Source of the DNA: Holosporaceae bacterium
GTDB taxonomy: Bacteria > Pseudomonadota > Alphaproteobacteria > UBA3830
Length of the DNA: 35,272 nt
Direction: 5' to 3'
Assembly (NCBI GenBank): GCA_031288395.1
Contig: JAITRM010000016.1
Location: forward strand, 1 to 35,272
Shown here: one piece after another, positions 1 through 35,272 of the stretch
How the letters are laid out: each line of letters opens with the position of its first letter
Position numbering within the stretch: position 1 is the first letter of the stretch
Notes under the pieces: generated by a model
Databases searched by the model: none
The model's input: the letters and a program-made list of their open reading frames with translations, nothing else
Told to the model about the DNA's origin: nothing
Program-made: the position numbers and the translations under genes

Positions 1-540
1 GTTTCCCTTCATATTACAAAAGGTTAGCACATCTTGCCGATATTCAACGCTATGGTACATAATTGCTCTCCTGATAAACCAATAGCATCGTAACACATTT
101 TTCCCAACGCGACTATATAACAAAAAACTTAAGCTATGCGCCTGTTTTGTCACTCTGTAACAGGTCATGCCGCCAGTCCAGCACGGCAATAATAAATTAG
201 CTATAGCCCTTAACCTTTTTACATTGTTTGTTGAATGATGTGTTATGTCTAAAATTTTTTCTGCTTCAACAATTATATCGTCACTGATTTTAAGAGGTAA
301 AGCCCTAAATAAAGCAGAACCAAGCGATTTTCTTTTTCTTGGATCCTCAAAATACGCTATTAATTTTCCTGCAGTATCACTGGTTATATATTCTGCTGCG
401 ACAGCTTCTTTCACCATTACTATCGATTCTTCTTTTGTTAACCGACATTGTGATTCCTGGCTAAAAACAAAACATAAAACTAATATAGTAATAGAAAAGA
501 TTCTTTTATTTTGTTGATATATCTTAATAAGCCACTGCAT
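1..540 (-). CDS. Hypothetical secreted or membrane-anchored protein, partial (C-terminus off the left edge)
   Basis: The minus strand is open for 180 codons from an ATG at 540-538 to the window edge with no stop, so the gene is cut by the boundary. A Shine-Dalgarno-like AGGAAG lies just upstream (about 546-551 on the plus strand as its complement). The first ~30 residues hold a charged start (Lys, Arg) followed by a hydrophobic run (ITILVLCFVF) and SQESQC, which fits a signal peptide or N-terminal anchor. The rest is basic and mixed, with further Cys residues, and I do not recognise a family. Codons are much more AT-rich than in the housekeeping genes nearby, suggesting a fast-evolving or acquired gene. 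An opposite-strand frame at 245-517 is taken as its shadow. Confidence 0.6.
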   Translation of the reverse strand, partial: MQWLIKIYQQNKRIFSITILVLCFVFSQESQCRLTKEESIVMVKEAVAAEYITSDTAGKLIAYFEDPRKRKSLGSALFRALPLKISDDIIVEAEKILDITHHSTNNVKRLRAIANLLLPCWTGGMTCYRVTKQAHSLSFLLYSRVGKNVLRCYWFIRRAIMYHSVEYRQDVLTFCNMKGN

Positions 541-560
541 TTTATCTTCCTAAATTACTA

Positions 561-661
561 ATACCAAACGTCACTACTAATTTTTTATCGCAAGCCAGGA
601 GGCCGCTGTTGCTGAGCGAATCTCAAAAATCTTTTCGTTAATTAGAGATGACGTTTGGTAT
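561..661. repeat. ~101-bp element with 22-bp imperfect terminal inverted repeats (MITE-like)
   Basis: ATACCAAACGTCA at 561-573 is matched by its exact reverse complement at 649-661. The match resumes after three mismatches with CTAATT, giving 19 of 22 bases. The ends are bordered by TA on both sides (TA-CCAAACG and CGTTTGG-TA), as expected of a TA-targeting Tc1/mariner or IS630-type insertion. The interior encodes nothing. It lies directly upstream of the partial minus-strand gene and could supply its promoter or leader. No second copy was seen in this window, so mobility is inferred. Confidence 0.5.
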
Positions 662-1264
662 AAGTTTTTTATTGAGATTATCCCAGTAGTGTTAAAGCCA
701 AGTTAAGATGATAAAAAATTGGATAACTTAAAAATAAGCGCAAAAAATGAGTCCTTTTTCATTTTAGGTTTTTAACAGACTAACTCATAAAGAAATGTCA
801 AAATTTTATATTGCCAATAGATCGAGTGGGTTTAACGAACCATCGATGCAATCGCAATATTCTCCTCAATCCACAGCTATTAGCGACCTAAACCACAAAA
901 CCAGCTACAATCCAGCAATTTCTCCCCATCTCCTCAAACTCCGCGGAGAACCCGCAGATTTCGCAGCTCTCTCGGTATCGGTATGCATTCTCTAAACCAT
1001 TTTTCAGAAAAATCAGGATTTGACAGACGAAGTCTTCGGTAGCAATGGCTGCGGAGATTGTACTTTCCAAATCTCCAGGTACGGTTTTATGGAGAATGGA
1101 GAGGAATTTGGGTGAAAAAAGGCATGTTTTGACAGGAAATTAGAGATCAGAAACGAGAATTAGGCAAATGACGGCAACGTCGAGAAAGCCTATGATACAG
1201 CGTATTTCAGCGACCTATTAACACATGGGCAATCTTAAATTCTCCAGTATGTCTATTGCTAAAA
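662..1264. other. Gene-free intergenic stretch
   Basis: About 600 bases between the inverted-repeat element and tRNA-Ser. Short open frames at 795-995 (+) and 888-1070 (-) overlap each other, have no recognisable family and lack convincing ribosome binding sites. The bases from ~900 to ~1130 are less AT-rich than the flanks and might be a decayed gene, but no family could be read. No strong hairpin-plus-U terminator was found downstream of the tRNA. Confidence 0.4.
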
Positions 1265-1358
1265 TGGCGGAGGAAGAGGGATTCGAACCCTCGATACGGC
1301 TTTTCAACCGTATGGCGGTTTAGCAAACCACTGCCTTCAGCCACTCGGCCATCCCTCC
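1265..1358 (-). tRNA. tRNA-Ser, anticodon GCU
   Basis: Read on the minus strand, the sequence starts GGAGGGA and ends TTCCTCC-G-CCA, giving a 7-bp acceptor stem with one G-U pair and an encoded CCA. The anticodon loop reads TTGCTAA (anticodon GCT, decoding AGC/AGU). A long variable arm (CATACGG...CCGTATC) and the T-loop GGTTCGAATCC confirm a class II serine tRNA. It begins 23 bases after the cvpA stop, so it is probably processed from the same transcript. Confidence 0.95.
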
Positions 1359-1381
1359 GAAATACCTGCGACAGAAGATCA

Positions 1382-2239
1382 TCATCTGCCGTCGTTGTCA
1401 AGGCGTCTGCGTATTTCCTTTTTCAATAGGGCCGCTCTCTTCTCGGCGCGTCTTCGGGTTCTCGCTTCCATAATCGACATGACGCCAAATGGAGCGTTCC
1501 CTTCCGAAGTCTCCGGTTCCGCTCTTTGTTCTTCGGCATATCTATTTTCGCCATCGGTGGAGATTGCCGTGTGATGTTTGGCCAAAGCGCCGGCAATCCA
1601 ATCCTTTATTTTGTCCAGCGAAGCCTTGTCTTCTTTGCTCGCTACTTTTTCTTCCGGTTTTGGTGGGACTTTTTCAACAATTTTCTTTACTTTCGCCGCC
1701 ATGGATTTCGCCTTCCGTCTTTGTATTTTTTTCCCTTTTATTGATTTTATGGCATCGTTGACCGTGCCAGGAGCAGAAGGTCCCATAACGGCAAATAATA
1801 TGGAGGACAATTTTGATTCTTTTACGAGAGGATATTCGTCCTTTGGGATTTTGAGAGCGATTAATGCCAGACAAAAGCAAACGGCGATGGCAATGCCGCG
1901 AAATAGTCCAAACAGAACGCCGGCCGCTCTATCCATGCCGGAAAATATCGACTGCTTTACGTTTCGCGACAGAGCGCCGACGATCAGTAGCGAACACACC
2001 AGTATGGCCAGATAGACTATCACCCAGGCTAGGCCACCGGCCACGGCTCTGTTGGCAACGTACTTTCGAATGACTGGAATTAAACGCGGAGCCAATAAAT
2101 TGCTCAAAAAGCCGCTGCCAAACCAAGCGCAGCTGCTGAAAAAATCTCGCGTAAAGCCCCTGATAAAGCCCATCATGGTGGACACGAAGGCCAGCAATAT
2201 GTACGTGTAGTCCAGGGCATTGAAAAATTCGTTATTCAT
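1382..2239 (-). CDS. cvpA: CvpA family inner-membrane protein
   Basis: 285 residues. The N-terminal ~130 residues carry about four hydrophobic segments (roughly 8-26, 32-50, 66-88, 106-128) with the CvpA-type pattern GFIRGFTRDFFS in the first loop and DRAAGVLFGLFRG before the last segment. The family was named for colicin V production and is linked to envelope homeostasis; its biochemical role is unsettled. The C-terminal ~140 residues are highly charged (Lys, Glu, Arg) and extend beyond the core family length. The ATG overlaps the end of radA by 8 bases, so translation is probably coupled. The radA-cvpA pairing is common in alphaproteobacteria and supports the call. Confidence 0.85.
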   Translation of the reverse strand: MNNEFFNALDYTYILLAFVSTMMGFIRGFTRDFFSSCAWFGSGFLSNLLAPRLIPVIRKYVANRAVAGGLAWVIVYLAILVCSLLIVGALSRNVKQSIFSGMDRAAGVLFGLFRGIAIAVCFCLALIALKIPKDEYPLVKESKLSSILFAVMGPSAPGTVNDAIKSIKGKKIQRRKAKSMAAKVKKIVEKVPPKPEEKVASKEDKASLDKIKDWIAGALAKHHTAISTDGENRYAEEQRAEPETSEGNAPFGVMSIMEARTRRRAEKRAALLKKEIRRRLDNDGR

Positions 2240-3590
2240 GGCGCTGACTGATTCCCAATGTTGCTATAGCATCCATTAACGTCTTTACGGCCATTAGGTT
2301 TATACCAGAAGAAGAAACCGAAGGAAATTTATTCGAATGGGGAAGAATGATATTTTTAAACCCCAGCTTCTCCGCCTCCTTCACGCGTTCCGAGCAGCGG
2401 GAAACGGATCTTATTTCTCCGGTCAGACCTATTTCTCCGAAGGCGCAGGTCTCGCGGGCAATGGCATGGCCGCTTCTGGCGGATAGGAGACTCAGCGCCG
2501 CTGCCAGATCGCAGGCCGGCTCGGATATTTTCAAGCCACCGGCGATGCTTAGGTAAACGTCTCGGTCAGAAAAAGAAATTCTACATTTGGACTCCAAAAC
2601 CGCGAGTATGGTGAAAAGTCTGTTCAGATCCCAGCCAACCACCGTTCTCCGAGGAGAAGTGAAATAACTTTTGGATACAAGGGCTTGCGCTTCCACCAGC
2701 ATGGGCCGAGAGCCTTCAATGCCGGAAAAAACGACGGTTCCCGGGACGTCGTTATCTCTCTGGGTTAAAAACAGCACCGATGGATTCTGGACGCTGACCA
2801 GCCCTTCCTGCCGCATCTCAAAAATCCCCAGCTCGTCGCAGGGACCGTAGCGGTTTTTCACGGATCTGAGGATGCGATAGGCGTTTCCGCGCTCGCCTTC
2901 GAAGTATAGAACCGTATCCACCATGTGTTCCAGAACCTTTGGGCCAGCGATGGCGCCGTCTTTGGTTACGTGGCCGACTAAAAACACTGTAGCCCCAGTG
3001 GTTTTTGCGAAATTTATCAATTCATAGGCACAGGTTCGCACCTGCGATACGGTTCCAGGAATAGAATCCACAAAGCTGCTGCGCAATGTTTGAATCGAGT
3101 CAACGACCAGAAAATCTACGTCGTTACCCAAAGACTTTATGATGAGGCCGACGTTGGTTTCGCAGGCTAATTTTACATCGGAATTGGCAGCTTCCAGTCG
3201 CTCGGCACGCATACAGATCTGCTCGGCGGATTCTTCCCCGGAAATGTAAACGCAGCTGTAATCCTGAGACAACGCGGCGGAAACCTGCAGCAAAAGTGTC
3301 GATTTGCCTATGCCGGGATCTCCGCCGATCAGCACGACGGACCCGGGCACAGCTCCTCCGCCAAGCACGCGGTCAAATTCGCCTATGTCGCTGAGTCTTC
3401 TGTCTATTTTTTCCTGAAAAAACGAAAGGTTTTGAAATTCCAGATCGAATTTTTCGGATATTGACGCTCCATTGACGCGGGTATCCTCAACTATGCTGTT
3501 CCATTGTCCGCAATCTTCGCATTTCCCCAGCCATTTTGGATATTCCGCTCCGCATTCGTTGCAGTGGAATATTTTTTCACTCTTCGCCAT
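2232..3590 (-). CDS. radA: DNA repair protein RadA
   Basis: 452 residues, normal for RadA, a RecA-like ATPase that promotes branch migration in recombinational repair. The N-terminal C4 zinc finger is CNEC...CEDC (residues 10-27), the Walker A motif GGDPGIGKST is at 89-98, and the diagnostic KNRYG motif is at 245-249. The C-terminal third is the Lon-protease-like domain (ISFSDRDVYLSIAGGLKISEP). The ATG has a GGAAG Shine-Dalgarno inside the end of the upstream glycosyltransferase gene, which it overlaps by 14 bases. It sits third in the minus-strand unit, after xthA and the glycosyltransferase. Confidence 0.97.
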   Translation of the reverse strand: MAKSEKIFHCNECGAEYPKWLGKCEDCGQWNSIVEDTRVNGASISEKFDLEFQNLSFFQEKIDRRLSDIGEFDRVLGGGAVPGSVVLIGGDPGIGKSTLLLQVSAALSQDYSCVYISGEESAEQICMRAERLEAANSDVKLACETNVGLIIKSLGNDVDFLVVDSIQTLRSSFVDSIPGTVSQVRTCAYELINFAKTTGATVFLVGHVTKDGAIAGPKVLEHMVDTVLYFEGERGNAYRILRSVKNRYGPCDELGIFEMRQEGLVSVQNPSVLFLTQRDNDVPGTVVFSGIEGSRPMLVEAQALVSKSYFTSPRRTVVGWDLNRLFTILAVLESKCRISFSDRDVYLSIAGGLKISEPACDLAAALSLLSARSGHAIARETCAFGEIGLTGEIRSVSRCSERVKEAEKLGFKNIILPHSNKFPSVSSSGINLMAVKTLMDAIATLGISQRHE

Positions 3591-4551
3591 CGTAACTTCC
3601 CAACAAAAAATAATAAAAACTGTATATTAGCTGCAAAACGGCGCGCTTTGTTTTGTAAATTATGCTCGCCACATAGATATTCACGGATCCTATCATTACG
3701 CTTGGGGATATCTTTATCTGGGAGTATTGGAATTTCTGTTTCACCATGCGCGGCTCCACTCCGGCGAATTTAAAATTAAATTCCCATGGAGCAGTGTAGT
3801 AATGGTCAACCGGCATTCTGATCGGATAGAATTTCTGCAACAATTTGTGGGCTGCGGAACGATTTATCAGGTAGCAACCGGCGTGTTTTACGTCGGTTAA
3901 GTAGGCGGCAAGAAATTTACCTTTGGGCAAGGGTGCAATTTTCATCGGATGGCCGCGGTGATTTAATTCAAAGCCAACCACATCCCACAGATCTTTCTTC
4001 CGGATGAGCAGCTGGATCGTTTCGGACAACTCTTGTGGATCAAAGTAAGCGTCATCTTCGAAAATCACGGCGAACTCATTGTCGGACTCCAAAAATTTGC
4101 GCCAAGCCTTTTCGTGACTCAGGGAGCAACCGATGGTTCCGGCTTCGGGCAGCATTCGAAAATACTTTTTGTAGGTACCTAGGTCCGCGACAGATCCAAT
4201 ATACTTCTCTGATAGAAGTGTGCCGTCTACTGCGGAAATTCGCTCGAAAGGGCAGCCTAGACGCTCTATTTTTGGCATAACGCTATCAAGTCTATCCGTC
4301 GCCCTGTCTAGGTTCAAAAGATATGCCATGACTTTATCGTTGGAATACTCTCTAAATTTCACCGGCGAGTTGCGAGAATTTCGAAACAACCTTAGATGCA
4401 TGAACAATGGAAGAAAAGGCAGATGAGATAAAATTTTTCCGCTGCAGGAACTTAAATTTAGGATTATTACAAACACATGCGCGCCGAGGGCAGTGACGGC
4501 AAGCATCAGTAGATAGTAGGTGGCGAAAGTTAAAATACGGATTCGGTTCAT
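3577..4551 (-). CDS. Glycosyltransferase family 25 (LPS/LOS-type) with N-terminal membrane segment
   Basis: 324 residues from the chosen ATG. An upstream in-frame ATG at 4575 lies inside the end of xthA, whereas the 4551 ATG has an AGGA Shine-Dalgarno ~13 bases upstream. Residues ~7-33 form a hydrophobic anchor. GT25 signatures follow: AYLLNLDRATDRL (76-88), ISAVDG (105-110), the GTIGCSLSHEKAW segment (138-150) and the acidic EDD (165-167) for metal and nucleotide-sugar binding. Family members add hexoses to lipooligosaccharide cores (LpsA/LgtB type). Donor and acceptor are not readable here. Its place between two DNA-repair genes is unusual, and both ends overlap or nearly abut neighbours. 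Confidence 0.85.
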   Translation of the reverse strand: MNRIRILTFATYYLLMLAVTALGAHVFVIILNLSSCSGKILSHLPFLPLFMHLRLFRNSRNSPVKFREYSNDKVMAYLLNLDRATDRLDSVMPKIERLGCPFERISAVDGTLLSEKYIGSVADLGTYKKYFRMLPEAGTIGCSLSHEKAWRKFLESDNEFAVIFEDDAYFDPQELSETIQLLIRKKDLWDVVGFELNHRGHPMKIAPLPKGKFLAAYLTDVKHAGCYLINRSAAHKLLQKFYPIRMPVDHYYTAPWEFNFKFAGVEPRMVKQKFQYSQIKISPSVMIGSVNIYVASIIYKTKRAVLQLIYSFYYFLLGSYDGEE

Positions 4552-4556
4552 GGAAA

Positions 4557-5285
4557 TTAAATCCTGAGTTCGCATAGGATCGGCGCATGATCCGACGGTC
4601 TCTCCAACTCTCTCGCCGACCGTATCACGTTTCCGTCAGCAAACACATCGCTGGCTTTCTGGGACAGATAAAAATGGTCCAGCCTAAAGCCATGATCTTT
4701 TGAAAATCCTCTATGCCGGTAATCCCACCAGGTATAACCTTTGTCCTGCAGGGCATCTTGAAACCCCGCTTCCCGAATTGCTTCCATTAGATTGCGTTCT
4801 CGCGGACTGGCTGCAATGCCGTCATAGCCGGCGATATACACGTCTTCAGGACGCGGCGCAACGTTAAAATCCCCGCCGGCGACGAAAATCTCATCTTTGA
4901 AATCCAGAAATTTATCCTTTAATTTTCGCAGGAAATCCAGTTTGGAATAGTAGGGCGCCGTATCCAACTCTTGGCCGTTAGGTACATATGCGGAAGCGAC
5001 AAAAACGCCTCCCGAAAAGGCTTCCAGATATCGCGCTTCCTCCCAGAAGTCGCTTCGCACCTCCTCCAGCATATGCCTAGAGCAAATGGCGACTCCATTG
5101 CGTCCCTTCTGCCCCTTTAGGGCAACGTTGTAGCCAAGATCTTCGAAATATTCCAGTGGAAAGAGCGAATCTTCCACCCGCGTTTCCTGCAGTAAAAAAA
5201 TATCCGGCGAATATTCTTCAGCGACTTTCAGAAAATTTTCAATCCTTGCCCTGATGGAGTTAACATTCCAGGATATCAATCTCAT
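4557..5285 (-). CDS. xthA: Exodeoxyribonuclease III (AP endonuclease)
   Basis: 242 residues from the ATG at 5285, which has GGAG eight bases upstream; an earlier in-frame ATG at 5318 lacks such a site and would add 11 unrelated residues. Exonuclease III family residues are present: N7 in SWNVNSIRAR, E34 in LLQETR, GDFN (138-141), RLDHFYLS (201-208) and the terminal SDHAP (231-235). The enzyme nicks DNA at abasic sites and trims 3' blocked ends in base-excision repair. It is first gene of the minus-strand unit xthA-GT25-radA-cvpA-tRNA and is divergent from thyX. Confidence 0.94.
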   Translation of the reverse strand: MRLISWNVNSIRARIENFLKVAEEYSPDIFLLQETRVEDSLFPLEYFEDLGYNVALKGQKGRNGVAICSRHMLEEVRSDFWEEARYLEAFSGGVFVASAYVPNGQELDTAPYYSKLDFLRKLKDKFLDFKDEIFVAGGDFNVAPRPEDVYIAGYDGIAASPRERNLMEAIREAGFQDALQDKGYTWWDYRHRGFSKDHGFRLDHFYLSQKASDVFADGNVIRSARELERPSDHAPILCELRI

Positions 5286-5328
5286 AGCAACGTCTCCGGC
5301 GTTGCTTTTATGTATCACAAATATCCTA

Positions 5329-5334
5329 TATAAT
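5329..5334 (+). promoter_or_regulatory. Candidate -10 box for thyX
   Basis: A perfect TATAAT lies in the 78-base AT-rich gap between divergent xthA and thyX. Transcription would begin near 5341, leaving a ~23-base leader before the preferred thyX ATG at 5364. No good -35 hexamer at ideal spacing is visible (TTTATG at 5307-5312, 16 bases away, is the best), so this is tentative. Confidence 0.35.
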
Positions 5335-5363
5335 AAACGTCCATGTGTATGCAGGAATCACGT

Positions 5364-6281
5364 ATGCGTAAGTTACCAACGGAACCAATGCAAGACGAAG
5401 CAGAAAAATTAAGAAGCGAATGCAGATCGGAAACGGTTCGCACGACGTCTCCGGAATTGGAGAAGATTTTGTACAAGACTATTCCAGTTTTGGATCATGG
5501 CTTCATTCGGGTAGTGGATTACATGGGAACGGATTCCTCCATTGTACAGGCGGCCCGGGTTTCCTACGGGGCCGGGACAAAAAAAGCGCTGGAGGATCGC
5601 GGCCTAATAAATTACCTCATGAGGCATCATCACAGTACCCCGTTTGAAATGTGCGAGATAAAGCTGCATGTCAAACTGCCGATTTTTGTGGCTCGCCAAT
5701 GGCTGCGGCATCGCACCGCCAGCGCCAATGAATATTCCGCCAGGTACTCGATTCTGAGCAATGAGTTTTACATACCAAATGCTGAACAGTTGGGTACGCA
5801 ATCCAAGACGAACAAGCAGGGGAAATCTGACGAGCAACTTAGCGAAAATCAAACGGAAGAAATTCTTGACATTCTAGAAAAATCCAACAGCGAGGCCTAT
5901 GAAAGATATTGCCATTTGCTGAACGATCTATCTTTAACGAGGGAATTGGCCAGAACCATTCTACCCTTTGGCATATATACCGAAATGTATTGGAAAATAA
6001 ATTTGCACAATCTCATGCATTTTCTAAAACTTCGCGCAGATGCTCATGCCCAATATGAGATCAGATGCTACGCTATTGAAATTCTCGATATTTTGAAGAA
6101 ATGGACGCCCTATACCTACGAAGCTTTCATGAACTATAGGCATGGATCGGTTTCTTTATCTCAAAAATCTGCCTACCTCTTGAAGCAGATGCTAAAAGGC
6201 CAAAAAATTACTCCAGAAGAGAGTGGGTTGAGCAAAGGAGAGTGGCAGGAACTGGCAACGACTTTTGATATTGATGAGTGA
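5364..6281 (+). CDS. thyX: Flavin-dependent thymidylate synthase ThyX
   Basis: 305 residues from the ATG at 5364, chosen because AGGA lies seven bases upstream; in-frame ATGs at 5343 and 5349 are closer to the proposed -10 box and lack a site. The ThyX signature RHRx7S is present at residues 115-125 (RHRTASANEYS). The protein converts dUMP to dTMP using methylene-tetrahydrofolate, FAD and NADPH. The late segment LHNLMHFLKLRADAHAQYEIR matches the conserved folate and dUMP-binding C-terminal region. Its stop overlaps the start of rpe (ATGAGTGA), so the two are translationally coupled. Confidence 0.96.
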   Translation: MRKLPTEPMQDEAEKLRSECRSETVRTTSPELEKILYKTIPVLDHGFIRVVDYMGTDSSIVQAARVSYGAGTKKALEDRGLINYLMRHHHSTPFEMCEIKLHVKLPIFVARQWLRHRTASANEYSARYSILSNEFYIPNAEQLGTQSKTNKQGKSDEQLSENQTEEILDILEKSNSEAYERYCHLLNDLSLTRELARTILPFGIYTEMYWKINLHNLMHFLKLRADAHAQYEIRCYAIEILDILKKWTPYTYEAFMNYRHGSVSLSQKSAYLLKQMLKGQKITPEESGLSKGEWQELATTFDIDE

Positions 6282-6927
6282 GCAAATGCCTTTAAAAATA
6301 TGTCCCTCCATGCTGTCCGCCAATCCAACTAGGTTAGGCCAAGAGCTAATGGACGTTGAAAAAGCGGGAGCGGATGCCATTCATTGGGACATAATGGATG
6401 GAAATTTTGTCGAAGCCATTACTTTTGGCTCCAATGTGGTGTCTGCCCACAGGAAACTAACAACTCTAAGATTTGACGTTCATTTGATGGTGCGGGAACC
6501 AGATCGTCATCTGGAAAATTTCTCGGCGGCGGGAGCCGACGTCATCATCGTTCATCTGGAAGCCTGCGATCATCTTCATCGAACGCTTAGCCGCATTAAA
6601 AATCTCGGTAAAAAATCCGGAATCGCACTCAATCCAGCAACTCCAATCGATAGCGTGAAATATTGCCCGGACATTTTGGATATGGTTTTGATAATGGCTG
6701 TGAATCCTGGTAGCTCAGGGCAAACATTCATAGAATCTTCCGTGAAAAAAATTTCAGAGTTGAAGCAAACGGTTCCAGCGTCGGTGGAAATTTGCCTGGA
6801 TGGCGGAATAACGGCTGAAACCATAAAAAAATGTACGGGAGCGGATAGTTTCGTCTCCGGGGCACACATCTTTGGAAGCGAGAATTATTCGTCGGCCATC
6901 GGAACTCTGAAAACAAACTATCGATAA
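6274..6927 (+). CDS. rpe: Ribulose-phosphate 3-epimerase
   Basis: About 217 residues, typical for Rpe, a TIM barrel of the pentose phosphate pathway interconverting ribulose-5-phosphate and xylulose-5-phosphate. Family landmarks in order: CPSMLSANP, HWDIMDGNFV with a catalytic Asp, FDVHLMV, VHLEA, MAVNPGSSGQ and the C-terminal CLDGGI with the second catalytic Asp. The usual HVDVMDG appears as HWDIMDG and GFGGQ as GSSGQ, both mild departures. The ATG at 6274 overlaps the thyX stop; an ATG at 6286 and a TTG at 6265 are alternatives. The gene is followed eight bases after its stop by the heparinase-like gene. Confidence 0.94.
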   Translation: MSEQMPLKICPSMLSANPTRLGQELMDVEKAGADAIHWDIMDGNFVEAITFGSNVVSAHRKLTTLRFDVHLMVREPDRHLENFSAAGADVIIVHLEACDHLHRTLSRIKNLGKKSGIALNPATPIDSVKYCPDILDMVLIMAVNPGSSGQTFIESSVKKISELKQTVPASVEICLDGGITAETIKKCTGADSFVSGAHIFGSENYSSAIGTLKTNYR

Positions 6928-6935
6928 ATTTCAAA

Positions 6936-8474
6936 ATGAACGTAATTTTTAACACTTTCTCTAGCCTCGCGAGGCGTATGAAAATCAATGGAGCAAAATT
7001 TCATTCCGCATTATCCAAGACGCCATTTTATTCGGTTACAATATTCCCATTGGCGCCTAAAAACATCCAAAACAAATTAAACTTATCGTTTCCGTCCGAA
7101 TATTCGATAGATCTGATATCCAAGAGTCACATAGTCGTCTTGAAATGCTCTGGCCGCTCTATTTTTATCAAAAACATCCTCCATATGCTGATGTTCGGCT
7201 CATTATCGGAGGCCGAGAAGTCGGAGCTGCACTCATTCGGATGGATATCTCTTTTGGACCTCAATGTGGACAAGCAGTGGCGCTTGTTGATTCGCGGCCA
7301 TATAGATTCCTGGATAAAAAGATTCAAAAATATAGCCGAACGGCCGGCATGGAGCGTCTACGCGACTTCCGAAAGGCTCTGCAATTGGATAATGCAATAT
7401 AACCTGATATCCAAGACCTCCGACACGTTATTTGGCGCAATTTTTGTTGAAAGTATAGCCCGGCAACTGAAGTTCCTAAGAAGGCAGCTGCGTCTTCCGC
7501 TGAAATTATTGGAAAAAACTGCGCTAATTAGAGCCGTTGTCGTAGCTTCAGCCGCTCTGAATGATAATAAAAAGCTCGCGTTGGCCATCGATGAATTATC
7601 AGTTTATCTGAAAGAAATAGATCCACTGAAATCCTGCCAAACCACGCTTGAAATTCTGAAAGTTCTTCGTAATTTGGTTGATATTCAGGCAATAGTTATG
7701 TTTCACAAAAAAAATATGCCCACTGAAATTTCGGAAACCATGTCGAGATTAGCGCAGATTATCAGAAATATCAGGCACTCTGACGGAGGGATCAGCATTT
7801 TCCAAAGTGAATTTACGCCGTCTCCCACCTACATAGACGCCGTGCTTTCACACGTGAAAAAAAACGATCCGAAGGAGACCTATTCCGAATATCTTCGGCT
7901 TCAATCTTTAGGCGGGATGACATTTATTCATTTGAGAAATAAATATTTCCCCTTGGAATTTAGCTCCGGATCCCAAAGAATCATTTTGGGTTCCTACCTA
8001 TATTTTCTCGATCGAAATTTATCTTTTTCTCAAGACGTTAAAATTGATCACGCGCTACACAATGAGAAAAATAACATTTGGTTTAACGGAAAGTCATCGT
8101 TTTCCATAAATGAGCGGCATGTGGATTTTGAAAAGAAGCTATACATCAACAACTTGGGAACGGACCTAAGGGGCGATGAGCTTCTGTCCGAGGAGACTTT
8201 CAACGTTACATATCATCTGGTGCTTCCCAGCGAAATTCACATAACTTTGCTGGAATATCAAAACGGTTTTTTTATGGATTTAAAATCCGGAGCGCGCTGG
8301 ATGTGGAATTTCAGCAAAAACGCCGAATTTTCATTTGATTTTGAAAGAAGCGGCATATTAAATGGAGAAAAGAAACAATTTACACTTTTAACGATAACCA
8401 CAGCTTCCCCCAACAAGAATAAACTCAGATGGAGCCTGAAGCTAATCGTACAGGATTGCCAGCTACAGTTATGA
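6936..8474 (+). CDS. Heparinase II/III family protein
   Basis: 512 residues. The layout matches the alphaproteobacterial heparinase II/III-like proteins often found near rpe: an all-helical first half with the WSVYATSERLCNWI segment (residues ~138-151) and repeated Leu-rich helices (QLKFLRRQLRLPLKLLEK), then a conserved helix-turn RNIRHSDGGISIFQ before the C-terminal beta-sandwich half (residues ~320-505). Heparinase II/III proteins are polysaccharide lyases, but substrate and activity of this branch are not established, and I cannot assign catalytic residues. It is somewhat short for the group. It ends 19 bases from the convergent recG stop. Confidence 0.75.
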   Translation: MNVIFNTFSSLARRMKINGAKFHSALSKTPFYSVTIFPLAPKNIQNKLNLSFPSEYSIDLISKSHIVVLKCSGRSIFIKNILHMLMFGSLSEAEKSELHSFGWISLLDLNVDKQWRLLIRGHIDSWIKRFKNIAERPAWSVYATSERLCNWIMQYNLISKTSDTLFGAIFVESIARQLKFLRRQLRLPLKLLEKTALIRAVVVASAALNDNKKLALAIDELSVYLKEIDPLKSCQTTLEILKVLRNLVDIQAIVMFHKKNMPTEISETMSRLAQIIRNIRHSDGGISIFQSEFTPSPTYIDAVLSHVKKNDPKETYSEYLRLQSLGGMTFIHLRNKYFPLEFSSGSQRIILGSYLYFLDRNLSFSQDVKIDHALHNEKNNIWFNGKSSFSINERHVDFEKKLYINNLGTDLRGDELLSEETFNVTYHLVLPSEIHITLLEYQNGFFMDLKSGARWMWNFSKNAEFSFDFERSGILNGEKKQFTLLTITTASPNKNKLRWSLKLIVQDCQLQL

Positions 8475-8493
8475 TAGATATGTGGCGAGCCTT

Positions 8494-10512
8494 TCAGTTG
8501 CAGACGTTGGCAAAATTCAGTCGACCGAATATGTCGCACAGACAGGCGGTTAGTGGGGCGTTTATATCAACGGACTCGGCCATTTCTTTTGCTATCTGGA
8601 TTAATTCGCCATTGGCGGCAAAATCGCTGAATCTCAGCGTGCTGAATCCGCTCTGTTCTTTCCCTAAAATATCTCCGGCTCCGCGCAATTTCAGATCTTC
8701 TTCGCTCAATAGAAAACCGTCTCCGATATCCCGCAAAAGCTGTAGCCTTTGTCTTCCAATTTTGGAAATCGGATAATGGTAGAGTAAAACGCAATAGGAG
8801 AATTCTCGGCCACGTCCCACTCTTCCACGCAACTGGTGTAGCTGAGCAAGGCCGTACCTTTCGGCGTGTTCTATTACGATGATGTTGGCGTTGGGAATGT
8901 CGATTCCGACTTCAATCACTGTAGTCGAAACCAGTAATTTGAACGCGCCATCCTTAAATTGGCGGATGATATCGTTCTTTTCCATCGGCTTCATTTTTCC
9001 GTGCAGTATGCGGACATTTTCCTTGGAAAAAGCACTGCTTAGGTATTCGCAACGGGTATTTATGTCGATCATGGTCTCGGATTCTCCGATAACTGGGCAA
9101 ACCCAGTAGATTTGGGAATCCGTCTCCTTTAATCGCGGAATCAGGTCGTTAATTTTAGAGGCGTTCAGCACGACGGTCTCGATGGGCCTGCGCCCTGCCG
9201 GTTTTGTGTGAATGGTGGAAACGTCGAGATCTCCGTAGCATCCCAGCAGCAGCGTTCGCGGAATCGGCGTGGCGGACATTGCCAACACATGTGGGCATTG
9301 ACTTTTTTCTATGAGCGACAGCCTCTGCAGTACGCCGAATTTGTGCTGCTCGTCGATGACGATTAAGCCGAGATTCTTAAATTCCACATTGCTTTCCAGA
9401 ATCGCGTGGGTGCCCACTAGAATCTGCGTTTCTCCATTTTTTATTTTTTCTATCTGACGTGGTCGCATTCTGCGATTGCCGCCGAGCATCAGGTCGGCAT
9501 TTAGTCCGAGATTATCGAAAAATTCATGAATCGTTTGCAAATGCTGTAGAGCGAGGATCTCGGTGGGAGCCAGTAGCGCGGATTGGGCGCCGTTCTCCAG
9601 AGCAATTAGCATGCTCATAAGAGCGAGAACCGTTTTTCCGGACCCCACATCGCCCTGAATTAATCGGTTCATTGGTTTTCCGGACTCAAAATCACGTTTT
9701 ATGTCCTCCAAACATCTCCGCTGATCAGCCGTAAGCTCGAAGGGCAGCTTTAATTCATCGCTAATGACTCCCGTTGACCTAAAAATGGGCATTTTTAGCG
9801 AGCTCAGGCGCGATCTCATTTGCCTCAGTCGGATTTGATTTGCCAGGAGTTCGTCGATGGCTATTCTTCTGCGGGCGGGAGCGGCTTCGGAGAGATCTTC
9901 CATGGTTTTCGGCCTATGTGCGGCCCCAATGGCGTCCCCAAAACTCATTAGTCGATGTTTCTCGATCAGCTCCTGTGGAATCCAGTCTGAAATAGTTGGA
10001 AGAATCCTCAATAGACTGCCCATGACATAGAGCAAAACGCGGTTGCTCAGCTTGGCCACCAGCGGGTACACCGGTTCTGGGCCCAGATGATATTTGATGG
10101 CCGCCGGAGACGCTATGACGTCCGGATGAATTATTTGAATTCCGTCCGCGTTCGCCTGGACATTGCCGCTGACGGTAAAATTGCCGCCAATGGGAAGGGC
10201 CTTGCGGATAAAATGCACATTATAGTTGAAGTACAGAACAGTTATTAGCTCTCCGGCCGGCGTTTGTCCCATAACCTTGTAGGGAAAAGAGCCTCCCCTT
10301 GGTATCGCGTGATCCATGATTTTTAGCACCACGGTCAATTTGTCTTTTTCTGAAATTTTTTCTAAATCTCCGATACGTCTGCACAGGGAAACCGGCAAAT
10401 GCAGAAGCAGATCTACAACTCTACTGCCAGAGCAGCATTTTTTTATCAGGCTGAGGTTAAATTTAGACAGCTTTACAAACTTATCGATGGGTTGAAATAA
10501 AAAATCATTCAT
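8494..10512 (-). CDS. recG: ATP-dependent DNA helicase RecG
   Basis: 672 residues, usual length. RecG drives branch migration and fork reversal at stalled replication forks. An N-terminal wedge (OB-fold) region spans ~60-150. Helicase motif I is GDVGSGKT (287-294), motif II DEQH (387-390), motif III AMSATPIPRTL, and motif VI QLRGRVGRG. The RecG-type C-terminal tail follows (LKLRGAGDILGKEQSG). The ATG overlaps lgt by 8 bases and has an AGGAG site about 10 bases upstream. It converges on the heparinase-like gene. Confidence 0.97.
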   Translation of the reverse strand: MNDFLFQPIDKFVKLSKFNLSLIKKCCSGSRVVDLLLHLPVSLCRRIGDLEKISEKDKLTVVLKIMDHAIPRGGSFPYKVMGQTPAGELITVLYFNYNVHFIRKALPIGGNFTVSGNVQANADGIQIIHPDVIASPAAIKYHLGPEPVYPLVAKLSNRVLLYVMGSLLRILPTISDWIPQELIEKHRLMSFGDAIGAAHRPKTMEDLSEAAPARRRIAIDELLANQIRLRQMRSRLSSLKMPIFRSTGVISDELKLPFELTADQRRCLEDIKRDFESGKPMNRLIQGDVGSGKTVLALMSMLIALENGAQSALLAPTEILALQHLQTIHEFFDNLGLNADLMLGGNRRMRPRQIEKIKNGETQILVGTHAILESNVEFKNLGLIVIDEQHKFGVLQRLSLIEKSQCPHVLAMSATPIPRTLLLGCYGDLDVSTIHTKPAGRRPIETVVLNASKINDLIPRLKETDSQIYWVCPVIGESETMIDINTRCEYLSSAFSKENVRILHGKMKPMEKNDIIRQFKDGAFKLLVSTTVIEVGIDIPNANIIVIEHAERYGLAQLHQLRGRVGRGREFSYCVLLYHYPISKIGRQRLQLLRDIGDGFLLSEEDLKLRGAGDILGKEQSGFSTLRFSDFAANGELIQIAKEMAESVDINAPLTACLCDIFGRLNFANVCN

Positions 10513-11284
10513 GGCTTCTGCTCCTGAAAATCAAAACGACTCCCAGAAGCGCAATAAAAACGCTAAAGTATTGATTTAAATTCAGGCCACTGGAATAAAG
10601 TAACAGGCGGCTGAACGTTGAGTCCGGTTCTCGAAAGATCTCTGCCGCAAATCTAGCAACTCCATATCCGGCGCAAAAAATGCCGGAAAGGCGGCCGTGT
10701 CGCCTGTAGCAGCGCTTTTTGAAGGCCCATAGCATGATTAGGAACAGCAGAGCCCCTTCTCCCAACGCCTCATATATTTGGCTGGGATGCCGTGGAATTC
10801 CATCTTTAAAAACAACATTCCAAGCGACCTGAGATTCTTTTCCGAGCAATTCTCCATTGATAAAATTGGCGATTCTTCCCCAGAATAGCCCCTGCGGCAC
10901 ACTGACAGACCACAAATCCATGAATTTCAAGAAATCAACACTTCGTTTGGCGCAAAACCAGTAGGCGGCGGCGATAATTCCAAGAAATCCACCGTAAAAG
11001 GACATGCCGCCTTTCCAGATTTTGAAAATTTCCATCGGATGGGCGAAATAATAGTCCGAGTCGTAAAATAAAACATGGCCCAGCCGCCCGCCTACGATGA
11101 TGCCGATGACGGCGAAGCCAACAAAATCTTCCAGCTGTGGCCCAGAGATCACGCTGCAAGATTTGCGTGCCAAAATGGTCGTCAATTTTAGCGCAACGAC
11201 TATTCCGAAGATGTAGGCCAACGAATACCAGTGTACGGGAAAGCCAAATAGCGAAAACGCGACTTTGGAAAAATTAAAAACCAT
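10505..11284 (-). CDS. lgt: Prolipoprotein diacylglyceryl transferase
   Basis: 259 residues with about seven hydrophobic segments. Lgt transfers diacylglycerol from phosphatidylglycerol to the lipobox Cys of prolipoproteins in the inner membrane. Signature stretches are GGRLGHVLFY (65-74), MSFYGGFLG (94-102), GRIANFINGELLG (136-148, containing the invariant Arg, Asn and Glu) and HPSQIYEA (166-173). It is first gene of an lgt-recG unit, divergent from the ribosomal run, with 168 bases between its ATG and that of rpsL. Confidence 0.96.
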   Translation of the reverse strand: MVFNFSKVAFSLFGFPVHWYSLAYIFGIVVALKLTTILARKSCSVISGPQLEDFVGFAVIGIIVGGRLGHVLFYDSDYYFAHPMEIFKIWKGGMSFYGGFLGIIAAAYWFCAKRSVDFLKFMDLWSVSVPQGLFWGRIANFINGELLGKESQVAWNVVFKDGIPRHPSQIYEALGEGALLFLIMLWAFKKRCYRRHGRLSGIFCAGYGVARFAAEIFREPDSTFSRLLLYSSGLNLNQYFSVFIALLGVVLIFRSRSHE

Positions 11285-11378
11285 ACCTAACCCCTGGATA
11301 TGTTTTAAAACAAAGATATTTTAAAATAAAGCTCTTTGCGCCAAGCGCGCGGCAACCATATATTTGCGATACCAGGGG

Positions 11379-11407
11379 TTGACGGCTGTTACAAGAGTCG
11401 CTACCAT
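11379..11407 (+). promoter_or_regulatory. Sigma70-type promoter of the rpsL ribosomal superoperon
   Basis: TTGACG (11379-11384) and TACCAT (11402-11407) are separated by exactly 17 bases. Transcription would start near 11414, giving a ~39-base leader to the rpsL ATG at 11453. It is the best -35/-10 pair seen in the window and the only obvious one in front of the 31-gene run. Confidence 0.65.
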
Positions 11408-11452
11408 GTCGGCTCTTGTGAATTGGCGTTTTTGGAAAAGGAAGATGGCGTT

Positions 11453-11824
11453 ATGCCAACTGTAAATCAGTTAGTTAGGAATCCCCGGAAGGACGTGGCC
11501 AAAAGGAATAAGGTTCCCGCTCTGCTGTCTTGTCCCCAGAGAAGGGGGGTCTGTACTCGCGTGACAACAACGACTCCCAAGAAGCCAAATTCCGCTCTGA
11601 GAAAGATTGCCCGTGTTCGCTTGACCAGCGGTTTTGAGGTTACCTGCTATATCCCGGGAGAGGGGCATAATCTGCAGGAGCACTCCGTGGTCATGATCAG
11701 GGGAGGGCGCGTGAAGGATCTTCCGGGCGTCAGATATCATATTATTCGCGGAGCTTTGGACACCCAAGGCGTGAAGGACAGAAAGCAGGGGCGTTCCAAA
11801 TACGGTGTAAAAAGGCCTAAATAG
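11453..11824 (+). CDS. rpsL: 30S ribosomal protein S12
   Basis: 123 residues, normal length. The ATG at 11453 ([10 protein letters not shown]) is preceded by AAGGAAG at 11438-11444; the open frame extends upstream but that part is not S12. Residues [11 protein letters not shown] (41-51) and [12 protein letters not shown] (85-96) form the decoding-centre loops. The lysines at the classical streptomycin-resistance positions (43 and 88) are wild type, so a sensitive form is expected. First gene of the str cluster, directly behind the promoter at 11379. Confidence 0.97.
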
Positions 11825-11834
11825 GAGAGATTAG

Positions 11835-12305
<471 letters not shown>

Positions 12306-12309
12306 TATT

Positions 12310-14403
12310 ATGGCCAGAAAAACTCCCATAGAAAAGTACAGAAATATTGGCATTATGGCTCATATAGACGCTGGTAAAACCACCACTACGGAAAGAATTT
12401 TGTTCTACACTGGCCGTTCTCATAAAATCGGCGAAGTTCATGAAGGCGCGGCCACCATGGATTGGATGGAACAGGAGCAGGAGAGGGGGATTACGATTAC
12501 GTCGGCCGCAACGACCTGCTACTGGAGTGGCCATAGGATCAATATTATAGATACTCCCGGGCATGTTGATTTTACTGTGGAAGTTGAGCGTTCTCTGAGA
12601 GTTTTGGATGGAGCTATCGCGGTTTTTGACGGCGTAGCCGGTGTGGAGCCGCAATCGGAGACCGTTTGGCGCCAGGCGGATAAGTATCACGTTCCCCGGA
12701 TCTGTTTTGTGAATAAAATGGATAGAACGGGCGCAAATTTCTTTCGCTGCGTGGATATGATCGTCGATAGATTGGGGGCGCGCCCCGTTGTTATGCAGTT
12801 CCCGGACGGATTGGAGAGCGATTTTATTGGAATAATTGATGTTTTAAGTATGAAAGCGCTTCACTGGAAGGATGAAACCATGGGCGCCGAGTATGAAACT
12901 GTAGAAATCGGCGAAAAATACGCGGAACAGGCGGCGAAGTACCATCATGAATTGGTGGAAATGGCCGTGGAGCAGGACGACGCCATTATGGAGGCATATC
13001 TTGATGGAAAGGAGCCGACTGCCGAGCAATTGATAGCGTGCATTAGAAAAGGCGTCCTAAATGGCGCTTTTGTGCCGGTGTTTTGCGGTAGCGCTTTCAA
13101 AAATAAGGGTGTTCAGACGCTGTTGGACGGCGTTGTCAACTTTTTGCCGTCTCCGACTGATATTGGGGCAATCAAAGGAATTAGCTTGGACGATGGCTCT
13201 GAAGTTAAAAGGGAGCCCAAGGACGAAGAGCCCCTGTCAGCGCTAGCTTTCAAGGTTATGACGGATCCATTTGTGGGGTCTCTGACGTTCGTTCGCATAT
13301 ATTCCGGACGTTTGGAGAGCGGAAGCTACGCGGAAAATGCTTCCAAGGGAGATCGCGAGAGGATTGGCAGACTGCTGCTTATGCATGCCAATAATCGGGA
13401 AGACATAAAGGAGGCGTATGCCGGGGACATAGTGGCAGTTTGCGGTTTGAAACTTACCACTACCGGCGACACATTGTGTTCCACCGCAAAGCCGGTGTTG
13501 CTGGAAAAGATCGAGTTTCCAGATCCGGTCATAGAAGTTGCAGTTGAGCCAAGATCCAAGGCCGATCAGGAAAAGATGGGCGTTGCGCTTTCCCGTTTGG
13601 CCGCGGAGGATCCGTCGTTCAGAGTTAGTTCCAACCATGAAACTGGCCAGACCATCATCAAAGGAATGGGGGAGTTGCATCTGGAAATTATTGTGGATCG
13701 CATGAGGAGGGAATTCAATGTTGAAGCTAACGTTGGAGCACCTCAGGTTGCGTATAGGGAAACAATTTCAAAGGCTGCGGAGATAGATTACGTACACAAA
13801 AAACAATCTGGAGGAGCTGGTCAGTTCGCAAAAGTTGTGATACAGTTCGAGCCTGGTGATTATTCCTCTGGGCTTCAGTTTGAGAGCAAGATCTTTGGGG
13901 GTTCCGTTCCGAAGGAGTATGTACCGGGTGTTGAGAAGGGATTGAAGAACGTCGCGGAATCAGGCTGTCTGATAGGGTTCCCCATAGTGGGGATAAAGTG
14001 TTCCCTGGTGGACGGCGCTTTTCATGATGTCGACTCCAGTGTGTTGGCCTTCGAAATTGCTGCCCGTTGCGCTTTTCGAGAGGCGATGACAAAGTGCGGC
14101 GCGAAGATATTAGAGCCGGTAATGACGGTGGAAGTTGTGACTCCGGAGGATTATATGGGTGATATTATCGGAGATCTCAATAGTCGTCGCGGTCAGGTTG
14201 TTGGTATGGATCAGAGAGCGAACGCCCGCGTTATATCGGCCGAGGTTCCGTTGGCTGAGATGTTCGGGTATGTCAATACGTTGCGCTCCATGAGCCAGGG
14301 TAGGGCACAGTATACGATGCAGTTTGCGCGCTACGATGCTGTTCCATCGCATGTGGCGGAGAAGGTTATAGCCGCGCACAAGGGTTTGGTAAAGGGTGAA
14401 TAG
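12310..14403 (+). CDS. fusA: Elongation factor G
   Basis: 697 residues from the ATG at 12310 ([20 protein letters not shown]); the frame is open further upstream inside rpsG but that is not EF-G. The GTPase promotes translocation of tRNA and mRNA on the ribosome. G1 AHIDAGKTT, the switch region [11 protein letters not shown]3 DTPGHVDF and G4 NKMD are intact. The later domains include the conserved GMGELHLEI, and the C-terminal region ends with the [17 protein letters not shown] segment. Full length and undamaged. Confidence 0.98.
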
Positions 14404-14418
14404 GTTAGGAGAAAAATA

Positions 14419-15609
<1,191 letters not shown>

Positions 15610-15623
15610 ACCGGGAGTAAGCG

Positions 15624-15938
15624 ATGACCGCGCAATGCATTCGCATATGCCTGAGGGCATACGATCATAGGATTCTTGATTATTCGACTTCCGAGATCGT
15701 TATGACTGCGAAGAGAACTGGCGCTCGCGTTCACGGGCCGGTTCCGTTGCCAAATAAAACGGAACGTTTTACAGTTTTGCGTTCTCCTCACATAGATAAA
15801 AAGTCTAGGGAGCAGTTTGAATTGCGAACGCACAAGAGACTGGTGGACATTTTGGATTGTCCTCCACAGACCGTCGACGCTCTGATGAAATTGGAGTTGG
15901 CTGTTGGGGTTGACGTTGAGATAAAACTTTTGGGTTAG
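15624..15938 (+). CDS. rpsJ: 30S ribosomal protein S10
   Basis: 104 residues. S10 (NusE) is a head protein of the small subunit and an antitermination partner of Nus[15 protein letters not shown] near the start and the central [29 protein letters not shown] loop are conserved. First gene of the S10 cluster. No separate promoter or L4-type attenuator leader fits in the 14 bases after tuf, so read-through from the str cluster is likely. Confidence 0.97.
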
Positions 15939-15942
15939 GAAT

Positions 15943-16581
15943 ATGCGCGCTGGATTGTTGGGAAAAAAATTAGGAATGACGCGCATCTTGAGCGACGATG
16001 GCGGTCAGCACGCCGTAACGGTGCTGAAGGTTGAGCCACATGAGGTTTTGTTCCATAAAACAATGGAAAAGCACGGCTATGAAGCGGTTGTGGTCGGGAC
16101 CGCCGAAGCGGTGGAAGGAAGATTAAGCAAGCCGATGCGCGGTTATTTTAAGGCTTTTGGCGGCAAGTTTTACAAAAGATTGAAGGAGTTCAGAGTTTCT
16201 TCGGAAGTAGCTCCGGCGGTGGGAACCGTTTACGGGGCAGATTTTTTTTCCGCCGGTCAATATGTGGACGTCACCGGAATATCCATCGGCAAAGGGTTTG
16301 CCGGCGGAATTAAGCGCCATAATTTCGGCGGTCTTAGGGCAACTCACGGTGTTTCCGTGTCACATAGGAGTCATGGGTCGACGGGAAATCGTGAAGATCC
16401 GGGAAAAGTCTTCAAGGGAAAAAGAATGGCCGGTCACATGGGAAATCAGCAGGTTACTCTGCAGAATCTGAAGGTTTATGGCACGGAAGGAGATCTTTTG
16501 CTTGTTTTGGGTGGAGTTCCAGGGCCGGAAGGCGGGTACGTTCTGATAAAGGACGCGGTAAAAAGGAAACGGCCGCAATGA
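15943..16581 (+). CDS. rplC: 50S ribosomal protein L3
   Basis: 212 residues. L3 nucleates 50S assembly and its extended loop reaches the peptidyl transferase centre. The start MRAGLLGKKLGMTRI and the loop HRSHGSTGNREDPGKVFKGK are clear. At the position of the PrmB-methylated Gln of the E. coli protein (GSIGQ) this protein has Asn149 (codon 16387-16389). It overlaps rplD by four bases (ATGA). Confidence 0.97.
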   Translation: MRAGLLGKKLGMTRILSDDGGQHAVTVLKVEPHEVLFHKTMEKHGYEAVVVGTAEAVEGRLSKPMRGYFKAFGGKFYKRLKEFRVSSEVAPAVGTVYGADFFSAGQYVDVTGISIGKGFAGGIKRHNFGGLRATHGVSVSHRSHGSTGNREDPGKVFKGKRMAGHMGNQQVTLQNLKVYGTEGDLLLVLGGVPGPEGGYVLIKDAVKRKRPQ

Positions 16582-17210
16582 AGTGGCAGGTGATAAAATT
16601 TGACGGCAAGGCCAGCGGCGACATTGAGTTGGATGACGCAGTATTCAACGTGGAAGCGAAGAAGGAAAGTCTTGCGGAAGTCGTAAGGTGGCAACTTGCT
16701 CGCCGACAAGCTGGAACGCACGCTGTCAAATGTCGCGGGGATATCAACAGAACCAAAAAGAAGCTCTACAGACAAAAAGGGACTGGAGGCGCTCGTCACG
16801 GGGCCCGTACTGCCAATATTTTTGTCGGCGGCGGCGTAGTTTTTGGTCCAACGCCCAGGTGTCATTGCTTTAAGGTCAACAAAAAGGTCAGAAAACTAGC
16901 TCTCAAAACGCTGCTTTCCATAAAAATGAAGGAAAACAATATAGTGATTTGCGAGGACTTCGATTTGAAAGAGGCTAAGGTAAAGAGTTTGCTGAGTTCT
17001 TTGGATAAATTGAAATTGTCTTCGGCGTTGTTTGTGGATTCTTCTCTGGAATGTGAGAATCTGAAAAAAGCTTGCTCGAATCTTCACAATGTCAGTCTAT
17101 TGCCGGCCATTGGGTTTAATGTGTACGATGGTTTGAGGTACGAGAAAATCGTCTTTACCAGGAAGGCTGTGATTAACATCCAGGAAAGATTAATGGGGAA
17201 GGCGTCATGA
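16578..17210 (+). CDS. rplD: 50S ribosomal protein L4
   Basis: 210 residues. L4 lines the nascent-peptide exit tunnel, and in enterobacteria also represses the S10 operon; no such leader is seen here. The conserved tunnel loop is RQKGTGGARHGARTANIFVGGG, with VFGPTPR just after it. Start and stop overlap the neighbours by ATGA on both sides (rplC and rplW), indicating coupled translation. Confidence 0.96.
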   Translation: MKWQVIKFDGKASGDIELDDAVFNVEAKKESLAEVVRWQLARRQAGTHAVKCRGDINRTKKKLYRQKGTGGARHGARTANIFVGGGVVFGPTPRCHCFKVNKKVRKLALKTLLSIKMKENNIVICEDFDLKEAKVKSLLSSLDKLKLSSALFVDSSLECENLKKACSNLHNVSLLPAIGFNVYDGLRYEKIVFTRKAVINIQERLMGKAS

Positions 17211-17491
17211 TATCAGCGTATGATTGCCTGCTTTTTCCTGTTATGACCGAGAAAACCTCGAATACGGTAAAGGATTCTGTATACGTCTTTAAAATTAACC
17301 TTAACGCGACCAAATCAGATGTAAAAATGGCAGTGGAGAAGGTATTCAAAGTGAAAGTGGCTAAGGTGAATCTTTTTAATAGAAAAGGGAAGCGCCGCAC
17401 ATTCCGCGGAAGGGTAGGCGAGAAGGAATCGTCAAAGTTTGCCATTGTTAGCCTGTCGGAGGGCTCCATTAATTTTGAGGGTGGTATCTGA
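17207..17491 (+). CDS. rplW: 50S ribosomal protein L23
   Basis: 94 residues. L23 sits at the exit-tunnel rim and docks trigger factor and [24 protein letters not shown] and the [22 protein letters not shown] helix are typical, followed by the basic [13 protein letters not shown] loop. The ATG overlaps the rplD stop, and the stop overlaps the rplB ATG by one base (TGATG). Confidence 0.96.
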
Positions 17492-18318
17492 TGGCGCTAA
17501 AAGCATACAAACCTGTGACCAGCGGAACCAGGGGACTTGTGCTGGTGGATCATTCCTCTCTATGGAAGGGCAGGCCGCATAAAAAATTGGTTTGTGGTAA
17601 ATCGGCAACAGGCGGAAGGAATGTTCACGGTCACATTACATCCTGGAATCGTGGCGGAGGCCACAAAAAGCTCTATCGTCTCATTGATTTTACCAGAAAT
17701 AAGACGGACATAGAGGCCGTTGTAGAGCGCATAGAGTACGATCCCAACAGATCGGCGTTTATTGCTCTGATTAGGTACACCGATGGAATTTTTTCTTATA
17801 TATTGGCTCCCCAGAAGCTATCTCCGGGCGATAGGGTTATTTCTTCAGATAAGGCCGACATAAAAGTTGGCAATTGCATGAAGATGATCAATATCCCCCT
17901 GGGTACGGTTGTGCACAATATAGAGTTTCATTTGGGTAAGGGGGCGCAGTTTGCTCGCTCCGCTGGCACGTACGGGCAGACGGTTGGTCGCGATTCCGGA
18001 ATGGTCATAGTCAAGCTGTCTTCCGGTGAAGTTAGGTTGATAAACGGCGAGTGCCGTGCTACCATCGGCGCCGTTTCTAATCCGGACCAAAAGAATACGA
18101 ATTTTGGCAAGGCTGGGCGCAGCCGTTGGATGGGAAGACGTCCTGTGAACAGAGGGTCAGCGATGAATCCGGTGGATCACCCGCATGGCGGCGGAGAGGG
18201 GAAGACCAAGAGTGGCAGGCATCCGGTGACGCCGTGGGGTAAGCCGACAAAAGGTTATAAAACTAGGAAAAAAGCAAAGCCGTCGGATAAATTTATTTTG
18301 ACGTGCAGAAAGAAATAG
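17491..18318 (+). CDS. rplB: 50S ribosomal protein L2
   Basis: 275 residues, normal length. L2 supports subunit association and peptidyl-transferase activity. The C-terminal [19 protein letters not shown] motif, with the conserved His, is intact. The N-terminus [15 protein letters not shown] fits the family. It follows rplW with a one-base overlap. Confidence 0.97.
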
Positions 18319-18326
18319 GAGAGACT

Positions 18327-18611
18327 GTGGCTCGTTCGGTGTGGAAGGGTCCTTTTGTGGACGGATATTTGATGAAAAAAGCTAGAATTGTTCTGGAATC
18401 CGGGAGGCATGATCCCATAAAAACATGGTCCAGGCGTTCTACTTTGATTCCGGATTTTGTGGGCGTCACCTTTTCGGTTCACAATGGCCGGAAATTTATT
18501 CCGGTACTGGTTACTGAGGAGATGGTAGGGCATAAGCTGGGCGAATTTGCCCCCACCAGAACGTTTCATGGGCATTCCGGAGATAGAAGAGTAGCGAAGA
18601 AGGGCGAATAG
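18327..18611 (+). CDS. rpsS: 30S ribosomal protein S19
   Basis: 94 residues from a GTG start at 18327, giving the expected (M)[14 protein letters not shown]. An in-frame ATG at 18303 lies within rplB and would add eight unrelated residues, whereas AGGAGA at 18317-18322 supports the GTG. S19 binds the head of the 30S with S13. The conserved [11 protein letters not shown] and [15 protein letters not shown] stretches are present. Confidence 0.95.
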
Positions 18612-18616
18612 TTCCA

Positions 18617-18988
18617 ATGGCAAAGAGATTGCGCATACAGTCAGATTCCATAGATGTGGTGGCCAAGAATAGAATGGTTTCTGCGTCGCCGAGGAAACTT
18701 AATTTGGTCGCTGGGCTGATAAGAGGAATGTCGACGGAAAAAGCTTTGAACACTTTGCAGTTTTGCAAAAAGGCTGTGGCTGTGGACGTTCGTAAGACCC
18801 TTGTTTCTGCCATTGCCAATGCGGAAGAAAATTATGGACTGGATGTTGACTTATTGACCGTGAAAGAGGCGCATGTTGGGAAAGCCATTTCGCTCAGGAG
18901 GTTTGTTGCAAGGGCCAAAGGCCGGGCCGGTCCGATTCGCAAGAAGTTCAGTCGGTTGACCGTGGTTTTATGTGAGAGCAGGACTTAA
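18617..18988 (+). CDS. rplV: 50S ribosomal protein L22
   Basis: 123 residues. L22 has a globular surface domain and a beta-hairpin in the exit tunnel. [22 protein letters not shown] and [24 protein letters not shown] are family segments, and the hairpin region is [18 protein letters not shown]. The stop is one base before the rpsC ATG. Confidence 0.96.
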
Positions 18989-18989
18989 G

Positions 18990-19667
18990 ATGGGACAAAA
19001 AATAAATCCCAACTCGCTGCGTCTTGGTATAATTCGCAACTGGAATTCCAGCTGGTATTCCAAAAACAATTATGCAACCTTGGTCCGTCAGGATTTTGAG
19101 TTGAGGAAATTTTTAAATAAGAGGTTAGATCAGGCCGGCGTTTCAAAAATAGTGCTTGAAAGGTTGGCCAATAGAGTGGTGGTGACGATACATACCGCGA
19201 AGCCCGGCGTTGTAATCGGCAAGAAAGGAAATGAGATTGAGAAGCTCCGTTCGGATTTGATGGCGTTGGCAGGAATGGAGGTTTCCCTCAACATTGCCGA
19301 AGTGCGGAAACCGGAGCTCGATGCGAAGTTGGTTGCTGATTCCATTGCTTCTCAAATAGAAAAGAGGGTTGGATTCCGCAGAGCGATAAAGAGAGCGATG
19401 CAGTCCACGCTCAGATCTGGAGGGTTAGGCATAAGGGTAAATTGTTCTGGTCGTCTAGGCGGAGCGGAAATTGCCAGAATGGAGTGGTATCGCGAAGGAC
19501 GCGTTCCTTTGCACACTTTGAGGTCGGATATAGATTATGGGTTGGCGATGGCGCACACCACCTACGGTTCCATCGGGATCAAGGTGTGGATATGCAAAGG
19601 CGAAATCTTCAACACGCGGCACGTATTCTTGCCGAAGCGGGCCGGCGATAGATCGGAGAGGGAATAG
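18990..19667 (+). CDS. rpsC: 30S ribosomal protein S3
   Basis: 225 residues from the ATG at 18990 ([13 protein letters not shown]), with AGGA seven bases before it; the upstream in-frame ATG at 18972 lies inside rplV. S3 lines the mRNA entry tunnel. The KH domain GXXG loop is seen as [14 protein letters not shown], and the C-terminal domain includes the [25 protein letters not shown] stretch. Confidence 0.97.
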
Positions 19668-19669
19668 AC

Positions 19670-20080
19670 GTGTTATCTCCAGCAAAAACTAAGTTCAGAA
19701 AACAGTTTAAGGGAAAAATACATGGAATTGCGTCTCGGGGACATCGTTTGAGTTTCGGTTCCTACGGATTGAAGGCGATGGAGCCGGCTCGGATTACAGC
19801 AGCTCAGATCGAGGCTGCAAGACGTGCTATTACGAGATGCATGAAACGTGTCGGCAAGGTTTGGATTAGGGTATATCCTGATGTTCCGGTTACCAAAAAG
19901 CCGGCAGAGGTGAGAATGGGCAGCGGCAAAGGCGGAGTGGAGTACTGGGCCAGCAGAGTTTACCCCGGCGTAATTCTATTCGAGATGGATGGGGTTGAGG
20001 AAGCGGTCGCCAAAGAGGCTTTATCGCTTGCCGCGGCAAAGTTGCCAATCTTCACCAAAATAGTGGCGAGGGGCGCTTAA
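19670..20080 (+). CDS. rplP: 50S ribosomal protein L16
   Basis: 136 residues beginning at a GTG ([15 protein letters not shown]). L16 helps position the A-site tRNA. The [14 protein letters not shown] segment, containing the Arg hydroxylated in some bacteria, and [10 protein letters not shown] are intact. It starts two bases after the rpsC stop. Confidence 0.96.
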
Positions 20081-20083
20081 ATT

Positions 20084-20266
20084 ATGACAAAGAAGGTCGC
20101 TATGTCTTCGATTGACGAGTTGGAAGCAGCAAAGATGGAAGTGATGAGAATTCGCTTCCGCAGGGTTTTGGGGGAGAGTGTTCCTCCTCACAAGATAAGA
20201 AGCGCTCGCAAAAATGTTGCAAAATGTGTAAGATTGCTCCAGAGTGGTGAGGTAAAGGATGCCTAG
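20084..20266 (+). CDS. rpmC: 50S ribosomal protein L29
   Basis: 60 residues. The call rests on position between L16 and S17 and on the helical pattern [20 protein letters not shown], which matches the L29 core (...LRFQ.A.G.). The sequence is divergent and short at the ends. An internal ATG at 20102 is a possible alternative start. Its end overlaps rpsQ by eight bases. Confidence 0.87.
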
Positions 20267-20504
20267 GCGTATTTTAGAAGGCGTTGTCACAAGTAACTCC
20301 CGAAACAAGACCGTTGCAGTTTTGGTGACCAGGCGTGTCATGCATCCGAAGTATAAGAAATACATCAACGTTTCGAAAAAATACCATGCTCATGATGAAA
20401 AAAACGAAAAGAATATAGGGGATCATGTCGCCATTCGTGAGACGAATCCCATATCCAAGACCAAATGTTGGATGGTAGTCAGCAGTGGGAGCGAACAGCC
20501 ATGA
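20259..20504 (+). CDS. rpsQ: 30S ribosomal protein S17
   Basis: 81 residues. S17 is an early 16S rRNA-binding OB-fold protein. [21 protein letters not shown], then the [21 protein letters not shown] and [18 protein letters not shown] stretches match the family. It overlaps rpmC (8 bases) and rplN (4 bases, ATGA). Confidence 0.96.
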
Positions 20505-20869
20505 TACAGATGCAATCTCGCCTAAAAGTGGCCGATAATTCCGGCGCAAAGGAAATAATGTGCATCAAGGTATTGGGCGGAGCAGGTCGCAGATACGCTG
20601 GAGTGGGCGATATCATCGTAGCCTCGGTAAAGGAAGCGATTCCGCGCAGTAAAGTGAAGTCTGGCGAAGTGGTGCGTGCCGTCGTTGTGAGAACTGCCGC
20701 CGCCATTTACCGCAAGGACGGCAGCACCGTGAGGTTTGACAGGAATGCGGCGGTTTTAATAAATAAACAGGGGGAACCGATAGGGACTCGTGTCTTTGGT
20801 CCAGTTACCAGAGAGTTGCGCGCTAAAAACATGATGAAGATAATTTCCCTAGCTCCGGAGGTTCTGTGA
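20501..20869 (+). CDS. rplN: 50S ribosomal protein L14
   Basis: 122 residues from the ATG at 20501 ([19 protein letters not shown]), which overlaps the rpsQ stop; the frame is open upstream but outside L14. L14 forms part of the subunit interface and binds the RsfS silencing factor. Conserved [14 protein letters not shown] and the C-terminal ITRELR-like segment ([21 protein letters not shown]) are present. Confidence 0.97.
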
Positions 20870-21183
20870 TGAACAGATGGCGCGTTAAGAAGGGGGATGT
20901 TGTTCAGGTAATTGCTGGCGAAGATAGGGGCGCCAGAGGGGAGATACTCGCAGTTTTAAGAGAAAAGAGAAGGGTAGTTGTGAAGGGCGTGAATTTGTGC
21001 GTAAAGCACCAAAAGCCTTCCGTCAGTAGTCCTGGCGGGATTGTAAAAGTGGAGAGATCCATCCATGCCTCCAATGTCATGTTGTTGGATTCTTCCGATG
21101 ATAGGCCGACTCGCGTCGGGATTAAAATTGAAGACGGGAAAAAAGTACGAGTCTCAAGGCGTACTGGTTCTGCAGTAGGATAG
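20869..21183 (+). CDS. rplX: 50S ribosomal protein L24
   Basis: 104 residues from the ATG at 20869; a GTG three bases earlier is possible, but GGAGG at 20857-20861 is better spaced for the ATG. L24 starts 50S assembly. The KOW motif is WRVKKGDVVQVIAGEDRGARGEILAV, followed by VKGVNLCVKHQKP. It overlaps rplN by one base. Confidence 0.95.
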   Translation: MNRWRVKKGDVVQVIAGEDRGARGEILAVLREKRRVVVKGVNLCVKHQKPSVSSPGGIVKVERSIHASNVMLLDSSDDRPTRVGIKIEDGKKVRVSRRTGSAVG

Positions 21184-21196
21184 GCGTAGGGAAATT

Positions 21197-21736
21197 ATGG
21201 CACGGTTGAGAGAATATTATTTTGAGAAGATCGTTCCGCAATTGATAACGGAGTTCAAATTCCGTAACACTTTGGAAGTCCCTCGGCTGGAGAAGGTTGT
21301 CCTCAACATGGGAGTTGGTAAAGCCATAGCCGACAGCAAATACATTAAACAGGCTCTGGACGAATTGACTATGGTCGCGGGGCAAAGGGCCGTGACCACC
21401 ATCGCTCGCAAATCGGTGGCAACCTTTAAACTGCGAGCAGGTCAGAAAATAGGGGCGATGGTTACGCTGCGCGGCGACCGCATGTATGAGTTTCTTGATC
21501 GTTTGGTGAATGTTGCCCTTCCTAGGGTCAGGGATTTTAGGGGATTGTCTAAAAAATCCTTCGATGGAAACGGAAACTATTCCTTCGGCATAAAGGAGCA
21601 GATAGTCTTTCCTGAAGTTGCTGTGAGTAATGTGGAGAATATTCACGGTTTGGACGTTGTGGTGGTGACGACTACCAACAACGATGTTTATGCAGCTGCG
21701 CTGCTTAAGGCGTTTAATTTTCCGTTTGTTGCTTGA
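21197..21736 (+). CDS. rplE: 50S ribosomal protein L5
   Basis: 179 residues, usual length. L5 binds 5S rRNA and contacts P-site tRNA. EVPRLEKVVLNMGVG, GQRAVTTIARKSVATFKLRAG and the IVFPEV segment are typical. Starts 13 bases after rplX. Confidence 0.97.
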   Translation: MARLREYYFEKIVPQLITEFKFRNTLEVPRLEKVVLNMGVGKAIADSKYIKQALDELTMVAGQRAVTTIARKSVATFKLRAGQKIGAMVTLRGDRMYEFLDRLVNVALPRVRDFRGLSKKSFDGNGNYSFGIKEQIVFPEVAVSNVENIHGLDVVVVTTTNNDVYAAALLKAFNFPFVA

Positions 21737-21750
21737 GGAGATAGAAAGAA

Positions 21751-22056
21751 ATGGCTCGCTGTAGTAGCATTGAATCAGCCAAAAGGATTCGCCGAAAGGT
21801 TGCGGCGAAAAAGGTTCGGCGCGCGCAGCTAAAAGCGATAATTATGGATAAAAATGCTGCGCCGGAGGAGCGTTTTGCGGCACAGTTGAAGTTGGCGGCC
21901 ATGCCGAGAACATCGTCCGCCACTAGAATTAGAAATCGCTGCATGATTACCGGCAGGGCGAGGGGCGTACACAGAAAATTCAATATTTCTCGCATTATGC
22001 TGAGGGAAATGGCTGCGGAGGGATTGATTCCTGGCGTTTACAAGGCGAGCTGGTAA
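21751..22056 (+). CDS. rpsN: 30S ribosomal protein S14 (long, zinc-free form)
   Basis: 101 residues, the long form without a CxxC zinc ribbon. The C-terminal signature [30 protein letters not shown] is clear. AGGAG precedes the ATG. The N-terminal half is rich in Lys, Arg and Ala, typical of the alphaproteobacterial S14. Confidence 0.96.
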
Positions 22057-22071
22057 CGGAGAATATAAAAT

Positions 22072-22464
22072 ATGATGACTGATCCAATTGCAGATATGTT
22101 GGCCAGGATTAAAAACGCCAGTCGCAGGTACTTCGAGAATGTTGATATTCCGTCTTCCAAGATTAAGGCTGGAATTCTACAAGTCCTGGAAAAAGAGGGA
22201 TATATCAATGGTTTTGAAGAGGTAAAATTGGGAGGTCGGGGCGTATTGCGGGTGAGTTTAAGATATTATGAAGGCGAATCGGTGATCAAGGAGCTTGATA
22301 GGGTGTCAAAGCCGAGCCGTCGCGTGTATTTTAAGCTGAAAAAAATAGGTTCCGTGCACAATGGTTTTGGCATTTATGTGTTATCGACGTCCAGGGGTAT
22401 TATGTCGGATTCTGAAGCCAGGGAAACCAATGTCAGCGGCGAAATTTTATGTAAGGTATTCTAG
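22072..22464 (+). CDS. rpsH: 30S ribosomal protein S8
   Basis: 130 residues. S8 binds helix 21 of 16S rRNA and organises the platform. It opens DPIADMLARIKNA and closes with STSRGIMSDSEARETNVSGEILC. Tandem ATGs occur at 22072 and 22075; GGAG at 22058-22061 slightly favours the first. The stop is three bases before rplF. Confidence 0.96.
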   Translation: MMTDPIADMLARIKNASRRYFENVDIPSSKIKAGILQVLEKEGYINGFEEVKLGGRGVLRVSLRYYEGESVIKELDRVSKPSRRVYFKLKKIGSVHNGFGIYVLSTSRGIMSDSEARETNVSGEILCKVF

Positions 22465-22467
22465 ATA

Positions 22468-23001
22468 ATGTCAAGAGTTGGAAAACATCCCATTGATATA
22501 CCAGCTGGAGTTACCGTAGATTTCAAGGACGGTTTGCTGAGCGGTAGGGGTAAAAACGGTAATTTTGACTTTAAAGTGCACGAAGCCGTAAAAACGGAGA
22601 TAGTGGACGGCAAGATTGTATTTAGTCCCGGCGATGACAGCAAAATTTCCAGATCCATGTGGGGGACATGTCGCGCCATTGTTTCCAAAGCAGTGGAAGG
22701 TTTATCTACGAATTTCGTGAAAAAGGTAAATCTTGTGGGCGTTGGCTATAAGGCTTCCGTTCAGGGAGAAAATTTAGTGATGCAGTTGGGCTATAGCCAC
22801 GATATAATCTTCGAGATTCCAGGCGATCTGAAAATTGTTTGCGAATCTCCAACTACAATTTCCGTTTCTGGCATGAGCAAGCAGCGAGTTGGCGAGGTTA
22901 TAAAAAGGCTTCAGAGATATAGGGCTCCTGAGCCGTATAAAGGCAAGGGTGTGATTATTGAAGGTCAGTATGTGTATCGCAAAGAGGGAAAGAAGAAGTA
23001 A
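22468..23001 (+). CDS. rplF: 50S ribosomal protein L6
   Basis: 177 residues. L6 supports the factor-binding region near the sarcin-ricin loop. Opening [15 protein letters not shown] and C-terminal [23 protein letters not shown] (second repeat domain) identify it. Two bases separate it from rplR. Confidence 0.97.
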
Positions 23002-23003
23002 CC

Positions 23004-23363
23004 ATGGCTAGGTTTGGCGATAGTTTCATGCGCAGGGCGAGAAGGGTTCGCTATAGGGCGAAGGCGAAGTCTTTTGGAAAGCCTAGATTGTCGATTTTTA
23101 GGTCTGAGCGTCACATTTATGCCCAGATAATCGACGACAATTTCGGAAAAACACTGTGTTCCGCATCTACAGTGGGTAAAGGCTTTGACAAAAGCGATAA
23201 GACTTCCAATCGAGACGCCGCCGCCAAAGTTGGAGCAATGATTGCAGAAAGGGCTGTAAAAGCCGGAATTAAAGAAGTGGTTTTTGATCGGGGAGGCTGC
23301 AATTATCACGGGAGAGTGAAGGCTTTGGCCGATGGTGCTCGTGGCGGTGGCTTACTGTTTTAG
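23004..23363 (+). CDS. rplR: 50S ribosomal protein L18
   Basis: 119 residues. L18 delivers 5S rRNA with L5. The basic N-terminal tail ([11 protein letters not shown]) and [20 protein letters not shown] are conserved. The start [11 protein letters not shown] is shorter and less usual than the family norm, but no better start is seen. Confidence 0.95.
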
Positions 23364-23374
23364 AGGAAGATTTT

Positions 23375-23887
23375 ATGAGTCGTGAGGAAACAGCTTATAT
23401 AGAGAAACTTGTGGCAATAAATAGGGTTGCCAAGGTGGTGAAAGGCGGCAAGAGGTTTTCGTTTTCAGCTTTGGTGATAGTGGGCGACGGAAAGGGCAGG
23501 GTAGGCTACGCCAATGGAAAGGCTCGAGAAGTTGCGGATGCGGTAAAAAAGGCTTCCGAAAGGGCCAAAAGGTTTATGATTCGAATTCCGATGCGAGAGG
23601 GGCGTACATTGCATCACGATTCTCATGGAAGGTTTGGGGCCGGGAATGTCGTGTTACGTTCTGCTACGTCCGGTACGGGCATTATTGCCGGCGGCGCCAT
23701 GAGGTCTGTTTTTGAGGCGTTGGGGATGCACGACGTGGTCAGCAAGTGCGTAGGCACCACAAATCCGCATAATATGGTGAGGGCCACATTTGATGCGTTG
23801 AATTCTGTGGCCTCTCCCAAATATATCGCCAGCAAGCGTGGGAAAAAAATTAATGAAATTACTTCCCGCCGTAGTTCGATAAAGTGA
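23375..23887 (+). CDS. rpsE: 30S ribosomal protein S5
   Basis: 170 residues. S5 helps keep decoding accurate and guides mRNA entry. [33 protein letters not shown] spans the double-stranded RNA-binding domain, and the C-terminal half contains the [22 protein letters not shown] region. The spectinomycin-binding loop lies in the VVKGGKRF region and shows no obvious deletion. Confidence 0.97.
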
Positions 23888-23899
23888 AAAGGTTTGCGG

Positions 23900-24103
23900 A
23901 TGGTTAAATCTAAATCTAAAACTTGCAATTTGTGCGTTGTCCAGACCGGAAGCGGAGCTAGGTGCGAAAAGTCGCAGGTTCAGAGTCTGAGAGCGTTGGG
24001 GTTGGGAAGAATCGGCAAAAAAGTTTTGCTGCAGGATAACGGCTGCGTACGAGGACTAATCAAGAAGGTTTCCCATCTGATAAGGGTTGAGGAGGGCAAA
24101 TGA
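23900..24103 (+). CDS. rpmD: 50S ribosomal protein L30
   Basis: 67 residues from the ATG at 23900; a TTG six bases upstream is in frame, but AAAGG at 23888-23892 is best spaced for the ATG. The core SLRALGLGRIGKKVLLQDNGCVRGLIKKVSHLI matches the L30 fold. Divergent and unusually Cys-rich (four Cys) for L30; the position between S5 and L15 supports the call. It overlaps rplO by four bases. Confidence 0.9.
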   Translation: MVKSKSKTCNLCVVQTGSGARCEKSQVQSLRALGLGRIGKKVLLQDNGCVRGLIKKVSHLIRVEEGK

Positions 24104-24564
24104 ACAGCTTCGGTTTGAGTAGTCTCAAGGCTCGCCGCGGGATAGATAAAAAGGCGCTGGGAAGAGGAATTGGCTCCGGTTGCGGAAAAACCAGTTCCTA
24201 TGGCCACAAAGGCGGCAAAGCTCGCTCCGGACGCGGCGCTGTAAGTTGGTTCGAAGGCGGACAGATGCCGATTTTCCGCAGATTGCCCAAGAGGGGGTTC
24301 GTATCCAGGAAGGATAAATCCTCCATTGCCGTTGTCAATCTTGCTGATTTGCAGAAATTGTGCGAGGCAGAGGTTATTTCTTCGGAAAAAGAGATAAATG
24401 TGGAGTTTTTAAAAGAAATTGGCTTGATCAGGAAAACGGCGGAAACTGTTCGTCTGCTGGCCAAGGGAGAGTTGAAAGTTGCGCTAAATATTACCGTCGG
24501 GTACGCTTCAGGCGCCGCGCTGAGCGCAGTTGAAGCTATCGGCGGAAAAGTTCAAATAATCTAG
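24100..24564 (+). CDS. rplO: 50S ribosomal protein L15
   Basis: 154 residues. L15 is a late 50S assembly protein. The glycine-rich start GRGIGSGCGKTSSYGHKGGKARSG and FEGGQMPIFRRLPKRGF are family signatures. Starts at an ATGA overlap with rpmD. Confidence 0.97.
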   Translation: MNSFGLSSLKARRGIDKKALGRGIGSGCGKTSSYGHKGGKARSGRGAVSWFEGGQMPIFRRLPKRGFVSRKDKSSIAVVNLADLQKLCEAEVISSEKEINVEFLKEIGLIRKTAETVRLLAKGELKVALNITVGYASGAALSAVEAIGGKVQII

Positions 24565-24572
24565 GTTGTTGC

Positions 24573-25901
24573 ATGGCTAATGGAAATTTTGCTCAAGGTT
24601 TAAGTCTAGAAACGTTCTCAAAGGCTTCGGATTTGAAGAAGAGGCTTCTTTTTACGTTGATGGCTCTTTTTGTTTATAGAATTGGCACTTACATTCCGCT
24701 TCCGGGGCTTGACCCGATCATCATCGAGGATCTTGCGCGGCGGCACATGGCCGGCGGCGGCATCTTGGGCATGTTTAATATGTTTTCCGGCGGAGCCCTG
24801 AGCCGTATGACGGTTTTTGCTCTAAATCTAATGCCCTATATTTCCTCCAGCATTATCATCCAATTGTTCACTATGGTTTCTCCAACGCTGGAAGCCCTAA
24901 AAAAAGAGGGAGAGTCCGGCCGAAAGAAAATTCACCAATACACCAGATATCTGACGATCTTCGTTGCCAGCCTCCAGGCCTATGGCATTAGCTTGTTTTT
25001 AATGAACATACAGGGGAGTCCGGTTGTTATCGGCGGCATATTTCCGGTGATAGCGGTTCCGTCTTTGGTTTGCGGCACTCTGTTTCTCGTTTGGCTCGGC
25101 GAACAGGTTACTTCCCGAGGAGTTGGAAATGGATCCTCTCTGCTGATTTTTGCAGGTATAGTAGCCAATATGCCGGCCAGTATCGCGAGTATCTTCGAGT
25201 TGGGAAGGGCTGGCGCGCTCTCGATGTTTGCCGTCATAACGATATTTGCCGTGGCGATTGCAGTAATTGTATTTGTCGTGTTTATGGAAAGGGCTCAGAG
25301 GCGCGTCACCATTAATTATCCTCAAAGACACGCCGCGCTTGCACAGGGAAAAAATATGGACGCCAGTCACCTGCCCCTAAAAATCAATTCCGCTGGCGTG
25401 ATTCCTCCGATTTTTGCCTATTCGTTGCTGTCCCTGCCGCTGATGTTAGCAAATTTTGTGAAGGATTCGGACAACGAGCTCTTGGGGTCGTTTGTAATGT
25501 TCTTTAGTCGTGGCGGCGTTTTGTTTTCCGTCATTTTGGTGACGATAATAATGTTTTTCTCATTTTTCTATACGGCAGTGGTCTTTAATCCAACGGAAAC
25601 GGCCGATAATCTAAAAAAAGCAGGTGGATTTATTCCCGGCGTGCGTCCTGGGCAAGCGACGGCTGATTATCTGGATTATATCCTGACCAGATTGACAACG
25701 GTCGGAGCTTTGTACATGGCGTTCGTGTGCATTCTGCCGGATATCATGAATGCAAAATTCGGAGTTCATTTCATATTTGGTGGGACGGGAATTTTGATTA
25801 TAGTTGGCGTCACCATTGATACCATATCCCAGGTTTATACGCATTTGCTCTCGCACCAGTATAGGGGCGTGCTGAAGAAAATGGAAAAAAAGAAAAGATG
25901 A
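24573..25901 (+). CDS. secY: Protein translocase subunit SecY
   Basis: 442 residues with about ten hydrophobic segments, the standard SecY. It forms the SecYEG export channel in the inner membrane. The first transmembrane region contains RIGTYIPLPGLD, the plug and helix region GGILGMFNMFSGGALSRM, and the cytosolic loop VNYPQRHAAL-like stretch (TINYPQRHAALAQGKN). The C-terminal GGTGILIIVGVTIDTISQV is intact. Its stop overlaps the adk ATG (ATGA). Confidence 0.97.
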   Translation: MANGNFAQGLSLETFSKASDLKKRLLFTLMALFVYRIGTYIPLPGLDPIIIEDLARRHMAGGGILGMFNMFSGGALSRMTVFALNLMPYISSSIIIQLFTMVSPTLEALKKEGESGRKKIHQYTRYLTIFVASLQAYGISLFLMNIQGSPVVIGGIFPVIAVPSLVCGTLFLVWLGEQVTSRGVGNGSSLLIFAGIVANMPASIASIFELGRAGALSMFAVITIFAVAIAVIVFVVFMERAQRRVTINYPQRHAALAQGKNMDASHLPLKINSAGVIPPIFAYSLLSLPLMLANFVKDSDNELLGSFVMFFSRGGVLFSVILVTIIMFFSFFYTAVVFNPTETADNLKKAGGFIPGVRPGQATADYLDYILTRLTTVGALYMAFVCILPDIMNAKFGVHFIFGGTGILIIVGVTIDTISQVYTHLLSHQYRGVLKKMEKKKR

Positions 25902-26563
25902 CTGGAAAATTAGCGCAAATAATAGTCCTTTTGGGAGCTCCCGGAGCAGGGAAGGGGACAGTGGCGCAGTATTTAAAGAGTAAATATGACGTTTGTCACT
26001 TTTCCACTGGAAATTTGTTAAGAAATGAGATACAAGAGGGAACCAATTTGGGGATGAAGGTTAAGGGGATTGTAGCGTCCGGCGGACTGGTTGGTGATGA
26101 CGTAATCAATGAAATCGTGGAGAAGAATCTCGGAGAAACTGTTGGCGGGTGTAGTATTGTTGTTTTAGACGGGTATCCGCGCACGAGGCGTCAGGCTGAA
26201 GTCCTTGATGGAATGACGTCCGGAAAATTGAAGGCTTTAATACGCGTTGTAGAGCTAAGTATTGATAGGGAAGCGCTTATTTCTAGGTTATCTCAGCGGT
26301 TGGTCTGCTCCGAATGCGGAAATACCTATGGTCCCAAGGACGGAAAGAGCACATGTTCCTGTGGAGGGGGCTTGATAAAAAGAAAAGATGATGAAGAGTC
26401 TACGATTCGGGAAAGGTTTAGGAAATACGAGGAGGAGACTCTTCCGGTTTCCAGCTATTACGGCGATAGATTGGTCAAGGTTTCCGGCAGCGGAACGCCT
26501 GACGAGGTGGCGCAAAGCGTGGATGGCGTTTTGTGCAGCTTTGGCATTGAAAAAAGGAGATAA
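25898..26563 (+). CDS. adk: Adenylate kinase
   Basis: 221 residues. Adk equilibrates AMP, ADP and ATP. The P-loop GAPGAGKGT is at 13-21, the AMP-binding LDGYPRTRRQ at 90-99, and the LID with KRKDDEE. The LID has Cys137, Cys140, Cys153 and Cys155, a likely zinc site of the type seen in many non-enteric Adks, with the second pair spaced CxC rather than CxxC. The secY-adk-rpsM order is the usual alphaproteobacterial one; no map, infA or rpmJ lies between. Confidence 0.96.
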   Translation: MTGKLAQIIVLLGAPGAGKGTVAQYLKSKYDVCHFSTGNLLRNEIQEGTNLGMKVKGIVASGGLVGDDVINEIVEKNLGETVGGCSIVVLDGYPRTRRQAEVLDGMTSGKLKALIRVVELSIDREALISRLSQRLVCSECGNTYGPKDGKSTCSCGGGLIKRKDDEESTIRERFRKYEEETLPVSSYYGDRLVKVSGSGTPDEVAQSVDGVLCSFGIEKRR

Positions 26564-26566
26564 TTC

Positions 26567-26944
26567 GTGGCTCGTATAGCTGGCGTAAATTTACCCGATA
26601 AAAAAAGAGTTGAGTTTGCCCTGAGGTACATCTATGGAGTGGGGCCAGCTCGTTCGAATCGCATATGCAAGGAAGTAGGCATATCTGATTCCAAGAGAGT
26701 TTTTGAACTTACGGAAGAGGAAGCGCTGCAAATTCGCGAGGTGATTGACAGAGATTATCAGGTGGAGGGAGACCTTCGACGTGTCGTCTCCATGAACATC
26801 AAGAGACTTATGGATTTGGGATGTTATCGCGGCCTGAGACACAGAAAGGGTCTTCCGGTTCACGGGCAGAGAACGCATACTAACGCTCGCACGCGCAAAG
26901 GAAAAGCCAGGGCGATTCCAGGCAAGAAAAAAGTAACGAAGTAG
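26567..26944 (+). CDS. rpsM: 30S ribosomal protein S13
   Basis: 125 residues from a GTG start, preceded by AAGGAG ([10 protein letters not shown]). S13 bridges the 30S head to the 50S subunit. The [16 protein letters not shown] helix-turn-helix and the [25 protein letters not shown] segment are fully conserved. Confidence 0.97.
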
Positions 26945-26954
26945 GGAAGGTATC

Positions 26955-27347
26955 ATGGCCTATAAGGGATCTCAGAAGCTGAGAAAAAAAGATCGTAAGA
27001 ATGTGACGCTTGGCATTGTCCACATTAATGCGACGTTCAACAATACCATGGTTACGGTTACAGATTTGCATGGGAATACGATTGTGTGGAGCTCTGCCGG
27101 AAGTTTGGGATTTAAAGGGTCCCGCAAGTCCACTCCCTACGCTGCTCAGGTGGCGGCGGAAAAGGCAGCTTCAAAAGCCATCGAGCACGGGATGAAGGAA
27201 GTTAATGTGGAAATACTTGGGCCTGGAGCTGGAAGAGAGTCGGCATTGAGGACTTTTCAGTCCCTAGGGTTGATCGTCGGCTCCATTAGAGACGTAACCC
27301 CGATTCCACACAATGGATGCAGACCGCCGAAGCGTCGTAGAGTGTAA
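26955..27347 (+). CDS. rpsK: 30S ribosomal protein S11
   Basis: 130 residues. S11 lies on the platform near the Shine-Dalgarno helix. [38 protein letters not shown] and the C-terminal [18 protein letters not shown] are diagnostic. It precedes rpoA by 19 bases. Confidence 0.98.
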
Positions 27348-27366
27348 CAAACAGAAGAGGTTTACA

Positions 27367-28398
27367 GTGATTCAAAAACAATGGCAAGACCTGATTAAGC
27401 CTTATAAGCTTCAGATTGAAGGCGTTGACTCCGGTTCAGCCTCTTTCGCCACGCGCGTGGCTACGATGGTCGCTGAGCCTTTAGAAAGAGGTTTTGGCGT
27501 AACTCTTGGGAACTCGCTGCGCAGGATTTTGCTCTCTTCCCTGAAAGGAGCAGCGGTTACTTCCATCCGGATTGACGGAGTTCTGCATGAGTTTTCCACC
27601 ATTCCGGGAATCACCGAGGATGTCACGGACATCATCCTTAATATCAAATCCATGCCACTGAAATTAGAGAGCGATACGCCGAGGAAGATGAAAATTAGTG
27701 TCACGGGTCCCTGCGAAATAACCGCCGGAAGTTTTGAGCTGGGCGGCGGGCTTGAGGTTTTGAACCTCAGCCATCATATTTGCACCGTAAGCAAGGACGT
27801 GACCTTCAGCATGGAGATGAGCGTATCGGTGGGACGCGGATATGTGCCCGCCACTCAAAATAGAACGGAAAATGCTCCAATAGGAACGCTGTTCATCGAT
27901 TCTATATTTAACCCGGTCAAAAAAGTTGCCTATAAGGTGGAAAATACGCGCGTTGGTCAGGCTACAGACTATGATAAGCTGATTTTAGAAGTGGAAACCG
28001 ACGGTTCCATCTCCCCCGAGGATGCCGTGGCCATGTCGGCAAAGATTTTGCAGGATCAGCTTCAGAAATTTATCAATTTTGAAGAAGATATCGAGGAAAT
28101 TCATGCTGAAAAGGAACGAGTTCTGCCATTCAACCCTAGTCTGTTGAAGAAAATTGATGATTTGGAGCTTTCAGTTCGCTCCATGAATTGTTTGAAGGGC
28201 GATAATATCGTTTATATAGGGGATCTCGTGCAAAAGACTGAGGGAGAGATGCTGCGTACTCCTAATTTTGGAAGAAAGTCGTTGAATGAGATAAAGGAAG
28301 TTCTTTCGCAGATGGACCTTTGCCTCGGCATGCAGGTTAACGGTTGGCCTTTGGATAACGTGGAAGACACCGTTAAGAAAACACACGATAAGTTTTAG
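27367..28398 (+). CDS. rpoA: DNA-directed RNA polymerase subunit alpha
   Basis: 343 residues from a GTG at 27367 ([11 protein letters not shown] after the initiator), the usual alphaproteobacterial N-terminus; GAAGAGG lies upstream, and the ATG at 27313 is inside rpsK. The N-terminal dimerisation domain has [22 protein letters not shown]. The C-terminal DNA-binding domain ends [21 protein letters not shown] and [12 protein letters not shown]. The alpha subunit scaffolds RNA polymerase and contacts UP elements and activators. Complete. Confidence 0.97.
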
Positions 28399-28409
28399 GG
28401 AAGTTTACA

Positions 28410-28820
28410 ATGCGTCACAGAATTAGCGGTAGAAAGTTTAATCGGAGAACGTCCCAGCGGATGGCGCTATTTAACGGCCTTGCTAAGGCGTTGTTGAGAT
28501 ATGAGCAAATAGTCACAACTCTTCCCAAGGCGAAAGATTTGAGACCTTATGTGGAGAAGATGATAACCCTTGGGAAAAAACCGTCCGTTGCCCACCGGAG
28601 GGATCTGTTTGCTAAATTAAGGGATAATAGCCTGGTGTCCAAAGTGTTTGGCCCATTGGCGGAGCGTTACATGAGCAGAAACGGCGGCTATACGCGAATC
28701 GTAAAATGCGGATTTCGTTCCGGAGACGCCGCCCCGATCGCGGTCATCGAGCTGCTGGATCGCGACGAGTCGGCCAAGCAAGGCGCCGGCGCAGCGGCGG
28801 CGGCATCTAAAGCCGAGTAG
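28410..28820 (+). CDS. rplQ: 50S ribosomal protein L17
   Basis: 136 residues. L17 lies near the tunnel exit. [29 protein letters not shown] is the family start; the last ~18 residues form an Ala-rich tail ([12 protein letters not shown]). Last gene of the superoperon. Its final 14 bases overlap the convergent smpB gene, so no intergenic terminator is available. Confidence 0.96.
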
Positions 28821-29277
28821 ATTTTCCTTTCATTAGCCTCGACTTGTCGCGATTCCATTCCCGCTCTTTTATTTTTTCCCTTTTATCGAAGTTGGTTTTT
28901 CCTTTTCCAAGTCCAAGAGAAATTTTTACAAATCCTTTTTCGTTGAAATATATGTTGATGGGCACCAGAGTAAAGCCCCCTTTCTTTAGTTGCCCTATTA
29001 ATTTAAGGATTTGCTTTTTACGAAGAAGTAATTTTCTGGTTCTCAACGGATCATGGTTTCGGCGATTGGCCATGGCATATTCTGCAATATGCATCTTGTA
29101 GAGAAACACCTCTCCATTTCTGGATAAACCAGCATAGGCGTCGGACAAATTTACTCTGTGCTGGCGAAGAGACTTGACTTCGCTGCCAAGCAACACAATC
29201 CCAGCTTCTACTTTTTCAAGAATTTCATAGTCGTAATTTGCTCGGCGATTGTAGCCAATTTCTCTATATTTAGACAT
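28807..29277 (-). CDS. smpB: SsrA-binding protein SmpB
   Basis: 156 residues. SmpB carries tmRNA to stalled ribosomes for trans-translation. The pattern [39 protein letters not shown], the [17 protein letters not shown] stretch and the basic tail [18 protein letters not shown] are typical. It follows dapA by three bases, the usual alphaproteobacterial pairing, and overlaps the end of rplQ tail to tail. Confidence 0.96.
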
Positions 29278-29280
29278 CTT

Positions 29281-30150
29281 CTAACCAAGCCCGATTCTTT
29301 CCGCACAGGCATCTATCCGCTCTTCAAGCGCTTTAGTTATGGGCGTCAGAGGAGCGCGTAGTTCATTTTGCATAAACCCCCATTTGCTCAGCAGGTATTT
29401 TACCGGAGCAGGGCTTGGTTCGGCAAACATTAATTCATGCAGCGGCGCGAGAGTATCTCTTAGGATGCCAAAACGTTCCATATCCTTCTGCTGAAATGCT
29501 TTGTACATTTTCATGCATAGATCTGTGGCCACGTTTACACTGGCGGAAATGGCGCCATCGGCTCCCATGGCTAGAGCCGCGCAGACCATCTCATCGTTTC
29601 CGGCCAGAAAGCTGAATTTTTCCTTCATGCGCATGTATTCGTGCGCATATCTTGATAAGTTGGTGGAGCATTCCTTAACGGCAGTGATATTTGGCAGGTG
29701 ATACAGCTTTTTTAGTGTATCGAAATCAATTTCCCTGCCGACTCTTCCGGGATTATTGTAGATAATTATTTCTTTCCTTGTATTTTCGCCGAGGATCCTA
29801 AAGTGCTGGAAAATCTGATCAGAAGACGGTTTTATGTAAAATGGAGAGATACAAAGGAAATAATCAGCGAATTTCTCCACTTTTTTTATGAGTTCTAGAC
29901 AATTGGCGGTTATAGGATCGATGACGCCGCAGATTATCTTGACTCTTCCGTCGATTAGCTTGGAGGCGACCCGCAGCAGCTCTATTTTTTCCTGAAGCGA
30001 GAGCGCCAACGCCTCTCCGGTAGAGCCGCAAACGACAACGCCGGAAATTCCCTGAATCGACAGGTGATGTATATATTTTTCAAATGCCGCCAAATCCAAT
30101 TTTCCGCTCTTAAACGGAGTTACGGCCGCGGCAACGTAACCATTCAGCAT
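29281..30150 (-). CDS. dapA: 4-hydroxy-tetrahydrodipicolinate synthase (DapA)
   Basis: 289 residues, DapA length. It condenses pyruvate and aspartate semialdehyde in the lysine and diaminopimelate pathway. The Schiff-base Lys is K159 in AVKECS, the catalytic tyrosines are Y105 (PFYIKP) and Y131 (YNNPGR), and R136 is the substrate-binding Arg. At the conserved GTTGE motif this protein reads GSTGE, so the proton-relay Thr (E. coli T44) is Ser43. The paralogous aldolases NanA and KDG aldolase are less likely given the smpB neighbour. Its ATG is divergent from priA, 158 bases apart. Confidence 0.9.
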   Translation of the reverse strand: MLNGYVAAAVTPFKSGKLDLAAFEKYIHHLSIQGISGVVVCGSTGEALALSLQEKIELLRVASKLIDGRVKIICGVIDPITANCLELIKKVEKFADYFLCISPFYIKPSSDQIFQHFRILGENTRKEIIIYNNPGRVGREIDFDTLKKLYHLPNITAVKECSTNLSRYAHEYMRMKEKFSFLAGNDEMVCAALAMGADGAISASVNVATDLCMKMYKAFQQKDMERFGILRDTLAPLHELMFAEPSPAPVKYLLSKWGFMQNELRAPLTPITKALEERIDACAERIGLG

Positions 30151-30308
30151 TTCGTATAGCTTTCATCACGTAAAACTCCGCGAATACTAGCAATTACTAG
30201 GGAAAAAGTCGACAACCATCAGAAGCAGGATCTCGTCCATAAGGTTGAAAAAAAAGCAAAACCGTATATTGTGGGCTTGGAGATATCATTTGGGCGAAGT
30301 ATTGATTA

Positions 30309-32252
30309 ATGAACACTTGCGTTGTGTCGGTTCTTCCTTCGGTACCCCTGGATGGCAGCTTTTCGTATCTATCGGAAGCAAATTTGGAAATTGGCGATCT
30401 GGTCAAGGTTCCTTTTGGGATGAGAGAAGTTATCGGTTTGGTTACCGGAGATCCAGTTGACGCCAATAGAGAACTGAAAAAAATATCTTCTGTTTTGAAT
30501 TTCAACATCGGCGCGGAAAATTGCAAATTTTTACGGTGGGCGTCTTCCTATAATTTGATGCCTGCGGGAAGCGTTTTAAAGATGATATTGGCCGAAAAGA
30601 CAGTTTTTACGGTCAAAGGAAAAAATGATCTTGCTCCGGAAAAAATAAACGCCGGTGACTTTAGGGATATAGAACTGAATCCGGAGCAAAATCTAGCCTG
30701 TGCTAAAATTGTGGAAAATGAGTGCAAACCATTTCTGCTGGATGGAATAACCGGATCTGGTAAAACGGAAATATACTTATCCGCGGTTAGAGATACTCTG
30801 CTAAAGGCTCGGCAAGCGCTGATTCTATTTCCGGAGATTGCTCTAACTAGTCAAATATCACTGCGCGTCGAAAAATACTTCGGATTTCAGCCGATGATCT
30901 GGAATTCCAATGTTAATGCCGTAAGTAGAAGATTGATTTGGCGTCAGGCAATAGCCGGAGAGCCATGTCTTGTGGTTGGCGCTCGTTCTGCGCTGTTTCT
31001 CCCGTTTAAAAATTTGGGATTGATTGTTGTGGACGAAGAGCATGATTCCTCGTACAAACAGGAAGAGGGCGGATTTTATAATGCTCGGGATATGGCGGTC
31101 GTGCGGGGCAATTTGCTGAAAATTCCGGTGATTTTATCGTCTGCAACTCCATCCATAGAAAGCATATTAAACGCCGAGAACAGAAAATACGGATACGCGT
31201 CTGTTAAAAGCAGATACGGCGCATCACAGGTGCCGTCCGTTGACCTGGTCGATATGCGGCAGAATAAGTTTGATGGGTTCATTTCTCCAATCTTGCTAAA
31301 TGAAATAAAAAGAAACATATCGCGGGGAGAACAGTGCCTAATTTACCTGAATAGGCGCGGCTATTCCCCCATAACGCTCTGTCAATCCTGCGGAGAGAAA
31401 ATCATGTGCCCGAACTGCAGCGCGTGGTTGGTGCAGCATCGGAATATGGACAAGCTGCTCTGCCACTATTGCGGTCATAAAATGAGCGTTCCGAATGTAT
31501 GTGGTAATTGCGGCGCAGAAAAATCTCATATCCCATTTGGTCCCGGGGTTGAAAGAATCTTTGACGAACTTCAGGCGAAATTACCGACCGTGCGCATCGA
31601 AATTGCCTCCTCCGATACCATTGGTTCCGCAAAAAGCATCGAAACTCTGTTCCAGAAAATCATTAACAATGAAGTTGATATAGTTGTTGGCACCCAGATA
31701 TTGGCGAAGGGACATCATTTTCCAAACATCACTTTGGTGGGCGTTGTGGATGGTGATTTGGGACTGAACGGAGCGGATCTCCGCGCATCTGAAAAGACTT
31801 ACCAGCTCATTAGTCAGGTAGCGGGTAGGGCAGGGCGCGCGGAAAAGCCAGGAAAGATTCTGATACAGACATTTAATCCAGACCATTCGCTCTATGCCGC
31901 GCTAAAATCAAATAATGTGAAAAAATTTTTAGATTTAGAAATTAAATTTCGCCGGGAAAGGGAATTGCCACCATTTTTCAAATTTGCTGCAGTCATAATT
32001 TCCGGTGTCAACAGGGAATTAACGAAAAAAATTGCTCAAAATTTAGGAGAAACATGTCCGAAAAGCGTAAAAATGTATGGACCGGCTCCGGCTCCACTTT
32101 TTCTACTTCGTGGAAGAACTAGATGGCGAATTTTACTCAAGTCCTCAAAAAAAATTTCCCTAAATAATGTCATAAAACAATGGATATTTTCTCAAAAAAT
32201 ACCAAAAAACATTAAAATTCAAATAGATATTGATCCAAACAATTTTTTGTAA
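30309..32252 (+). CDS. priA: Primosomal replication-restart helicase PriA
   Basis: 647 residues, about 80 shorter than typical PriA; the shortfall lies in the N-terminal DNA-binding part (residues 1-120). Walker A GITGSGKT is at 146-153, DEEH at 242-245, and the helicase motif VGTQILAKGHHFPNITLV near 480. All eight zinc-binding Cys are present (358, 361, 367, 370, 385, 388, 398, 401). PriA reloads DnaB at collapsed forks and recombination intermediates. No clear promoter was seen in the 158-base gap shared with dapA. Confidence 0.96.
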   Translation: MNTCVVSVLPSVPLDGSFSYLSEANLEIGDLVKVPFGMREVIGLVTGDPVDANRELKKISSVLNFNIGAENCKFLRWASSYNLMPAGSVLKMILAEKTVFTVKGKNDLAPEKINAGDFRDIELNPEQNLACAKIVENECKPFLLDGITGSGKTEIYLSAVRDTLLKARQALILFPEIALTSQISLRVEKYFGFQPMIWNSNVNAVSRRLIWRQAIAGEPCLVVGARSALFLPFKNLGLIVVDEEHDSSYKQEEGGFYNARDMAVVRGNLLKIPVILSSATPSIESILNAENRKYGYASVKSRYGASQVPSVDLVDMRQNKFDGFISPILLNEIKRNISRGEQCLIYLNRRGYSPITLCQSCGEKIMCPNCSAWLVQHRNMDKLLCHYCGHKMSVPNVCGNCGAEKSHIPFGPGVERIFDELQAKLPTVRIEIASSDTIGSAKSIETLFQKIINNEVDIVVGTQILAKGHHFPNITLVGVVDGDLGLNGADLRASEKTYQLISQVAGRAGRAEKPGKILIQTFNPDHSLYAALKSNNVKKFLDLEIKFRRERELPPFFKFAAVIISGVNRELTKKIAQNLGETCPKSVKMYGPAPAPLFLLRGRTRWRILLKSSKKISLNNVIKQWIFSQKIPKNIKIQIDIDPNNFL

Positions 32253-32352
32253 AATTAACGTATTGTAAATCAATTTGTTTTAGATTGGAGAAGACGTGTA
32301 AAAGCCGAAATGTATTTAACGGCTACTCGTATTTTGATTGAGGGTATTTACG

Positions 32353-34434
32353 ATGGTTGAAAGCACTCAGCATACCTTGGATAGAATCCGCTCTCCGCGA
32401 GTACAAATCACCTATGACGTGGAGATTGGCAACGCCATCGTCGTGAAGGAATTGCCATTCGTTATGGGAGTTATGGCTGATTTATCCGGTATGCCAACTG
32501 ACCCTCTACCTCCAATGAAGTTGAGGAAATTTGTGGAAGTTGACAGAGACAATTTTCCAGAGTTTATGCTTTCCATAAGCCCGAGATTATCTTTCCAGGT
32601 GAAAAACACTTTGGGTGATGGCGTGGACGGCTTGAGCGCCGAGTTGTTTTTCAAGCACATTGATGATTTTAGCCCCATCAGCATTGCCCAGCAGGTGCCA
32701 AAGCTGAGTAAAATTTATAACTCAAGAATAAGGCTTAATGACCTCGTGGTGAAGCTGGAGGGAAACGATGTTCTCCAATCCCGTCTCAGGGAAATTGTGG
32801 AAAACGCAGATCTAAAGGCTGCTCTCAAGCAGCAAATTGACGCTCTGCTGAAGGCCAATAAACAGACCATAACTGCTGATTTTGCGACTACTTTGGGGTC
32901 AGCGGGCTCCAAAGATGCTGCTGCGGCTGCGGCAACGCCTCCGCCGGCCGGCGCGACGCCAAATGGGGCAGCGGCTCCGACAGAGGCCGCAAAACCCGCT
33001 AGAGAAATCCTCAAGGAACTGTTTACGGATGGAAAATTGGCTCGTGATCCAGGAGCTGAGGTGTACGCCTGCAACATATTAATAGAGTTGTTGGCTAAAA
33101 TTGAGGCAGAAAAATTAACAACCATGAAAAATGCTCTCACCTATGTGGAGAGGCTGACGGCTGATATTGACGCAATCCTGAGTACGCAAATCAGCGAAAT
33201 TTTGCATCATCCGGCGTTTCAGACACTGGAGGGAACCTGGAGGGCGCTGTATTACCTCGTGATGAATACGGACACCGGCGCTCATCTGAAAATAAGGGTG
33301 ATGAACGCTACCAAAAAGGAGCTTCTGGATGATCTGGAGCACACCATCGAGTTTGATCAGAGTCAAATATTCAAAAAAGTATACGAGGAGGAGTACGGCA
33401 CCTTCGGCGGTCATCCATATTCATGTTTGATTGGCGGTTATGAATTCACGCGAAGCGCGCAGGATCTGATATTGCTGGAAAAAATGTCCAACGTTGCGGC
33501 GGCGGCCCATGCTCCGTTTATAGCAGCGGCGCACTCCAAATTGTTTGACATGGACAGCTTTGCGCAGCTAGCGGGCCCGAGAGACATATCGAAAATCTTC
33601 GAAAGTACCGAAATGATGAAATGGAATTCCTTCCGGGACAGCGAGGATTCCCGCTATGCTGCTCTGGTTATGCCGAAGATCCTGATGAGATTGCCCTATG
33701 GACCGGACACGCTGCCGGTGGAGGGCATAAACTACGTGGAATCCGTAGATGGCTCGGATAGTTCTCAGTTCTGCTGGGGAAATGCTGCCTTTGTTTTAGC
33801 TCAACGGATAGGCAATGCGTTTTCCCTATACAAATGGCCAGCCGCCATCCGCGGAGTCGAAGGCGGCGGTCTCGTTGAGAGTCTTCCCGCATATATGTTT
33901 AAGACCACTGACGGCGATATTGCCCTAAAATGTCCCACCGAGATAGCAATTACGGATCGACGTGAGAAAGAGTTATCGGATATGGGATTTTTGGTAATAT
34001 GCCACAGTAAGGGAACGGATTTTGCGGCATTTTTCGGCGGCCAAACCGTCCAAAGGCCGAAAGTCTACAACACAGACGACGCCAACGCCAATGCGGCTCT
34101 GAGTGCACGGCTTCCGTATCTGCTGGCCGCCTCAAGATTCGCTCACTACATCAAATCCATCATGCGGGACAAAATAGGATCATTCCTGACCAAAGAAAAC
34201 GTCTCCTTCTATCTGAATAACTGGATAGCTGATTATGTGCTCCTAAACGATTCGGCAAGCCAAACGCTAAAAGCCAAATACCCACTAAGGGAGGCTCGCA
34301 TAGACGTATTCGACGTTCCAGGCAAACCGGGGTCCTATAAGGCCACCATTTTCCTGAGGCCGCACTTTCAATTGGAAGAGCTAACGGCCTCCATAAGATT
34401 GGTCGCGACCCTACCGCCGCCGGCGAGCGGCTGA
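32353..34434 (+). CDS. tssBC: Type VI secretion sheath protein, in-frame TssB-TssC fusion
   Basis: 693 residues as one open frame. Residue numbers below count from a TTG five codons upstream at 32338; the ATG at 32353, with GAGGG before it, is preferred. Residues ~7-180 are a complete TssB (VipA): ESTQHTLDRIRSPRVQITYDVE start, KELPFVMGVMADLSG, KFVEVDRDNF and FKHIDDFSP. Residues ~181-220 are an Ala/Pro/Gly-rich linker. Residues ~221-698 are a complete TssC (VipB): LARDP, LEGTWRALYYLV, KVYEEEYGTFGG, EKMSNVAAAAHAPFI, SEDSRY, RLPYGPDT, EIAITDRREKELSD, MRDKIGSF and the C-terminal RPHFQLEELTASIRLVATLPPP. In other systems these two separate proteins assemble 1:1 into the contractile sheath. The fusion fixes that ratio. 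It is followed by an hcp-like gene, as in canonical tssB-tssC-hcp order. Confidence 0.93.
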   Translation: MVESTQHTLDRIRSPRVQITYDVEIGNAIVVKELPFVMGVMADLSGMPTDPLPPMKLRKFVEVDRDNFPEFMLSISPRLSFQVKNTLGDGVDGLSAELFFKHIDDFSPISIAQQVPKLSKIYNSRIRLNDLVVKLEGNDVLQSRLREIVENADLKAALKQQIDALLKANKQTITADFATTLGSAGSKDAAAAAATPPPAGATPNGAAAPTEAAKPAREILKELFTDGKLARDPGAEVYACNILIELLAKIEAEKLTTMKNALTYVERLTADIDAILSTQISEILHHPAFQTLEGTWRALYYLVMNTDTGAHLKIRVMNATKKELLDDLEHTIEFDQSQIFKKVYEEEYGTFGGHPYSCLIGGYEFTRSAQDLILLEKMSNVAAAAHAPFIAAAHSKLFDMDSFAQLAGPRDISKIFESTEMMKWNSFRDSEDSRYAALVMPKILMRLPYGPDTLPVEGINYVESVDGSDSSQFCWGNAAFVLAQRIGNAFSLYKWPAAIRGVEGGGLVESLPAYMFKTTDGDIALKCPTEIAITDRREKELSDMGFLVICHSKGTDFAAFFGGQTVQRPKVYNTDDANANAALSARLPYLLAASRFAHYIKSIMRDKIGSFLTKENVSFYLNNWIADYVLLNDSASQTLKAKYPLREARIDVFDVPGKPGSYKATIFLRPHFQLEELTASIRLVATLPPPASG

Positions 34435-34492
34435 AAACGTGAGTCAGTAGTGTTTGTAGCTCAAATGGTTTTATCGCTAAATAGTCTATGTG

Positions 34493-34499
34493 GGAGGAG
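34493..34499 (+). promoter_or_regulatory. Very strong ribosome binding site of the hcp-like gene
   Basis: GGAGGAG lies four bases before the ATG at 34504, close to a perfect anti-Shine-Dalgarno match and among the strongest seen in this window. It fits the high copy number needed for an Hcp tube. The gene is separated from tssBC by 69 bases, so independent translation is expected. Confidence 0.6.
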
Positions 34500-34503
34500 T
34501 TAG

Positions 34504-35073
34504 ATGCCAAAAACGCCAACAGAAGGAAGTGTCTTGACCGGAGATATCGGAGCTTACGAAGCCGCAAAGCAAAAAAACTCCACAAGATCGATCAGTTGCA
34601 CCATAGAAACTGAAGGACCCAGCGACATTTTTTCCAGCGAAATTAAGGACCGGGAGGGCGCCGCCACTTGTCACAGAGTGAGCTATAGGTGTGAAAGGAT
34701 CACGGGCGGCGACGCATCTTCAGGAGAACTACCGAATTTCGGCCCCATTGAATGCTACGATATAACAGTTGAAATGGAATATGGTTCTTGGGCCACGGGG
34801 TTACAAGATAAACTACACGGCGGTACAATCATAGAGAAAATAACCATACGTAGATCTATGAACATAAAAAACAAACTTGTTGATATTCAAGTGACAACCT
34901 ACGAAGTATGCACAATCAAAAGCTACTACCAGGTAGGGGATACGATAGTTTTTTCCTTCAAGGCGGTAAGGAGAGTCGACGCAAATGTAGCTCACAATCT
35001 TGACGGCACAAAGCTTGGGCAATCCGTGGTTATCTATGATTCGGCTACGGGAGAAGCTACCAGCGAAACGTGA
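34504..35073 (+). CDS. hcp: Hcp-like type VI secretion tube protein (TssD), divergent
   Basis: 189 residues. The identification is by position directly after tssBC and by alignment by eye of residues ~82-160: YDITVEMEYGSWATGLQDKLHGG followed by TIIEKITIRRSMNIKNKLVDIQVTTYEVCTIKSYYQVGD and TIVFSFKAVRRV. These match the Hcp order of beta-strands (DxSxTK..D..SP.L..A...G..I..A.L..RK...YL...L....V.SY...G...V.LNF). An N-terminal extension of ~28 residues and a C-terminal tail lengthen it beyond the usual ~160-172 residues. Five Cys (32, 56, 63, 84, 136) are unusual for Hcp. Hcp hexamers stack into the expelled inner tube. An effector-bearing or otherwise modified Hcp cannot be excluded. Confidence 0.7.
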   Translation: MPKTPTEGSVLTGDIGAYEAAKQKNSTRSISCTIETEGPSDIFSSEIKDREGAATCHRVSYRCERITGGDASSGELPNFGPIECYDITVEMEYGSWATGLQDKLHGGTIIEKITIRRSMNIKNKLVDIQVTTYEVCTIKSYYQVGDTIVFSFKAVRRVDANVAHNLDGTKLGQSVVIYDSATGEATSET

Positions 35074-35100
35074 GCTTAGGCTCTCTGCTCTCTGTCAACA

Positions 35101-35272
35101 CTAACCCTGTTCGAGAATAAGGGGAATAGGTTCTGTTAGCGAAATTAGCGTAGCCATATGAGGGTTCCTGCGAATTGCAAAAAAGACATATAAGATGAAG
35201 AAGTTTTGCAAAATCTTGAAAAAACTCTTCTGAAGTGTTTGATTTTGCTGAAAAAATTTTCTACCAGATGTC
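35101..35272 (-). CDS. Possible C-terminus of a minus-strand gene entering from the right edge
   Basis: On the minus strand a frame is open from the right edge for about 56 codons to a TAG at 35103-35101, ending RNPHMATLISLTEPIPLILEQG. The plus strand here has only very short frames. An open frame of this length is possible by chance, no family is recognised, and it would oppose the type VI genes, so this is a weak call. Confidence 0.2.
   Translation of the reverse strand, partial: TSGRKFFQQNQTLQKSFFKILQNFFILYVFFAIRRNPHMATLISLTEPIPLILEQG

Follow-up and report, generated by a model that had tools for sequence, protein, structure and literature searches.

Close to the start of a 35,272-nt contig from a Holosporaceae bacterium (JAITRM010000016.1, assembly GCA_031288395.1; the whole stretch analysed is referred to here as the window), a palindromic sequence lies beside a partial gene. 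What kind of element is it, and what might have moved it there? A first-pass annotation placed a MITE-like element at 561-661, with 22-bp inverted ends and TA borders, and compared it with Tc1/mariner or IS630-derived miniature elements. An element is indeed present, with a proper extent of 562-660, or 99 bp, and a different border. The features concerned, with three from the rest of the window, are as follows.

1..540, minus strand: partial gene beside the element, 180 codons, running off the contig; not part of the element
559..561, no strand: left copy of the target duplication, TAA (from the sequence, the TNA rule of 82 elements and two empty sites)
562..582, plus strand: left terminal inverted repeat, TACCAAACGTCACTACTAATT
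562..660, plus strand: MITE, TACC...GGTA, 99 bp (from a second copy on contig C30 and from copies in different flanks)
640..660, minus strand: right terminal inverted repeat, read on the minus strand as TACCAAACGTCATCTCTAATT
661..663, no strand: right copy of the target duplication, TAA (on the same basis as the left)
1268-1358, minus strand: tRNA, the sole Rfam match in the window
12226-14403, plus strand: elongation factor G gene
24573-25901, plus strand: SecY gene

The inverted ends are identical at 19 of 22 positions when counted inward from 561 and 661, exactly as first described; the arms as a whole are 39 nt long with a 77% match. No gene lies inside 562-660, and no coding capacity was seen there. 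The strand is able to form a long stem, and it folds far better than dinucleotide shuffles of itself (z-scores of -4.76 and -4.95 as RNA and -5.43 as DNA), and none of 200 shuffles equals it. A chance palindrome can be dismissed, because a second copy (C30:9686-9790, 105 bp at 99%) is found in the same genome, designated G000 (787 kb in 37 contigs).

Within its 99 bp the C30 copy differs from the window copy at one position, and it is flanked by TTA on both sides. It sits at the 3' end of an ORF, to which it provides the final codons and the stop; this ORF has, besides itself, one distant homologue in 41 genomes (G004, 31%, residues 1-286), so that no empty site can be read there. The two near-identical copies have probably moved recently. 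At a third location (C18:1622-1679), 37 bp of a right end are followed by TTG and then by 16 bp of an inverted left end, an arrangement read as one copy inserted in another at TTA and partly deleted later. An intact element carries ...AATTAGTAGTGACG... at the position of this junction, so the TTG would be a TTA altered at one base. Allowing two mismatches at most, G000 has 19 end-like sites, as against 6 for the reversed pattern; six of the 19 belong to the window, C30 and C18 copies. A 60-bp derivative with ends TACTATTCC and TACCAATCTTCATT and flanks TTG/TTG is found on contig C3 (L073/L202), ending near 4487.

DNA-similarity searches at E 0.01 gave matches in 12 of 100 genomes, G000 included, and exact pattern matches among named genomes fell on six contigs of Holosporaceae bacterium MAGs. 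Going by sample codes, a termite gut might be the source. Relatives in the window's own family, to which G031, G035 and G037 belong, carry further copies. The end motif TNATACCAWNCNTCATT, with one mismatch allowed, has 91 matches in G006 and none there as a reversed control; the counts are 16 in G004, 15 in G031, 12 in G034, 10 in G028 and 9 each in G000 and G035, with 0 or 1 for the control. The suggestion that such elements can be abundant therefore suits some relatives, G006 above all, but not the window's genome, with its two whole copies and one rearranged end pair. In viral contigs, a pattern scan and a protein scan found no relative. G006 also contains a further palindromic repeat of ~94 bp, starting near TATACCCAATCAC and ending near GTGATTGAGTATA, in 14 different contexts (L099, L146, L151, L166, L168-L171, L173, L177, L187, L189, L191, L193); this is probably another MITE family.

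The stretches around ends yielded 102 raw end pairs, of which 82, from nine genomes and with the majority from G006, were retained as elements, with lengths of 96-99 or 88-91 bp. The other 20 were left out, being either false pairs with overlap or pairs differing in length, some of the latter probably real (60, 79, 80, 102, 107 and 125 bp). A second listing of pairs, restricted to TNA flanks, was used for lengths and left out of the duplication count. Some G006 elements stand in rows, a single TNA separating neighbours.

Flanks are identical over 3 bp in 61 of the 82 elements and non-identical in 21. Both are TNA in 74, with the middle base agreeing in 61 of these; in 10,000 shuffles the mean was 30.8 and the maximum 46. 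Elements that do not abut another give the same picture: identical flanks in 40 of 57, and an agreeing middle base in 40 of 51, where shuffles reach 33 at most. Two empty sites can be read as well. In G035:C32 an element lies inside another MITE copy (GCAAATCA[99]TCAGAGATGG), and the joined sequence has 11 uninterrupted contexts in the same genome at up to two mismatches; in G006:C51 an element lies inside another repeat (CACCAATAA[99]TAAAATCC), the joined sequence having 14 such contexts, again in the same genome and at up to two mismatches.

These observations bear directly on the TA borders originally proposed. A classical IS630/Tc1-type MITE would here be the element CCAAACG...CGTTTGG with a 2-bp TA duplication, the outer TNA reflecting target preference only. 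A TA does lie directly inside the TNA on both sides of the window element, the partner transposase described below is of the IS630 family, and TA duplication is known from bacterial members that have been studied, for example ISY100 (PMC2170065). A TA duplication does not, however, yield the two empty sites, each of which has one TNA and no TNATATNA, and the middle base of the TNA agrees far more often (61/74) than in any shuffle. The duplication is therefore 3 bp, and the 2-bp alternative is extremely improbable. Where IS630 elements are expected to duplicate a TA dinucleotide, this family has TNA instead, and to judge from its flanks the element belongs to a TNA-type branch of IS630, not to the classical type.

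A lone end in G016 leads to an ORF that matches HTH_32 (37 bits, cut-off 33.7) and further helix-turn-helix models. Homologues of this transposase are present in seven of 61 genomes (G001, G003, G006, G008, G013, G016 and G031); the search, at E 1e-4, gave no match in G000. Its C-terminal part scores 143.3 bits against the NCBIfam IS630 model NF033545 (cut-off 100), the N-terminal part alone scoring 64.9, and it has D, D and E at spacings of 78 and 31 residues. The IS630 element is ~1.1 kb long, with the transposase in two frames and an end, TACCAnnCnTCAtt..., similar to the MITE ends; two copies are readable end to end (G031:C43, 1110 bp; G013:C10, 1108 bp). In both, the frames split after an A-rich stretch (L217/L267 and L212, respectively), as if by programmed frameshifting, and the direction of the shift is unlike between the two.

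The ends themselves agree to varying degrees. In G006, the IS and the main MITE have left ends that are identical over the first 21 bases. Over its first 26 bases the right end of the window element matches the IS left end at 20 positions, for G016 and G006 alike; the partial IS copies in these genomes agree with the window ends at 19-20 of 26 positions, and the end-to-end copies at only 12-16. Eleven of 13 readable IS ends abut TNA, the exceptions being GTA (G006:C36) and TAG (right end, G000:C9). The flank pairs of the end-to-end copies are not identical: one flank is cut by a contig edge in G031:C43, and those of G013:C10 are TAA and TGA.

No complete IS of the partner group is assembled in G000. 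Contig C9, however, opens with a sequence close to the G013 transposase tail: the codons IEESLQTFLDCLQDSTIAQLCHNNYLDI, followed by a stop and by an end, ...GAGGATTGGTA. The likely driver thus is or was present in this genome. Other IS630-type transposase pieces are found at both ends of contig C36 (1-234, L023; 24535-24648, L024) and probably represent another group; these copies (PF13358) were considered as the driver and set aside for their weak fit to the partner transposase (36.7% and 50% over short stretches).

With a length below 500 bp, terminal inverted repeats and no transposase gene, with repeated copies and target duplications, and with ends matching those of an autonomous element (at best 20/26 for the window copy and 21/26 in G006), the window element is a MITE, a non-autonomous DNA transposon of 99 bp. 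Further copies and related transposase ends, on which the first-pass annotation had staked its reading, are both found. Its derivation from IS630 is supported by the IS630 elements with similar ends in seven relatives and by the C9 tail, the sole transposase with matching ends being IS630 by NF033545; the Tc1/mariner-type TA has to be given up. A 99-bp MITE of an IS630-type partner, moved into TNA with a 3-bp duplication, is the best explanation of the locus and very probably the right one. The partner transposase presumably moves the MITE: encoded by the longer element with similar ends, it would bind both terminal repeats, excise the MITE and insert it at a TNA target, whose copying would leave 3-bp direct repeats. 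This cut-and-paste route is proposed from the known chemistry of the IS630 family.

IS5-type (PIF/Harbinger-like) elements make 3-bp TNA or TWA duplications, and a MITE of such an element would have the TNA duplication that is observed. DDE_Tnp_1 transposases are also present in 27 of the 49 genomes covered. Among 30 loci of this family, the one covered among those of IS5 in Pfam, no matching end pair is seen, however; G000 and G004 bear the MITE without a DDE_Tnp_1 match; and IS630 elements with matching ends do exist. Within this coverage, an IS5-type origin is very unlikely.

Alternatively, the element could be a structured repeat kept for an RNA or protein function, like the Rickettsia palindromic elements or REPs. 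Its strong hairpin potential is in keeping with this, the 99 bp plus 3 bp amount to 34 codons, and the C30 copy does supply the end of an ORF. The Rickettsia elements are likewise short palindromic repeats (~150 bp) of intracellular alphaproteobacteria, and are noted for in-frame insertion into genes (PMC10969869). Frequent insertion of that kind is not seen in the window family: once removed, 22 of the 82 elements lie within stop-free spans of at least 100 codons, compared with 70% of control points placed at random in these stretches; the majority are thus outside long frames. Of 71 elements with a length of 99 bp, 22 lack any stop-free frame; the lineage of 89 bp would cause a frameshift; and the left and right ends are not the same in G031 and G004. 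The window family also has a target duplication and a transposase partner, unlike the Rickettsia elements, and with its 99 bp and 3-bp duplication it differs from REP/RAYT systems, which are 20-40-bp palindromes without target duplication. A kept structured repeat is accordingly very unlikely, and the IS630-driven MITE remains the preferred reading.

Among known miniature elements, RUP of Streptococcus pneumoniae has a target duplication of TA. Like the window element it is a repeat of ~100 bp (107 bp), and its ends resemble those of the IS630 element IS630-Spn1, by which it may be moved in trans; its sequence and host are different (PMC3049150). Among autonomous elements, ISHsp2 of Halomonas is described as having a two-frame IS630 transposase and a duplication other than TA, but this is a 4-bp TTAA, not TNA, and the element has its own transposase (PMC3606827). 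Also close are ISDrpg7 and ISDrpg8, two elements of the IS630 family in Deinococcus radiopugnans, reported with three-nucleotide direct repeats TGA/TAA/TCA (PMC10017437). They share with the window family an IS630 transposase and ends starting TAC; they are transposase-bearing with the end TACGGACTCCGATTAA (PMC10017437), whereas the window element has 99 bp, no gene and the end TACCAAACGTCA. A TAA duplication is described for the eukaryotic Fot elements (PMC7386202). In plasmids, the C-terminal part of the partner transposase matches 1240 records at E 1e-5, and 12 of 25 listed IS630 loci from these were examined. In six of the 12 the ends are TACC or TACG and the repeats are TNA: two from Methylobacterium indicum (TCA), two from Nostoc (TAA, TTA), and one each from Deinococcus (TCA) and Sphingobium (TTA). 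An Acidithiobacillus locus has other ends and flanks fitting TA, and the remaining five have no clear ends. Given the plasmid loci and the Deinococcus repeats already in print, the 3-bp rule is not new.

The element was also proposed to provide the 5' leader of the partial gene. The start codon of that gene is 21 bp from the element, which makes such a role possible by position only: promoter-like sites at the element are no more frequent than chance (2, with 2.1 expected), a terminator scan likewise gives a chance result, and the likely ribosome-binding stretch, located by eye, is outside it. A Pfam search with the partial gene gave no match. By blastn, window positions 41-124 within it have 78-83% identical stretches elsewhere in G000 (101-177 of L286, on C9; 1488-1550 of L202, on C3), both adjoining an end of the element family, and the gene seems to belong to a family of repeated genes or pseudogenes. 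The tRNA, elongation factor G and SecY genes form a conserved and apparently ordinary gene neighbourhood.

The constant length of the element poses a separate puzzle. Nine lineages (in G000, G004, G011, G013 and G028, three in G006 and one in G035) are each 99 bp, with 15 to 33 of the middle 49 bases agreeing per pair, except for G000 and G011 (42). Two of the G006 lineages together have 57 copies of 99 bp with 253 differences from consensus, and G006 has two more copies, of 98 and 97 bp. Another lineage, of 89-91 bp, is found in G031, G034, G035 and G037 and once in G011; G028 has two copies of 79 and 80 bp, and G035 two of 108 and 109 bp with a short internal repeat. Exceptions measure 100, 102, 107 and 125 bp, or 40 and 60 bp in the case of shortened copies. 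Shared descent accounts for part of the constancy, a relationship being visible among several of the nine lineages. Steps near 10 bp, or about one helical turn, suggest helical phasing. It is conceivable, if somewhat doubtful, that the spacing of the ends is under selection for DNA helical phase, such short elements moving only with both ends on the same side of the helix; helical phase would then set a discrete size ladder for MITEs of a TNA-type IS630 transposase. The recurrence of one size, 99 bp, brings a question on the mechanics of very short transposons within reach of a test.

The titles and abstracts searched describe no such MITE in Holosporales, a result that says little about literature outside them. 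For element annotation, a TNA duplication means that tools assuming TA would misplace the boundaries of such elements. To what is in print on this IS630 branch, the empty sites add proof that it duplicates TNA and not TA. The reduced genomes of the Holosporaceae gain a MITE family together with its likely driver, and part of their repeats is thereby explained.

Follow-up and report, generated by a model that had tools for sequence, protein, structure and literature searches.

Natural fusion of the type VI sheath proteins TssB and TssC in Holosporaceae, its repeated origin, and its association with the absence of ClpV

The type VI secretion system (T6SS) works as a "spear gun" driven by a contracting sheath that is usually made of two proteins, whereas phage tails and pyocins use one. 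The window analyzed here, meaning the whole stretch of 35,272 nucleotides, carries both T6SS sheath proteins in what the initial annotation described as a natural in-frame fusion with both halves complete. Is this a genuine sheath gene, and if so, how would a single-chain sheath come about and function? The window corresponds to contig C7 of a genome (G000) that comprises 787 kb in 37 contigs and is ~95% complete, and its nearest named relatives are metagenome-assembled genomes labeled "Holosporaceae bacterium" or Alphaproteobacteria. The family to which it belongs (f1) appears to be gut-dwelling, judging partly from rumen and omasum sample records.

The sheath gene is a single uninterrupted open reading frame of 693 codons that runs from TssB through TssC with no stop codon or frameshift between the halves. 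Its start is the ATG at 32353 and its stop codon lies at 34432-34434; the earliest start proposed by the ORF tool is a TTG at 32338. The features of the locus are as follows.

30309..32252, + strand: priA, the conserved upstream neighbor of tssBC in f1; context, outside the T6SS (Pfam, flank comparison)
32353..34434, + strand: tssBC, fused TssB-TssC sheath gene, 693 aa (ORF reading, Pfam, NCBIfam)
32380..32838, + strand: TssB/VipA half, PF05591, aa 10-162 (Pfam; same match in the genome search, G000:C7:32380-32838)
32905..32997, + strand: hypervariable Ala/Pro-rich linker, aa ~185-215, predicted disordered (family alignment, AlphaFold2 pLDDT)
32998..33048, + strand: conserved helix, the original TssC N-terminus, now internal, aa 216-232 (family alignment, 9n4v alignment, AlphaFold2)
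33151..34053, + strand: TssC/VipB sheath domain, PF05943, aa 267-567 (Pfam)
34081..34413, + strand: TssC/VipB gpW/gp25-like C-terminal domain, PF18945, aa 577-687 (Pfam)
34504..35073, + strand: divergent Hcp (TssD) tube protein of 189 aa, separated from the upstream tssBC by 69 nt (predicted fold)

Searching each half against its Pfam family, as had been proposed, gave matches far above the cut-offs: PF05591 (T6SS_VipA) in the TssB half (E 5e-46, 156.8 bits versus a cut-off of 24) and PF05943 (VipB) in the TssC half (E 3e-125, 417.6 bits versus 27), with PF18945 (VipB_2) also above its cut-off (E 4e-43). Both NCBIfam equivalogs were exceeded and covered nearly in full, namely TIGR03358 for the small sheath subunit (aa 6-163, 159.6 bits versus 97.25) and TIGR03355 for the large one (aa 218-688, 650.3 bits versus 271.5). 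The locus departs from the two separate subunits of TssB/TssC sheaths in being one frame without a conserved internal start, and we therefore class it as a variant of that sheath. The natural fusion is thus confirmed, as a variant T6SS sheath rather than a new type of system. The open-licence literature yielded no description of a natural TssB-TssC (VipA-VipB) fusion, only fusions to fluorescent proteins, and an earlier mention elsewhere is possible.

Across f1, a TssB match was found in 37 of the 41 genomes examined, and TssB and TssC share one frame in all 37, including three in which the gene is cut by a contig end but still joined. Separate tssB and tssC genes at this locus, which had been named in advance as the observation that would speak against a fusion, are absent within the family. 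Wherever the flank was long enough, tssBC directly follows priA, with one exception. Strong purifying selection acts on each half: compared to the genes of two close relatives, the window gene has a dN/dS of 0.031-0.043 in its TssB half and 0.017-0.035 in its TssC half, against 0.15-0.24 in the linker. These ratios are rough because dS is high (0.9-2.5).

The junction combines a variable and a constant part. In 31 family sequences, the mean pairwise identity is 72% for the TssB core, 63% for the TssB tail, and 85% for the TssC core; it falls to 13% in the linker and returns to 72% in the TssC N-terminal helix, which has a fixed length. The linker (27% Ala, 12% Pro) varies from 14 to 62 aa across the family. 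The Ala/Pro-rich linker of the initial annotation is therefore real, but its size of ~40 residues has been revised to 31 aa in the window gene. AlphaFold2 gave a pLDDT below 50 at 175-214, a prediction of disorder, and placed a helix at 219-226. With a fixed-length helix beside a variable, disordered stretch, the junction reads as a conserved TssC N-terminus behind a free-running disordered tether.

The sister family f3 has separate tssB and tssC genes that do not adjoin priA, likely the ancestral state; on both grounds, they do not refute the fusion. There, the tssB stop codon is followed by the tssC ATG 9-14 nt on, with a Shine-Dalgarno (SD)-like sequence in three of four cases. The simplest history would be that the tssB stop and the tssC start were lost, with the linker deriving from the former end of TssB and the former leader of TssC. 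In G039, a separate TssB (L182:7529-8440) carries a ~130-residue Lys/Thr-rich tail and is followed by an overlapping tssC, an arrangement that resembles an unfused linker. At L180 (G043:C9), an in-frame TAG interrupts tssC after ~154 codons, by error, decay, or readthrough.

The fusion is not limited to f1. Among 385 alphaproteobacterial and 398 phylum-wide genomes surveyed, frames of fused size turned up in additional families, and their sequences were verified to hold both domains within a single frame in further alphaproteobacteria (G058, G194, G301, G133, G200, G376, G330, G407, G295, G066, G374, and G363) and in three non-alphaproteobacterial genomes of 2.5-4.2 Mb (G615, G430, and G479). 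Most fusions fall in small-genome alphaproteobacteria, including families unrelated to f1. Mapped onto a TssB+TssC tree of 84 rows, the trait requires 10 changes, of which well-supported branches force at least five, and a single fused clade was rejected (AU test, p-AU 3.7e-6). A well-supported 27-row subset, from which most long branches had been removed, still contained four forced changes; it rejected both a single fused clade (p-AU 2e-35) and a grouping of f1 with G301 (p-AU 7e-5), in whose family the other members (G073, G379, and G204) have separate genes. A single origin, by descent or by transfer, is thus ruled out by the AU tests. The fusion arose repeatedly and independently and is polyphyletic, and because separate genes are the rule outside the fused groups, the direction of change was presumably from separate to fused. 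Linker design varies with origin: long in f1, it is reduced to 5-9 residues in f17 (11 in one member), f143, and f21, and the non-alphaproteobacterial fusions lack the TssC helix at the junction. At L234, L235, L238, and L241, in several lineages that are mostly fused, an insertion of ~15 to 100 residues splits the TssB domain match mid-domain.

The gene downstream of tssBC had no sequence match in Pfam, NCBIfam, or the PDB. Its AF2 model (pLDDT 84.7) matched Hcp1 structures in Foldseek (4w64, E 2e-12; 1y12, TM 0.83 by target) at 12-13% identity, and the product is accordingly predicted to be a divergent Hcp tube protein. A review states that the T6SS of Holosporineae apparently lacks TssD and TssJ (PMC11909080); a divergent Hcp may explain reports of TssD-less systems in Holosporales. 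Another study, by contrast, describes tssB, tssC, and hcp as one block in related families (PMC8163844), a finding that the Hcp-fold neighbor fits and extends to f1. At L194 (G005:C1, 8674-9895), two tandem Hcp-like genes follow the fused tssBC. In three f3 genomes (L178 in G038, L179 in G041, and L180 in G043), a compact operon begins with tssB-tssC and continues with two divergent-Hcp-like proteins of ~170-190 aa and then tssE-like, tssF (PF05947-confirmed), and tssG-like genes.

Further parts of the machine lie elsewhere in the window genome: TssK at G000:C1:18069-19037 and TssF at G000:C4:27689-29413, both of which were found in most of f1. One member, G007 (96% complete), has TssK and TssF but no detected tssBC, through a contig gap or sheath loss. 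Searching the order (50 genomes, the sister family among them) with PF06761 turned up no TssM/IcmF, although divergence below detection is possible; the TssM membrane complex may have been lost, replaced, or become very divergent in the order, and the machine may be atypical.

ClpV is the dedicated ATPase that recycles the T6SS sheath. No TssH/ClpV above the TIGR03345 cut-off was found in 50 genomes of the order; hits of ~800 bits behave like ClpB and also occur in the T6SS-less family f2. The best candidate in G000 is a ClpB (1162 bits to TIGR03346) whose N-terminal domain is missing. This 711-aa protein (L188:3004-5136, G000:C5) is the sole ClpB-type disaggregase of the window genome; the ClpB of its genus mates G001 and G002 is similar, and that of many family members is ~855 aa long. 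ClpV was likewise absent from all 12 other fused alphaproteobacteria tested and was not found in G430 or G479. A ClpV gene is present in G615 (C1:314417), but its neighbor at a distance of ~10 kb is the separate tssB (C1:324060) of a second T6SS and not the fused copy at C1:250813. No fused system with its own ClpV was therefore seen. Outside the alphaproteobacteria, an own ClpV accompanied none of three fused systems, compared to 54 of 55 genomes with separate-gene T6SSs (Fisher p 1.3e-4), these 55 genomes not being phylogenetically independent. The fusion is thus apparently confined to systems without their own ClpV. ClpV is also missing from 20 of the 31 separate-gene alphaproteobacteria tested, so its loss looks permissive for fusion but not sufficient.

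Taking these results together, we favor, at a probability of roughly 0.8, the reading that tssBC encodes the sheath of a working, ClpV-less T6SS. Its product would be a single-chain protomer of ~76 kDa that takes the place of the TssB-TssC heterodimer in a covalent 1:1 ratio and polymerizes, uncut, around the Hcp tube encoded by the adjoining gene. The disordered linker would tie the TssB C-terminal end to the TssC N-terminal end, which meet inside the heterodimer, and would leave free the neighbor-tying arms, namely the TssB N-terminal strand and the TssC C-terminal strand, much like the arms of single-chain phage and pyocin sheaths. In a solved sheath, these handshake arms and the adjacent TssB and TssC termini have been described (PMC5807055). 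Fusion in gene order joins the termini that meet and frees the arms, which makes a B-to-C fusion structurally easy. The AlphaFold2 model of the fusion, a monomer, is of moderate confidence (pLDDT 68, pTM 0.63), and its Foldseek comparison (TM ~0.6 by target, rmsd ~10 Å or more) is silent on packing. An earlier loss of ClpV, which recognizes the TssC N-terminal helix, probably permitted the joining; the contracted sheath would then be used once or be cleared by ClpB, as in Francisella. The fusion could affect sheath stoichiometry and dynamics.

Several other accounts of the same gene were weighed. The product might be a polyprotein whose linker is cleaved after translation, so that ordinary TssB and TssC assemble and the fusion only couples their synthesis at 1:1. 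A disordered, hypervariable linker would indeed be accessible to proteases, but no cleavage motif is conserved in it across the family, and the 5-9-residue linkers of several independent fusions (f17, f143, and f21) indicate that cleavage is not needed in general; we regard this account as rather improbable. Still less probable is internal initiation in or after the linker, which would yield fused protein plus free TssC and hence mixed sheaths. A few in-frame ATG, GTG, or TTG codons do lie near the helix, among them a GTG at about codon 235 of the window gene with an AGGAG stretch upstream. A start there would, however, delete the conserved helix. Most separate-gene relatives have an SD and an ATG, but no conserved internal start with an SD was found in the fused genes: at 56 of 73 fused loci there is no such start, and the candidates in the remainder sit at differing places. 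This lack speaks against an internal TssC start. As for a gene in decay or an error of assembly or binning, the genomes are metagenome-assembled, but the same joined frame in 37 of them rules out an artefact or frameshift, and with dN/dS well under 1 for each half, the chance of either is negligible.

In canonical systems, ClpV targets the TssC N-terminal helix (PMC10433429, PMC5807055), and a fused TssC has no free N-terminus, which offers a plausible reason for the association. In f1, the helix that ClpV would bind is nevertheless conserved, which simple loss of constraint does not explain; it may pack in the outer layer of the sheath or be read by ClpB. The association could instead reflect only shared ancestry and genome reduction, with fusion as neutral drift in small genomes. 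Most fusions do occur in alphaproteobacteria with small genomes, a group in which ClpV is frequently lacking in any case, but the three non-alphaproteobacterial fusions lack their own ClpV in larger genomes where ClpV is otherwise near universal. We consider this account less likely than not, though a serious contender. Tentatively, and with somewhat less than even confidence, we propose that T6SS sheaths have repeatedly reverted to a phage-like single chain only after ClpV loss, that the TssB/TssC split with its free TssC N-terminus is an adaptation to ClpV recycling, and that a fusion is the sign of a sheath that fires a single time or is recycled in another way.

Among solved sheaths, the closest to the window fusion is 9n4v (Azotobacter vinelandii extended sheath, according to its Foldseek label), to whose chains the halves align at E 2e-211 and 9e-50. 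The window genome resembles canonical TssB/TssC systems in having TssK, TssF, and an Hcp-fold protein, and differs from them in its one chain, its lack of ClpV, and the scattering of its genes over contigs. Francisella also lacks ClpV, and there the general disaggregase ClpB clears contracted sheaths in its place (PMC5481754), but the window-genome ClpB is without the N-terminal domain, and IglA and IglB (3j9o) are separate and distant from the fusion (IglB E 5e-70, IglA E 1e-5). Phage gp18, R-pyocin, and extracellular injection (eCIS) sheaths share the use of one polypeptide per subunit and are not recycled by ClpV (PMC5807055), but they belong to another sequence family and were matched weakly by Foldseek (eCIS 7ae0, E 0.25). 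All strong sequence and fold matches of the fusion are T6SS sheaths, and the likeness to these single-chain sheaths is one of function, not membership. The systems of Holosporales/Paracaedibacteraceae share the order tssB-tssC-hcp and scattered clusters; unlike the window, they are described with separate tssB and tssC, and the accessible text does not mention a fusion (PMC8163844).

What is new here is the recurrence of the fusion and its association with the absence of ClpV. Repeated fusions in systems without their own ClpV lead to the testable idea that the TssB/TssC split serves ClpV recycling, and a single-chain protomer would be convenient for structural studies of sheaths. For the poorly studied gut symbionts that carry it, the fusion may serve as a simple genomic marker of non-canonical T6SS dynamics.
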